Positions 1-64,000 of a DNA stretch of 64,000 nt are shown here, in pieces. The stretch lies in contig CAIOJR010000023.1 of NCBI GenBank assembly GCA_903858685.1, positions 1-64,000 on the forward strand, given 5' to 3'. Source of the stretch: an uncultured Caulobacterales bacterium. Lineage in GTDB: Bacteria > Pseudomonadota > Alphaproteobacteria > Caulobacterales > Caulobacteraceae. Under the pieces are notes generated by a model that worked only from the letters and a program-made list of their open reading frames with translations, was not told where the DNA came from and did no database searches. Made by a program: the position numbers and the translations under genes. Numbering within the stretch: position 1 is the stretch's first letter; every line of letters starts with the position of its first letter.

Positions 1-23
1 TTCGAGTCACGCAGGCGGCACCA
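1..23 (+). tRNA. 3' end of a tRNA truncated by the window edge; isotype not determinable
   Basis: TTCGAGT (T-loop) + CACGC (T-stem 3' arm) + AGGCGGC (acceptor 3' arm) + A + CCA. Confidence 0.7.
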
Positions 24-79
24 TTTCCCGTTCGCCTTATTACACAACGCCAGAGTTGCGGACAGGACGTCCAGTCACC

Positions 80-1585
80 TCAACGCACCGTGCGGCGCCT
101 GCCGCCTGGCGCGGGCGAGGGCCGTGGTGCGGACAGGGCGGCGTCATCCTCATAGGGGCCAGGGTCGTCCGGGATGGGCGGGGCCAATATGTCAGCATTA
201 TCGGCTGTGAAAAATGGCGTCGAGGCCTGATAGGCGACCGGCAGATCCGGCAGTTCTGACAGAACGCGCTCGCCCCGCTCCAGACGCGGATGGGCCAGTT
301 CGCCCGTTTCAGCATAGTGCGAGACCAGACGGCTCCAATCCCCGGACCCATAGGCGAATGCACGGCCTTCGGGATCGATATCGCTCCAATCCGGCTCAAC
401 CGGCGCCGCAGCGGCGCGGGCGATCCACAAGCGGGCTTCGTCCGCTTCATGGACGGCCAGGGCGATCCGCGCCATCAAGCCACAGACGCGAGCGCTGGCG
501 CGGGCCTGATCAAGGGCGCCGGCGTGGATACGCGCGCCACGGGCGTCACCGGCCAAAAGAGCCTGCTCGACGCGCAGAATCCGGCTTTCATGATGCTCTG
601 CATTCAGGTCCGCCAGCGCCGTCAGACGCCGCGCCCGCTCACGCGGGGTTTCAGCCGTGTTAAGGTCGCGATAGGCCATGGCGAGCGCCGGATGGGGCCT
701 GACCTTCCACGCGGATTCGATGAGTTGCGCCGCCCGAGTCGCCTTGCCGTCCGCCGCCAGACGGCGGGCCGCAGTCAGCACCCCGGGCGAGAAGTCCGGC
801 TTGAGTTTCGCCGCCTGGCTCGCCAGTTCGAGCGCCTCGTCCAGCGCCTTGGGTTCGCTGGACAGGTCCCGGCGCGCCGCCGACGCCGCCAGAAGCGCGG
901 CACGCGTGCGCTCCGCCACCGCAGGCGAGACGATCTTGCGCTCCAGAGCCTCTTTCGCCAGGGCGAGGGCTGCATCCCAATCACCCGCAGCCAGTCGCGC
1001 CTCAACCAAAGCACGCCAGGCCCACCGAGCGGTCTTGGTCAGACCATAGGCGGCCTCTGCGTTCTTGACCGCTTCCAGGGCGTCGCCCTTGCGCTGGGCA
1101 ATCAGCATCAGGCCGCGATACCCCGCCAGTCTCAGCTCCGGAAAGCCCAGCATCGCGGCATAGGCTGCGTGTGCTGCGACATCATCGCCCGCGGCTTCTG
1201 CCGCGGACGCCGCCAGAATGCGCACGAGCACGGGCTGATCATCCATGTATTCCGCCGCCTTTTGCGCTAGCCGGCGCGCATCGACGCCGGATCCGGCGGC
1301 GACAGCGACAAATCCGCGAGACAGGCATTCCGCGCCTTCGCGACGCCGCGCCTCCGCCCGCGTTCGCGCAGCGCGCGCCGGCGCCGCAGCAAACCAAAGC
1401 ACGGCCTGCCAGAACAGGGTTGCGGCCAGAGCCGCCAGCACCAGGGCGACAACCGCCGCTGCGGCGGATGTATCAATGCGCCAACCCAGCCAGACCAGAC
1501 TGGCCTGGCCCGTCTGCCCGGCGAGCGCCATGGCGACGCCAATCACCACAGCCACAAAGAGGATCGCGAGCAGGGCGCGGATCAT
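80..1585 (-). CDS. hemY: HemY N-terminal domain / TPR-like membrane protein
   Basis: 501 aa; N-terminal TM 'MIRALLAILFVAVVIGVAMALAGQTGQASLVWLGWRIDTS', TPR-like Ala-rich helices; next to mitofilin-hemD-hemC. Confidence 0.85.
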   Translation of the reverse strand: MIRALLAILFVAVVIGVAMALAGQTGQASLVWLGWRIDTSAAAAVVALVLAALAATLFWQAVLWFAAAPARAARTRAEARRREGAECLSRGFVAVAAGSGVDARRLAQKAAEYMDDQPVLVRILAASAAEAAGDDVAAHAAYAAMLGFPELRLAGYRGLMLIAQRKGDALEAVKNAEAAYGLTKTARWAWRALVEARLAAGDWDAALALAKEALERKIVSPAVAERTRAALLAASAARRDLSSEPKALDEALELASQAAKLKPDFSPGVLTAARRLAADGKATRAAQLIESAWKVRPHPALAMAYRDLNTAETPRERARRLTALADLNAEHHESRILRVEQALLAGDARGARIHAGALDQARASARVCGLMARIALAVHEADEARLWIARAAAAPVEPDWSDIDPEGRAFAYGSGDWSRLVSHYAETGELAHPRLERGERVLSELPDLPVAYQASTPFFTADNADILAPPIPDDPGPYEDDAALSAPRPSPAPGGRRRTVR

Positions 1586-2466
1586 TGGCCTGCTCCCTTG
1601 CTGGCGCTGGCGAGGTTTTTCAGCGCGTCAAGCCGAATAGCGGCCACGCGGTTTTGAATCTGCACGCGCCTCAAGGCGCGATCGCGCCACGGAGCCGCCG
1701 CATCTCGTCCCTTTGGCGGCAGAGCATCGAGTTCGCGCACGGCGCCGTCAAGATCGCCATCGTTCAGACGGTGCTCCGCGCGGGCGAGAATGGCGTCCGG
1801 ACTTGATCCAGAAGTCTGATCCGTCCGTCGGACGGTAAACAGAACGCCCACAGCATGGGCAATCTGGGCCAGCCAGCCGGAGCCTTGCACCGGAGCGCGC
1901 GAGGCGTAGGCCGCGCGGCGCGCCATGTCCGGAAACTCCGCCACAAGCACGGGGCGGGGCGGGGCGCCATGTTCGGCCAGAGCGCGCAGGGCGTCGACCT
2001 CATGGGGGTCCGGCAGGGTGCGAGCCAGATTATCGAGATCGGACGCAAAGGGGCGACCGGTGTCGGAGGCCTGTGACAGACTGGCCGCCGCCAGCGCCGC
2101 CGACGCCGCCCCGACCAGTGCGTGGTGTTCATTCTCGATCCGATCGAGCCTGGCGGTCAGGGCCGCGACATCTGGTCTGGCCAATCCCGTCAGCGCTGCG
2201 GCCGACGGACTGGTCGATGCGGCTGAGGCCGGCGCGGCGATCGGCTCACTGGCGGTCGAAGTTGCGGGAGACGCCGCGGGCTCGACAGTGACCGGTTGGG
2301 GCTGGGGCCCGACATGCAGGCTTTTCGCCCCGAGAAACACGACCAGCGCCAACACGACGCAGGTCACGCCCGACCCCAGACAGAACCAGACGAGCGGAGA
2401 CATCGGCCCGTTGCGTCGCGCGGGCGGACGGGGGGAGAGGTCGGACGGATCATTGGCGATGGTCAT
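1582..2466 (-). CDS. mitofilin/Mic60-like inner membrane protein (COG4223-type)
   Basis: One TM near the N-terminus, Pro/Ala linker, C-terminal mitofilin-like helices; ATGA-type overlap with hemY; conserved hemY-hemDC neighbourhood. Confidence 0.75.
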   Translation of the reverse strand: MTIANDPSDLSPRPPARRNGPMSPLVWFCLGSGVTCVVLALVVFLGAKSLHVGPQPQPVTVEPAASPATSTASEPIAAPASAASTSPSAAALTGLARPDVAALTARLDRIENEHHALVGAASAALAAASLSQASDTGRPFASDLDNLARTLPDPHEVDALRALAEHGAPPRPVLVAEFPDMARRAAYASRAPVQGSGWLAQIAHAVGVLFTVRRTDQTSGSSPDAILARAEHRLNDGDLDGAVRELDALPPKGRDAAAPWRDRALRRVQIQNRVAAIRLDALKNLASASKGAGQ

Positions 2467-2490
2467 GACAAAGGCCGATATGTTGCGTGG

Positions 2491-3246
2491 TCAACGCGCC
2501 GCGGAAGGCGATGCGCAGAGTCTGTCGCGAATGACCTTAAGCAATGCCTCCTCCTTGGGGAACGGGGAGACGATAATTTCTCTGCACGGCGTCGATCGAA
2601 GCGGTGCAGCGCAGGCGTCGGAGAGCGCGAAAACCACGGCGTCTCCAAGTCCAGTCAGCCCCTTTGACCAAAATTCAGTCAGAACGCATCCAGCGCTGGG
2701 GGACTGGACCACGATCCCTGCAATTGGGGCGGCTTGCAATGCTGACAGAAGGGAATCAGGAAGCTCGGCGACGCCACAGGTCTCATAGACGGGCAGGCGC
2801 GTGACATGACAGCCCGCGCGCACCACGGCGTCCGCCAGGTCCCCCGCCGGAATTCGGGCGCACGGATGGAGGATGCGTCCGCCGGGACAGCGACTGATAA
2901 TCAGCGCCGCAAGCGCCGACACATCGCCATCAGCGCTTTCCACGTCTCGCCATCCAGCCTGTCTGGCCGCCAGCGCCGTTGCATCTCCGACGGTCAGGAC
3001 GGGGCGGCTGGAAATTTCAGGGTGGAGCCCAAACAGGCGCACGGCGGCTGGGCTGGAAAACGCCACAGCGTCAAAATCGAGCGGCCTGGACAGATCATAG
3101 GACAGAGCCCGCGTCTCGATCAGCGGCGCGGTGATCGGGTCCAGTCCGAATGGCCGAAGCGCATTCGATGTCGCCATGGCGCCCGGCGCTGAGCGCGTGA
3201 CCCAGACCCGCGGCGCAACGATCCTGGTTGGCTCTGGCCCGCTCAT
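2491..3246 (-). CDS. hemD: uroporphyrinogen-III synthase
   Basis: 'PRVWVTRSAPGA...ETRALSYDLSRPLDFDAVAFSSPAAVRLF...VQSPSAG'; start set at MSGPEPTRIV, 4 bp after hemC. Confidence 0.85.
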   Translation of the reverse strand: MSGPEPTRIVAPRVWVTRSAPGAMATSNALRPFGLDPITAPLIETRALSYDLSRPLDFDAVAFSSPAAVRLFGLHPEISSRPVLTVGDATALAARQAGWRDVESADGDVSALAALIISRCPGGRILHPCARIPAGDLADAVVRAGCHVTRLPVYETCGVAELPDSLLSALQAAPIAGIVVQSPSAGCVLTEFWSKGLTGLGDAVVFALSDACAAPLRSTPCREIIVSPFPKEEALLKVIRDRLCASPSAAR

Positions 3247-3250
3247 GGCC

Positions 3251-4216
3251 TCAGCCTGGCGGCAGAAGCGCGTCGCCGCCATCCTTGCGCACGGCCTCCC
3301 CCAGGGACAGGCCCAGGCGATAGGCTTCGTCGCGCGCGTGTTGCTCATCCATCGATAGTTGGATCGCCCCGTCCCGGCGCCAGCGTTGCGCACCGTTTGG
3401 CGTCAAGCCTTCCACGATGAGCGACAGCCGTCCGTCAACCAGTTGCGCAAAAGCGCCCACCGCCGTCTTGCAGGATCCCTCCAGCGCTTCCAGAGCCCCG
3501 CGTTCCGCAGCGACGGAAATGCCTGTGGCGACATGATGCAGACCCCGGAACGCCGGATGGTCGAGATCGGCCTCGCGTGTCTGGATGGTGAGGGCGCCCT
3601 GCCCCGGCGCTGGCGGAGCCAGCACAGGATCGATCAGACCGGCTGCGCGTTCGGGGATGCCCAGACGTTTAAGTCCGGCGAAGGCCAGCATGATCGCATC
3701 CGCCCCGCCCTCGTCCAGCCGGGCGAGACGCGTATCGACGTTGCCGCGCAGAAGCTGGACGTCAAGGTCCGGGCGGATATGCAGCGCCTGAGCCTGACGC
3801 CGCAGGCTGGCTGTGCCCAGGCGGGCGCCCTGCGGCAGGTCTTCAATGCGGCTGGCTATGTGGGAGATCAGCGCATCGCGCGGATCTTCCCGCTCGGGAT
3901 GGGCGGCGGTCGCAAGCCCGGGCGGCGTCATGGCGGGCATGTCCTTCAGGCAGTGCACGGCGCAGTCGATGCGACCGTCGAGCAGCGCCTCTTCGATTTC
4001 CTTGGTGAACAGCGCCTTGCCGCCGATTTCCAACAGGCGTCGATCCTGCACGCGGTCGCCCGTGGTGGTGATCGGCACAATCGGGGCGACCGCGTCCGCC
4101 AGAGCCGGGTCTGCGCCCAGAAGACGCGTGATCTCGGCCTGGATGTAGCGGGCCTGAACCAGGGAGAGGCGCGAGCCGCGGGCGCCAATGCGGATGGGGG
4201 ACTGTGCGTGTTGCAT
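3251..4216 (-). CDS. hemC: hydroxymethylbilane synthase (porphobilinogen deaminase)
   Basis: 'IRIGARGSRLSLVQA', 'VHCLKDMP', 'LLRGNVDTRLARLDEG', 'LEGSCKTAVGAFA'. Confidence 0.97.
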   Translation of the reverse strand: MQHAQSPIRIGARGSRLSLVQARYIQAEITRLLGADPALADAVAPIVPITTTGDRVQDRRLLEIGGKALFTKEIEEALLDGRIDCAVHCLKDMPAMTPPGLATAAHPEREDPRDALISHIASRIEDLPQGARLGTASLRRQAQALHIRPDLDVQLLRGNVDTRLARLDEGGADAIMLAFAGLKRLGIPERAAGLIDPVLAPPAPGQGALTIQTREADLDHPAFRGLHHVATGISVAAERGALEALEGSCKTAVGAFAQLVDGRLSLIVEGLTPNGAQRWRRDGAIQLSMDEQHARDEAYRLGLSLGEAVRKDGGDALLPPG

Positions 4217-4326
4217 GACGGGTTCGGTAAGGCTACCTCAAGGATCACTGTCCCGTTGGCTACAGGAGCTTTGGGACGATCACAATGCGGCGCCCGCAAT
4301 GGCGCGTCGACCCCGTTCGAAAAGTC

Positions 4327-5433
4327 ATGTCGCCAGCGCCGCCTCTGACCATACTGGGTATCGAAACGAGCTGTGATGAAACCGCAGCCGCGGTCGTGCG
4401 CCTGACTCCGCGCCCGGACGGCCAGGATGTGAAGATCCTTTCCTGCGTCATCGCCACCCAGTTCGACGCGCACCAGCCCTATGGCGGCGTCGTGCCGGAA
4501 ATCGCGGCCCGCGCACATGTGGAGGCGGTCGACCTCGTGATCGCGCAGGCGCTGAAACAGGCCGGGGTGGGATTTGAGGCTCTGAGCGGGGTAGCGGCCA
4601 CGGCGGGTCCGGGCCTGATCGGCGGCGTGATGGTGGGACTGTCGGCGGGCAAGGCCATCGCCCTGGCCCGCGGCATACCGCTGATCGCCGTCAATCATCT
4701 GGAAGGGCACGCCCTGTCGGTGCGCCTGACCGAAGCCGCGCCCTATCCTTATCTGTTGCTTCTGACGTCCGGCGGCCATTGCCAGCTCCTATCGGTCGAG
4801 GGACCGGGTCATTGCCGTCGTCTGGGGACAACCATAGACGATGCGGCGGGCGAAGCTTTCGACAAGATCGCCAAGGCGCTGGGGCTGCCCTATCCCGGAG
4901 GCCCGGCACTGGAGCGACTTGCCATCGGCGGCGATCCAAAGCGCTATCGACTGCCTAAAATGCTGGCGGGCTACAATGGCTGCGACTTCTCATTTTCCGG
5001 ACTGAAGACCGCCGCCGCGCGGCTGGTTCCTTCCCTGACCAGCGACGATGATCGGCGCGACCTCGCCTGCGCCGTCCAGGCCGCCATCGCCCGCCAACTC
5101 AGCGAGCGCTCCACCCGTGCGATGGAATTGCACCGTGAAAGATATGGAATGAAGGGCCGTCTGTTCGCCGTGGCGGGCGGTGTCGCCGCCAACCAGACGA
5201 TCCGGGACGCTCTGAAAACCGTGGCGCACGCGCACGACTTCGCCTTCACGGCCCCGCCTCTGAAATATTGCACGGACAATGCGGCCATGATCGCCCTGGC
5301 GGGCGCGGAGCGGCTGGCTCTGGGCCAATGCGACCCGCTGGACGTCGCCGCACGACCGCGCTGGCCGCTGGACGAGGCGACCGCAAGGTCAAATCCCGTC
5401 CATCATTCTGGCCGCAAGGGAGCCAAGGCATGA
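4327..5433 (+). CDS. tsaD: tRNA N6-adenosine threonylcarbamoyltransferase TsaD
   Basis: '[16 protein letters not shown]', '[14 protein letters not shown]', 'HLEGHALS'; start set at [11 protein letters not shown]. Confidence 0.96.
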
Positions 5434-6428
5434 GGGGCTTCACCCACGCCGGCGTTCTGGGCGGCGGAGCCTGGGGCACCGCCCTGGCCCAGGTCTGTGC
5501 ACGCGCCGGTCTGCAGGTGACGCTGGCCGTCCGCGAGGCTGAAGTGGCCGCCGACATAGCGGGACGACGCGAAAACCGCCTTTTTCTGCCCGGCGTTAAG
5601 CTGGATGCGCGGATCGCCGCTACGCTGGACTTGGCGGCGCTGTCGGCCTGCGATCTGGTGCTGGCCGTCGCACCGGCCCAACATCTGCGGGCCGCATTGA
5701 TCGGCCTCGCCCCCCATCTCGCAACAGGGACGCCGTTGGTTCTGTGCGCAAAAGGGATTGAGCAGAACAGTCTAAAACTGATGACAGAGGCCGCCGCCGA
5801 GGTGCTTGGGCAAACGCCGCTGGCGGTGCTGTCGGGTCCAAGCTTTGCGGGGGACGTTGCACGGGGGCTGCCGACAGCGGTCACTCTGGCCTGTCCGGAC
5901 GAGGCTCTGTGCGGGGCCATCGCCAGGGCGCTCGCCACCCCGGCCTTTCGCCCCTATCTCGCCGCCGACATGATCGGCGCCGAAGCGGGCGGCGCCGTCA
6001 AGAACGTGCTGGCCATAGCCTGCGGCGTGGTGGAAGGGAAGGAACTGGGTCGCAGCGCCCATGCCGCCCTGATTACGCGCGGCTTTGCCGAAATGACGCG
6101 GTTCGGCGTGGCGCTGGGCGCCAGGGCCGAAACCCTGGCGGGCCTGTGCGGCCTGGGCGATCTTGTCCTGACCTGCTCGTCGCCTCAGTCGCGCAATATG
6201 AGTGTGGGGCTGGCGCTGGGACGCGGTGCAACCTTGAGCGAGGCCCTATCGGGAAAACTGTCGGTCGCCGAAGGCGTTTCGTCCGCGCCCGCCGTGGTGC
6301 AACTCGCCGAGAGACTTCAGGTGGACATGCCGATCTGCCGCACCACCGCCGCACTGCTCGACGGCGCGGTCAGCGTCGATGAAGCCATAGAGAGCCTAAT
6401 GTCCCGCCCTCTCAAATCCGAACGCTAA
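5430..6428 (+). CDS. gpsA: NAD(P)H-dependent glycerol-3-phosphate dehydrogenase
   Basis: '[16 protein letters not shown]', '[18 protein letters not shown]', '[14 protein letters not shown]'; 4-bp ATGA overlap with tsaD. Confidence 0.96.
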
Positions 6429-6450
6429 ACCCTCGTCTGGAGATCCCCCC

Positions 6451-6735
6451 ATGGCCTATTTCGTCCTGATCTGCACCGACAAGCCCGGCGCGCTGCAAAC
6501 CCGTCTCGCCACGCGTGACGCGCATCTGGCCTATCTCGGCGCGACCGGCCTGGTGCGCGCAGGCGGCGCCTTTCTGGATGGGGAGGGCAAACCCGAGGGC
6601 TCGATGCTGGTGGTGGAGACAGACAATCTTGAGGCCGCCCGGACCCTGGCCGACAATGACCCCTATGCCCTTGCGGGCGTCTTCTCCAGTGTCGAGGTAA
6701 GGCCCTGGCGTTTGGCGGTCGGCGCCTTCGCCTGA
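6451..6735 (+). CDS. YciI family protein
   Basis: 94 aa 'MAYFVLICTDKPGALQTRLATRDAHLAYL...DPYALAGVFSSVEVRPWRL', typical YciI fold. Confidence 0.85.
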   Translation: MAYFVLICTDKPGALQTRLATRDAHLAYLGATGLVRAGGAFLDGEGKPEGSMLVVETDNLEAARTLADNDPYALAGVFSSVEVRPWRLAVGAFA

Positions 6736-6974
6736 TGGACACGGCGCGCGAGATTCTGCGCATCGCCATCACGACAGGCGAACGCGCCTATCTCAATCTG
6801 TGTCCGCATTCGGGGGGACGGCTGTCCGCACCCGGCGAACCTGCGCCTGTGTCGCGGGATGGGCGCCATCTGATCTGCACGCTGCACGGCGCCATGTTCC
6901 GGATCGAAGACGGTTTGTGTGTCGCCGGGCCCTGCGAGGGGCGATATCTGACGCCAGCCCCGGTCCAGGACTAA
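6735..6974 (+). CDS. Rieske-type (2Fe-2S) protein
   Basis: 'CPHSGGRL...CTLHGAMFRIEDGLCVAGPCEGRYL' matches CxH...CxxH; 1-bp overlap with yciI-like gene. Confidence 0.8.
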   Translation: MDTAREILRIAITTGERAYLNLCPHSGGRLSAPGEPAPVSRDGRHLICTLHGAMFRIEDGLCVAGPCEGRYLTPAPVQD

Positions 6975-6992
6975 GCCCGCCCAAGCTGCGGA

Positions 6993-7979
6993 TCAGCCCT
7001 CATCGTGGTCATCCACATAGAGGGGATAGTGCTCCGGGAAGGCTCCGCCGTGAGGTTCTGCGCGGCCCGTCGGATCAGGGTGGATCAGGATGTCGGCGGC
7101 AGGAAAGGCCGTCAGGATGCGCTTTTCGGCCGCCACGACGACCCTGTGGGCCGACTCCAGCGACTGGGCCGGCTCCAGATCCATGTGCATCTGGATATGG
7201 ACAAAAGGCCCCGCAGCACGCGTGCGAAGCTGGTGCACGCCCAGTACATGGGGGTCGTCGCCGGCCAGGGCGATTATCCTGTTCCGCTCATTTGGGCCCA
7301 GCTCCTGGTCCATCAACTGGCTGGCGGCTGCGCGAAACACGCCGACGGCGCCCCAGAGCAGCCAAAGCCCGACAACCAGACCGGCCACCGCATCAATGCG
7401 CGGCTCGTGAAAAAGGGCGGCGCCGGCCAGCCCGGCCAGGGCGGCGACATTGCACACAATATCGGCGAGGTAATGCGCCCGATCCCCATGCACCGCGACC
7501 GAACCGGTCTTGGCCAGAACCCGGTTTTGCGCCCAGACCAGCCCCACCACGCCGATGGTGGACACCACCATGATCGACATGGCCGTGCCCTCGGAGCTTA
7601 CGGCCTGAGGGTGGATGAACCTTTGCACCGCTTCACGGCCGATCAGGGCGGCCGAGGCGAAGACCAGACCCGCCTGGACGAGACTGGCGAAGGCCTCGGC
7701 CTTGCCGTGGCCGAACCTGTGCTCGGCGTCCGGCGGGGCAACCGCATAGCGCACTGCAAAGAAGGTGGTCAGGGCCGCGATGAGGTCAAGGACAGAGTCA
7801 CCCAGGGACGCCATCAGACCCACAGACCCGCTGAGAATCCAACCGACCAGCTTGGCCCCGACCAACACCGCCGCAAGGCCAACCGACAATTGCGTGACCT
7901 TTCCCGTCAGGGTCAGACTATCGGCTGCGGAAATACCGCCCGCCAGGGGGGCATGGTCTGTGTGCTCGGTCATGCGCAT
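6993..7979 (-). CDS. cation diffusion facilitator (FieF/ZitB family)
   Basis: 'SLGDSVLDLIAALTTFFAVRYA...DAEHRFGHGKAEAFASLVQA', 'HGDRAHYLADIVCNVAAL'; start set at MRMTEHTDHAP. Confidence 0.9.
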   Translation of the reverse strand: MRMTEHTDHAPLAGGISAADSLTLTGKVTQLSVGLAAVLVGAKLVGWILSGSVGLMASLGDSVLDLIAALTTFFAVRYAVAPPDAEHRFGHGKAEAFASLVQAGLVFASAALIGREAVQRFIHPQAVSSEGTAMSIMVVSTIGVVGLVWAQNRVLAKTGSVAVHGDRAHYLADIVCNVAALAGLAGAALFHEPRIDAVAGLVVGLWLLWGAVGVFRAAASQLMDQELGPNERNRIIALAGDDPHVLGVHQLRTRAAGPFVHIQMHMDLEPAQSLESAHRVVVAAEKRILTAFPAADILIHPDPTGRAEPHGGAFPEHYPLYVDDHDEG

Positions 7980-8116
7980 CCTTATAAAGCCGACGCCTGG
8001 CGCCTGCACGTCATTCTGACGACGATAAGGATGAAGATTTTTGGTTTCCGCGCTGACGTCCGGGGTGTAGTTCAGCGCTTTCAAACGACGCGGCCCCGCG
8101 TTCGGAGCGTTTGGTC

Positions 8117-9313
8117 ATGTCGCCACTGTGGATTTCAACAAGCGCAGCGCTAAAGCGGCTCAATGTAAAGCCCCAGACCCTGTACGCCTATGTCAGCCGC
8201 GGCCTGATCGGCGTGCAGGCGGATCCGGACAGTCCGCGCCGTCACCTCTATAGCGCCGAAGATATTGACCGGCTCGACCAGAGAAAACACCGCACACGCG
8301 GCGCCGTCGCCAAACAGGCGCTGCATCATGGCGACCCTGTCCTGTCCTCGTCCATCACGACCCTGGGCAAGGGCGGTCTGTGGTATCGCGGCCGCGACGC
8401 CGTGGCCCTGTCTGAAAGCGCAACCCTGGAAGATATAGCCCGCCTGTTATGGGACTGCGATCTGGACCCCTTTGCCGGCCTTACCTTCAATCCGCAAAAG
8501 ACGATCGGCCCCGATCCACGCGCCCGCGCCTTCGCGCTCCTGGCGATTCGCGCAGCCGCCGATCCGGCGACGACCGGCCGCAGCGCCGACCTGTTATGGC
8601 GTGAGGCTGCCGTGGTGCTGATCGATCTGGTCGACGCCGCCTGCGGCGGCGGACGCGCGGGACTGCTTCATGAACGCCTGGCCAGAAGCTGGCGGCTGGA
8701 AGGGTCGCGCGTCGATATCATCCGACGCTGTCTGGTCCTGACGGCGGATCACGAACTGAACGCCTCGACCTTCGCGGCGCGGGTCGCCGCCTCGACCGGC
8801 GCGCCCCTGGCCGCCTGCGCGCTCGCAGGACTGTCGACCCTGACCGGTCCGCTGCACGGGGGCATGACGCTGCAGGTTTCGTCCTTCATCGCCGAATGCC
8901 GCCGCACGGGAGATGTCCACGCAACCGCCATGACCCGCCTGTCTCAAGGTCTGGGCATTCCAGGCTTTGGTCATCCGCTCTATCCAGCGGGCGACCCGCG
9001 CGCCAGGGCGATCGCCGACGCCCTGCCCCTCTCTGATGAATTGCAGGAGATTCAGCAAATCGGCGAGCGGCTGACCGGCTCGGCGCCGAATCTGGACTTT
9101 GCATTGGTCGCCGCCTCGCGAACGCTTGGACTGCCGACCGAAGCGCCGTTCACGCTGTTCTCGGTCGGACGCGCAGTGGGATGGATCGCTCATGCCCTGG
9201 AGCAGATCGGGGAAGGCCAGATCATCCGTCCCCGGGCCCATTATGTGGGATTGCCCCCCGGCCAGGGCGACCGCATTGACGAACGCAACGGCGCGCTTCG
9301 CAAGCCCCGCTAA
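8117..9313 (+). CDS. citrate synthase-like protein with N-terminal HTH
   Basis: N-term 'AALKRLNVKPQTLYAYVSRGLIGVQADPDSPRRHLYSAEDIDRL' HTH-like; C-term 'LHGGMTLQV...IPGFGHPLYPAGDPRA' citrate synthase motifs. Confidence 0.85.
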   Translation: MSPLWISTSAALKRLNVKPQTLYAYVSRGLIGVQADPDSPRRHLYSAEDIDRLDQRKHRTRGAVAKQALHHGDPVLSSSITTLGKGGLWYRGRDAVALSESATLEDIARLLWDCDLDPFAGLTFNPQKTIGPDPRARAFALLAIRAAADPATTGRSADLLWREAAVVLIDLVDAACGGGRAGLLHERLARSWRLEGSRVDIIRRCLVLTADHELNASTFAARVAASTGAPLAACALAGLSTLTGPLHGGMTLQVSSFIAECRRTGDVHATAMTRLSQGLGIPGFGHPLYPAGDPRARAIADALPLSDELQEIQQIGERLTGSAPNLDFALVAASRTLGLPTEAPFTLFSVGRAVGWIAHALEQIGEGQIIRPRAHYVGLPPGQGDRIDERNGALRKPR

Positions 9314-9338
9314 GGACTGATTAGACCCGGGAGAAAAA

Positions 9339-9433
9339 TCCGATCTGATGGGATCGAATCTTGCTCCTGGCCCTATATGATCAAGCTAACTTCTGCGACG
9401 AACCGGTGGCCGCTTCGTCGGATAATGCTCTGA
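9339..9433. repeat. bipartite degenerate intergenic repeat, copy 1 (module 1 at 9339-9370, module 2 at 9391-9433)
   Basis: Module 1 tccgatctgatgggatcgaatcttgctcctgg; module 2 ttctgcgacgaaccggtggccgcttcgtcggataatgctctga (CGACGAA...TTCGTCG hairpin). Both align with 21474-21572. Confidence 0.6.
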
Positions 9434-9446
9434 TGATTTCTGCGGG

Positions 9447-9875
9447 TCAGTCTTCAGGGGTAAGCAGGGGGCCAAGGCCTGGAACAGTGACCAACACCTC
9501 CCGCAACAGGTCCCGGCCGGTCACGCCCTGCACAAAATCCATGGCCACAGGCAGGATATCCTGCATGTCGGCTGCGGTGATCCCCTGACGGGTCAGCTTC
9601 TGCCCCATCGCCATGGCGTCCGACATGGCCGCGCCGCCAGCGCCGCCCACATTCTTCATCATGCTGGCCACCAACCCGCCGGATTTGTTCTGGGTCATGG
9701 TCGAGCCCTCCACCGCCAGATCGCTCGCCCCGTCCACGGCGGCGAAAAGCTCAGCCACTCTGGCGGCGTCTGCATGCTTCTCGATCAGACACAGGGCGGC
9801 GGCCAAGGCCGTGCGCGCCTGTTCCGGGGTGAGGCCGATGCGATCTGCGCAACGTTCAATCAGGTCTTGAATCAT
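9447..9875 (-). CDS. DUF2267/DUF2780-like small protein
   Basis: 142 aa 'LIERCADRIGLTPEQARTALAAALCLIEKHAD...GGLVASMMKNVGGAGGAAMSDAMAM...VLVTVPGLGPLL'. Confidence 0.55.
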   Translation of the reverse strand: MIQDLIERCADRIGLTPEQARTALAAALCLIEKHADAARVAELFAAVDGASDLAVEGSTMTQNKSGGLVASMMKNVGGAGGAAMSDAMAMGQKLTRQGITAADMQDILPVAMDFVQGVTGRDLLREVLVTVPGLGPLLTPED

Positions 9876-9886
9876 GGGAGACCGCT

Positions 9887-11053
9887 CTAGAGGAAGTCAG
9901 CGCGCACGTCCACGCTGGAGTGACGGCCAACCGCGCTCAGATGCTGATCGAGCCAAGTTCTGGCCGCTTCGCGTCCCCTCGCCTTCAATTCGGTCAGGAA
10001 TCCGAGGTCGGTATTGAATTTGGACGTCAGGGGCAGATCCGCCAGATATCCATCGGATGTGATCATGTGCAGGCGCACCGGCTTGTAGCGCGCCCTGCCC
10101 TTGTCATTGAGCAGGTCCTCCTCCACCAGCCGGTTGACAAAGGCGGCGGCCCGAAACTCCGAAATCAGGGTGGCGTTGAAGCTGATCTCGTTCAGACGGT
10201 CGATGATCTCGACCGAATCATGAGGCGTGTTCGCCCGTCTAAATGGGTTGAGATTAATGACCAGCACATCGCGCGGCAGATCGCCGTAGAACAGGGGCCA
10301 GAGCGGCGGGTCGGCCAGATACCCGCCGTCCCAATAGGCCTCGCCGTCAATCTCGACCGCCTGAAACAGCTGCGGCAAACAGGCCGAGGCCATGATGTGC
10401 CGGCAGGTCAGGCTCTGTTCGCGAAAGATGCTCAATCGGCCCGACCGCACCTGGGTGGCGGCGATGAACAGCTGGATCGCTGAATGAGCGCGCAATTGCT
10501 CGAAATCGACCACCGCATCGAGCACGTCGCGCAACGGATTGAGATTGAACGGATTAAGTTGATAGGGGGAAAGCCCGACGCCTGGACCGGCGGCCAGGCT
10601 CTCGGCCATGCTCTGAGCCGCCGCCATGAACGGGTTGGCGGCGCTGAACGGATTGGCCCCGCCAAGAGCGCCGTCTAGGCTCTTGCGCCAGAAGCTGCCC
10701 GCCGCGGTCGGATCCAGCTGGCCAAAGGGACTATGCGGCCCCGCCAGACTGATCTCGCGCCAGAAGCGGTCAAGCTGTCGACGTGCGCCCTCATGCCCCC
10801 CCTTGCTGAGACCATCGGCCATGACCACCGCGTTCATGGCGCCCGCGGAGGCGCCGGACGCCGCGGCCGGGGACAGGCGTCCATCCTCGAGCAACGCATC
10901 GAGCGCCCCCCATTCAAAGGCGCCGTGCGAGCCGCCGCCTTGCAGAGCCAGACAGATCCGGCGTGGGTGAGCGCCGGTCAAGATCTGGCCCCCAAGGCGC
11001 TGCAACGCCTCACTGGGCCGTCCATCCGCCGTCGACCGGCAGACTGGCGCCAT
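9887..11053 (-). CDS. patatin-like phospholipase (DUF3734-type)
   Basis: 'CLALQGGGSHGAFEWGALDALL' oxyanion hole, 'GASAGAMNA' nucleophile elbow, 'WDGGYLADPPLWPL' catalytic Asp; N-terminus uncertain. Confidence 0.88.
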   Translation of the reverse strand: MAPVCRSTADGRPSEALQRLGGQILTGAHPRRICLALQGGGSHGAFEWGALDALLEDGRLSPAAASGASAGAMNAVVMADGLSKGGHEGARRQLDRFWREISLAGPHSPFGQLDPTAAGSFWRKSLDGALGGANPFSAANPFMAAAQSMAESLAAGPGVGLSPYQLNPFNLNPLRDVLDAVVDFEQLRAHSAIQLFIAATQVRSGRLSIFREQSLTCRHIMASACLPQLFQAVEIDGEAYWDGGYLADPPLWPLFYGDLPRDVLVINLNPFRRANTPHDSVEIIDRLNEISFNATLISEFRAAAFVNRLVEEDLLNDKGRARYKPVRLHMITSDGYLADLPLTSKFNTDLGFLTELKARGREAARTWLDQHLSAVGRHSSVDVRADFL

Positions 11054-11801
11054 TGACCGAAGCGCCGGCGTCGGACACCAGATAGAGCAGCAAGCCGTTC
11101 AGCTGTTCAAAGGTGACAAAGGCCTTGGTCGGTTGCGCCGCCAGTATGACATTGCGCATCACCTCCTCCTCGCTGATGCCGCGGGCCTTGGCCTGATCGG
11201 CGATCTGGGCCTCGACCAGAGGGGTCTTCACATAGCCGGGGCAGATGGCGTTCACGGTCACGCCAAAGGTCGCGAGTTCCAGTGCCGCGGTCTTGGTCAG
11301 ACCCAGTATGCCGTGCTTGGCCGCCACATAGGCGGACTTGAAGGGCGAGGCCACCAGGCCGTGCGCCGAAGCGAGATTGACGATCCGCCCCCGTTTCTGC
11401 GCCTTCATCATCGGTATGGCCGCGCGGGTCGCATGGAAGGCCGAGGTCAGGTTGATGGCGATGATCTGATCCCACTTCTCTATGGGAAAATCCTCGATCG
11501 GGCTGACAAACTGGATGCCGGCGTTGTTGACCAGTATGTCCAGCCGTCCAAAGCTGCGCTGCGCCAAGGCCACCATATCGGCGATTTCAGCCGGCTTGGT
11601 CATATCGGCGGGGTGGTACAGCACCTCCACGCCGTGCTGGGCGGACATCTCGGCCCGCGTCGCCTCAATCGTCGTCGGGTCGCCAAGCCCGTTCAGGATC
11701 ACCCGGGCGCCATTGGCGGCGAGGGCGGACGCGAGCGCATGACCTATGCCGCTGGTGGAGCCTGTGACGATCGCCGCCTGGCCCTTGAGACTTGTCGACA
11801 T
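11010..11801 (-). CDS. bdhA: 3-hydroxybutyrate dehydrogenase (SDR)
   Basis: 'AAIVTGSTSGIGHALASALAANGARVILNG', 'LVNNAGIQFVSPIEDFP', 'SAYVAAKHGILGLTK', 'CPGYVKTPLVEAQI'. Confidence 0.92.
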   Translation of the reverse strand: MSTSLKGQAAIVTGSTSGIGHALASALAANGARVILNGLGDPTTIEATRAEMSAQHGVEVLYHPADMTKPAEIADMVALAQRSFGRLDILVNNAGIQFVSPIEDFPIEKWDQIIAINLTSAFHATRAAIPMMKAQKRGRIVNLASAHGLVASPFKSAYVAAKHGILGLTKTAALELATFGVTVNAICPGYVKTPLVEAQIADQAKARGISEEEVMRNVILAAQPTKAFVTFEQLNGLLLYLVSDAGASVNGASLPVDGGWTAQ

Positions 11802-11820
11802 GGTGGAGGCTCCCGCTGAA

Positions 11821-11841
11821 TAAGAGGTGGCCCGCCTCTTA
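11821..11841 (-). other. intergenic hairpin between yaaA and bdhA
   Basis: TAAGAGG-tggcccg-CCTCTTA, 7-bp perfect arms. Confidence 0.45.
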
Positions 11842-11885
11842 CCATGCTGCGCCGCAATAGGGGAGGGCGGCGAAGGCCCGCCGCT

Positions 11886-12692
11886 TCACGCTTCCGAGAC
11901 CGCCATAGGCGTTCCCGGCGCAGGCTGCGGCCTTGTGAACACCCATTCGGCGGGACCAGACAGGTCGGCCCGGTAGGCATAGCCCGCCCGGTTGAAGTCC
12001 TTGAGCCCTTCAACGCGATCGATCCGGTGATCGACGGCGTAGCGGGTCATCAGACCCCGCGCCGTCTTGGCGAACATGCCCAGATTGCGAAGAATGTCCT
12101 CCCGCTCCTGCTTGAAGACACAGCTGACCACGGGACGTTTCAGCGCGCGCAGGTCCACAGCGCCGAAATATTCCTGACTGGCCAGATTGACCAGGGTCGG
12201 ATCGGCGTGACCCTTCAATTCCTGGGACAGCGCCCTGGCGATCCGGTCGCCCCAGAAGTCATACAGGGTAGCGCCCCGGTCGGTTGAAAGTCTTACCCCC
12301 ATTTCCAGGCGGTAGGGCTGAAGACGATCCAGGGGTCGCAGCACCCCATAAAGGCCGGACAGGATGCGAACATGCTCCTGAGCCCAGTCCAGAGCCTCAG
12401 CATCCAGCGTGCGGGCCTTCAACCCCTCATAGACATCGCCGGCGAAGGCCAGCGCCGCCTGTATGCCCGAAGCCTTGTCGGGATGGGTCTGAAAGGCGGC
12501 GAACCGCTCCACATTCAGATCCGCAAGCTTTTCCGAAATATGCATCATGCGCATCAGGTCGGCCCGCGACAGTTTGCGAGCGGTCTGGGCCAGCTTGGCA
12601 ATGTCGCGCGTCATCACCGGCTGGGTCACAGGCAGGCCTTCGGGCGTCGGCGAAAAATCCAGCGTCTTGGCTGGCGACAGGACGATGAGCAT
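11886..12692 (-). CDS. yaaA: peroxide stress protein YaaA (DUF328)
   Basis: 'MLIVLSPAKTLDF', 'GLYGVLRPLDRLQPYRLEMG', 'NLASQEYFGAVD'. Confidence 0.95.
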   Translation of the reverse strand: MLIVLSPAKTLDFSPTPEGLPVTQPVMTRDIAKLAQTARKLSRADLMRMMHISEKLADLNVERFAAFQTHPDKASGIQAALAFAGDVYEGLKARTLDAEALDWAQEHVRILSGLYGVLRPLDRLQPYRLEMGVRLSTDRGATLYDFWGDRIARALSQELKGHADPTLVNLASQEYFGAVDLRALKRPVVSCVFKQEREDILRNLGMFAKTARGLMTRYAVDHRIDRVEGLKDFNRAGYAYRADLSGPAEWVFTRPQPAPGTPMAVSEA

Positions 12693-12807
12693 CAGGTCCT
12701 CACAGGGTCGTTCGGGCCGAGTCGGTCCCCGACAGCGTCGCGCGCTGACTTAGTGTATCGGCAGGCCAAGCGCCAGAGGCGGTCGATGATGCCTGTGCGC
12801 GAACCCT

Positions 12808-13281
12808 TCACCGGTGGCGGTGCTCACCGCCATAGGAGCGACCCTTTTTGTCCGTATAGTCGCCATCAGCCGTCACTTTCAGATCTATATCCGGATAGTC
12901 ACAAGCGTCTTCCCCAGGGCGGGCGGAGCCGATTTCAAGCAGAACCGCCTCGCGGTCGGACCGGTTCTGCAGGTGGTGCCCATTCGCCTCGCCGGCAGGA
13001 AAACCGGCGCAGTCGCCCGCCCCCAGCAGTTCCTCCCCGTGATCAGTGACCAGGACGACCTCGCCCTCCAGCACCATCACGAATTCATCTTCATGACTGT
13101 GCCAATGGCGCTGAATCGACCAGGCGCCGGGGGGCAGCCGGTGAAGATTGACGCCAAACTGGGTCAGACCCGCCGACAACCCCAATCGCCAGCGCATCCG
13201 CTCCCGACACGGTGCGGCAAACGGCGCGGGATATCGCGTTCCATGCTTGGTCGGCGCCGTCGAAATATCAATCCGCTTCAA
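12808..13281 (-). CDS. cupin domain protein
   Basis: 'LPPGAWSIQRHWHSHEDEFVMVLEGEVVLVTDHGEELLGAGDCAGFPAGEANGHHL'; TTG start at 13281 preceded by GAGGAGA. Confidence 0.85.
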   Translation of the reverse strand: MKRIDISTAPTKHGTRYPAPFAAPCRERMRWRLGLSAGLTQFGVNLHRLPPGAWSIQRHWHSHEDEFVMVLEGEVVLVTDHGEELLGAGDCAGFPAGEANGHHLQNRSDREAVLLEIGSARPGEDACDYPDIDLKVTADGDYTDKKGRSYGGEHRHR

Positions 13282-13365
13282 AACCGTTCTCCTCGCCGGC
13301 CGGGATGCCTCAGCGGCTTCGCAAACCACTTTCGCTTGACCCAAGGCTAGCCTAAAGCTCAGTTC

Positions 13366-14529
13366 ATGCGCCAAACAAGCTTGAATGATCCGGTCAATCT
13401 GGCCCGCGACCTCATCCGCCGCCCCTCTGTGACGCCGGCGGACGCCGGGGCCATGGACATTGTGGAACAGGCGCTGGCCGCGCTCGGCTTCACCTGTCGG
13501 CGCATGCGTTTCGGCGAGATAGAGAACCTCTACGCCAGACGCGGTCAGACCGGACGAAACCTGTGTTTCGCGGGTCATACCGATGTCGTGCCCGTGGGCG
13601 ACGCCGCGGCCTGGACCCGTCCGCCCTTCGCCGCGGAGATCGCCGAATCACTGATCTGGGGCCGGGGCGCGGTCGATATGAAAAGCGCCATCGCCGCCTA
13701 TATCGCCGCGACGGCGGACGCCATTGACGCAGGAGAGGCCAACGGCTCCCTCTCCTTCCTGATCACTGGCGATGAAGAGGGTCAGGCTCGCGACGGCACC
13801 CGTGCGGTCGTTGCGCAACTGATCGCCGAGGGCGAGCGCATCGACCATTGTCTGGTCGGGGAGCCGACCTCGTCTGCCCGGCTCGGCGACATGATCAAGG
13901 TCGGACGGCGCGGCAGCCTCAATGCCTGGATCACGGTCGAGGGCGTTCAGGGCCATGTCGCCTATCCGGATCGTGCGGCCAATCCGGCGCCGATTCTGAC
14001 CCGCCTGCTCACACGTCTGGACGCCCATCTGCTCGACGAGGGCTATTCCCAGTTCCAGCCGTCCAATCTGGAGATCACCGAAATCGAGATCGGCAATCCG
14101 GCCCAGAACATCATTCCGGCCCGAGCACGCGCGCGGCTCAATGTCCGGTTCAACCCGGCCCATACAGGCGCCAGCCTGATCGAATGGCTCGAGGCTGAAT
14201 GTCGCACCGCGGCGCAGGGCTTCAAGGGCGAAGTGATGCTCGACCCCGCCATATCGGGCGAGGCCTTCCTGACCGAGCCGGACGGCTTTGTCGAAGCCTG
14301 CATCGCGGCGATCCGGGCTGAAACCGGCGAGACCGCGGCGCTGTCCACCACAGGCGGGACATCCGACGCCCGCTTCATCCGCGACCTGTGCCCGGTCATC
14401 GAGTTCGGGCTGGTCGGGACGACCATGCATATGGTCGATGAACGCGCGCCCGTGGCGGAGGTGGAGGCCCTGTCGCGCATCTATCGCCGGATCATCAAAA
14501 CATATTTCACAGCCGGAACAGCGCAGTGA
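13366..14529 (+). CDS. dapE: succinyl-diaminopimelate desuccinylase
   Basis: 'LIRRPSVTPADAGAMDIVE', 'FAGHTDVVPVGD', 'WGRGAVDMKS', 'TGDEEGQA', 'TTGGTSDARFI'. Confidence 0.95.
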   Translation: MRQTSLNDPVNLARDLIRRPSVTPADAGAMDIVEQALAALGFTCRRMRFGEIENLYARRGQTGRNLCFAGHTDVVPVGDAAAWTRPPFAAEIAESLIWGRGAVDMKSAIAAYIAATADAIDAGEANGSLSFLITGDEEGQARDGTRAVVAQLIAEGERIDHCLVGEPTSSARLGDMIKVGRRGSLNAWITVEGVQGHVAYPDRAANPAPILTRLLTRLDAHLLDEGYSQFQPSNLEITEIEIGNPAQNIIPARARARLNVRFNPAHTGASLIEWLEAECRTAAQGFKGEVMLDPAISGEAFLTEPDGFVEACIAAIRAETGETAALSTTGGTSDARFIRDLCPVIEFGLVGTTMHMVDERAPVAEVEALSRIYRRIIKTYFTAGTAQ

Positions 14530-15113
14530 GCCGTGCGCCGACCCACAGCCTGAGCCGCGATAGCCTGGCCGCCGCCAGCGGAGTCTGGCGTCTGCTGCGT
14601 TTTGATCCGACATGGTCTGAGCGGTTCGACCTTACCCGGCTGGGGCTGGTGCGCTCCTTCTTCGCCCAGATTCTGGTCCTGCCTTTGGTCGTGATGTTCG
14701 CGGTTCTGACCGAGCGGGCGGACACCGGCGCCGTGACGCAAAACCTGGTGTGGCGGACGATCCTGTCCGATGTCATCGGCGTCGTGGGCTATCCCCTGAT
14801 CGTGGCCCTGATCGCGCGGCTCTTGCGCCTCAAGCGCTGGGGCGCCTTCATCGCTGTATTGAACTGGGCCGACCTGATTTTTGGCCTGATCTTCGCTGCG
14901 CTGAGCGCCCTGACCCTGCTAGGCGAACAGGGTCTGATGGTCTTGCGGATCATCTGGCTGCTGATCCTGGCGCCGATCCAGATTCTGTTCACCTGGCGCG
15001 CCGCGCGGGAAACCATGGCCAGCGACATCAGCGCCACCGTCTTGCTGGTCGTGATCGAACTGGCCCTGTCGATCGGCGCTGATCAACTGGCTGCCCTGAC
15101 CCTCCCCGCCTAG
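14526..15113 (+). CDS. hypothetical multi-pass membrane protein
   Basis: 195 aa with several hydrophobic helices; GTG start overlapping the dapE stop (GTGA). Confidence 0.65.
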   Translation: MSRAPTHSLSRDSLAAASGVWRLLRFDPTWSERFDLTRLGLVRSFFAQILVLPLVVMFAVLTERADTGAVTQNLVWRTILSDVIGVVGYPLIVALIARLLRLKRWGAFIAVLNWADLIFGLIFAALSALTLLGEQGLMVLRIIWLLILAPIQILFTWRAARETMASDISATVLLVVIELALSIGADQLAALTLPA

Positions 15114-15868
15114 CTGTGCGCCTCGAAATCCGGATATTCCACGCCTGACAGATAGAGGCCGTGCGACGGCGCAACCGGGGCGCAGGCCCGCCGGTCGCGC
15201 GCCTGAAGCGCTGTCGCGACATCATCTTCCGTCCACCGGCCGGACCCGACCTCCACCAGTGCGCCCACCATGGAGCGCACCTGGCGATGCAGGAAGGATC
15301 GGGCGGCGAAGCGGCAATGCACCTCCTCGCCGATGCGCTCGACGGTCGCCAGATCCAGCGTCTTGATCGGGCTTTTGGCCTGACAGGCCAGATCGCGAAA
15401 TGTGGTGAAGTCGTGGGTCCCCAACAGGCGCTTCGCAGCGGCGGCCATGGCGATTGCATCCAGCGGCGTGCGAACCCAGAAGACCCGGCCCTTTTCGATG
15501 GCGGGCGGCGGCTTTCGATCCAGCACGCGATAGAGATAGCGCCGCCCGCGCGCCGAAAATCGCGCGTGAAAATCCGCCGGCGCCACAACAACCCTCAAGA
15601 CACTGATCGGCGCGGGGACAAGGTGGGCGTTCAGCGCATCGCGGACCACATCGGCTTTCCAGTCCCTGGTAAGATCGAGGTGAATCACCTGGTGAGTGGC
15701 GTGCACGCCCGTATCGGTCCGACCCGCCGCATGCAGCCGCAGACGCTCGCCGCAAAAGCGCAGGACCGCCTCTTCGATGGCGCCCTGAACTGTGGGCAGG
15801 TTATCCTGAGCCTGAAAGCCCCGGAATGGTCCGCCGTCATATTCGATGTCGAGCCTGTATCGGGGCAT
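15110..15868 (-). CDS. truA: tRNA pseudouridine(38-40) synthase TruA
   Basis: '[34 protein letters not shown]', 'AAGRTDTGVHATHQVIH', 'FLHRQVRSMVGAL'. Confidence 0.96.
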   Translation of the reverse strand: MPRYRLDIEYDGGPFRGFQAQDNLPTVQGAIEEAVLRFCGERLRLHAAGRTDTGVHATHQVIHLDLTRDWKADVVRDALNAHLVPAPISVLRVVVAPADFHARFSARGRRYLYRVLDRKPPPAIEKGRVFWVRTPLDAIAMAAAAKRLLGTHDFTTFRDLACQAKSPIKTLDLATVERIGEEVHCRFAARSFLHRQVRSMVGALVEVGSGRWTEDDVATALQARDRRACAPVAPSHGLYLSGVEYPDFEAHS

Positions 15869-16809
15869 CAGCTCAGCCGCACGCCCGGCTTGACCGGCGC
15901 GCCCCGCAGAAAGTCCTGTGCGCTGGCCGCGCTGCGCCCCTCCCTTTGCAACCGGGTCAGACGCACCGCCCCTGTTTGACAGGCCACCAGCAGAGCATCA
16001 TCCAGCACCTGACCCGGCGCGCCGGACGCCGCCGTTGCTTCCCATCGCGAGCCCAGCGCCTTGACCCGCACCGGGCCCTTGGCGGTCGGCGTCTCGAACC
16101 AGGCGCCGGGAAAAGGCGACAGGCCCCGGATCTGGCGATCAATCTGTTCCGCCGGACGCGACCAGTCGATCCGCGCCTCTGCCGGGCTGATCTTGCGGGC
16201 ATAGGTGGCGCCGTCCTGGGCCTGTGGCGTCTCTGTCGCGCGGCCTTGGGCGATGGCGTCCAGCGCAAGCGGCCAGAGCCCGGCGCCAAGCTCGGCCAGC
16301 CGGTCGTGCAGGAGGCCTGCGGTGTCTTCCGGACCAATGGGCGTGCGCGCGGTGAACAGGACCGGTCCTTCATCCAGGCCCGCGCTCATGCGCATGACCT
16401 GCACGCCGGTCTCGGAATCGCCCGCCATGATCGCCCGTTGAATCGGCGCGGCGCCCCGCCATCGGGGCAGGAGCGAGCCGTGAAGGTTGAACGCGCCAAG
16501 CCTGGGCGTATCCAGAACGGCAGGCAACAGGATCTGGCCATAGGCCACCACCACCGCCAGATCGAGATCCAGCGCCTGAAACGCTTCGACGGCGTCTGGC
16601 GCCTTCATCGAGTAGGGCGAGCGGACAGGAATGCCGACGCTTTCGGCATAGACCTGCACGGGAGAAGGTTGCAGGCTCTGGCCCCGACCGCGCGGCGACG
16701 GCGGTTGGGTATAGACGCAGACCACCTGATGGCCCGCCTCGACAATGGCTTTCAGGCTGACCACCGCAAAATGCGGCGTACCCATAAAGGCGATGCGGAG
16801 CGCGCTCAT
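15868..16809 (-). CDS. fmt: methionyl-tRNA formyltransferase
   Basis: '[40 protein letters not shown]', '[21 protein letters not shown]'. Confidence 0.97.
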
Positions 16810-17501
16810 CGGGTTTGCCAGGGATGTACGGCCGAGCCGCGAATGAAGCCGACCGTTGCGCCCGACAGTCCGACAATGATGAACTGAACCGCCATGGCGC
16901 AGAGAACCAGACCCAAGACCCGCACCACGATCATCATGCCAATCCGCCCCAGAAGCTTGCTGATCACCCGGCTGAGCAAAAAGGCGATCAGGATTGACAG
17001 GGCCACGGCGGCGATGGCGCCAATACCGGAAATGCGGCTTGGCCAGTCATCGGCCTCCGACGCATAGATGACCACCGCGGAAATCGCACCCGGCCCGACC
17101 AGCAAGGGCATGCCAAAGGGTACAATCATCCGCTCGAAATGACGTCTGGCATGTTCGCCTGCGCCCAGAGGCTCGCCATTTTCGTCAAACAGGGCGCCGT
17201 CGATGTCGGATTCGCCTTCCTCCTCCTTGGCCATGTTCAGCCCCAGAATCAGCAACATCACGCCGCCGGCGATGCGGAAGGCGGGCATGGAAATGCCGAA
17301 AAATTGCAGCATGGCTGTGCCGGTGATGTAGAAAAACGAGAGAAAGCCGGCCGCAAACAGCGCGATATAGAGCGCCAGACGTCGCTGCGCGCCCTTGGGC
17401 ACGCCGCGCGTGGCGGCGGCGAACAGGGGCACATTGCCAACCGGATCGATCAGGGCGAACAGGGCGATAAAGAAGTTGACCGCGACTTCAAGCTGGCCCA
17501 T
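16806..17501 (-). CDS. MarC family membrane protein
   Basis: '[21 protein letters not shown]', '[20 protein letters not shown]'. Confidence 0.9.
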
Positions 17502-17587
17502 CAGATTTCCTTCAGCATCATCTTACACACCGCCGAACCCGGAAAATCACCTTTCCGGGCCGCATTCTCACGCGAGAGGCCCAAGCC

Positions 17588-18307
17588 ATGCCCGCAGACC
17601 CCCGCCTGATCGTCGCGCTTGACACGCCCACCCGCAAGGAGGCTGAGCGACTCGCGGCGTCTCTGGACGAGGCTGTATCCTTTTACAAGATCGGCCTGCA
17701 ACTGTTCGCCAGCGACGGCATGGCGCTGGCGCGGGATCTGAAAGCCCAGGGCAAGCAATTGTTCCTCGACTGGAAGCTTCACGACATCGGCGCCACGGTG
17801 GAGAAGGCGACCGCGGCCGTGGTGGCTTCAGGCGCATGCGACCTACTGACGGTGCACGCCGAACCACAGGTGATGGCGGCCGCTGTGCGCGGGCGAGCCG
17901 GCGAAAGATCGGCCCGCATACTGGGTGTGACCGTATTGACCAGTCTCGATGACGACGCCCTGAGCGCGCTCGGCTATGGGCTGTCGGTGCGTGATCTGGT
18001 GGAGCGCCGTATCCGGCAGGCGCTGGACGCCGGCGTGGACGGGGTGGTGGCGAGCCCGTTTGAAGCGGCCCTGGCGCGTAAGATCGGCGGGCCGGATTTT
18101 CTGGTCGTGACGCCGGGCGTGCGACCGGCGGGCGCATCGATGGACGATCAGGCGCGCGCCTCCACGCCGGCCGACGCTTTGCGCTCCGGCGCCAGCCATC
18201 TGGTCTGCGGGCGTCCGATCACGGCTGCTCGCGATCCGCATGCGGCGGCAGTCGCCATCACGACCGAAATGGCGCAGGCCCTGAAAAGCAAGACGACCGG
18301 CGCCTGA
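17588..18307 (+). CDS. pyrF: orotidine-5'-phosphate decarboxylase
   Basis: 'LIVALDTPTRKEAERLA', 'LDWKLHDIGATVEKA', 'VVTPGVRPAG', 'VCGRPIT'. Confidence 0.96.
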   Translation: MPADPRLIVALDTPTRKEAERLAASLDEAVSFYKIGLQLFASDGMALARDLKAQGKQLFLDWKLHDIGATVEKATAAVVASGACDLLTVHAEPQVMAAAVRGRAGERSARILGVTVLTSLDDDALSALGYGLSVRDLVERRIRQALDAGVDGVVASPFEAALARKIGGPDFLVVTPGVRPAGASMDDQARASTPADALRSGASHLVCGRPITAARDPHAAAVAITTEMAQALKSKTTGA

Positions 18308-18324
18308 ACACCGGACGCCGGTCG
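18294..18324. terminator. hairpin between convergent pyrF and the repeat protein gene
   Basis: CGACCGGCG ... CGCCGGTCG, 9-bp perfect arms overlapping the pyrF 3' end; no clear U tract. Confidence 0.35.
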
Positions 18325-18356
18325 CATGATCAACTGACGGATCTCATGCCTGCGCT

Positions 18357-19292
18357 CTACCTGCCGCAGTGGCATGGCGGCGGAGGCTTGGCGCATCCGC
18401 AGCCATTCTGTCCACCGCTGCCTACCCCGCCATGATAGCCGCCGTGGCCGCCGCCGTGGAACCCGCCATGCCCGCCGACGCCGCCGGAATAGCTGTAGCT
18501 GCTGGCGTTGGCGGATGCATTGGCCGAGGCTGACGCATTGGCGGAGGCCGAAGCGTTGGCCGCGACATTGTTGTTGATGGCGTTGTTGACCGAGACCTGG
18601 ACGCCGCTCCGGCTGGCGCTGTGCGACCCGACCCAGCCGGAAATATCGCCAAAGCCGGACAGGCCGGCATTGGCGCCGCCGCCCCCGCCGCCGCCATAAT
18701 AGCCGCCGCCGTCACCCCCGACGCCGCCGCCGGAATCGGAGTAGAAATGTTCTTCCTGAGGCGCTGCGCCGCAATTTCCGCAGGCAGGGGCGACCGGCGC
18801 AGGATAGGCGCGTCCCTGGGTCATGGCCTGCGCCTGAACACGGGCCTGAGCATCGGCATAGGCCTGCGCATAGGCGCGGGCATAGGCCTGGGCTTGAAAC
18901 TGGGCTTGGGCCTGAGCCTGGGCCGAATTGCGCTCGCCTGTCGCGGGCGGCGCGTAACGCGATTGGGGTTGGGGCGGCGCCGGCATGGGATGCAGGCCAT
19001 AGGGGGCCGGATAGGCGCAGGCGGACGCCGAACAGGGCGCTGGCGGCGGGGCCGCCAGACCGGGGGCGCAGTTGCACGGCGAAGCGACCATCTGGCCGTA
19101 TCCCCCTTGAGCGCCATAGATCACGGGCGCTTGCGCCGGAGTTTGCACCACATAGATCACTTGAGGCTGGGGCGTGCGCGGCCCCTGCGCATAGATCACC
19201 TGTTGCGCCTGAGCGCTGGCGACGGGGGTGCAGAGGGACGCCGCAGCCGCAACCGCGGCAAGGCCAGACCCAAAACTCCGGAAAAGAAACAT
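18357..19292 (-). CDS. secreted low-complexity Ala/Gln/Asn/Ser/Gly-rich repeat protein with Cys-rich C-terminus
   Basis: Signal peptide '[29 protein letters not shown]'; '[32 protein letters not shown]'; '[31 protein letters not shown]'; '[17 protein letters not shown]'; '[15 protein letters not shown]'. Confidence 0.75.
18500..18575. repeat. short tandem-like coding repeat (Ala-Ser-Ala-Asn units)
   Basis: + strand repeats of gcattggcc/gaggctgac/gcattggcg/gaggccgaa encode [13 protein letters not shown] on the minus strand. Confidence 0.6.
18823..18930. repeat. short tandem-like coding repeat (Gln-Ala / Tyr-Ala units)
   Basis: + strand 'cataggcctgcgcataggcgcgggcataggcctgggcttg...gggcttgggcctgagcctggg' encodes [26 protein letters not shown] on the minus strand. 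Confidence 0.6.
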
Positions 19293-19455
19293 GCTAGCGC
19301 TCCAAAACGGTACAGGACAGGCCATTCAGCCGCCTCTGGACCACTTGGTTTCAAGTCCGGCGCCACCCAGACGTCGCAAGACATTTGAGCCAAACGCTTG
19401 CGCAGCGGGGCGGGGTCCGCATACTCGCGCCTGCATACTCGTAAGGAGTCCCGTC

Positions 19456-21396
19456 GTGAGCGCTTCGGATCTGTTTCCTGTACCGCCAGCCTGGGCGGCG
19501 CGCACCCAGGTGACCGCTGAGACCTATTCAGGCCTGCGCGATCGGGCGCGAACCGATCCGGACGCCTTCTTCGCCCAGGCGGCGCAGAGACTGGACTGGA
19601 TCAAACCCTTCACCAAGGTCAGCGACGTGTCCTTTGACGTGAAGGATTTCCATATAAGCTGGTTCGAGGACGGCGTGCTGAACGTCTGCGCCAACTGTGT
19701 CGACCGGCACCTGCCCCACCGCGCCCATGAGGTCGCGATCATCTGGGAGGGCGACGATCCTTGCGCCTCGCAGAAAATCACCTATGGCGAACTGCACGCT
19801 CATGTCTGCCGCTTCGCCAATGTGCTCAAAAAGCATGGCGCAAAGAAGGGCGACCGGATCACGATCTATATGCCCATGATTCCAGAGGCCGCCTACGCCA
19901 TGCTGGCTTGTGCGCGGATCGGCGCCATTCACTCGGTGGTGTTCGGCGGCTTCTCGCCCGACAGCCTGGCGGGCCGGATTCAGGACTGTGACTCAAGCCT
20001 CGTCATCACCGCGGACGAAGGCGTGCGCGGCGGACGGCGCATACCGCTGAAGGCCAATGTGGACGAAGCCCTGCGCGCCTGTCCGGGCGTGACCAGCGTT
20101 CTGGTCGTGACCCGGACCGGCGTTGACGTGGCCATGACCGAAGGTCGCGACCATGTCTATGAGGCTGAGGCCGCAGAGGTTTGCGCAGACTGCGCGCCAG
20201 AGCCCATGTCAGCTGAAGATCCCCTGTTCATTCTCTACACGTCCGGCTCCACCGGAAAGCCCAAGGGCGTGTTGCACACGACCGGCGGCTATCTGTTCTG
20301 GGCGGCCTATACACATGAGTTGGTGTTTGACTATCGACCCGGAGAAATCTTCTGGTGCACGGCCGATGTCGGCTGGGTGACGGGGCACAGCTATATTGTC
20401 TATGGCCCTCTGGCCAATGGCGCGACGACCCTGATCTTCGAAGGCGTCCCCAACTATCCGTCGTCCAGCCGGTTCTGGCAGGTGATCGACAAGCATCAGG
20501 TGGAAATCTTCTACACTGCGCCGACGGCCATTCGGGCCCTGATGCGTGAGGGGGAGGCGCCGGTGAAACGCACTTCGCGCAGCTCGCTGCGACTTCTGGG
20601 CTCGGTAGGCGAGCCCATCAATCCCGAAGCCTGGCTTTGGTATCACCGGGTGGTGGGCGACAGCCGTTGTCCGATCGTTGATACATGGTGGCAGACCGAG
20701 ACCGGCGCCTGCCTGATCAGTCCCCTGCCCGGCGCCGTGCCGATGAAGCCGGGTTCGGCCACACTACCCCTGCCCGGCGTCCAGCCCCTGATCGTCGACG
20801 CGGAGGGAAAGCCGCTCGACGGGCCAACCGAGGGCAATCTGTGCATTTCCTCCAGCTGGCCCGGTCAGATGCGCACGGTTTATGGCGACCACAAGCGTTT
20901 CATCGAAACCTATTTCACCACCTATCCTGGCCTGTACTTCACCGGCGACGGCTGTCGACGCGATGAGGACGGCTATTATTGGATCACCGGACGGGTTGAT
21001 GATGTGATCAACGTGTCGGGACACCGTATGGGCACGGCGGAGGTCGAAAGTGCGCTTGTGGCCCATCCTCGCGTCGCGGAGGCGGCTGTTGTCGGTTATC
21101 CCCATGACGTGAAGGGTCAGGGCATCTATTGCTATGTCACCCTCAATGCCGACGTCGATCCGACCGACGCGCTGCGCAAGGAATTGATCAACTGGGTGCG
21201 CCGTGAGATCGGCCCATTCGCCGCGCCGGACGTCATCCAGTGGGCGCCAGGCCTGCCCAAGACGCGATCCGGCAAGATCATGCGCCGCATCCTGCGCAAG
21301 ATCGCTGAAAACGAGATCGGCGCTCTGGGCGACACGTCAACCCTGGCGGACCCTTCGGTGGTGGACGATCTGGTGAAACATCGCGCCGGGGCCTGA
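19456..21396 (+). CDS. acs: acetyl-CoA synthetase
   Basis: '[20 protein letters not shown]', '[20 protein letters not shown]', 'DTWWQTETG', '[14 protein letters not shown]'; GTG start with AAGGAG upstream. Confidence 0.95.
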
Positions 21397-21473
21397 GGGA
21401 TGATGGAGAGACGGTTCGGGAGCCCGTGTGGCAGACCAGATCAGCTGCACATCCGCCCCTTTCGACCTGAGCC

Positions 21474-21572
21474 TTTTCCGACGAAATGGACACCGAATCG
21501 TGGCAGAAAGCGCTCTAATTATATAGGGTTATGAGGAACGTCCGACCCAAACAGATCGGATCTTCCTCTAGG
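21474..21572. repeat. bipartite degenerate intergenic repeat, copy 2 (module 2 at 21474-21518, module 1 at 21541-21572)
   Basis: ttttccgacgaaatggacaccgaatcgtggcagaaagcgctctaa and tccgacccaaacagatcggatcttcctctagg align with the two modules at 9339-9433; module order reversed. Confidence 0.6.
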
Positions 21573-22146
21573 GTGAAACGCGCGTCACCTGAGCCGACTT
21601 TCGGGGCCTGAAATAGTATTTTTCGCTGAAATTGATCCCATTGGGAAGCACGACGCTGACCGGAGACGTGTAGGCGTAGGTGGCTTCCGACATAATGACG
21701 CTGTCGCCTGGACTGGAGATCAACCCAGTCGGCACAGTGATCGCGGCTGCCGTCGTATAGGGCGACATTCCCTGGGCGTAGCTCCAGTCCACCAGCACCT
21801 GACTCGATGCGTTTTCCGTAATGCTGGTGATGCGCATGGCCAGAGGTGTGGTCGCCATCGGCCACATCATGGTGTTTCCCACGGCGGCAATATCGGCCAG
21901 GTCAGTATTGTGCAGAATTGTGACCTGAGCCGAAAGGTCGCCAATCGTGGAGGCCACATGGCTCACCCGGCGCTGCGCCATCAGGCCCTGACCCAGTTCA
22001 CCCAGCCCGAAATAGACCAGGATGAGCAGGGGCGCTACGAGGGCAAACTCCAGGGCGGAGGCGCCGACAGTGTCGCCAACAAACCGCCGGACCGCAGCGG
22101 TGATCCGTGTGCGAGCGCACGCGCCTTGCGAATCAGGACGCCACAT
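21568..22146 (-). CDS. TadE/TadG-like pilus assembly protein
   Basis: 'RRFVGDTVGASALEFALVAPLLILVYFGLGELGQGLMAQRRVSHVASTIGDLSAQ'; start set at MWRPDSQG. Confidence 0.85.
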   Translation of the reverse strand: MWRPDSQGACARTRITAAVRRFVGDTVGASALEFALVAPLLILVYFGLGELGQGLMAQRRVSHVASTIGDLSAQVTILHNTDLADIAAVGNTMMWPMATTPLAMRITSITENASSQVLVDWSYAQGMSPYTTAAAITVPTGLISSPGDSVIMSEATYAYTSPVSVVLPNGINFSEKYYFRPRKSAQVTRVSP

Positions 22147-22690
22147 AGGGCTCGTTTCGGAAGGCGATAGTGGACACAATCAGAGCTGATCCGTTGGAAA
22201 GAGGTTGCAACCCCCCATTCAGAAACGGGGTGAACAGGCCCCACTGATAATAGGCGCGCACCAGAACAATATCGCCCGCCGTCCCCAGATTGAACTGCAG
22301 GGCCGACGACTGAAACTGCCCATTGGCGACCGGGGACGTCACGGCAATGTTCTGAAAGTTGGTGTAGGTTCGCACGTCGACCGACAGGTTGTTCGGGCAG
22401 TCTGTCGTCAGCCAGCCCATATTGGCGCAAATCTTCTGTGTGAAGGTCGCCGTACTGGCGCCGCCAGCGGTCTGCAATTGGCCTGTTCTGACCATTCGCA
22501 CCACCTTCGCCGTCGCATTGTCGAGCGTGGTGGACACCGTATAGACCAGAGCGAGTTCAAAAACCGCCATCAGAATAAAGATGAACGGCGCCGCGACCAG
22601 GGCGAACTCAACCGCTGTCGCGGCCTTGCTGTCCCGACAGAATGCGCCCGCGAGGCGACCGCCGCCCTTGATCATGGCCCTGATATTCAT
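22133..22690 (-). CDS. TadE-like pseudopilin/pilus assembly protein
   Basis: 'CRDSKAATAVEFALVAAPFIFILMAVFELALVYTVSTTLDNATAKVVRMVRTGQLQ'; overlaps the next gene by 14 bp. Confidence 0.85.
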   Translation of the reverse strand: MNIRAMIKGGGRLAGAFCRDSKAATAVEFALVAAPFIFILMAVFELALVYTVSTTLDNATAKVVRMVRTGQLQTAGGASTATFTQKICANMGWLTTDCPNNLSVDVRTYTNFQNIAVTSPVANGQFQSSALQFNLGTAGDIVLVRAYYQWGLFTPFLNGGLQPLSNGSALIVSTIAFRNEPYVAS

Positions 22691-22717
22691 CTCGGATCGC
22701 CGAGTGTCATGGTCACC

Positions 22718-23236
22718 CTACTGGGACGGGATGGCGGGCATGCCGCCGCCAGCCGCAGATGGGGCCGCGCCCGCCGGCGAAGCGCCGCTGGCGGACGCAT
22801 CGCCGCCGCCCTTGGCTGCTGCTGAGCGTATGCTGGCCTGACAACTCGGTGCGCAAGCCATGTCTGTTCGGTCCGATCCACGCCACACGGTGACACGGCC
22901 GGTATTCGGCGTCGTCACCTGGACTTCGCCAGCAAAAAGCGAATGACCATTACTGTCGAGAACGACGACATCTGTGACCCCATAGCCGCGGCCGCTGACA
23001 TAGATGGTGTGGCTATCCACCACCGTGACATCGGCCACTGCGGGGTTGCCGACGACAACCGACTGGGCGGACCCAGCCACATGCAGGCGCGCCGAATGGT
23101 CCAGCGCCACGACCACGGTCTCTGCGCGAGCAGAGGGTGCAAAGGCGCAGACCACGGCCAGGGCTGCTGCGCCATAAATGATCAGCGGGCGAAGCGGATT
23201 GAGGGAGCGCTTCATGAGGTGGGGGAAGACGCGCAT
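22718..23236 (-). CDS. stand-alone pilus-assembly/secretin N-terminal-domain protein (CpaC N-domain-like)
   Basis: 'VVVALDHSARLHVAGSAQSVVVGNPAVADVTVVDSHTIYVSGRGYGVTDVVVLDSNGHSLFAGEVQV' resembles the 'VIELPVDARDVVVSNPKVADVVLSTPRRIYVVGQTSGQTDAVFFD' domain of CpaC here. Confidence 0.8.
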   Translation of the reverse strand: MRVFPHLMKRSLNPLRPLIIYGAAALAVVCAFAPSARAETVVVALDHSARLHVAGSAQSVVVGNPAVADVTVVDSHTIYVSGRGYGVTDVVVLDSNGHSLFAGEVQVTTPNTGRVTVWRGSDRTDMACAPSCQASIRSAAAKGGGDASASGASPAGAAPSAAGGGMPAIPSQ

Positions 23237-23743
23237 GGTGTCGGCTCACAAAAATACTTGAGGCGTAAATAAATGACCTCATCGCCTTAGAAAATGACTT
23301 GCAATAGTCAACAAACTCTCAATCGGCGGAACTCATCGTCAAAATGCATGAAGACTGATCGCGACAGATCGACCTGAGAGCCGCGGATCCTCGCGGCATT
23401 GAGCGCTTTCATATAAAAGGACAATCCATTTCTGCGGGACCGCTGCGTGTGAGTGTGTCGTGCAGCGCTGGCGGCGCATATCATAAGGTGCGCGGATATT
23501 CTGCACCGGTAAGCCCATACATTTACAACATATAAACGGCAAATTCCTCGTATACCTTGCATTCATCATTGAAATTACGACTGACATGGTAAGGTTAATG
23601 GGAGTGAAACTAAATATTCGCTCGATTATTTTGATCAATTTACTTCACATTAAGGCCGATCGCGCATTCTCACCTGGCAATAAGGGGTCAGGCGGGCGGC
23701 TTTCGCTCCAACCCCGTCTCGCTTGGCAAAATGGAGATTGAGT

Positions 23744-23911
23744 ATGTCTAAGTTTGTAACGCGCTTCCTCAAGGACGAATCCGGCGCCACGGCTATCGAA
23801 TACGGCCTGATCGCCGCTCTGATCGCTGTCGTCGTCATCGGCGCCGTAACCGCGGTCGGCACCAATCTGAGCACGACCTTCAACCACATCGCTTCCAACG
23901 TTTCGCGCTAA
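23744..23911 (+). CDS. flp: Flp family type IVb pilin (major pilin candidate)
   Basis: 'MSKFVTRFLKDESGATAIEYGLIAALIAVVVIGAVTAVGTNLSTTFNHIASNVSR' with G|ATAIEY cleavage motif. Confidence 0.95.
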   Translation: MSKFVTRFLKDESGATAIEYGLIAALIAVVVIGAVTAVGTNLSTTFNHIASNVSR

Positions 23912-24011
23912 GTGGGAAGCGGCGCCGCAGCTGGCATGGCCCGTCAGGGTCCGCCAGCTGACGGCCGCCCTGGCGCAGCTCCTGTTCATGAGCATGGCGC
24001 GAACTGTTTGC

Positions 24012-24048
24012 TGGGGCCGCAACGTAACCACGTTGCGGCCTCAATCTT
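24012..24048 (+). terminator. strong intrinsic terminator downstream of flp
   Basis: tggGGCCGCAACGT-aacc-ACGTTGCGGCCtca then atctttt; 11-bp perfect core extended to about 14 bp with one G:U. Confidence 0.8.
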
Positions 24049-24079
24049 TTCGGACAGGCCTTAAGGTGGGGATCAGCCC

Positions 24080-24244
24080 TTGATCGGTTTCATCCGCGCT
24101 TTCTGGACCAACCGCTCAGGCGCGACCGCCATGGAATACGGCATGATCTGCGCCGTCATCGGCATTGTGCTGCTTGGGGCGCTTTCAAGGCTTTCAGGTG
24201 TTGTCTGGAATGTCATGACAGCGGTATCGAATGCTATCCATTAG
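24080..24244 (+). CDS. second Flp-type pilin (54 aa, TTG start), not in the ORF track
   Basis: Manual translation: (M)IGFIRAFWTNRSGATAMEYGMICAVIGIVLLGALSRLSGVVWNVMTAVSNAIH*; G|ATAMEY motif; in-frame stop at 24062 leaves only TTG; purine-rich aaggtgggga upstream. Confidence 0.75.
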   Translation: MIGFIRAFWTNRSGATAMEYGMICAVIGIVLLGALSRLSGVVWNVMTAVSNAIH

Positions 24245-24329
24245 GTTTTAAACGCTATTTTCAGCAAGATTTCCTAGCCTGACCTATCTCGGGCCACACA
24301 GCGGCTCGAAACGTCATGTCGCAGGCCCC

Positions 24330-24866
24330 ATGAATCCGATTTCTTTCGTTTTGATCGCCGTATTTCCGGCCATTGTCATCGTGGCGGCTCTGCGCGACGC
24401 GACAACCATGACCATTCCCAACGGGTTGTGCCTCACAGGTCTTCTGGCGTTCGCCCCGGTCGCCATGCTCGCGCACATGCCATTCAACGCGATCGGCCTG
24501 TCCGCCGGGGTCTGCATCAGCTGCCTTGTCGCCGGCATGGCGATGTTCGCGGTCCGATGGATCGGCGGCGGCGACGCCAAGCTTCTGGCAGTCTGCGGCC
24601 TGTGGATGGGATGGCCGTTGCTCATGACCTTTTTGTTCTGGACAGCGGTTGCGGGCGGCGGTCTGGCCATAGGCCTGCTCATTGTGCGCAAACTGGCGCG
24701 GAGCGACGGCTCTCAGTTCGCAAAGCGATCAGGTCCGGCCTGGCTGACCCGATTATTGCAACCGGACGGCGACATTCCCTACGGTGTGGCAATCGCGGTC
24801 GGGGCCATAACCGCCTATCCAACGGCGCCTGTATTTCAGTTGCTGCAGACTGCAGCCCATTATTAG
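24330..24866 (+). CDS. cpaA: prepilin peptidase CpaA/TadV
   Basis: 'AALRDATTMTIPNGLCLTGLLAF', 'GGGDAKLLAVCGLWMG', 'DIPYGVAIAVGAI' (A24 family). Confidence 0.92.
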   Translation: MNPISFVLIAVFPAIVIVAALRDATTMTIPNGLCLTGLLAFAPVAMLAHMPFNAIGLSAGVCISCLVAGMAMFAVRWIGGGDAKLLAVCGLWMGWPLLMTFLFWTAVAGGGLAIGLLIVRKLARSDGSQFAKRSGPAWLTRLLQPDGDIPYGVAIAVGAITAYPTAPVFQLLQTAAHY

Positions 24867-25046
24867 ACCCCAGCGACTTACCTTTTTTAACGCCTGAAGG
24901 CTCCCGGTCGCAGGCTTCTACTTAAAACCTGCCGCTAGTTGGGAAAGCTTAGGTGACTGTTAACCTCAACTAACGATCTTGTCACATGGGTGGTCTGGGC
25001 GATTCCGGGCGCAACCTGAGTACGTGCGCCCGGTGGAGACGCTGTT

Positions 25047-25940
25047 ATGGGTCCGAAGAGGATCATGGTTCTGGCACTTGCAGGGGTCGCGGCGATTCTA
25101 TGCCTGATCCTTTTGCGCACCCTGTCGGCGCCGAAGGATCAAAAGCCGGTGGTGACGCAACAGGCGATCTCGGGTCCGGCCATGGTCTATGTGGCGGTCG
25201 CGGGGCACGACCTGTCTGTCGGCGACCGCATCAGCGAAAATGACGTGACCTGGCAGCCCTGGCCCGCGACCAATGTGAATCCGGCCTATGTCACCAATGG
25301 GGCGGCCGCCAGTTTCAACGCCGGACGCGGCGTGGCGGGCGCCGCGGGCGGCGCGTTGAACGCCGCTGACTCCATGAAGCAAAAGGCTCTGGGCGTCGAA
25401 GGCACGCCTGGCGCCGTGTTTCTGGGCGCCGTGATCAAGGAAGCGATCCGACAGGGCGAACCAATGGTTCTGGACAAGGTGGTTCGCTCAGGCCAGTCGG
25501 GCGTCATGGCGGTCCGGCTTGAACCGGGCATGCGCGCCATGGCCGTTCCCCTCTCTCCGGAAAGTTCAGCGGGCGGTTTCGTCCTGCCGGGCGACCATGT
25601 CGATGTCGTCCAGACACGCAAGATGGACGGCAATCAGGTGACATCCAACACGGTGATGCGCAACGTCCGCGTCCTGGCGATCGATCAGAATACAAGCCCC
25701 GCGACCAAAGGCGCCGCCACACTGGGCGCCACGGCGACGCTGGAAGTGTCTCCCGCCCAGGCGGAAAATCTGGTGCTGGCGCGCGCCCAGGGCGACCTTA
25801 CCCTGGTGCTGCGGTCCTATGCCGATACAGGCGGCCCGACCGTGGACAGCATGCTCAAACAGGCTCAGGCCCTGATGGCGCCTTCGGTCGTCAAGGTCTA
25901 CCGCAACGCCACGGCGACGGAAATAAAGGTGGCCCACTGA
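25047..25940 (+). CDS. cpaB: Flp pilus assembly protein CpaB/RcpC
   Basis: 'VYVAVAGHDLSVGDRISENDVTWQPWP' SAF-like, 'GFVLPGDHVDVVQTRK', adjacent to cpaC. Confidence 0.92.
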   Translation: MGPKRIMVLALAGVAAILCLILLRTLSAPKDQKPVVTQQAISGPAMVYVAVAGHDLSVGDRISENDVTWQPWPATNVNPAYVTNGAAASFNAGRGVAGAAGGALNAADSMKQKALGVEGTPGAVFLGAVIKEAIRQGEPMVLDKVVRSGQSGVMAVRLEPGMRAMAVPLSPESSAGGFVLPGDHVDVVQTRKMDGNQVTSNTVMRNVRVLAIDQNTSPATKGAATLGATATLEVSPAQAENLVLARAQGDLTLVLRSYADTGGPTVDSMLKQAQALMAPSVVKVYRNATATEIKVAH

Positions 25941-27640
25941 TGTCGGCCCTCCTTCCCACAGGCGCCATACGGAGCCTCGCCGCCGCGACCCTCCTGACCC
26001 TGGCCGGCCTGAGCGTCGCTTCGAACGTCTTGGCCGCGGACCCAATCCTGGCCGGTTCGCCGATACGGGGTCGGGAGGCGCAGCAATCCCGCACCCCGCA
26101 CAGCGTGTCTGGCGCGGACATCACCTATTCCGACACGCCAAACGCGTCCGGCGTGGCGACGCCCGTGACCGACCAGACCGTCCGCGTCGATATCGGCGGA
26201 GGCGGCGTCAATCGCACCTTGTCCCTGCCGCGCGGCAAGTCTGCTGTGATTGAACTGCCCGTGGACGCCCGGGATGTGGTTGTGTCCAATCCCAAGGTCG
26301 CTGACGTGGTTCTGTCCACCCCACGGCGCATCTATGTGGTGGGCCAGACCTCCGGCCAGACCGACGCTGTGTTCTTTGACGGATCAGGGCGCCAGCTGTT
26401 ACGGCTGGATGTGCGGGTCGATCAGGACGTGTCCGCCCTCGCCCAGACCCTGAACCACATTCTCGTCGGCTCCCAGATCCGGGTCGAGTCGGTCAACGAC
26501 AATGTCGTCCTGTCCGGTCAGGTGCCCGACGCCGCTTCCGCTGACAAGGCGGTCCGGGTGGCCGAAAGCTTCGTGGCCAAGCCCGAAAACGTGTTGAACA
26601 TGTTGTCAGTGGCCGGTCGCGAACAGGTCATGATCAAGGTGCGCGTGGTGGAGGTGAACCGCACAGTCACCAAGCAATTGGGATTCAATCTCAACGAATT
26701 GCTCGGACAAGCGGGGCAGAACCGGTACAGCTTCGGCATGACGCCCACCTATGGGGTCAATGGATCGCTGCTCGGCGGCGCCACAGCGGGTTACCAGATC
26801 AATACGACCACCCAGCCGATCATGACCCAGCTCTGCAACAGCGCCACCCAACCGGTCGGCGCAATCTGTAATATTGTCGTCCACGGCACCGGGACAGTCA
26901 CCAACGGAAACACCGCGACCGTCCAGAGCACGGCGGGGTCGACCGGCGTCAATGCCGCCACCGCCATGATCCAGGCCTTTGAGAGTGCAGGTCTCGTGCG
27001 CACCCTGGCCGAACCCAACCTGACGGCGATTTCCGGTGAAAGCGCCAAGTTCCTGGCCGGCGGCGAGTTTCCAGTCCCCGTCGGCGTCGACAATACCGGC
27101 CGCGTCTCGGTCGAGTTCAAGCAGTATGGCGTGGGCCTGGGCTTCACGCCGATCGTGCTGTCCAATGGTCGCATCTCGCTCAAGGTGTCGACAGAAGTGT
27201 CTGAGCTGAGCTCCACCGCGGGGTTCACCCTGGGCACGGGCACGAGCTCGACCCTGGTGGTTCCCGGTCTGAATGTGCGCCGCGTTGAAACCACGGTGGA
27301 GCTTCCCTCCGGCGGCGCGACCATGATCGCCGGGCTGATCCAGAACGTGACCAAGCAGACGCTCGACACCCTGCCCGGCATGATGGAGCTGCCGGTGATT
27401 GGCGGCCTGTTCCGCTCACGCGATTTCCTCAACAACCAGAGCGAACTGGCGGTCATCATCACACCCTATATCGTCAAGCCGGTCAGCCCCGATCAACTGG
27501 CCACGCCGGGCGATGGTCTGGTGATCGCAAATGACTTTGAAACCGACCTGTTGGGTAAATTGAACAAGAGTTCCGGAAAGACGGCCTCAACCACCGACAG
27601 CAAGACCTACCAGGGTCCATTCGGCTACGTGGTGGAGTAG
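25940..27640 (+). CDS. cpaC: type II/IV secretion secretin CpaC/RcpA
   Basis: N-domain 'VVSNPKVADVVL', BON-like 'NDNVVLSGQVPDAASADKAVRVAES', secretin 'MIAGLIQNVTKQTLDTLPGMMELPVIGGLFRSRDFLNNQSELAVIITPYIV'. Confidence 0.95.
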   Translation: MSALLPTGAIRSLAAATLLTLAGLSVASNVLAADPILAGSPIRGREAQQSRTPHSVSGADITYSDTPNASGVATPVTDQTVRVDIGGGGVNRTLSLPRGKSAVIELPVDARDVVVSNPKVADVVLSTPRRIYVVGQTSGQTDAVFFDGSGRQLLRLDVRVDQDVSALAQTLNHILVGSQIRVESVNDNVVLSGQVPDAASADKAVRVAESFVAKPENVLNMLSVAGREQVMIKVRVVEVNRTVTKQLGFNLNELLGQAGQNRYSFGMTPTYGVNGSLLGGATAGYQINTTTQPIMTQLCNSATQPVGAICNIVVHGTGTVTNGNTATVQSTAGSTGVNAATAMIQAFESAGLVRTLAEPNLTAISGESAKFLAGGEFPVPVGVDNTGRVSVEFKQYGVGLGFTPIVLSNGRISLKVSTEVSELSSTAGFTLGTGTSSTLVVPGLNVRRVETTVELPSGGATMIAGLIQNVTKQTLDTLPGMMELPVIGGLFRSRDFLNNQSELAVIITPYIVKPVSPDQLATPGDGLVIANDFETDLLGKLNKSSGKTASTTDSKTYQGPFGYVVE

Positions 27641-27646
27641 GAACAC

Positions 27647-28375
27647 ATGCCCCATTCATCCTCTGCTCGACGGCGCCTGACCCTTTCGGCCATCGGCCTT
27701 GCGTTCGCGCTGGGCGCTTGCGCCTCGACCGACATGTCACACACCAGGCCCAAGCCCGTAGACCCGACCCACCCGGCGGGCGCTGCGCCCACCGCTCTGG
27801 ATCAGTTCAAGGCGGCGACCCGGCCTTCGGAGAACAGGATTGCTCTGGCGCCGCATGCGCACGGCGTCCTTTCGGACGCACAGCGTTCGGCCCTGATGCT
27901 GCTGGCCCATCAGCTCGACGAGAATGACAGCCAGATTGTGGAGATCAAGATCTCCAGCAAGGAGCCGGAGACCGGCGACGCAGCCCATACGGCGCGTTCG
28001 GCGCTCGACTATCTGCAGTCGATCGGCCTTGCGACGGAGCGGCTGAAACTGGGGCGCTTTGAGTCCGATGTCGCCAGCGCGCCGGTCGTGGTCAGCTATC
28101 ACGGCGTTGAGGCCTATGGCCCGGATTGCAACAAGAACTGGGACAATCTCAGCGCTACGGGCGCCAACAGCGTGTCCAAGCATTTTGGCTGCGCCCAGGC
28201 GGCCAATCTGGCGGCCATGGTCGCCGACCCGCGGGATCTGATCAGACCTGCGCCGGAGGGGCCGTCCGACGCGACCCGACGCGGCGTGGTGCTGGGCAAG
28301 TATCGCAAGGGCGAATCGAGCTCCACGGTAAAGGATGAACAGGCCTCCGGCGCTGTTTCTCAGACGGTGAAATAG
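27647..28375 (+). CDS. cpaD: CpaD family pilus biogenesis lipoprotein
   Basis: Lipobox 'LALGAC'-type 'AFALGACAST'; 'YHGVEAYGPDCNKNWDNLSATGANSVSKHFGCAQAANLAAMVADPRDLIRP'. Confidence 0.92.
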   Translation: MPHSSSARRRLTLSAIGLAFALGACASTDMSHTRPKPVDPTHPAGAAPTALDQFKAATRPSENRIALAPHAHGVLSDAQRSALMLLAHQLDENDSQIVEIKISSKEPETGDAAHTARSALDYLQSIGLATERLKLGRFESDVASAPVVVSYHGVEAYGPDCNKNWDNLSATGANSVSKHFGCAQAANLAAMVADPRDLIRPAPEGPSDATRRGVVLGKYRKGESSSTVKDEQASGAVSQTVK

Positions 28376-28378
28376 GTC

Positions 28379-30073
28379 ATGGCGATCGCCGAGCGAGACG
28401 CATACCCCCTGCATGACGACCTCGAAGACGAGGACGTCCCCCTCACCTTCGCGCCGATGGATGGCAAGCGGCCAAACCCCGACGCCCTGGACATGTTCGG
28501 CTTTCCAGCTGAAGACGGCGCGCCGGACGATGGCGCGCGCTTCTTCGCACCGCAAGGCACAGCCGGGCCGGCGGCGCCCTCCGAACCTGACGCCGCGCCT
28601 TCGGATATTGAGCTGGACATCTGGTCCAGGCTGAAGAATGACGACGTGACGGATCTGGACACAGCGCCTGAAGATACGCGCGCCGCCCGGGCCCTTGCAG
28701 CGGCAGTAGAGCCCGAGCCGGCGCAACACGAGCCCGCTGCCGTGGCCGATGTCGGGCCTGAACCGAAGACCGGGACCATTGGAGAAGACGAGTTCGCACC
28801 CGTCCTCGCCCCGCCCCCGGCCGCCGCCCCGACCGCCGGCGCGATGATCCTGCCGCCGGATTCCGAACTGGGCGACCTGCTGGCGCCGCGCATTGCGATC
28901 CATCTGTTCTGTCGCAACGCTGAAACCGCCGCCGCCGCCACACGGGCCGCCGCAGACCGGCGCATGCAACGCGCCACGCCCAAGGTCGTGCGCGGCGGTA
29001 TTTCCGAAGCCATCGCCATCTATCAGGAACAGCCGACTCCCCCGCTCTTGGTGATCGAGTGTCTTGAAAGCCCGCGTGAGCTGCTGGCCAAGCTCGAAGC
29101 CCTGGCCGAGGTCTGCGATCCGTCGACCAAGGTGGTGATCATCGGCGTTGCCAATGATATCGCGCTCTATCGCGAGCTGATGCGTCGCGGCGTCAGTGAA
29201 TATCTGGTGCCGCCGATTGATCCGCTGCAATTGATCCAGACCATAGCGGGATTGTACGCCGACCCCGCCTCCGCCTTTGTTGGACGCACATTGGCCTTTA
29301 TCGGGGCCAAGGGCGGCGTGGGCGCCTCGACCGTGGCCCATAATGTGGCCTACGCCCTGGCCGAACAGATCGAGGTCAACACGGTGGTCGTGGACTACGA
29401 TCTGCCTTTTGGCACGGCTGGCCTCGACTTCAACCAGGATCCGCTCCAGGGCATCCACGACGCGCTGAGCCAGCCAGACCGGCTGGACCCGGTATTGCTC
29501 GACCGGATGACGGCGCGCTGCACCGAACGCCTCAGCCTGTTCGCCGCCCCCGCAAGCCTTGAGGAAACCTACGAGATCGATCCGGAGGCCTATGAGGAGG
29601 TCTTCAACTCCATTCGCACGACAGCGCCCTTTGTCGTGCTCGATCTGCCCCATCAGTGGACCGGCTGGATTCGCCAGACCCTGCTGACGTCCGACGACGT
29701 GATCATTGTGGCGACGCCGGACCTGGCCTCGCTGCGCAACGCCAAGAACATGCTGGACCAGATTCGCAAGGTCCGACCCAATGACGCGCCGCCAAAGCTG
29801 GTGCTGAACCAGATGGGCATGCCCGGACGGCCGGAAATCCCGGTCAAGGAGTTCGCCAAGGCTCTCCAGATCGAACCTTCGCTGGTTCTGCCCTTTGATC
29901 CGAAACTGTTCGGCGAGGCGGCCAATAACGGACAGATGCTGGCGGAGCTGAACCCCAAGGCCAAATCCGTCGAAGGCCTGCTGCAGTTCGCTCAAGGGTT
30001 GGCCCGACGCGAGGCGCCCGCGGCGCCGATCAAGGCCCGCTCTCTGCTCGAACGCCTCCTGAAGCGCAACTAG
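28379..30073 (+). CDS. cpaE: CpaE/TadZ-family ATPase with long acidic/Pro-rich N-terminal extension
   Basis: Deviant Walker A 'FIGAKGGVGASTVAHNVAYALAE', receiver-like 'VVIIGVANDIALYRELMRRGVSEYLVPPIDPLQLI'. Confidence 0.93.
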   Translation: MAIAERDAYPLHDDLEDEDVPLTFAPMDGKRPNPDALDMFGFPAEDGAPDDGARFFAPQGTAGPAAPSEPDAAPSDIELDIWSRLKNDDVTDLDTAPEDTRAARALAAAVEPEPAQHEPAAVADVGPEPKTGTIGEDEFAPVLAPPPAAAPTAGAMILPPDSELGDLLAPRIAIHLFCRNAETAAAATRAAADRRMQRATPKVVRGGISEAIAIYQEQPTPPLLVIECLESPRELLAKLEALAEVCDPSTKVVIIGVANDIALYRELMRRGVSEYLVPPIDPLQLIQTIAGLYADPASAFVGRTLAFIGAKGGVGASTVAHNVAYALAEQIEVNTVVVDYDLPFGTAGLDFNQDPLQGIHDALSQPDRLDPVLLDRMTARCTERLSLFAAPASLEETYEIDPEAYEEVFNSIRTTAPFVVLDLPHQWTGWIRQTLLTSDDVIIVATPDLASLRNAKNMLDQIRKVRPNDAPPKLVLNQMGMPGRPEIPVKEFAKALQIEPSLVLPFDPKLFGEAANNGQMLAELNPKAKSVEGLLQFAQGLARREAPAAPIKARSLLERLLKRN

Positions 30074-30086
30074 GGGGTCGGGGTCC

Positions 30087-31607
30087 TTGTTCGGCAAGCG
30101 TAGCGCATCATCAGCTCAGTCCGACGTTCGTGTCGCGGCGCCTCCGCCTGCGCCTGCCGCCGGCCCGGATATCGCCACACGGCCGCAGCGCACTGAGCCT
30201 GCAAAGGGCGCGGCGCCTGCCGAAGCCGCCAGTCGGCCCAAGACCGCCGCCCGCGCCACGCCCGGCTTCGAGCAGATCCGCGCCGCCCAGGTCAGCGCCG
30301 GCGCCGGACCGATCACGGAAATCGTTCGCGAGCAGAGCGAATATTACCACGCCACGAAGACGACCATCTATTCGGCGCTTCTGAACACCATCGATCTTGG
30401 TCAGCTGGCCCAGCTCGACACCAAGACCGCCAGCGAGGAAATCCGCGATATCGTTGCGGAATTGGTGGCGATCAAGAATGTATCCATGTCCGCCTCGGAG
30501 CAGGAACATCTGGTTCAGGACATCATCAATGATGTGCTGGGCTATGGTCCACTGGAGCCCCTGCTGAAGCGCGACGACATTGCCGACATCATGGTCAATG
30601 GCGCAGGTCGCGTCTTCATTGAAGTCAACGGCAAGGTTCAGCTGACCAATGTGCGCTTTCGCGACAATGCACAGCTGATGAACATCTGCCAGCGCATCGT
30701 CAGTCAGGTGGGACGGCGCGTGGATGAAAGCTCGCCCATCTGCGATGCGCGTCTGCCGGACGGCAGCCGGGTCAATGTCATTGCGCCGCCCCTGGCGCTG
30801 GACGGCCCGACCCTGACCATCCGGAAGTTCAAAAAAGACAAGCTGACCATGAAACATCTGGTCGATTACGGATCGATCAGTTCCGAAGGCGCCCGGGTGC
30901 TGGGCGTGATCGGGGCCAGCCGCTGCAATGTGGTGATCTCGGGCGGCACCGGATCAGGCAAGACGACCCTGCTCAACACCATGACCGCCTTCATTGACCC
31001 GACGGAGCGGGTCATCACCTGCGAAGACGCCGCCGAACTGCAATTGCAGCAGCCGCATGTGGTGCGTCTGGAAACCCGTCCGCCCAATCTTGAGGGACAG
31101 GGCATGATCACCATGCGTGATCTTGTGAAGAACTGCCTGCGGATGCGTCCCGAACGGATCATTGTGGGCGAAGTGCGCGGACCCGAAGCGTTCGACCTGC
31201 TGCAAGCCATGAACACAGGCCATGACGGCTCGATGGGCACCCTGCACGCCAACAGCCCGCGTGAGGCGATCAGCCGGATCGAATCGATGATCACCATGGG
31301 GGGTTACGGCCTTCCGTCCAAGACGATCCGGGAAATGATTGTCGGCTCGATCGATGTGATCATCCAGGCCGCCCGCCTGAGAGACGGCTCCCGGCGCATC
31401 ACCCATGTGACGGAAGTGCTGGGCCTGGAAGGGGATGTCATCATCACCCAGGACCTGTTCGTCTATGACATGACCGGCGAGGACCGCGAGGGCAAGATTG
31501 TCGGCCGTCACCGCTCAACCGGCATAGCGCGCCCGCGTTTCTGGGATCGCGCGCGTTATTATGGGCTGGAGCGGGAATTGGCGGACGCTCTGGATCAGGC
31601 CGAATAG
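30087..31607 (+). CDS. cpaF: CpaF/TadA secretion ATPase
   Basis: '[39 protein letters not shown]', '[38 protein letters not shown]'; TTG start likely. Confidence 0.97.
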
Positions 31608-31608
31608 A

Positions 31609-32598
31609 ATGGATGCTGGCTCGATCCTTCCCATGGCCGCCGCCCTGCTCGGCTTTTTCGCCGTCGCTGCAGTCGGTTGGGTGCTGGTCGGGGATGAACA
31701 GACCTCTGCGCGCGCCAACAAGCGCATCGGCGCCGTGGCGACCGACAAGAAAAGTGAAGGGGCACGGGCAAAGACCGCCGCTGAAAACCAGACACTGCGA
31801 CGCAAACAGATCCTTCAGAACCTGAAGACCCAGGAAAAGCAGGACCGCAAGGCCAAGCTTACTCTAGAGTCGCGCCTGATTCAGGCCGGGCTGAACTTTT
31901 CAGTGCAGAACTTCTGGATCGGTTCCGGCGTGATCGGCGCTGTCGCCCTTCTGGGCTGCCTGATTTTTCGGCTCAACTTTCTCGTGGCGCTGGGCATCGG
32001 CTTTACCGCCGGGCTGGGCCTGCCGCGCTGGCTGATCGGCTCTATGGCCAAGAGCCGTGCGGCCAAGTTCACATCCGAATTTCCCAACGCCATTGACGTG
32101 ATCGTGCGCGGGGTGAAGTCGGGTCTGCCGCTGCACGACTGTCTGAAGCTGATTTCGACCGAAAGTCCGGAGCCTCTGGCGACCGAGTTCCGCAAACTGC
32201 TGGAAAACGCCGCCGTCGGGCTGAGCATCGAGCAGGCGACAGAAAAGATGTATGGCCGCATGCCGACCTCGGAGGTGCGCTTTTTCGCCATTGTGCTGTC
32301 CATCCAGCAGAGGACGGGCGGCAATCTGGCCGAGGCGTTGAATAATCTGTCCGTGGTCCTGCGCTCCCGCAAACTGCTGCGTGAAAAGATCAAGGCCCTG
32401 TCCGGGGAAGCGGTGGCGTCGGCCTTTATCATCGGCTCGCTGCCGCCGGGCATCATGACCCTGGTCACCCTGACGACGCCAAAATACATGATCCCGCTCT
32501 TCACTGACCCGAGGGGCCATGTGGTGTTGGGGATCGGCGCCCTGATGGAGGGCCTCGGCATCTTCGTCATGCGCAAAATGATCAATTTCAAGTTCTGA
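31609..32598 (+). CDS. tadB: TadB, type II secretion F family
   Basis: 'FTSEFPNAIDVIVRGVKSGLPLHDCLKLIS', 'SIQQRTGGNLAEALNNLSVVLRSRKLLREKIKALSGEA'; start set at MDAGSILP. Confidence 0.93.
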   Translation: MDAGSILPMAAALLGFFAVAAVGWVLVGDEQTSARANKRIGAVATDKKSEGARAKTAAENQTLRRKQILQNLKTQEKQDRKAKLTLESRLIQAGLNFSVQNFWIGSGVIGAVALLGCLIFRLNFLVALGIGFTAGLGLPRWLIGSMAKSRAAKFTSEFPNAIDVIVRGVKSGLPLHDCLKLISTESPEPLATEFRKLLENAAVGLSIEQATEKMYGRMPTSEVRFFAIVLSIQQRTGGNLAEALNNLSVVLRSRKLLREKIKALSGEAVASAFIIGSLPPGIMTLVTLTTPKYMIPLFTDPRGHVVLGIGALMEGLGIFVMRKMINFKF

Positions 32599-32608
32599 GG
32601 GGCCGCAC

Positions 32609-33613
32609 ATGGAAGGCCTGCTGCAGATATTTGAACCCCAGAACATCCTGTCGATCATTGTGGCCGCGATCGTCTTCGCAACGATCGTGACCCTCGCCAC
32701 GCCTCTGCTTCAGCGCGACAGACTGACCAATCGCATGAAGTCCGTGTCCAACCGGCGCGACGAGCTGCGCCGTCAGGCCCGGGCCCAGCTGCGCCATGAC
32801 GCGCCAGCCACCATTCGACAGACGGACGAGGGCGTGATCAAGCGGATCGTGGAACAGCTGCAACTGTCACGACTGCTGGAAGACCCCAAGGTGGTGGACA
32901 ATCTGGCGCAAGCAGGCTTTCGCGGACCAAGACCCATCTCGACCTTCTACTTCTTCCGCTTCGTCACCCCGTTCCTGTTCGCCGGTTTCGCCATCTTCTA
33001 CCTGTTTGTGCTGCATGTGATGGGCTGGCCCACAGTGACGCGGATGTGCGCCACCGTGACAGCCTTTGTCGCCGGCTTCTACGCCCCCAATGTCTATCTG
33101 CAGAACATGATCCAGAAGCGCCGCGAGGCGATTGTCAGCGCCTTTCCGGACGCGCTGGACCTTTTGCTGATCTGTGTGGAATCGGGCATGTCCATCGAGA
33201 TGGCGATCCAGAAGGTGGCCGGTGAAATCGGCTCGCGCTCCATAGAACTGGCCGAGGAGCTGACGCTTCTGGCGGCGGAATTGTCCTATCTGCCGGATCG
33301 TCGACTGGCCTATGAGGGCCTGTCGCGGCGAACCAACTATCCCGGAATCAAGGCGGTCACCACCGCCATGACCCAGGCGGAGCGCTATGGCACTCCACTC
33401 GGTTCGGCCCTTCGGATCATGGCGAAGGAAAACCGGGAAATGCGCATCGCCGACGCTGAGCGGATCGCCGCCCAATTGCCCGCCAAACTGACCGTTCCAA
33501 TGGTTCTGTTCTTCCTGCCCGTGCTGTTTCTGGTCATTCTGGGCCCGGCCGTCATCAAGGCCACCGACTCAGGCGCCAAGCAGCAACAGCAGGAACGGAT
33601 GCAGCACCACTAG
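32609..33613 (+). CDS. tadC: TadC, type II secretion F family
   Basis: 'AIVSAFPDALDLLLICVESGMSIEMAIQKVAGEIG', 'AMTQAERYGTPLGSALRIMAKENREMRIADAERIAAQLPAKLTVPMVLFFLPVLFLVILGPA'. Confidence 0.95.
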   Translation: MEGLLQIFEPQNILSIIVAAIVFATIVTLATPLLQRDRLTNRMKSVSNRRDELRRQARAQLRHDAPATIRQTDEGVIKRIVEQLQLSRLLEDPKVVDNLAQAGFRGPRPISTFYFFRFVTPFLFAGFAIFYLFVLHVMGWPTVTRMCATVTAFVAGFYAPNVYLQNMIQKRREAIVSAFPDALDLLLICVESGMSIEMAIQKVAGEIGSRSIELAEELTLLAAELSYLPDRRLAYEGLSRRTNYPGIKAVTTAMTQAERYGTPLGSALRIMAKENREMRIADAERIAAQLPAKLTVPMVLFFLPVLFLVILGPAVIKATDSGAKQQQQERMQHH

Positions 33614-33654
33614 GCTCCGAACCCACTCAATGGACTGATTGAATTTGGAGCCTA
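33611..33654. terminator. inverted repeat / candidate bidirectional terminator containing both stop codons of tadC and the DUF971 gene
   Basis: TAGGCTCC gaacccac TCAAT ggactg ATTGA attt GGAGCCTA. Confidence 0.6.
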
Positions 33655-33960
33655 GGGCGGCGTGAGGGCCCGTCCGAGTTCGTACAGGATCGCCCAGGTG
33701 AAAAGACCGGAATCGTGGCCGTCGTCGAATTCGATCCGCACAGCATAACGCCCGACAGGCGCCATGCGCTGGATGCGGACGCCTTGGTAGATATCGGCCC
33801 GTTCGACGGCCGCAGGGCCATGTCCCCGCCCCTCTGCGCTGGGCGAGCGGCGACGCAGCAGACTGGCTGCAATTTCAAACGTCTCGCCCGTGTCGAACCG
33901 TACGGCCAGACGCTTTCCGGCCTCGGTCGCGTTCAGCGCCACAGGCCAGGGCGCGCTCAC
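33652..33960 (-). CDS. DUF971 (gamma-butyrobetaine hydroxylase-like N-domain) protein
   Basis: '[31 protein letters not shown]...[35 protein letters not shown]'. Confidence 0.9.
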
Positions 33961-34166
33961 GACTCATTGTCTTCGAGCGTGCGAGCCTCTTCGGGCAACA
34001 TGATCGGCGCGCCGTCCCGGATGGGGTAGGCCAGCCGGGCGGACCGGCTGATCAACTCGTTGCGCGCCCGGTCATATTCCAGCACGCCTCGGGTCACTGG
34101 GCAGACCAGCACTTCCAGCAAACGCGGATCAACAGGCGTTTGAGCTATAGGCGCGGATTCGGACAT
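33957..34166 (-). CDS. Trm112-like zinc-ribbon family protein
   Basis: '[52 protein letters not shown]'; start set at MSESAPIAQ. Confidence 0.9.
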
Positions 34167-34218
34167 GGGCTCAGCTTTCGCAGGGGGTTTCAGGCCAGCG
34201 GCGGACCGGCTGGCGGTT

Positions 34219-34881
34219 CTATTGCAGGCTTTGCGGTTCATCGTCCATCGGCCCGGCGGAATCGATGCGCAACAGGGCGATCAGGGCGAACCGGCGCTCG
34301 TCGCAATCCGCCGCCTCCAGAAGCGCCTGCTTTTCCTGGGAGTCAAAGGGCAGGGCGCAGGACAGGCTATTGACCAGCGCCGTCATCGGGGCGTCCTTCG
34401 CATCATTCCAGTCCATCGCCAGACCGCGACTGTCCAGATAGCGCTTCAAGGCGTCGAACAGGGCGGGCCGGGCCGATTCCGGCGGCTCTTCCGCTGGCTG
34501 CAGATCGGCTTCAAAGCGCAAATAGCCCGCCCGGACCTGCCGATAAGGCGTCTGCAAGCCAAGCTCTGCGGCGATTTCAAACCGGCAGACACCTGTCAGG
34601 CTGATCAGATAGCGACCATCCTGGGTTTCCGCAAAGCTGGTGATCCGCCCCGCGCAGCCGATTGTCGCCAGATTGGGTCTTCCGCGGTCTCCACCGTCGC
34701 GGGTCTGAATCATCCCGATCATCCGGTCGCCCGCCATGGCGTCGTCGATCATGTTCAGATAACGCGGCTCGAAGATATTGAGCGGCAGCATCGCGCCCGG
34801 AAGCAGCACAGCCCCATCCAAAGGAAAGACCGGTATGACCTGGGGCAGGTCCGCCGCTTTTCTGTAACCGCCGATCGCCAT
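34219..34881 (-). CDS. LON N-terminal substrate-binding domain protein
   Basis: '[44 protein letters not shown]'; no ATPase or protease domain. Confidence 0.9.
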
Positions 34882-34882
34882 G

Positions 34883-35806
34883 TCAGGAAAACAGGATGGC
34901 GGAGAGCCGACGCCGACCCTGCCTGGCGACGTCCGACATGGGCCCGGCGGCCTCAAACACTGTCAAAAGCGCCTTGCGAGCGGCATCGTCATTCCAGGCC
35001 CGGTCGCGCCCTATGATCTGCAACAGGTGGTCCGCCGCCCCGGCAAAGTCGCCGCGACCGGCCAGAATCTCGGCGAGTTCCAGCCGCGCCTGATGGTCGT
35101 CCTCATTGTCGGCGAGTCTGGAGTCCAGTTCAGCCGTTTCGCTATTGGCCCGGGCCGCCAGGGCGACTGCCGCTCGTGCGCCCGCTATATCTGCGTCAGC
35201 GGCCGCTTCCGGCGGCGCCATGTCCAGCACCTCGCCCGCGCGTTCCGCATCGCCATTGGCCAGATAGCACCGAGCCAGGCCGGCTATGGCCTTGGCATGG
35301 GCGGGGTCCAGCGACAAAACCTGCGCATAGGCCTGAGCCGCGCCGCCAATATCGCCCAGCGCTGTCGATTCAGTCGCCAGGCCCAACAAGGCTTCAACCT
35401 CGTCGTCGCCGCCAGAGCCGCCGATCAGCTTGTCGATAAAGGCCTTGAGCTGGCTTTCGGGCAGAGCGCCCATGAAGCCGTCCACCGGCTGTCCATCCCT
35501 GAACGCGAATACGGCGGGGATGGACTGGACGCGAAGCTGGCCCGCATAGCCGGGGTTTTCATCGACATTGATCTTGACCAGGCGGATGGCCCCGCCAGCC
35601 GCCGTCACCGCCTTTTCAAGCGCCGGGGTCAGCTGCCGGCAGGGACCGCACCAGGGCGCCCAGAAATCCACCAGAACCGGCGTATGACGCGAAGCCTCGA
35701 CCACGTCGGCCATAAAGGTCGCATCGGTCCCCGCCTTGATCAGGTCATTGGCGTCGCTGGCGGACGCCGTCTTGGCCCGGCCCTTGCCGATGAGGTCTCC
35801 AAACAT
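34883..35806 (-). CDS. thioredoxin/TPR co-chaperone-like protein (YbbN/CnoX-like)
   Basis: 'PVLVDFWAPWCGPCRQLTPALEKAV' plus TPR-like C-terminus; start set at MFGDLIGKG. Confidence 0.9.
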   Translation of the reverse strand: MFGDLIGKGRAKTASASDANDLIKAGTDATFMADVVEASRHTPVLVDFWAPWCGPCRQLTPALEKAVTAAGGAIRLVKINVDENPGYAGQLRVQSIPAVFAFRDGQPVDGFMGALPESQLKAFIDKLIGGSGGDDEVEALLGLATESTALGDIGGAAQAYAQVLSLDPAHAKAIAGLARCYLANGDAERAGEVLDMAPPEAAADADIAGARAAVALAARANSETAELDSRLADNEDDHQARLELAEILAGRGDFAGAADHLLQIIGRDRAWNDDAARKALLTVFEAAGPMSDVARQGRRRLSAILFS

Positions 35807-35917
35807 CGCGTCCTGTCCTTCCGGTTCTTGTCTTTCGCCATCGCTCCGAGCGCGCGCTTCGGGTCGGCGATGATGGTCCATATGTGGTCCACCCTGCAGC
35901 GCGGCGCAATTCACCGG

Positions 35918-36436
35918 TCAGGGGGAAATCACCTTCATCGTCTCGAAATCGACAATCGTCACGGGCTGACGGCCCAGCGCCGCCAGAAAACGCATCAAGG
36001 CGTCGCAGGTCAGATTGGTGGTCGCCTCATTGGTCAGGGGATGGAAGTTCACCGTCCCATCGCGCAGCAAGGCCGCATCGAGCACAAAACGCACCTTCTG
36101 GTCTGGGTCGTTGATCAGGGCGAGCGCAGTGACAGACCCCGGACGAACGCCCAGGGCCTCCCACAATCGTTCGGCCGAGCCGAAGGATAACCGCGCCGAA
36201 CCAATGACCGATGGCGTTGTCTTCAGGTCGATGACCGTGGTGTCGCGCGCACTGATCAACCAGAGCTGGCCCTTGGCGTCCTTCAGGAACAGGTTCTTGG
36301 AATGGGCGCCGGGTATCATGGCCTTCAGTTCCGGCCCCTCTTCGACCCGGAACACGGGCGGATGGTCAAAGGTGGTGTGAACCAGATCAAGCCGATTCAG
36401 AAAATCCAGCAGATTCTGACGATCCATTACAGGCAT
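35918..36436 (-). CDS. prolyl-tRNA deacylase/YbaK-domain protein (ProXp-ala type)
   Basis: '[42 protein letters not shown]...[27 protein letters not shown]'. Confidence 0.9.
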
Positions 36437-36640
36437 GGGTTTGGCGGCTTTCAGGTCGGGACGTGATCGCGCAGAGGTTTCTTCTCGTAAGCCCGGGCCG
36501 TCAAGGCGCCATGGACGGCGCGACCCCGAGGAGGCGATCCGACCCCTGTCCTGCGGGAGCGCTCTTCAACTTCGCCTCCACTTGCTCTAGGCGTTGCTGG
36601 TGGCCCCCTCGAAGGGTGGTCGAGCAATGAGAGGTCCGTC

Positions 36641-37384
36641 ATGGAGCTGGAATGTTATCCGGTCGCCGCCCGCCCGCCAGAAATTGTGCCGGGCCGCCCC
36701 GACCGGCGCTGGATGGATCATTTCGCCAATCGCCATCCCTATCGGTGCCTGCCCCTGACCATGGCCAACACAACGGGCTGGGAAATCATCAATCCGGTCG
36801 GCTTTACCGCCGAATGGAATGGCGGAACGCAGAACGAGGATATCACCCTGCGCGCAGACCGGCCGCACCCGGACTTTCATGATCTGGTGAAGGCCCATTT
36901 TGGCGGCGGGGTCCTGACCTTCCACCCGGGCTATCTGTTTCGCACGCCCAAGGGCTGGGACCTGCTCGCCGGCGGCCCGCCCAACCTGCCCAAGGACGGC
37001 ATTCAGCCCCTGCAGGGGCTGGTCGAGACCGACTGGCTGCCCTTCCCCTTCACGATGAACTGGATCTTCACCCGACCCGGCCGCGTGCGCTTTGAAAAGG
37101 GCGAACCCTTCTGCTTCATCACCCTGACCCCTCACCGGGTCATGGACAGCGTCCAGCCCGTGCAGCGCAGCCTGGAATCAGACACCCCGCTTCGCGAACA
37201 ATACGAAGCCTGGATCCGTGAGCGCGAGTCCTTCAACAAGCGGCTCGGCGCGCGCGATCCCGAAGCCGTGCGGGAAGCCTGGCAGCGCTTCTACTTCAAG
37301 GGCGAGATCCCCGAAGACCTCGGCCCCTCTCCCGACGACCATGTGAACAAGCGCCGACTTAAAGGTCTTCGGATCGGGCTTTGA
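36641..37384 (+). CDS. DUF6065-like protein
   Basis: 'RRWMDHFANRHPYRCLPLTMANTTGWEIINPVGFTAEWNGG...FPFTMNWIFTRPGRVRFEKGEPFCFITL'. Confidence 0.65.
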   Translation: MELECYPVAARPPEIVPGRPDRRWMDHFANRHPYRCLPLTMANTTGWEIINPVGFTAEWNGGTQNEDITLRADRPHPDFHDLVKAHFGGGVLTFHPGYLFRTPKGWDLLAGGPPNLPKDGIQPLQGLVETDWLPFPFTMNWIFTRPGRVRFEKGEPFCFITLTPHRVMDSVQPVQRSLESDTPLREQYEAWIRERESFNKRLGARDPEAVREAWQRFYFKGEIPEDLGPSPDDHVNKRRLKGLRIGL

Positions 37385-37470
37385 AAAAAGCGACAGACGG
37401 AGCTTGCCAAGCCGCATCCTCTCTGCTTTAAGACGGCCCTCTTCCGGGGGAGATATTCCCCGGCGTCCGA

Positions 37471-37545
37471 GCGGGCGTAGCTCAGTGGTAGAGCACAACC
37501 TTGCCAAGGTTGGGGTCGTGAGTTCGAATCTCATCGCCCGCTCCA
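37471..37545 (+). tRNA. tRNA-Gly (GCC), CCA encoded
   Basis: GCGGGCG TA GCTC AGTGGTA GAGC A CAACC TTGCCAA GGTTG ... TTCGAAT ... CGCCCGC T CCA; acceptor, D, anticodon and T arms all pair. Confidence 0.96.
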
Positions 37546-37614
37546 ATTTCTCTCGACTTATGAAACGACCACGCCTGATTTCAATCGGGCGCGCGGCCGC
37601 TTGCCTATCCGTCC

Positions 37615-39237
37615 CTAGAGCGGCGCCAATCCCAAATCGTCCTGAGCCGTCCGGTCTCTCAGGTGCAGCAAGCCAATCAGAGCGGCGGCCAGCCCCAAAC
37701 CCGACCCTGCCATCAGGCAAACGGCCCCCATAAACGGATGGGTGATCGCTGACAGGGCGTGGGCGTCGAGAAAACAGCCCGCGCCATGAAGCGAATAATG
37801 CTTGTCCAGCCCCAGTTTGGCGGCGCAACCACTGAACATGGACAGCTGGAACGCCCAGGCCGCGCAGGTATAGACCACCGTCGCCCCGCACAGGGCGCTC
37901 AACAATATCGGGCGGCGCCAGCCGATCGCCACGGCGAGTCCCAGCGGTCCCGCCAGGATGTGAAAATACCAGCCCGGCGTCATCGCCGCCGCTCCCGCCA
38001 TCCAGGCGAGGTTGTGGTAGACGAGTCCGGCCGTCATAGGCGCCGCTAGGACCAAGGGCGCCCAAACAACAAGTTGCGCGCCGACGCCCGAATAGGCCTC
38101 TCCGATCCTTCCTGTCACTGTCCGCGCATAATCAAACAGGGTCACACCCAAAAGACCCAGAGGCGCGATCAGGCATATTTCCGGCAATCGGGCCAAAGAC
38201 CAGGTTCCCGCCCAGGCGAAGGTGGCGGGTATGGCCGCGAGACCTCGCCCAAACTCCAGCAGCGAAAATTGCGCTGCAACGCGGGCCATGCCGCCCGCCT
38301 GATTGAGCCGAATAAACTCGTCTGCACCCACCAAAGAGCCTGTTTGCACTTGCTTTTGCACATACCACCAACCCCCAAACGCCGCAGCCAGGGCGCAGGT
38401 GACCACAAGATCGACCAGTGACGCGACACGACGGATATAGACCCAGCGCGCCAGCAACAGGGCGACAAACCCGGCGCCCAGCGGGACAAAGAACGCCTTG
38501 GTCAGGAGCCCAGCTCCCAGCAAAACCCCCAGGGTCGCCGCCCACATCCATGACGCGCCTGATCGCAACAACTGCAGCAGAACAAACCAGGCCGCCCCGA
38601 TAAGCAACAGACACAGACTGTCATTGCCCAGCCGTGCAAATTCCGGAAAAAATTGGGGAAACAGGAAGGGCCAGGCGGCGCTGACCGGTCCGACCCACAA
38701 GTAGAGGGGTGATTTCACCGCCTTCGCCCATCGGACATTGGCCCAGACGCCCAGCACATAGCCCACAAAGGCCATGGCGAACGAGAAGAGACGCAACCCC
38801 AGAAAATGGTCGACCCAGCCCATCCTGGACGTTGCACGCAGCATCGGAACGACCAGGGCGTAATATAGCGGCGGGTGCTGGGCTTGCCAGTTCAGGGTAT
38901 GACCTGGCGCATATCGGCCGGGTCCGCCCAGATTGGCAGGGGATCCGGCGGCGCGGTACGACCTGTAGGTCACACGGCCAGTGGCCTCAAAGGGCGGCGC
39001 CTCGCCATATCTCATCGGACCCGGATAGGCGTCCACATCGCGGCTCAGTCGATCCAGGCCATACCGCGGCGCAGAGCCTGTGTCCGACAGTTGCTGCAGA
39101 TAGGACCAGTGAGCCGTCTCATCAAAGCCCTCCCATGGCGGCGACAAGGCCAGAAAGGCCAGACCGACAAACCAGACGCTCAAGACCAGCAACGCCGTCA
39201 TCGAAACGGATCGGGCCTGCGCTCTGTCGTCGGTCAT
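37615..39237 (-). CDS. multi-pass membrane protein, DUF2142/GT-C glycosyltransferase-like
   Basis: 540 aa, many TM segments; first extracytoplasmic loop 'PPWEGFDETAHWSYLQQLSDTGSAPRYG' with acidic motif. Confidence 0.6.
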   Translation of the reverse strand: MTDDRAQARSVSMTALLVLSVWFVGLAFLALSPPWEGFDETAHWSYLQQLSDTGSAPRYGLDRLSRDVDAYPGPMRYGEAPPFEATGRVTYRSYRAAGSPANLGGPGRYAPGHTLNWQAQHPPLYYALVVPMLRATSRMGWVDHFLGLRLFSFAMAFVGYVLGVWANVRWAKAVKSPLYLWVGPVSAAWPFLFPQFFPEFARLGNDSLCLLLIGAAWFVLLQLLRSGASWMWAATLGVLLGAGLLTKAFFVPLGAGFVALLLARWVYIRRVASLVDLVVTCALAAAFGGWWYVQKQVQTGSLVGADEFIRLNQAGGMARVAAQFSLLEFGRGLAAIPATFAWAGTWSLARLPEICLIAPLGLLGVTLFDYARTVTGRIGEAYSGVGAQLVVWAPLVLAAPMTAGLVYHNLAWMAGAAAMTPGWYFHILAGPLGLAVAIGWRRPILLSALCGATVVYTCAAWAFQLSMFSGCAAKLGLDKHYSLHGAGCFLDAHALSAITHPFMGAVCLMAGSGLGLAAALIGLLHLRDRTAQDDLGLAPL

Positions 39238-39423
39238 GTCGTGGTCCCCGCGTCTAGGTCTCAGCCTAGGTCACACACACTGATGCGACGTTGCAAGCCC
39301 AGGCGCGATCCACGCCTGCGAACGGCGATCTTGTCAGACGGGTGGCGGGCCCGTCCGGTTTGAAAAACAGATCAGTTGTCTGCCCGCAATTTCTAAAATA
39401 CAGCTTATTAGAGAATTAATACG

Positions 39424-40653
39424 GTGGATATAAAGCCTGGGATTATGCCACACGACTCGTTCATAAGAAGCTTTCGCGGCCCCCGGGACCTTCAGGAGAT
39501 GATCAAAACCGCCTCCGCCACGCGGATGCTCAACCTGCATCAGCTGTGGCGCGACGGGCTTACCGATCCGGACTACAAGGCCAGGCCGTTCTTTGGCCAT
39601 CCGATCCTGAACCGCTCCATTCTGATGAAGCACAATATCCGGGCGGGGGACGAACTGTCGGCCTCGACGAAGCAACCGGGCGCCACCAAGCTCATGCTGC
39701 CGCTCGATATTCACGACCTGACCATTGGGGCGCAATATCTGCTCGTCGGGCAACCCAATTTCACCAGGCAACTCGTCAGGAGCCTGGACTATGCGAATCT
39801 ACCGCTGGAGCGCGATTTGCGTCTGATCCAGATGCTCGATCGACTGCCGACCCTGGACCCGTTTCTTCTGCAGCAGATGGTCCTCCACTACGGGTTCGAC
39901 ATAGCAAACTGCTATTTTCAGATGGGTCAGGCGGATGTCGACACCATGGCCAAATTCATCGTGTCGGAGATCGAACCTCTGGTGGGGCTGTGCTTTGGGC
40001 TATCGCTCAGTTCGTCGGGGCATATCACCAAATTCGCCAATCTGATCATGTCCAATCAGGATAATGAACATGCGACGACCATTCTGCGTCACGGTCTGCG
40101 AATGACGCCGTCGGAGTTTTCGCAGGCGATCTTCGCCTGGAAGGCTCTTCTCTACTACAAATCGCGGATGGATAATCTCGCGCCGCAGGTCCGCTCCACG
40201 GCGATGGCGATGGCGCAACTTCTGCCGGATCGAAAGGCGGGCGCCGACATGCGCCGGGTCTTCGAAAAGGCCCGTGGACGCATTACCGAAGCGATGATCG
40301 GCGCCTGGAACCAATCGCGCAACATCGTGGCCGAGTATGAGTCAGTCTATCAGGAGATGGTTTCGGGCGGACGACTGGGCGCGTTCCGCGCCTATCTGAT
40401 TCGGGCGCCCGACCTGTTCATATCCCTCGGCGAACAGGTCGGAAGGCTGGATCAGATTTGCCGTATCTGGCTGGACGAGATCCAGCCTCAGTGTCACGCC
40501 CTGCCTGTCGACGACATGTGCAACCTTCTGCTGGATCTGGACGCGACCATGGCGCAGAGACGGCCATCGACAATTGCGACCCCCGCGTCAAAGGGTGAAC
40601 CTTCGACCGCGGCGTCCAACATTTTCCGCATCGCCGCGCCGGCCGAGGCCTGA
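39424..40653 (+). CDS. hypothetical protein (orphan, mostly helical), GTG start uncertain
   Basis: 409 aa continuous ORF; in-frame ATG at 39445 possible; no family recognised. Confidence 0.65.
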   Translation: MDIKPGIMPHDSFIRSFRGPRDLQEMIKTASATRMLNLHQLWRDGLTDPDYKARPFFGHPILNRSILMKHNIRAGDELSASTKQPGATKLMLPLDIHDLTIGAQYLLVGQPNFTRQLVRSLDYANLPLERDLRLIQMLDRLPTLDPFLLQQMVLHYGFDIANCYFQMGQADVDTMAKFIVSEIEPLVGLCFGLSLSSSGHITKFANLIMSNQDNEHATTILRHGLRMTPSEFSQAIFAWKALLYYKSRMDNLAPQVRSTAMAMAQLLPDRKAGADMRRVFEKARGRITEAMIGAWNQSRNIVAEYESVYQEMVSGGRLGAFRAYLIRAPDLFISLGEQVGRLDQICRIWLDEIQPQCHALPVDDMCNLLLDLDATMAQRRPSTIATPASKGEPSTAASNIFRIAAPAEA

Positions 40654-40682
40654 CTTGACTGCCCGGTGGGCTGGATACTGGG

Positions 40683-42041
40683 TCAGGCGGGGTCTTCGAG
40701 ACTGAAGCTCTGCGACTGTTCATCATAGGCGAACAACTCGGCATAACGGCCCCAGTCAATCACCGCCGCCAGGGTTTCCTCCGCGAATTCCTCGGACATG
40801 AAGTCCTCAAGCTCTTCAGAGAACCGACGATAGGGGGCTCGGTGGCTCGACCGCTCGTCCAGCACACGGCGGATCATGGCGGCGATCGGCACATGGGCGG
40901 ACAGATGTTCGCGGAACAGCTTCTTGCGCGTATCGACATCGCCGTCGACGAAGGTTCGGCCCATCTCGGTCAGGCGAATATCCCCATGGGCGACATCTGC
41001 GAAATGCAAAAGTTGCAGCGTTTCGGCAAGGGGGAACAGCTCATCGACCTCCATGGTCAATTCATCGGCGATCTCGGGTAGGTCCGCCTTGCCGTCAAAG
41101 GGCGGTTGCAACAGGGCCTCCATGAGGCCCGCCAACAGGTTGGTGGACACGTGAGGCAGGGTCATGCCCATGCCGCCGCCCGGCTGTTCTGCGCCGGGGC
41201 GCATCTGTTCCGCGCGCAGCTTGGGATCCGTCGGGTTCGTCATCCGGCCATAAATATCGTCGACCAACTGGCGAAAGGCGGGCTCGGACCGATTGCGGGG
41301 ATGGGGCAGGTCGATCTTGATCTCTGCCGCGATCCGCCCCGGATTGGAGGCGAAGATCACAACCCGGTCGCACATCAGCACGGCCTCCTCGATATTGTGG
41401 GTCACCAGCAGTATCGAACGGAGCGGCAGGCGTCCCTCCACCCACAGGTCGATCAGGTCGGTCCGCAAGGTTTCGGCGGTCAGCACATCGAGGGCCGAAA
41501 AGGGTTCGTCCATCAGCAACAGTTGCGGATGCACGACCAGACCGCGGGCAAATCCCACACGCTGGCGCATGCCGCCGGACAGCTCCTTGGGATAGGCGTT
41601 TTCGAAACCATCCAGCCCGATCAGGTCGATGGCTTCAAGCGACCGCTGCCGACGCTCCGCCGCCGGCACGCCCAGCGGCTCCAGGCCGATCTCCACATTT
41701 TCCAGCACGGTGAGCCATGGAAACAGGGCAAAACTCTGGAACACCATGGCGATGCCCTTGGGCGGCCCGTCTATCGGCTTGCCCAGCCAGGTCACTTCCC
41801 CGCCGCGCGGTCGCACCAGACCGGCGACAATGCGCAACAGGGATGACTTCCCGGACCCGGAACGTCCCAAAAGCCCGACAATCTCGCCTTCGCGCAGTTG
41901 CAGATTCACATTGTCGAGCACCAGCAGGGTGCTGGATCCGCCCTTGGAATAGGCCTGGCGGATACCGCGCACATCCAGCATCACCTCTCCGGGTTGGGGC
42001 CGAAGCGGGGGGAGCGGCGTCGGATTGGGGGTGGTGAGCAT
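40683..42041 (-). CDS. ABC transporter ATP-binding protein (nitrate/sulfonate type) with C-terminal AAA-associated domain
   Basis: 'GLLGRSGSGKSSLLRIVAGL', 'LSGGMRQRVGFARGLVVHPQLLLMDEPFSALD'; extra C-term 'ELFPLAETLQLLHFADVAHGDIRLTEMGRTFVDGDVDTRKKLFREHL'. Confidence 0.92.
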   Translation of the reverse strand: MLTTPNPTPLPPLRPQPGEVMLDVRGIRQAYSKGGSSTLLVLDNVNLQLREGEIVGLLGRSGSGKSSLLRIVAGLVRPRGGEVTWLGKPIDGPPKGIAMVFQSFALFPWLTVLENVEIGLEPLGVPAAERRQRSLEAIDLIGLDGFENAYPKELSGGMRQRVGFARGLVVHPQLLLMDEPFSALDVLTAETLRTDLIDLWVEGRLPLRSILLVTHNIEEAVLMCDRVVIFASNPGRIAAEIKIDLPHPRNRSEPAFRQLVDDIYGRMTNPTDPKLRAEQMRPGAEQPGGGMGMTLPHVSTNLLAGLMEALLQPPFDGKADLPEIADELTMEVDELFPLAETLQLLHFADVAHGDIRLTEMGRTFVDGDVDTRKKLFREHLSAHVPIAAMIRRVLDERSSHRAPYRRFSEELEDFMSEEFAEETLAAVIDWGRYAELFAYDEQSQSFSLEDPA

Positions 42042-42058
42042 AGGGACCCTCCAGTCGT

Positions 42059-43798
42059 CTAGTTCAACGCCGTGCGACGCGCGGCGAAGTCGAACAGGGG
42101 CCGCCACAGCAGCCGGTTGAACAGCACCACAAAGATGCTCATGACAATCGCGCCCAATATGCTGCGCTGCATGTCGCCCTTGTTCATGGCGTCGCCGATA
42201 TAGGCGCCAAGACCATGCGCCTCCAGCCGCTTATCGCCCCAGGTGACGACTTCAGCAACGATCGAGGCGTTCCAGGCGCCGCCGGACGCGGTGATGGCCC
42301 CCGTCACGAAATAGGGGAATACAGCGGGCAGGGCGACCTTGCGCCACCAGTTCCAGCCCCGAACCCTGAAGCTGTCGGCCGCCTCCAGCAGGTCATTCGG
42401 AATGGCGGTGGCGCCGGCTATGACATTGAACAGGATATACCACTGGGTGCCCAAGATGATCAGGGGCGACAGCCAGATATCGGCGTTGCCGTGATATTTG
42501 GCGATCAGGAACACCGCCACCGGAAAGAGGAGATTGGACGGGAAGGCCGCCAGAAACTGTGCGATCGGCTGGACCGTCTCCGCCCATTTTGGACGCAGGC
42601 CGATCCAGACGCCGACCGGCACCCAGACCAGGCTGGCCAGGGCGATCAGAACCAGGACCCGGGTCAGGGTCAAAAGGCCAAGACCAAAGACGAGGGCCAC
42701 ATCGGCCAGGCCGACGGACTTGCTGAGATATATGACCGCCTGCCAGGCCGTCCAGACACCGGCGCCCGAGATCATGGCGAACCAGACATAGTCCGTGGTT
42801 CGGCTTTCCCAGGCACGGGTCACCACCACCGAAGGACGGAACGGACGGCCCAGTCGCAACCGCACCACAGCGCTGGGCAGGGCGAACAGGGGTGCAAAGA
42901 CCCGTTGCGCCAGACGCGCCCGCTGGAAAAAATCAAGCAGCCAGGAATTGGCCTCTGGCCCGTCGGAGGCCGACAACTCCACCCGGAACTTCTGAGACCA
43001 GGCGACCAGGGGCCGGAACAGGAGCTGGTCATAGATGAGGATGACCACCAGCATGGTCAGCACCGCCCAGCCGATCGCGCCGAGGTCTTCATGCAAAAGC
43101 GCGGCGTTCACATAGGCCCCGACGCCCGGCAAGGTGATGCTGTTGGCGCCCACCGTAAAGGCCTCGGACGCCACGACAAAGAACCAGGCCCCCGACATGG
43201 ACATCATGGCGTTCCAGATCAGGCCGGGCGCGGCGAAGGGCACCTCTAGCGTCCAGAACCGCCGCCAGCCGCCCAGCCTCAGACTGTCGGACACGTCGGA
43301 CAGGTCTTTAGGCACCGTCTTGAGCGACTGGTAGAAGCTGAACGTCATGTTCCAGGCCTGGGCCGTGAAAATGGTGAAGACCGAGCATAGCTCCTCGCCC
43401 ATCACCGAACCCGGAAACAGCTTCAGGAAAAAGACCAGGGTCACCGTAATGAAGGTGAAGACGGGCAGGGATTGCAGAATATCCAGGATCGGGATCAGCA
43501 CCATTTCGGCGCGACGGCTCTTCTGGGCCAGGGTGCCGTAAACAAGCGTGAAAATCAGCGAACAGATAATGCCGGCGAGCATGCGCAATATCGTGCGCAA
43601 GGCATAATAGGGCAGCATTCGCGGGTCGAGCGAGATCGGCGTGCGCTGCACCACAGCCAGCGGCTGGATCGTCTCATGGCCGCCAAAGGCGATCAACGCC
43701 ACCACGCCCAGCACCAGAGCGAAGATCAGCGTATCCCAGATTGACGGGACATATCGCCAGGGCCGGATTGCCGTCAAAGACGGGTGATGCACGGTCAT
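42059..43798 (-). CDS. ABC transporter permease, duplicated BPD domains in one polypeptide
   Basis: 579 aa; two halves each with a BPD-type loop ('SLRLGGWRRFWTLEVPFAAPGLIW' and 'SFRVRGWNWWRKVALPAVFPYFV'). Confidence 0.92.
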   Translation of the reverse strand: MTVHHPSLTAIRPWRYVPSIWDTLIFALVLGVVALIAFGGHETIQPLAVVQRTPISLDPRMLPYYALRTILRMLAGIICSLIFTLVYGTLAQKSRRAEMVLIPILDILQSLPVFTFITVTLVFFLKLFPGSVMGEELCSVFTIFTAQAWNMTFSFYQSLKTVPKDLSDVSDSLRLGGWRRFWTLEVPFAAPGLIWNAMMSMSGAWFFVVASEAFTVGANSITLPGVGAYVNAALLHEDLGAIGWAVLTMLVVILIYDQLLFRPLVAWSQKFRVELSASDGPEANSWLLDFFQRARLAQRVFAPLFALPSAVVRLRLGRPFRPSVVVTRAWESRTTDYVWFAMISGAGVWTAWQAVIYLSKSVGLADVALVFGLGLLTLTRVLVLIALASLVWVPVGVWIGLRPKWAETVQPIAQFLAAFPSNLLFPVAVFLIAKYHGNADIWLSPLIILGTQWYILFNVIAGATAIPNDLLEAADSFRVRGWNWWRKVALPAVFPYFVTGAITASGGAWNASIVAEVVTWGDKRLEAHGLGAYIGDAMNKGDMQRSILGAIVMSIFVVLFNRLLWRPLFDFAARRTALN

Positions 43799-43919
43799 GG
43801 ACCCCCCTCGGACGGGCTGCGGGCGCGGTTTGCGCTCGCCCCTTACAGGTCAGGGGCGAGCTTCGCAATGGGGGGATTCAAGACAGTTTTCTGACGGTGT
43901 CTCGCTGCGGGGCCGCAGT

Positions 43920-44609
43920 TCAGAAATCCAGGTCGTCATAATGCGATGCTGGCTGCAATCCGGGATACCGATCATTCAACAAGGGACGAAAACACGGACG
44001 GGATTTCATCTTGGAATACCAGAGCCGCGTTGCTGGAAAATCCTCCCAGGGAACCTCGCCAAAATAGTCCACGACCGACAGATGAGCGCCCCCGGCGATA
44101 TCGGCCAGGCTCATTCGGGCCCCCGCCAGCCAATCCCTGTTGTTGAGCAGGCCCTCCAGATGGGTCAAATGCGCCCGCAAGGCCTGGCGTCCGGCACGAA
44201 GAGCGGTCAGATCCGGTGCGCCCAGGCCCAGGAGACGCTTCTCCATCTTTTCATGCAGCACAAGGCTGTTCACTTCATAGTCGAACTTGCGGTCGAACCA
44301 ATGGAGCAGCCGCCGCGCCTCCACCCGTTCCGCCACATCATGATTGGAAAGAAGGGCCGGATCCGCATAGCGCTCGTCCAGATATTCCAGAATGGCGCGG
44401 CTTTCGCAGACCACCAGCCGCTCGCCAGGACGCAGCTCCACCAGAACCGGCGGGAGTCCACTGGGATTGAGCGCGGCGAGTGTCTCTGGCTGCTCCCAGT
44501 AGCGCTCCGCCACCTCGGTGAAGCGGAGCCGTTTTTCACCCAGCACGAGGCGCACTTCCCGCGAAAAGGGGTCAAGCGGAAAGTGGTGCAGGGTGCGGTC
44601 TACGGACAT
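43920..44609 (-). CDS. glutathione S-transferase family protein
   Basis: 'LHHFPLDPFSREVRLVLGEKRLRFTEVAERYWEQPETLAALNPSGLPPVLVE...VCESRAILEYLDERY'. Confidence 0.9.
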   Translation of the reverse strand: MSVDRTLHHFPLDPFSREVRLVLGEKRLRFTEVAERYWEQPETLAALNPSGLPPVLVELRPGERLVVCESRAILEYLDERYADPALLSNHDVAERVEARRLLHWFDRKFDYEVNSLVLHEKMEKRLLGLGAPDLTALRAGRQALRAHLTHLEGLLNNRDWLAGARMSLADIAGGAHLSVVDYFGEVPWEDFPATRLWYSKMKSRPCFRPLLNDRYPGLQPASHYDDLDF

Positions 44610-44805
44610 GACTGGGCCAGAAAGCTCAAAACAGGATCATCCCCCAATTTCCGCACGCCCGACAAAGGTCGATGGCGGGGCGATCATCAAGGGATGGACC
44701 GGTCCCTTCTGCGCGGGCAGGCGTTAAGGGGCCGTTTACTGCGAGACAATGGCGAAGATCCTGTCTGGCGAACAGGTTCAACCATTGACCCGACCCCGCC
44801 AATGC

Positions 44806-46101
44806 TCAGACGGGAATGGCCAGACACCGGCCTGCGTCCGACCCTGTGATGCGGAACCTTGCGGACGCGCCCGCGGGGCATTCGCCCGTGAAGGCGATTT
44901 CGGTAAAGTCCGGCGCGCGGGCGACCCCGTCACGCTCGACCAGAGCGTCTATCGTTGATCCGATCTTGGCGTCCAGGTGCCGCTTCAGGGCGGCGACGCC
45001 GGCTGCCCGCAACCGTTCCGCCCTGTCGCGGATCAGTCGGCGATCAAGCTGCGGCATGCGCGCCGCGGGCGTTCCGGGTCGGGGGCTGAACGGAAAGGCG
45101 TGGACATAGGCGAGCCCGGCCGCCTCCACCAGCGACAAGGTATTCTGGAACATCTCTTCGGTTTCGGTCGGAAAGCCGGCGATCAGGTCCGCGCCAAAGG
45201 CCGTTTCAGGCCGGACGGCCCGCACGCTGGCGACCAGGGCCAAGGCGTCGGCGCGGCTGTGACGGCGCTTCATGCGCTTGAGGATCATGTCGTCGCCCGC
45301 CTGAAGGGAGAGATGAAGGTGCGGCGCCAACCGCGCCTCTCGCGCCAGACACTGCAACAGGTCCGGATCGATCTCGGCGGCGTCGATCGAAGAGAGCCTC
45401 AGGCGAGGCAATTCAGGCGCCAGCTTCAGGATCCGCGCCACCAGCTGGCCCAAGGTGGGCTGACCCGGCAGGTCCTGGCCCCACGCCGTAATGTCGACCC
45501 CGGTCAGCACGACTTCGCCCAGGCCCTGCGCCGCCAGGCGCCGAACGCTGTCCACAACCTCGCCAGCGGGCGCCGAACGGCTGGCGCCGCGACCAAAGGG
45601 GATGATGCAGAATGTGCAGCGATGGTCGCAGCCGTTCTGAACCTCGACATAGGCCCGTGCGCGCGCTGAAACGGCGTCCGTCATGTGGGCGGCGGTCTCT
45701 GTCAGGCTCTGTACGTCATTGATGCGCACGCGCTGCTCAAGGGCCTCGACCCTATAGGCGCCCGGCGCGCTTTTCAGACCGTTGCCAATCACCGCGTCCA
45801 CCTCGACCATGCGGGCAAAGGCGTCGGGATCAATCTGGGCGGCGCAGCCCGTGACGATGAGCCGGGCGTCCGGCCGGGCCCGACGGGCCCTGCGTATGGC
45901 CTGCCTCGCCTGACGCACGGCCTCGTTGGTGACGGCGCAGGTATTGAAAATGACAGCGTCCGTCAGCCCGTCGGCGCGCGCCCGGGCCAGCGCCTGATCG
46001 CTCTCATAGGCGTTGAGGCGACAGCCGAAGGTCACAACCTCCAGCCCATCCTCGACCGCGCGTCCGGCCCCTGGCGGCAGGCTTTCGTCTTCCATGGTCA
46101 C
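44806..46101 (-). CDS. mtaB: tRNA (t6A37) methylthiotransferase MtaB
   Basis: 'VVTFGCRLNAYESD', radical SAM 'VQNGCDHRCTFCIIPFGRGASRS', 'VLTGVDITAWGQDLP'. Confidence 0.94.
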   Translation of the reverse strand: MTMEDESLPPGAGRAVEDGLEVVTFGCRLNAYESDQALARARADGLTDAVIFNTCAVTNEAVRQARQAIRRARRARPDARLIVTGCAAQIDPDAFARMVEVDAVIGNGLKSAPGAYRVEALEQRVRINDVQSLTETAAHMTDAVSARARAYVEVQNGCDHRCTFCIIPFGRGASRSAPAGEVVDSVRRLAAQGLGEVVLTGVDITAWGQDLPGQPTLGQLVARILKLAPELPRLRLSSIDAAEIDPDLLQCLAREARLAPHLHLSLQAGDDMILKRMKRRHSRADALALVASVRAVRPETAFGADLIAGFPTETEEMFQNTLSLVEAAGLAYVHAFPFSPRPGTPAARMPQLDRRLIRDRAERLRAAGVAALKRHLDAKIGSTIDALVERDGVARAPDFTEIAFTGECPAGASARFRITGSDAGRCLAIPV

Positions 46102-46931
46102 GGAAGGCGGCCCGTATATTCAACCGCGACGTCGCCCGTCATCAGGACATGGCCGTCCTCGGCGCGCCAGTCAATCTCGAGCTCTCCGCCATCCATCACG
46201 ATGGTCGCCTTGCGTTCTGTCAGGCCGCGCCGATGCGCCGCCACCAGAGCTGCGCAGGCGCCCGTCCCGCAGGCCCTGGTCACGCCCACCCCACGCTCCC
46301 AGACCCGAAATCGGATACGATCGGCGGCAAGGATCTGGGCGAAGCCAACATTGACGCCCTCGGGAAACAGCATATGCCGCTCGATCATCGGCCCCACCTC
46401 CGTCACTGGCGCAGTGGCGATGTCGGAGACGAAAAAAATGACGTGTGGGTTGCCCATATTCACGCATCCGGGCGTATGGAGGACCGGCGCATCAATCGGC
46501 CCGACCTGCAATTCGATACCCCGGGTGTCCATTTCCTCTGACAGCGGGATCTGCGCCCAGCCAAGGCGCGGTGCGCCCATGTCGACCGTGACCCGGTCCA
46601 AGTCGGAACTGGTCGCCTTCAATTGGCCGGCCAGGGTGTCGATCAACACCGAGTCGCGACCCGACGCCTTGAGCAACAGCCACCCGACACAGCGGGTGGC
46701 GTTGCCGCACGCCGCCACCTCGTCGCCGTCAGCGTTCCAGATACGCATGAAGGCGTCGCCGTCCACCGAAGGCTCGACGGCGATGAGTTGGTCGCAGCCA
46801 ATGCCGGTCTCGCGGTTGGCAAGGGCGCGCACCATCGCTGTATCCGGTCGAAATGGCCCGGAGTCGCCGCGGGCCTCGACAACGATAAAATCATTGCCCA
46901 GCCCGTTCATCTTCAGAAACGGTCGCGTCAT
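46098..46931 (-). CDS. dapF: diaminopimelate epimerase
   Basis: 'FLKMNGLGNDFIVVEAR', catalytic Cys motifs 'ACGNATRC' and 'ACGTGACA'. Confidence 0.97.
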   Translation of the reverse strand: MTRPFLKMNGLGNDFIVVEARGDSGPFRPDTAMVRALANRETGIGCDQLIAVEPSVDGDAFMRIWNADGDEVAACGNATRCVGWLLLKASGRDSVLIDTLAGQLKATSSDLDRVTVDMGAPRLGWAQIPLSEEMDTRGIELQVGPIDAPVLHTPGCVNMGNPHVIFFVSDIATAPVTEVGPMIERHMLFPEGVNVGFAQILAADRIRFRVWERGVGVTRACGTGACAALVAAHRRGLTERKATIVMDGGELEIDWRAEDGHVLMTGDVAVEYTGRLP

Positions 46932-46997
46932 GGCCCGATCATATAGGGCAAATGAGGGCCAAAAGCACCCTCGCCTCCCCGAAAAGCCGCAATGGCC

Positions 46998-49900
46998 TCA
47001 TCCCGCCGCCCGTAAGGCGGCGTGAGCCAGGGTCAGCTTGGCGAAGCTCCAACCTTCTCCGCTCTGCTCGATCTCGCTCATGACGCGACGGCCGCGCGCC
47101 ACGGCGTCACGACGCGGCGCCGTCCAGTCCGCAATAGCGGCCTGTGCAGCGGACAGGGAATCATCCGCTGGGCCCTTCGCGGCAAGCCCGGCGATGGCCC
47201 GCGTCCGTCCAATCTGTTCATCCACCATGTCGCCGATCAGGCTGCGCACCGCGGCGCGTTCATAAGAGTCGGACAGTTGTAAAGATGCTGCAGCCGCTCT
47301 CAGCCGATCGTAGCCGAAGGCGGCGCCGGTCTGATGATGCAGCCGTCCCATCTGAACGACAGACCATCCGACGGCGGCAGCCATATCGGCTATATCCACG
47401 GTCGCCATCAAGGCGTTCAGGCCCGCCACGGTCTTGGCCAGCGTCAGGGGTGCGCCCGCGTCTGTATAGGCCGTGATGCTCGCCATGGCCGCGATTTGCT
47501 CGAAGTCCGACATCAGATCGACGCCCGCAGCCTGTAACGCGTCCGCTGCGGGACGATAGGTCTCGATCAGCGCCCCGACCGATGTCGGTCCGGCCTGAGC
47601 AGAGCGGCCCTTGCGCACCGCCAGCCAATAGACCTGGCCGCGAAGTACGCGCGCAATCTCCTGATAAAGCGCGGTCTGGGCCTGCGCCGGTAGGGTCAGG
47701 TCCAGCGCGTCCACCGCCCGCCAGGTCTCGTCCAGACGGAAGATCTGCCGCGCCGCGAAAAACGCCTTGGCGATCACGGCGGCGTCCACGCCGGCGGCGT
47801 TCATCAGCCGGGAAGCGAAGGTGGGTCCCGCCATGTCGACAATCTGGTTCGACAGACGGGTTGCAATGATTTCACGGCGGAGTCGGTGACGTCGCATTTC
47901 CGGCTCATAGAGCGCCAGGGCCTGCGGGAAATAGCTCACGAGAGTCTGCTCGAACCACGGATCATCGGGCGCGTCAGACGCCACCAATGCCGCGTCGAGC
48001 TCCAGCTTGCCATAGGCGGTGAGCACCGCAAGTTCCGGGCGGCCAAGTCCGCGTCCGGCGGCCCGCAAGTCCGAAATCGCCGCGGCGGCGGGCAGCCCCT
48101 CCACCTTGCGGTCCAGACGGCCCTCGGCCTCCAACTGCATCATGAACCGAGCATGGGCCTGAAGCTGGGCTGGCGCGTCGGCCTCCTGAAGCGACAGACA
48201 CAGGGTCTGGTCATAATTATGCGCCAGAACGTGGCGGCCCACCTCGTCTGTCATGCTGGCGAGCAAGGCATCACGCTCAGCCCGGCTGAGCCGACCCGCC
48301 CGCTCCAGCTGACCCGTCAGAATCTTGATGTTGACCTCGTGGTCCGACGTGTCGACGCCTGCGGAATTGTCGATAGCGTCCGTATTGATCCGTCCGCCAT
48401 GGCGCGCATAGGCGATCCGGCCGGCCTGGGTGAAGCCCAGATTGGCGCCCTCGCCCACCACCAGGCAGCGCAGATCCGTCGCGTCGATGCGGATCGCGTC
48501 ATTGGCCTTGTCGCCCGCCTCGGCATGGCTCTCCGTCGCCGCCTTCACATAGGTGCCGATCCCGCCAAGATACAGAAGCTCGACCCGCGCCTTGAGGATG
48601 GCCCGGATCAGGTCCTGAGGCGAAATCTCTTCGACGTCCAGGTCCAGCAGGGCCTTGATTTCCGGCGTGACGGGGATGGTCTTGGCCGTGCGCGGATAGA
48701 CCCCGCCGCCCGGAGAAATCAGCTCTGCACGATAATCCGCCCAGGACGACCTGGGTAGAGCAAACAGCCGGTTTCGCTCCGCCCACGACGCCGCAACGTC
48801 CGGATCGGGATCGATGAAAATGTGGCGATGATCGAAGGCCGCGACCAGACGGGTCGCCCGGGACAGCAACATCCCATTGCCGAACACATCGCCGGACATG
48901 TCGCCCACGCCAATGCAGGAAAAGGGTTCGGTCTGGATGTCCTTGCCTAGCTCGCGGAAGTGGCGCTTCACCGCTTCCCACGCGCCGCGCGCGGTAATAC
49001 CCATGGCCTTGTGGTCATACCCGACCGATCCGCCAGACGCGAAGGCGTCACCGAGCCAGAAGCCGTAGTCAATGGCGACGCCATTGGCGATGTCCGAAAA
49101 AGTCGCCGTACCCTTGTCCGCCGCCACGACCAGATAGGGGTCGTCGCCATCATAAGAGATGACCCTGGCCGGTCGCACGACCGCGCCATCGGCGTCCAGA
49201 TTGTCGGTAATATCAAGTAGGCCCGACAGGAAGGTCCGGTAGGCCCGCACGCCCTCCGCCCGCCAGGCCTCGCTGCCTGCCTGTTTGGGCAACTGTTTGG
49301 GATAGAAGCCGCCCTTTGAGCCGACAGGCACGATCACGGCGTTCTTGACCTGCTGCGCCTTGACCAGTCCCAGGACCTCGGTGCGGAAGTCGTCGCGTCG
49401 GTCTGACCAGCGCAGACCGCCTCGGGCCACAGGGCCGAAGCGCAGATGCACCCCTTCCACATGGGGCGCCGCCACAAAGATCTCACGGTAGGGCTTGGGC
49501 AGGGGCAGATCCTCCAGCTCGCGACTGGCGATCTTGAAGCTGATATAGGCCTTGGGCTGACCATCGGAATCGGTCTGATAAAAATTGGTCCGCTTCAGGC
49601 TCATCACCAATTGGGCGATGCGACGAAGCGAGCGGTCCGCGTCCAGGCTGTCCACCGCCTGCAGCGCAGCCACAATCTCTGCAAAGACCGCTTCCGCCTG
49701 TTTCTGGCGCTCCGCCAGCGACACCTCGACGCCCGGATGGAACTTGATACGGAAGAGATCGATGATCAGACGCGCCACGCCGGGATGATCACGCAGGGCT
49801 TCCTGCTGCACGGCCTGGCTGGGATCAAGGCCCGACTGTTGACGGTAGCGAGCAAAGGCCCGGATAAGCGCAGCTTCGCGCCAGTCGAGCCCGAGTTCGA

Positions 49901-51920
49901 TCACCAGACGATTGAAGCCGTCGCTTTCAGCCCGACCCGTCCAGATGGCGACAAACGTATCCTCAAAGGCGTCACGGATATCGTCAAACACCAGTTCCGC
50001 GCCGCGCGGATCGTGCAGCACGAACTCATGAACCCAGATCGCCTCGGCGTCGCGCTCGCGGCGAATGGGGAAGCCGTCCTCCACGATCGCCTTCAGGCCC
50101 ATATTGTCAAGAATCGGCAGGACATCGGCCAAGGGTACGGCGTCGCCGCGATGATAGATCTTGAAGCGGAAGGCGGTCGCCTGATCGTCTGGATGCCGGT
50201 AGGCCCTGATGCGCAAAGGCTCGCGGCCGGCATCCAGCGCCTCGATCTGCTCGACATCAGCCAGAGCTTCGCGGGCGTCATAATGGTCCTGATAGCCCGG
50301 CGGGAACGCTGCGCCATAACGGGCCAGCACATCCGCCACCGCGCCAGGCTCCACCGCGCCACTGCGCACGGCTTGCGCGAACCGTTCGCCCCAGGTTCTG
50401 GTCGCCTCGTCGATCGCGCGCTCCAGAGCCCGCAGATCGGGTTCGCCATGGCGATTTGGCGTGACGCCCAGCACAAAATGCACGCGGGCCAGCGGCTCCT
50501 CGCCAAAGCTTGGATAATAGGCCGAGACGCGCCCGCCCCAGGCCTGAGCCAGCATCCGCCCCACCAGGGACCGAGTTTCTGAATTGTACCGGTCCCGAGG
50601 CGTGTAGAAGAGAATGGAGATGAAACGGTCAAACGGATCGCGCCGCACGAACAGGCGCACCCGCGGCCGGTCATACAGGTGCAGCACCCCGGTTGCGATC
50701 GTATAGAGGTCGTTCTCGTCAGCCTGAAACAGTTCGTCCCGCGGATAGCCCTCGATGATGTTTCTCAGGCGTTTCTCGTTGTGCGCGCTGGGGTTTTCCC
50801 CGGCCCGCGCCAGGATATGGGTGATCTTGCGCCGGATCAGTGGAATATCGCGCGCCGGTTCGTCATAGGCCTCGGCCGTGAACAGGCCGACAAACCGGAC
50901 CTCGCCGATCGCGGCGCCATCAGGCGCGTAACGCTTCACCCCGATATAGTCCATATAGGCGCGACGATGGACGCGCGAGCGCAGATTGGACTTGGCCACG
51001 ATCACCGGCGGCGAGGTTTCCAGATAGCCCTTCAGTTCCGAGGTGAGGATGGCCGGTTCACTCGCCCGACGGAGCACCGCCAGAGCGTTGTCGCGCAATA
51101 CGCCCAGGCTGGCGTCATCGCCATGTCCCGGTTCCTCCGGCGCATAGTCGCCATTGGCCAGGCGGGGATACTCATAGATCCGCGCTCCGATGAACACGAA
51201 ATGCTCCGCGCCGAGCCAGCGCAGGAAGTTGAGATATTCATCCACCGCTTCACTCGGCGCGCCGGGCGCATGACGACCGCGCGTCTTCATCCAGCGGTTC
51301 AGGGCCGGCGCGTCCGGGCCGCTCAGGGCGGAATCAAGCTCGGCAATGGTGTTTTGCAACAACAGGCGCATCGGATCGAAGTCGGCGACTGCCGTGCGCA
51401 CATCAGCCAGGGTGGCCGCAATACCGGACACCAGGCTGTATCGACGGTCTTCGCCCACAGGGGCCATGATCACGACAATCATGGATTCGCGCCGCTCTAT
51501 TCCCGCATCGCTGCGATAGCCCGCGCCATTGCGGCGGACCGTGACAACCGGATGGAACATGGCGCGGACATCATAGCCGCCGTCCGCCAGCTCCCCCATG
51601 ACGCTGTCGACTAGGAAGGGCGCATCGGGCTGTGCGACAACCAGCACGTCGAAATCGAGCGGCTTGTCTGTCTCGTCCATAGCCCGGTCGAGTAGAATAC
51701 GGGGCTCGACGCCCAGACTGGCCGCGCTGAGCCAGGCTTTCGCCAGGATGGCGCCGAGGGCTTGGGCGGAATCTCCAGGCAATTCGTCGGCGCGTGCGTC
51801 ATCATACGCCTGGTCGACAAAGTCCCGTTCAACAGATGGAAGCGACCCCAAACCTAGCGGTCTTGCGAATGCTTCTCGCAGAACTTCGCGGGAAAAGGGG
51901 TTTGAAATGTCGCCGTTCAT
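46998..51920 (-). CDS. NAD-specific glutamate dehydrogenase, large (1640 aa) type
   Basis: 'VGSKGGFYPKQLPKQ', 'GFWLGDAFASGGSVGYDHKAMGITARGAWEAVKRHFRELGKD', 'GVGDMSGDVFGNGMLLS', 'GGIGTYVKAATESHAEAGDKAND'. Confidence 0.97.
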   Translation of the reverse strand: MNGDISNPFSREVLREAFARPLGLGSLPSVERDFVDQAYDDARADELPGDSAQALGAILAKAWLSAASLGVEPRILLDRAMDETDKPLDFDVLVVAQPDAPFLVDSVMGELADGGYDVRAMFHPVVTVRRNGAGYRSDAGIERRESMIVVIMAPVGEDRRYSLVSGIAATLADVRTAVADFDPMRLLLQNTIAELDSALSGPDAPALNRWMKTRGRHAPGAPSEAVDEYLNFLRWLGAEHFVFIGARIYEYPRLANGDYAPEEPGHGDDASLGVLRDNALAVLRRASEPAILTSELKGYLETSPPVIVAKSNLRSRVHRRAYMDYIGVKRYAPDGAAIGEVRFVGLFTAEAYDEPARDIPLIRRKITHILARAGENPSAHNEKRLRNIIEGYPRDELFQADENDLYTIATGVLHLYDRPRVRLFVRRDPFDRFISILFYTPRDRYNSETRSLVGRMLAQAWGGRVSAYYPSFGEEPLARVHFVLGVTPNRHGEPDLRALERAIDEATRTWGERFAQAVRSGAVEPGAVADVLARYGAAFPPGYQDHYDAREALADVEQIEALDAGREPLRIRAYRHPDDQATAFRFKIYHRGDAVPLADVLPILDNMGLKAIVEDGFPIRRERDAEAIWVHEFVLHDPRGAELVFDDIRDAFEDTFVAIWTGRAESDGFNRLVIELGLDWREAALIRAFARYRQQSGLDPSQAVQQEALRDHPGVARLIIDLFRIKFHPGVEVSLAERQKQAEAVFAEIVAALQAVDSLDADRSLRRIAQLVMSLKRTNFYQTDSDGQPKAYISFKIASRELEDLPLPKPYREIFVAAPHVEGVHLRFGPVARGGLRWSDRRDDFRTEVLGLVKAQQVKNAVIVPVGSKGGFYPKQLPKQAGSEAWRAEGVRAYRTFLSGLLDITDNLDADGAVVRPARVISYDGDDPYLVVAADKGTATFSDIANGVAIDYGFWLGDAFASGGSVGYDHKAMGITARGAWEAVKRHFRELGKDIQTEPFSCIGVGDMSGDVFGNGMLLSRATRLVAAFDHRHIFIDPDPDVAASWAERNRLFALPRSSWADYRAELISPGGGVYPRTAKTIPVTPEIKALLDLDVEEISPQDLIRAILKARVELLYLGGIGTYVKAATESHAEAGDKANDAIRIDATDLRCLVVGEGANLGFTQAGRIAYARHGGRINTDAIDNSAGVDTSDHEVNIKILTGQLERAGRLSRAERDALLASMTDEVGRHVLAHNYDQTLCLSLQEADAPAQLQAHARFMMQLEAEGRLDRKVEGLPAAAAISDLRAAGRGLGRPELAVLTAYGKLELDAALVASDAPDDPWFEQTLVSYFPQALALYEPEMRRHRLRREIIATRLSNQIVDMAGPTFASRLMNAAGVDAAVIAKAFFAARQIFRLDETWRAVDALDLTLPAQAQTALYQEIARVLRGQVYWLAVRKGRSAQAGPTSVGALIETYRPAADALQAAGVDLMSDFEQIAAMASITAYTDAGAPLTLAKTVAGLNALMATVDIADMAAAVGWSVVQMGRLHHQTGAAFGYDRLRAAAASLQLSDSYERAAVRSLIGDMVDEQIGRTRAIAGLAAKGPADDSLSAAQAAIADWTAPRRDAVARGRRVMSEIEQSGEGWSFAKLTLAHAALRAAG

Positions 51921-52054
51921 GAGAATCCCGCAAATCGGCGCCTCAGTTCCTGAGGCTGATTGATGGGAATTTACCCTAAACTTCCTACATTAAGGTTCAA
52001 CCATCGCCGAAGCAGTATTTCTCCGAAAAAGCGACTTTGTGGCCCGAAATTTGA

Positions 52055-52086
52055 CGCGCCGCCGAAGGGGGGGCTCCGGCGGCGCG
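52055..52086 (-). terminator. GC-rich hairpin between the AI-2E transporter gene and the glutamate dehydrogenase gene
   Basis: CGCGCCGCCG-aagggggggctc-CGGCGGCGCG, 10-bp perfect arms. Confidence 0.4.
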
Positions 52087-52294
52087 CGCTCCGCCCGGGG
52101 TCGGCGGAACAGAATGGCTACGATCTGTTGCTGGGCGTAACGCCAGAGGGTGTGGCGTCACGCAGATCGCGCCTTGGGTCAGGCGAGGGGGTGCGCGCCC
52201 GACACGCTATAGATAGGGAGCGCCACGGCGTGATTTACAGGGCCCGCTCAAAATATTTGCCGCGCCGTCAAACAGATCGACAGCGACGCAGGGC

Positions 52295-53374
52295 TCAGAC
52301 GGCGGGCTCGGCTCTGCTGGACTTGATTGACGACACAGGACCAGATTCAGGTTTGCCGTCGCCGGACAGAAGCACCGCAATCCAGCGGCTATTGTCAAAC
52401 TGAGCCAGGATAATGATCCCGGTCACGGTCAGCGGCGTGGACAGAAACATGCCCGGTAGGCCCCAGAGGGCGCCCCAAAAAGCAAGACTGAGCAGGACCA
52501 CGACCGGATCGATGTTCAGCCCGTCACGCTGCATGCGCGGCAAAACAATACTGCCGACGACAAACAGAATGATCTGCAACCCGCAGAACAGGGCGACCGG
52601 CTGCCACAGTGTTGCAAACTGCACCAGGGCGAACAGCGGCGGCAGGATGGCGGCGATCAAACCGCCGACGACAGGTATAAACACGATCACAAAGATGAGG
52701 AACGCCCAGAAGGCCGCATTGTCCAACCCCATGGACGCCATCAAAGCCCAGGACATGACGGCGATCGCCGCGCCGGTGACCGTTTGAATCCACAGATACC
52801 TCTCGACCCCGTCCCTTATCCGGCTGAACACGTCCACGGCGCGTCGCCGCTCAGCGCTATTGGGCCACAAAGCCACGACCTTGCGCATCAAGCCCTGACG
52901 CGAGGCGATCAGAAATCCGGTATAGATGAAGACATAGACAGCGCCCGACCCGAACGACTGCAGGGCCTTGGCCACATCTCCGGCATAATGGGCCAGGTTC
53001 ATCTGGTTGATCAACGCTTCCACAGTGGGCGGCGTCTGGACGCCGGCTATCGCTGCGACCTGCACCAGGGCTCGATTCAGTCGGGGCGCATCGGTCATCA
53101 ACTGTGCGGAAAAGGCGGCTGCATTATTGACCACCACCCAGAGGGTCAGACTGAACCCGATCGTCGAGATCAGCAAGGCGAGCGGCAGGTCCGCCCAGCC
53201 GGGTAAAAACGGCGCGTGCCTTTGCAGAAATCGGGCAAAGCTGTCGATCAGCACCGTGAGGAACAAGGCCAATACAAGAGGCGTCAGAATCCCCGCCGCC
53301 CAGGCCAGGGCGGCGCAGACCATAACCGTAGAGGCCAGCACGATGGAGGTGCGGGAAACCGCCGAATGTTGCAT
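52295..53374 (-). CDS. AI-2E family transporter
   Basis: 'FVIVFIPVVGGLIAAILPPLFALVQF...FVVGSIVLPRMQRDGLNIDPVVVLLSLAFWGALWGLPGMFLSTPLTV'; start set at MQHSAVSR. Confidence 0.92.
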   Translation of the reverse strand: MQHSAVSRTSIVLASTVMVCAALAWAAGILTPLVLALFLTVLIDSFARFLQRHAPFLPGWADLPLALLISTIGFSLTLWVVVNNAAAFSAQLMTDAPRLNRALVQVAAIAGVQTPPTVEALINQMNLAHYAGDVAKALQSFGSGAVYVFIYTGFLIASRQGLMRKVVALWPNSAERRRAVDVFSRIRDGVERYLWIQTVTGAAIAVMSWALMASMGLDNAAFWAFLIFVIVFIPVVGGLIAAILPPLFALVQFATLWQPVALFCGLQIILFVVGSIVLPRMQRDGLNIDPVVVLLSLAFWGALWGLPGMFLSTPLTVTGIIILAQFDNSRWIAVLLSGDGKPESGPVSSIKSSRAEPAV

Positions 53375-53449
53375 GCAATCCCCGGGCGACAAATTGTCAA
53401 GAGCGGCAGCATTGACCCACAGGCCCCAGGCCCTGTGTCTCGCTGCGTC

Positions 53450-54889
53450 CTATGTGACCTGACGCAATGGCTCTTCCGGGTCAAGCCGACCGGCGAGTTC
53501 GGGGCGAATACGGCCTTCCAGGTGCTGGATGATCAGACCCGCCACATCCTTGCCCGACGCACGCTCTACCCCCTGCAGGCCCGGCGAAGCATTCACCTCG
53601 ATCACCTTTGGTCCGTCATGGGCCCGCAATATGTCTACGCCGGCGACCTGCAGGCCAAGCGCCTTGACCGCCCGCACCGCCATATCGCGCTCGGCCGCGG
53701 TGATCTTGACCGGCAAGGCCTCCCCGCCCTGGTGCAGATTTGAGCGGAAATCGCCGAGTTTGGCCTGCCGCTTCATCGCGGCCACCACCTTGGCGCCGAT
53801 CACAAAGCAACGGATGTCCGCACCCTTCGCCTCTTCGACAAATTCCTGGACCAAGATATCGGCGTCGAGGTCACGGAAGGCGGAAATCACCGATTCGGCC
53901 GCCTGCGCGGTTTCAGCCAGAACGACTCCGCGTCCCTGGCTGCCCTGCAACAGCTTCACGACCAGAGGCGCGCCGCCGACGAGACCCAGCACATGGCGTG
54001 TATCCTTGGGCGAGCGGGCGAATGCGGTGGTCGGCATGGCCACGCCCTTGCGCGCCAGAACCTGCAGGGCGTGCAGCTTGTCGCGAGCGGCGGCGATCGC
54101 GGGCGCACGATTGAGGCAGAAGGCGCCGGTCAGTTCGAACTGACGCACCACCGCCAGACCATAGTCCTTCAGAGGCGAACCGATCCTGGGAATGACCGCG
54201 TCATACCGATCCAGAACGGCGCCGTCATAAAGCACGCTGGGCGCGTTGATATTGATGTTCATATAGCAGCGCGTCGTGTCGATCGGGTCAATCCGGTGAC
54301 CCCTCGCCTCCGCCGCCTCGATCAGGCGACGGCTCGAATAGTTCTTGGCGTTCACCGTCAGGATCGCGATTCGCAGGGCCCTGGTCATTTCTGGCGAGGC
54401 CTGGCTCGGAGAATAGGCCTCATAGCCCAGCACAGGTTGAACCCGAACACGCGTCGGGTCGACAATCGCGCCTGCGGCTTCCAGTCCCTGTCGGCCCAGA
54501 AGCATCCGGTAACTCATGGCGTCCCGGTTGGTGAGCGAGATTTCAACAGGAACTCTTACAGGCCCGATCTGCAGCGGCGTCCGGATAATGTAGCGGATTT
54601 CGGTGTCGCCGTTGGAGCTGGTGACGGCGCGCTGATCGACAATATCGGCCACGCAGTCGATCTGAATGTCGGAACGCATGGGCGCCGGCTGGACGCAGAA
54701 CCGCAATTGCGGCGCTGACAGCGGTCCAAAGGGTTGCATACGCAAGGCGTGCAAGGCCGATGTACGCGCCCCCGTATCCACCTTGGCCCGGATCGCATGA
54801 ACACCAATGTCCGGCAGAGCGGCCCATTCTTCGCGCCCGAGCAGAAGCGGCGCCTGAGGGGGGCTATCGATGCGGTTCAAGGTGGTCAT
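53450..54889 (-). CDS. RimB-like retropepsin/zinc-protease domain fused to RimK-type ATP-grasp glutamate ligase
   Basis: N-term '[34 protein letters not shown]' (DTGA); C-term RimK '[19 protein letters not shown]...[21 protein letters not shown]...[28 protein letters not shown]'. Confidence 0.92.
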
Positions 54890-55029
54890 TGCGCTTGTCC
54901 GGCAACGGGCTGAACCTGAAGACAGGTCCCACGGGACCGATACGCCCTCGGTCGCCTTCCATGCCAGTGACATTTTGACGAAGGCTCCGCGCGGGCGCGA
55001 TCGGTAAAGCCGAAGTAAGGACTTGCAGA

Positions 55030-55047
55030 TATAAAGATATCTTTATA
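55030..55047. promoter_or_regulatory. perfect 18-bp palindrome upstream of metK, candidate operator
   Basis: TATAAAGATATCTTTATA is identical to its reverse complement; ends 34 bp before the metK GTG. Confidence 0.7.
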
Positions 55048-55081
55048 GGTTCTGTTTCAATAGCAGTCTGGAGCCGCGGCC

Positions 55082-56248
55082 GTGCCCCGTTCGTCCTACA
55101 TCTTCACCAGTGAAAGCGTCTCCGAAGGCCATCCCGACAAGGTTGCGGATCGGATTTCGGACACCGTCGTGGACGCCTATCTTGGGGCCGACCCCTATGC
55201 CCGCGTGGCCTGCGAAACCCTGGTGACCACCAACCGGATCATTCTGGCGGGCGAAGTGCGCGGGCCTGACGGTCTGGTCGAGCAGCTGGAAGACAAGGTG
55301 CGCGCCGCGGTGCGCGACATCGGCTATGAGCAGGACGGATTCCACTGGAAGACCGCGGACTTCGCCTGCCACCTTCATCCCCAGTCCGCTGATATCGCCA
55401 TAGGCGTCGACGCCAGCGGCAACAAGGACGAAGGCGCCGGCGATCAGGGCATCATGTTTGGCTACGCCACCAATGAAACGCCGGAGCTCATGCCGGCCAC
55501 CCTGCAATACAGCCACAACATCCTGAAATCACTGGCGCAGGCCCGTCATTCCGGCGAGCGACCGGAACTGGAGCCCGACGCCAAGAGCCAGGTGACCCTG
55601 GTCTATGAGAACGGCCGCCCCGTGCGCGCCACATCCATCGTCCTGTCCACCCAGCACAAGCCGGGCCTGACGCCGGCTGAGATCGCCGTGCTGGTGAAGC
55701 CCTACATACTGTCGGTCTTTCCCGATGGCTTTGTGACGGACGATACCCAATGGCACATCAACCCTACGGGCAAGTTCGAGATCGGCGGGCCGGACGGCGA
55801 TGCGGGTCTGACGGGCCGCAAGATCATTGTCGATACTTATGGCGGTGCAGCCCCGCACGGCGGCGGCGCCTTTTCGGGCAAGGACCCGACCAAGGTTGAC
55901 CGCTCCGCAGCCTATCTCTGCCGCTATCTGGCCAAGAATGTCGTCGCCGCCGGACTTGCGGATCAGTGCACGATCCAGATCAGCTATGCGATCGGCGTGT
56001 CACGGCCCCTGTCCTTCTATGTCAATCTGCACGGCTCGGACCGGATCGACCCCGTGCGCCTCGAAGCCGTCCTGCCTGATCTGGTGGGCGGTTGCACCCC
56101 TCGCGCCATCCGCGAGCATCTGAAGCTGAATCGCCCGATCTATGCGCGCACCGCCGCCTATGGCCATTTCGGACGGTCGCCAGACGCAGACGGCGGCTTC
56201 TCCTGGGAGGCGACGGATCTGTTGAGCGACCTGAGGGGTCTTGTCTAG
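55082..56248 (+). CDS. metK: S-adenosylmethionine synthetase
   Basis: '[22 protein letters not shown]', '[12 protein letters not shown]', '[19 protein letters not shown]'; GTG start with GGAG upstream. Confidence 0.98.
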
Positions 56249-56295
56249 GCCCTTTAGCTCTGGTCATCGGCGTTTGCGATCTATATGCGGCGCGG

Positions 56296-57009
56296 ATGAC
56301 TGATCCATCTGACCAGACCCCGTCCACCGAAGGCGCCCATCGTCCGTTGCGCAGCTATGGCCGAATCAAGTCCCGCACCATCAAGCCTGCCCAGGGCGCG
56401 CTGCTGGACACCCTCCTGCCGCGCATCGCCATACCCGACCCCGAGCTCGGCCCGATCAATCCACAGGCTCTGATGCCACACGCCGCGGAGGTGTGGCTGG
56501 AGATTGGATTTGGCGGGGGTGAGCACCTGGCCGGCCAGGCCGCCAAACGACCTGATGTGCTGTTTCTGGGCGCCGAGCCCTTTCTGAACGGGGCGGCCAG
56601 CGCCCTGCGGCACCTGTCCGAGCGAAATCTCGCCAATGTCCGGTTGCTGGTTGGCGACGCCCGCCTGCTGATCAATGCACTTCCAAAGGCCAGCCTGTCA
56701 CAGGTGTTCATCCTGTTCCCCGACCCCTGGCCAAAGGCGCGGCATCATAAACGCCGGCTGGTCCAGGACGATGTGGTGCAAGAACTCGCACGCGCAATGC
56801 GCCCCGGCGGGCGTTTGAGATTCGCCACAGACTGGGCAGACTATGCAGACTGGGCGCTGGAGCGCTTCCTAAGAAGCGAAGCGTTTGACTGGACGGCCCA
56901 CTGCGCCGACGACTGGCGTCGGGCGCCCGACGACCATGTGACGACGCGCTATCAGGAAAAAAAGTTGGGCGATATCGCCCCGGTCTATCTGGATCTTGTC
57001 CGCCGCTGA
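56296..57009 (+). CDS. trmB: tRNA (guanine-N7-)-methyltransferase
   Basis: 'YGRIKSRTIKPAQGAL', 'EIGFGGGEHLAGQA', 'IFILFPDPWPKARHHKRRLVQ'. Confidence 0.96.
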   Translation: MTDPSDQTPSTEGAHRPLRSYGRIKSRTIKPAQGALLDTLLPRIAIPDPELGPINPQALMPHAAEVWLEIGFGGGEHLAGQAAKRPDVLFLGAEPFLNGAASALRHLSERNLANVRLLVGDARLLINALPKASLSQVFILFPDPWPKARHHKRRLVQDDVVQELARAMRPGGRLRFATDWADYADWALERFLRSEAFDWTAHCADDWRRAPDDHVTTRYQEKKLGDIAPVYLDLVRR

Positions 57010-57059
57010 TCGCGACACTGGCGATGGGCGCGACCGAAGCCGCGCCCCCTGGACCTCTA

Positions 57060-57632
57060 TCATACCGACTTGGCGGGCGGCGATAGCAGCAACTTTTCGC
57101 TTTCGACCGTGATGGCGCGCTCAATCGATTCGCGGATCAGTTGGCCGGCCTCCTCGATATCGCCCCACCCGGCGATATGGGTTTCCTTGCCCTTTTCCAG
57201 ATCCTTGTAGTGCTGGAAGAAATGCTGGATCTGTTCGGTCAGGATGCTTGGCAGATGGCGCCAGCTGTCCACGCCCTTGTAGAACGGGTGCAGGGCGTCG
57301 ACCGGCACGGCGAGAATCTTTTCATCGCCGCCCTTTTCGTCATGCATCTTGAGCACGCCGATCGGACGACAGCGGATCACAGCGCCGGGCACGACCGGGG
57401 TGGGACCCACGACCATGATGTCCATCGGATCGCCGTCATCGGCGAGGGTGTGGGGGATGAAACCATAATTTCCCGGATAGAACATGGCGGTGTGAAGGAA
57501 GCGGTCGACGAAAATCGCGCCTGATTCCTTGTCCAGTTCATATTTCACCGGCTCCCCGCCCTGCGGGATCTCGATCACCGCATTCACATCATAGGGCGGG
57601 TTTAAGCCGATGGCGATTTTAGAGAGGTCCAT
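57060..57632 (-). CDS. ppa: inorganic pyrophosphatase
   Basis: 'VNAVIEIPQGGEPVKYELDKESGAIFVDRFLHTAMFYPGNYGFIPHTLADDGDPMDIMVV'. Confidence 0.97.
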   Translation of the reverse strand: MDLSKIAIGLNPPYDVNAVIEIPQGGEPVKYELDKESGAIFVDRFLHTAMFYPGNYGFIPHTLADDGDPMDIMVVGPTPVVPGAVIRCRPIGVLKMHDEKGGDEKILAVPVDALHPFYKGVDSWRHLPSILTEQIQHFFQHYKDLEKGKETHIAGWGDIEEAGQLIRESIERAITVESEKLLLSPPAKSV

Positions 57633-57710
57633 AAAGCACACAAAACCAGGTTGGGGAGGATGGCGCTCCCTATGCGCCGAAATGCTGCAATGCGAAAGAG
57701 GGCTATTGGT

Positions 57711-58775
57711 CTAAGGGCCCGCCGTTAGCCGCTGCACGGCCCAATTGGCCGCGTCGCTGACGGCCGGATCAGGATCAGCGCACAAGGCAAGGCACACCTC
57801 CAGCGCGTCTCCATCGCCGCTATTGCCAATCGCGTAGAGCACGTTGCGGACAAACCGGTCCCGCCCGATGCGCTTGACCGGGCTTTTGGCGAAGTGCGTG
57901 CGAAAGGCTGCGTCGTCCAGAGCCGCCAACTCGACCAGACGGGGATTGTCGAGCGTCTCGCGACGATGAAACGCCTGAAGGGTCGCGGTCTGAGCAAATT
58001 TGTTCCACGGACAAACCGCCAGACAGTCGTCACAGCCATAGATGCGATTGCCCAGTGCGGGTCGCAGCGCCTCGTCCACCGGGCCCCGATGCTCGATCGT
58101 CAGATATGAGATGCATAACCGGGCGTCCAACTGATATGGCGCAGGAAAGGCGTTGGTCGGACAGACATCCAGACAGGCCCGACACGAACCACAATGATCG
58201 CTTTCGATTTCATCGGACGGCAGGTCGAGCGTGGTCAGGACCGAGCCGAGAAACAGCCACGAACCAAAATCACGGCTGACCAGATTGGTGTGCTTGCCCT
58301 GCCAGCCCAGACCCGCCCGCGCCGCCAGTGGCTTTTCCATCAGGGGCGCGGTGTCGACGAACACTTTCAACCCTGCACCAAAGCGATGCGCCATCCAGCC
58401 GCCCAGCGACTTGAGCCGCTTCTTGATCACGTCGTGATAGTCGTCGCCAGACGCATAGACGCTGATCACGCCGCGTCCCTTGTCGCGCAGAGCCGCCATC
58501 GGGTCCTGGTCCGGGCCGTAGTTGACGCCCAGCAGGATGGCGCAGCGCGCTTGCGGCCACATGGCGCGCGGATGGCTGCGGCGATCCATGGTCTGGGCCA
58601 TCCAGTCCATCTGGCCGTGACGTCCCAGCTCGACAAACCGGGCGAGGCGCGCCGCCTCCGGCCAGTCGCCGTCCAGACTGGCGACGCCGAACAGATCAAA
58701 GCCTTCGATCTGCGCCTGGGCGCGGATCTCGGCCTTGATGGCGGCTGGCGAGGGCGTGGGTAGAGGTCTGGTCAT
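57711..58775 (-). CDS. queG: epoxyqueuosine reductase QueG
   Basis: '[37 protein letters not shown]', '[17 protein letters not shown]'. Confidence 0.96.
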
Positions 58776-58854
58776 CTCTCAAAGACTATATCAGTCCGCG
58801 CTGTTCGTCGCCTCGGCCTTGACCACCAAGCGCGCTTAGGGGCATAGGCCCATC

Positions 58855-60534
58855 ATGTCCGGCCCGTCTGTTTCCGGGGAAAACCCCGCCGCCCCGCCCC
58901 CAGACGCTCCGACGGGGGCTGCTGCTCCGCCACGCGGCGCCAGCATGTTCCGCTCGTCCGCCATTTTCTCCGGCCTGACCATGGTCAGCCGTTTGATGGG
59001 CTTCTTGCGGGATCAGGTGATCACCTACCGGTTGGGCGCATCCGCGACCATTGCAGCGGACTGCTACAACACAGCGCTTGCCTTTCCCAATCTGTTCCGG
59101 CGTATTTTTGCGGAAGGCGCCTTTGCCACCGCTTTCGTCCCCGCCTATGCCCGCAGTCTGGCCACAGACGGCGAAGAGGTCGCCGACGTGCTGGCCGCCG
59201 ACGCCATGGCCACGCTCGCCGCGGCGACCATCGTCATCACGGTGATCGCACAACTAGCCATGCCTTGGCTGATGTATCTGATCAATCCGGGCTATGCGCA
59301 TGATCCGGTCAAGTTCAAGCTGGCCGTGACCTTGACCCAGATCGCCATGCCCTATCTGCCCTGCATGGCCATCTATGCCCATTTGTCCGGTGTGCTCCAG
59401 GCGCGGGGTCGGTTCGTCGTTTCAGCCTTCGCGCCGACCCTGCTCAACCTGGTGATGCTGGCGGCCGTCTGGCCCCAGGCCAACGCCATAACCGCCGCTT
59501 ACGCCGCCTCTTTCGCCGTCATCATAGCCGGCGTACTGCAGGCGGCGCTTCTGTGGTGGGGCGTGCGCAGGTCTGGCGCGCGCGTCGATATGCGCTGGCC
59601 AAGGCTCACGCCAGAGATCCGCGCCCTGATCGCCCTGGCCATCCCTGGCGCCATCGCCGCCAGCGCCACCCAGATCAACATCTTCATCAGCGGCAATCTG
59701 GCCAGCCTGACGCCTGGCGGTCGGTCGTGGCTGGCGGTCGCGGACCGGCTTTACCAGCTGCCGCTGGGTCTGGTCGGCGTCGCTATCGGGGTCGCCTTGC
59801 TGCCGCGCCTGTCGACTACGGTTCAGTCTGGCGACCATGAGGGGGCGCAGGAGGCGATGGACGAGGCCATGGCCCTGTCTCTGGCCTTTTCCCTACCCGC
59901 CGCCGCCGCGCTGGTCGCCATGCCCTTCTTCCTGATTGACGCGCTCTTCACGCGCGGTCAGTTCCTGGCCGTGGACGCCCGCCACACGGCGGACGCTCTG
60001 TTCTGGTACGGTCTCGGCACGCCCGCCTTCGTGCTGACGCGCATCCTCAACCAGGCTTTTTTTGCGCGGCAAGACACACGCAGTCCCATGCGTTACGCCC
60101 TGTTGAGCGTCGGCGTGAACATCGCCGCTGGCGTCGGTCTGTTCTTTCTGATGGGCGTTGCGGGCATCGCCGCCGCGACGGCCCTGTCGGCCTGGATCAA
60201 TGTCGGCCAGATGCTTCGGGCCCTTGTGGCGCGCGGTCATTATCGACCCACCACCGCCGCGGTCGCGCGGTTGGCGCGGATCATCGCCGGCAGCGTCATT
60301 CTGGGTCTGTTGCTCTATGCCGCCAGCCAGACGCGGCGCTATTACCAGCCCTTGCTGTTCCATCGCAAGGAAATCGCGCTGGCCGTCACCGTCATGCTCG
60401 GCGGTCTGATCTATCCGGTTCTGCTGTTTGGGCTGCGCGCCATCACCCTGACGGAGATCAAGGCCGCGCTTCGTCGAGCGCCGCGCGCTTCCAAAGGCGA
60501 GACGACGGATGCATTGCCCGACAATCCGATCTAA
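58855..60534 (+). CDS. murJ: lipid II flippase MurJ
   Basis: 'AIFSGLTMVSRLMGFLRDQVITYRLGAS', 'NLFRRIFAEGAFATAFVPAY', 'PGAIAASATQINIFISGNLAS'. Confidence 0.96.
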   Translation: MSGPSVSGENPAAPPPDAPTGAAAPPRGASMFRSSAIFSGLTMVSRLMGFLRDQVITYRLGASATIAADCYNTALAFPNLFRRIFAEGAFATAFVPAYARSLATDGEEVADVLAADAMATLAAATIVITVIAQLAMPWLMYLINPGYAHDPVKFKLAVTLTQIAMPYLPCMAIYAHLSGVLQARGRFVVSAFAPTLLNLVMLAAVWPQANAITAAYAASFAVIIAGVLQAALLWWGVRRSGARVDMRWPRLTPEIRALIALAIPGAIAASATQINIFISGNLASLTPGGRSWLAVADRLYQLPLGLVGVAIGVALLPRLSTTVQSGDHEGAQEAMDEAMALSLAFSLPAAAALVAMPFFLIDALFTRGQFLAVDARHTADALFWYGLGTPAFVLTRILNQAFFARQDTRSPMRYALLSVGVNIAAGVGLFFLMGVAGIAAATALSAWINVGQMLRALVARGHYRPTTAAVARLARIIAGSVILGLLLYAASQTRRYYQPLLFHRKEIALAVTVMLGGLIYPVLLFGLRAITLTEIKAALRRAPRASKGETTDALPDNPI

Positions 60535-60546
60535 AAGCCAGGCATC

Positions 60547-61596
60547 ATGACTGAATCAACACCCGCACCCTATGTCGGCCCAACGCGCGTCCTGTCCGGC
60601 ATCCAGCCCTCAGGCGCACTGCATCTTGGCAACTATCTCGGCGCCCTGATCAAGTTCGTGGCCTTGCAGGACCAGCGCCCCTACCTGTTTGTCGCCGACC
60701 TGCACGCCATAACCGTGTGGCAGGACCCGGCAAAACTTGCAGAACAGACGCGCGAGATCGCCGCCGCCTATGTGGCCGCTGGCCTGGACCCGGCCAAGGC
60801 CTCGATCTTTCCGCAATCCGCCGTGCGCGCCCATGCCGAACTGGGCTGGATCTTCAACTGCGTGGCGCGGCTGGGCTGGCTGGACCGAATGACCCAGTTC
60901 AAGGAAAAGTCTGGCAAGCACAAGGAGCGTTCGTCGGTCGGGCTCTATACCTATCCGGTGCTGCAGGCCGCCGACATTCTGGTCTACAAGGCCACCCATG
61001 TGCCCGTGGGCGAAGACCAGAAACAGCACCTGGAACTCACTCGCGACGTCGCTGCCAAGTTCAATCACGACTTTGCTCAGCCCGGCTTCTTCCCCCTGCC
61101 CGAGCCACTGATCCAGGGCCCCGGAGCCAGGGTGATGAGCCTGCGCGACGGGACGTCGAAAATGTCCAAGTCTGATCCATCCGACTATAGCCGGATCAAT
61201 CTGACCGATGACGCCGACGCCATCGCCCAGAAGATCCGCAAGGCCAAAACCGACCCCGAGCCGTTGCCGGACAATCTGGAAGCGCTGAAAGCTCGCCCGG
61301 AGGCGGACAATCTGGTGGGGATCTTCGCCGCCCTGTCTGGCGAAACGAAGGAAGCCGTGCTGGCGCGATTTTCGGGTCAGGGCTTCGGCGCCTTCAAGCC
61401 GGCCCTGGTGGAGGTCGCGGTGGAAACCCTGGCCCCCGTTGGGGAGCGCATGCGTCGATTGATGCAAGACCCCGCCGAAATCGACCGCATCCTCGCTGAC
61501 GGCGCGCAACAGGCGTCAGAGGTGGCGGAGCCTGTGCTTGCAGAGGTCCGCAAGATCGTGGGCTTCTGGGCGCCTCGCGGCGCTGGTCTGGCCTAG
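60547..61596 (+). CDS. trpS: tryptophanyl-tRNA synthetase
   Basis: '[21 protein letters not shown]', '[21 protein letters not shown]', '[12 protein letters not shown]'. Confidence 0.97.
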
Positions 61597-61728
61597 GTGG
61601 ATGCGCAGGCGCCAGTTTGATCCCGGCCGCCGCCTTGACGATACTGGCCGTTTCCAATGCGGAAATCCGCCCCGATGGTGCGGGCCTACACAATCACTGA
61701 GCCGCTCATCAGCGGTCGGAGCCAAGAG

Positions 61729-62541
61729 ATGAATGTTCGCATCGCCACCTGGAACATCAATTCCGTCCGATTGCGTATTGATCAGGTGGCGCGCTTCGTA
61801 TCCGAGTCCGGGGTCGATGTTCTATGCCTTCAGGAAACCAAGTGCCATGACGGCGAGTTTCCCATCCAGGCCTTTGAGGCCATGGGTCTGCCGCACCTGG
61901 CGATCAAGGGACAGAAGGGTTGGCATGGGGTGGCGATCGCGTCGCGTCTACCTCTGGAACCGGTCGCGCCCCTGTCGGCCTGCCGCGAAGGCCACGCCCG
62001 TTCCGTCGCCACGCGGGTCGCGGGCGTCGAACTGCACAACTTCTATGTGCCGGCCGGAGGCGATGTGCCGGATCGCGCGGAAAATCCGAAATTTGACCAT
62101 AAGCTCGACTTTCTGGACCGTCTGACGTCCGACTTCGCCGCACGCGACCCCAGGGCGCCTTTGCTGCTGGTGGGTGATCTGAATGTTGCGCCGGGCGAAA
62201 ACGATGTCTGGAGTCACAAACAGATGTCACGTGTGGTCAGCCACACCCCGATCGAGCTGGAGGCCATGGCCAGGTTGAAAGCCTCCCTCGGCTTTGTCGA
62301 TCTGCCTCGGCAGGCCGTGCCCGAACCGACCAAGCTTTACAGCTGGTGGAGCTATCGCGCGCAGGACTTCCGCAAGTCCAACCGCGGTCTGCGCCTTGAC
62401 CATATGTGGGCCAGCCCTGGTCTGGCGCCCGCGGCGGTGAGCGACGGCGTTACGGCATGTCGCGTTCATGACACGGTGCGCGAGTGGGATCGTCCGTCCG
62501 ATCACGCGCCTGTCTCGGTCGACCTTTCACTCAGCCTCTAG
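61729..62541 (+). CDS. xthA: exodeoxyribonuclease III family
   Basis: 'MNVRIATWNINSVRLR', 'CLQETKC', 'GDLNVAP', 'LRLDHMWAS', 'SDHAPV'. Confidence 0.95.
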   Translation: MNVRIATWNINSVRLRIDQVARFVSESGVDVLCLQETKCHDGEFPIQAFEAMGLPHLAIKGQKGWHGVAIASRLPLEPVAPLSACREGHARSVATRVAGVELHNFYVPAGGDVPDRAENPKFDHKLDFLDRLTSDFAARDPRAPLLLVGDLNVAPGENDVWSHKQMSRVVSHTPIELEAMARLKASLGFVDLPRQAVPEPTKLYSWWSYRAQDFRKSNRGLRLDHMWASPGLAPAAVSDGVTACRVHDTVREWDRPSDHAPVSVDLSLSL

Positions 62542-62964
62542 CTCTGGCGGCAGGTCGTCGATCATGGCGCGCGCCAGGTCGAGCACCAGACGTCGGCGAC
62601 GACGGTCAATCCGCGGAAACAGCGCCGCCAGCTCCATACCCTCCGGCGTCATGACCATGTCGTACAGAAACTCCGCGCCTTCGGGTTCGGCCATGGCGCC
62701 CATGGCCATGATGGACGGGTCCGCCAACCCCTCGAAGAAATAGGAAATGGACGACTGCAAGGCGCGGGCGATGTCATACAGCTTGGACGCGCTCACCCGG
62801 TTTGAACCGCGCTCATATTTCTGAACCTGCTGGAAGGTCAGCCCCAGCGCCTCGGCCAGGCGTTCCTGACTGACGTTCAAAGCGCGGCGTCTCAATCTGA
62901 TCCGCATACCCACGTGCAGATCGACCACATTGGGGGTGCGTTCGTTTTCGCTAATCTTGTTCAT
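62527..62964 (-). CDS. XRE family HTH transcriptional regulator
   Basis: 'VGMRIRLRRRALNVSQERLAEALGLTFQQVQKYERGSNRVSASKLYDIARAL'; start set at MNKISENER. Confidence 0.93.
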   Translation of the reverse strand: MNKISENERTPNVVDLHVGMRIRLRRRALNVSQERLAEALGLTFQQVQKYERGSNRVSASKLYDIARALQSSISYFFEGLADPSIMAMGAMAEPEGAEFLYDMVMTPEGMELAALFPRIDRRRRRLVLDLARAMIDDLPPELEAE

Positions 62965-63011
62965 CCGTCTCTCGTTACCTGGGCGGTTCAGGCGCCAGAG
63001 GGACGATGAAA

Positions 63012-64000
63012 TCAATCAAAGCCACCTTGACGCGCGTCATCGGCCATTTTGTGCAGCCTTAGGTATGACGCCATCGAGGCTCCGGGTCTCGGGGCTGCGA
63101 CAATTCGCGACAGGAAGACAGGGGTCAGACCGGCAAAAATCAGCACCCAGAAGGCTAGATCGCCGCAAATATGAAAAATCGTCGGCGGCAGGGCCTTGGG
63201 AATGACCTGATCAATCAGGCCAAAGGCGCCAGAGCCGAGCTCGGCGACCGGCCTTCCATAGGCGTCGACAACTGCGGACACGCCCGTCGGGGTTGCGCGC
63301 GCCATGGGCAACCCCTCTTCGATCGCACGATACCTCGCCATATTGTAGTGCTGCAGGGGACCGCTGGTTTTTCCGAACCAGGCGTCGTTGGACACATTGA
63401 CGATCCATTCCGCCCGACGGCCGCCGTCTGCGACAGCGCCCGGAAAAAGACCTTCATAGCAGATCATCGGGACCAGAGGAGGAACGGGACCGGCCGCCAG
63501 GACCTGAGCTGCGGGTCCCGGCGTAAAGCCGTCGCCCACATGAACGAGCGCCTTCAGTCCGGTCCAGGTCGCCAATGATTCCATCGGAAAATATTCACCG
63601 AACGGGACAAGGTGATGCTTGTCATAACGCCCAAGCAGCCGGAAACCCTCGGCCTCGCGCTGCAGGATCAACAGACTGTTATAGTAGTTGGGGCCGTCCG
63701 CGCGATCTGCGCCGAACAGAAGGACCTGTCCCGGGGACAGCGCATCGGCTATGGCCGTGCGCGTCCAGGCACCCGGCGCCATATAATCTTCCACCAGGGC
63801 CGGAATGGCGGTCTCCGACCAGATGACCATATCCGGCGCACGACCGTGCTGAGGCTGAGCGGTCAGTCGCGTATAGCGCTGCACAATATCGGTAAAGGCG
63901 GCGGCGTCCCATTTGGCCGCCTGCGCGACATTGGCCTGAACCACGCGCACCGTGCGCCCGTCGGCCCGGGCCTGAGCGCTGGGCAAGGCCTGCGGCGCGC
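63012..64000 (-). CDS. lnt: apolipoprotein N-acyltransferase, C-terminal part (5' end beyond the window)
   Basis: CN-hydrolase motifs 'VIWSETAIPALVED', 'YDKHHLVPFGEYFP', 'VPMICYEGLFPG', 'NVSNDAWFGKTSGPLQHYNMARYRAIEEG'. Confidence 0.94.
   Translation of the reverse strand, partial: APQALPSAQARADGRTVRVVQANVAQAAKWDAAAFTDIVQRYTRLTAQPQHGRAPDMVIWSETAIPALVEDYMAPGAWTRTAIADALSPGQVLLFGADRADGPNYYNSLLILQREAEGFRLLGRYDKHHLVPFGEYFPMESLATWTGLKALVHVGDGFTPGPAAQVLAAGPVPPLVPMICYEGLFPGAVADGGRRAEWIVNVSNDAWFGKTSGPLQHYNMARYRAIEEGLPMARATPTGVSAVVDAYGRPVAELGSGAFGLIDQVIPKALPPTIFHICGDLAFWVLIFAGLTPVFLSRIVAAPRPGASMASYLRLHKMADDARQGGFD

Follow-up and report, generated by a model that had tools for sequence, protein, structure and literature searches.

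Between the main pilin gene flp1 and the prepilin peptidase gene cpaA of an uncultured Caulobacterales bacterium, we found flp2, a genuine gene whose start codon is unusual, in a DNA stretch of 64,000 nucleotides that is called the window here. Its product is supported as a second prepilin of the already known Flp/Fap type IVb (Tad) pilin family, since the family score, the cleavage site, the retained Glu19 and Tyr20, syntenic orthologues and purifying selection all argue for it. In Caulobacter, Tad pili serve as a model system for how cells sense surfaces and how phages enter, and they are usually viewed as one main pilin with larger minor pilin-like proteins at the tip. The explanation that we favour, with a probability of roughly 0.55, is that flp2 encodes a functional, fast-evolving second Flp, which would be expressed by read-through, processed by CpaA and sparsely co-assembled with the main pilin.

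The flp2 gene and its neighbourhood

The gene flp2 (24080..24244, plus strand) encodes 54 amino acids, (M)IGFIRAFWTNRSGATAMEYGMICAVIGIVLLGALSRLSGVVWNVMTAVSNAIH, comprising a leader of 14 and a mature part of 40 residues. The frame is closed at its 5' end by an in-frame TAA (24062-24064). Alternative in-frame starts were sought between this stop and the cleavage site, and the TTG is the sole ATG, GTG, TTG or CTG codon there. The sequence-only reading had proposed this frame with the same limits, the TTG as its only plausible start and a second Flp-type prepilin as its product, and all three proposals held.

Against the Pfam family Flp_Fap (PF04964), Flp2 scored 41.6 bits (E=1.1e-10), above the curated cut-off of 32.2, and a search of all six frames of the genome gave three matches over this cut-off, Flp2 being one of them (E=1.1e-9). 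The short leader ends in glycine and is followed by the A-x-x-x-E-Y pattern of Flp pilins; in the cleavage region SG/ATAMEY (24116..24139, plus strand) cleavage is expected after G14, and Glu19 and Tyr20 are kept. No extra domain is present. The NCBIfam search returned a useful match for neither Flp1 nor Flp2, and a TadE-type profile did not match Flp2 at E<=0.001. The identity between Flp2 and Flp1 within the window genome is 31%, and the polar G-T/N-N patch of the helix is swapped in Flp2 for hydrophobic residues and Trp. Two details of the earlier description need correction. The tail is not short, as the mature protein has 40 residues compared with 41 in Flp1, and of the two Trp assigned to the mature part only W43 lies there, while W9 belongs to the leader.

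The upstream gene flp1 (23744..23911, plus strand; 55 aa, 14-aa leader) encodes the main Flp/PilA prepilin, with 75.0 bits to Flp_Fap and a match to the PilA structure chain 8u1k_A of C. crescentus (E=5.7e-9). The linkage of flp2 to the Tad/cpa genes is close: cpaA (24330..24866, plus strand; Peptidase_A24, 62.4 bits) starts 85 nt 3' of flp2 and is followed by cpaB, cpaC, cpaD, a cpaE-like gene, cpaF and two T2SSF platform genes (25047..33613, plus strand). The closest named records to CpaC are from uncultured Caulobacterales MAGs (70-74% identity). On the minus strand lie two genes for TadE-like minor pilins, candidates for CpaJ/CpaK, at 22133..22690 (TadE, 37.2 bits) and 21568..22179 (38.9 bits). 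They overlap and are transcribed away from flp1, and the former has also a sub-threshold Flp_Fap match. The third Flp over the cut-off in this genome (G000:C87:32286-32420; L047 1730-1933) closely resembles flp1 and stands alone, distant from the cpa genes.

Orthologues and selection within the genus

A syntenic flp2 orthologue occupies the flp-cpaA gap in three of the five other genomes found for the same genus (MAGs G001, G003 and G004), each with a 14-residue leader as in the window copy, and the gap of G005 holds a more diverged third Flp copy. All four orthologues, the window copy included, have L38, S39, W43 and N44 in common, none of which occurs in Flp1. With 40-43% identity, the window copy has diverged furthest among them. 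Aligning this gap in relatives and calculating dN/dS had been suggested as a check of the frame; the frame is kept in all three MAGs and dN/dS ranges from 0.14 to 0.53, with 0.14-0.34 among the relatives and 0.27-0.53 between the relatives and the window. Of the three codon positions the third is the most changed, and pN/pS was below the neutral simulation in six of six pairs (p from <0.01 to 0.04, for four sequences). Yet measured against the window, flp2 has a dN of about 0.57 and flp1 one of 0.13-0.14, an approximately four-fold difference. Hence, flp2 is under purifying selection, but loosely, and it is fast-evolving.

In the tree, all five second pilins from this genus cluster with weak support (65/90) where long branches meet. 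As to a single ancient origin of second pilins, the starred branches of the tree force at least three label changes, in an alignment of 58 columns in which long branches meet.

Terminator, start codon and flp loci of Caulobacteraceae

The two pilin genes are separated by an intrinsic terminator of flp1 (24012..24050, plus strand), composed of a 14-bp stem, TGGGGCCGCAACGT-AACC-ACGTTGCGGCCTCA, and the run ATCTTTT. The energy of this hairpin is -26.5 kcal/mol compared with a shuffle mean of -3.7; a plain terminator scan showed no excess over shuffles (2 vs 2.0). The hairpin is kept in the relatives with compensatory changes, in which both sides of the stem are altered. Only 29 nt lie between its last T and the TTG, and they are largely taken up by the Shine-Dalgarno sequence, so that read-through of the flp1 transcript would be the simplest source of flp2 mRNA, and probably is the source. 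A promoter overlapping the hairpin or within flp1 may serve instead, and a transcript begun upstream of the hairpin would still run into the terminator. In the spacer between flp2 and cpaA (24245..24329, plus strand), a terminator search found none; an alignment of four genus members revealed a conserved TAAACG element just 3' of flp2, which is a possible candidate for the cpaA promoter.

The window genome has the TTG where the aligned start codon of the orthologues in the three MAGs is ATG. TTG is also rare among the divergent second pilins of our survey, with ATG near the expected place in 36 cases and TTG in three. However, the TTG by itself need not signify feeble translation, because it is preceded by a strong, extended Shine-Dalgarno sequence, TAAGGTGGGGATC (24062..24074, plus strand), whose duplex with the 16S tail (-13.7 kcal/mol) ranks in the top 0.5% of the 1595 TTGs in the window. 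A low output had been predicted from the TTG. The low output itself is plausible, but it would be owed less to the start codon than to the terminator that separates the two genes, and from the placement of the terminator a low abundance of Flp2 in pili is likely.

Our survey covered the region 5' of cpaA at 110 loci of Caulobacteraceae, and pairs under 70% identity were counted as divergent. More than one flp was present in 62 loci and a single flp at cpaA in 48; divergent pairs occurred in 42 of the 110, spread over 10 genera. Of 46 adjacent divergent pairs, 41 begin with the better-scoring, conserved copy. The median gap between the flp genes is 91 nt in divergent and 223.5 nt in near-identical pairs (p=4e-9, uncorrected for kinship). 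Terminators lie no more than 60 nt ahead of the next flp start in 26/41 divergent but 3/24 near-identical pairs, and in the genomes outside the set on which the idea was framed in 18/27 and 2/16, respectively. Since 16 of these 18 divergent pairs belong to genus g15 and the proportion beyond g15 is 2/10, placement close behind a terminator characterises g1, g11 and g15 rather than the whole family. The general rule that each divergent flp2 follows a terminator by no more than 60 nt failed outside some genera. In some g22 relatives, the two pilin genes are spaced by about 28 nt that contain no terminator. Three or four flp genes are present in some g15 genomes (L063, L262, L260, L263), with a divergent copy amid near-identical ones, and in locus L059 two Flp frames (750-1088 and 1530-1862) continue past the helix into unrelated sequence, perhaps as frameshifted duplicates.

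That sister genera keep a second Flp separated by a terminator suggests filaments of mixed composition and a simple control of the subunit ratio. We tentatively consider, as an unlikely extension, that several Caulobacteraceae lineages have separately put a fast-evolving Flp behind the terminator of the main pilin gene, where leakage would set the ratio of variant to main pilin in each filament. If so, the changing exposed surface of the variant could diversify adhesion or phage binding and leave the bulk filament unaltered. A literature search, with most subscription journals outside its coverage, found no earlier report of a second Flp behind a terminator in Caulobacteraceae. The flp1-terminator-flp2 arrangement is also carried by cultivable relatives, with genomes of the g15 and g11 type, and this layout is the part most worth an experiment.

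Possible roles of Flp2 and comparison with known pilins

Judged from its sequence, Flp2 is most likely a low-dose variant subunit of the filament. RNA polymerase starting from the flp1 promoter would mostly halt at the terminator, yielding abundant flp1 mRNA, and the fraction reading through would carry flp2, to be translated from the TTG with the aid of the Shine-Dalgarno sequence. CpaA would be expected to cut off the leader at the intact site. The mature helix, in which both Glu19 and Tyr20 are preserved, could then co-assemble sparsely with the main pilin and place other side chains in an exposed position, above all Trp43, which is invariant in the genus.

Flp2 might also be a real pilin that is not a filament subunit but stays in the inner membrane or contacts the machine or a sensor kinase, thereby tuning assembly or surface signalling. 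The low expected dose and the replaced polar patch are consistent with such a role, and recycled PilA of C. crescentus has itself been proposed to signal via PleC (PMC11067988). We regard it as rather improbable, as selection for assembly is the simplest cause for the retention of leader, cleavage site, Glu19, Tyr20 and mature length. Somewhat less probable still is a degenerating duplicate of flp1 that has lost its ATG in the window lineage and is drifting. The TTG, the lowest Flp score among the four genus orthologues and a dN/dS of up to 0.53 fit such a fate, and together with the identity of 40-43% they make an early decay of the window copy possible; against drift stand the intact frame with every Flp hallmark, the strong Shine-Dalgarno sequence and the four residues common to the orthologues but absent from Flp1.

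The sequence-only reading had offered a minor, tip or priming pilin, and low-abundance minor pilins are indeed required for initiation in some type IV pilus systems (PMC12607857), in keeping with the low expected dose. That Flp2 initiates each filament is nevertheless improbable and finds no support next to two TadE-like genes (21568-22690): the role is assigned to CpaJ, CpaK and CpaL in C. crescentus, 48 of the 110 loci manage with a single flp at cpaA, and the sequence is fast-evolving rather than constrained. A variant body subunit is favoured over a tip pilin because Flp2 has no extra domain and the length of the main pilin, and because the tip role is attributed to CpaJ, CpaK and CpaL in C. 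crescentus and TadE-like genes are neighbours here. A functionless chance ORF, suggested by the short frame and the TTG, is ruled out by the genome-wide Flp_Fap match (E about 1e-9) and the syntenic orthologues.

Returning to the variant subunit, the closest comparison is PilA of C. crescentus (PDB 8u1k, 8u2b), which shares with Flp2 the 14-residue leader, the G/A site, Glu19 and Tyr20 and a single helix of about 40 residues. Assembly of the C. crescentus pilus requires the core hydrogen bonds formed by Glu19 and Tyr20, and one of the residues in contact with phage PhiCb5 is residue 43, an Asn in the host strain (PMC11067988). By ungapped alignment, Trp43 of Flp2 would fall on this exposed phage-contact position. 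Unlike the main Flp/PilA pilins, Flp2 combines this Trp with a TTG start and a placement behind the flp1 terminator. CpaJ, CpaK and CpaL, to which tip and priming roles are assigned in C. crescentus, are like Flp2 expected to be low-abundance pilin-like partners of PilA, but they are larger, and Flp2 has no TadE match.

Second Flp pilins are known from other Tad systems. In Aggregatibacter, as here, the second Flp gene is flanked by flp-1 and by that of the prepilin peptidase, and flp-2 has been listed with the genes that, when lost, leave fimbriae reduced or altered (PMC12905792); this gene is gammaproteobacterial, and the likeness is one of arrangement. In Haemophilus ducreyi, the tandem genes flp1-flp2-flp3 head the tad operon and their products are 50-80% similar to one another (PMC3201912). 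Bdellovibrio also has a second Tad-linked Flp, and knock-out of either flp1 or flp2 abolishes predation, so that the two are non-redundant (PMC5430801); its Flp2 lacks the cleavage glycine that is kept in Flp2 of the window. The two pilins of Agrobacterium, on the other hand, have been described as interchangeable.
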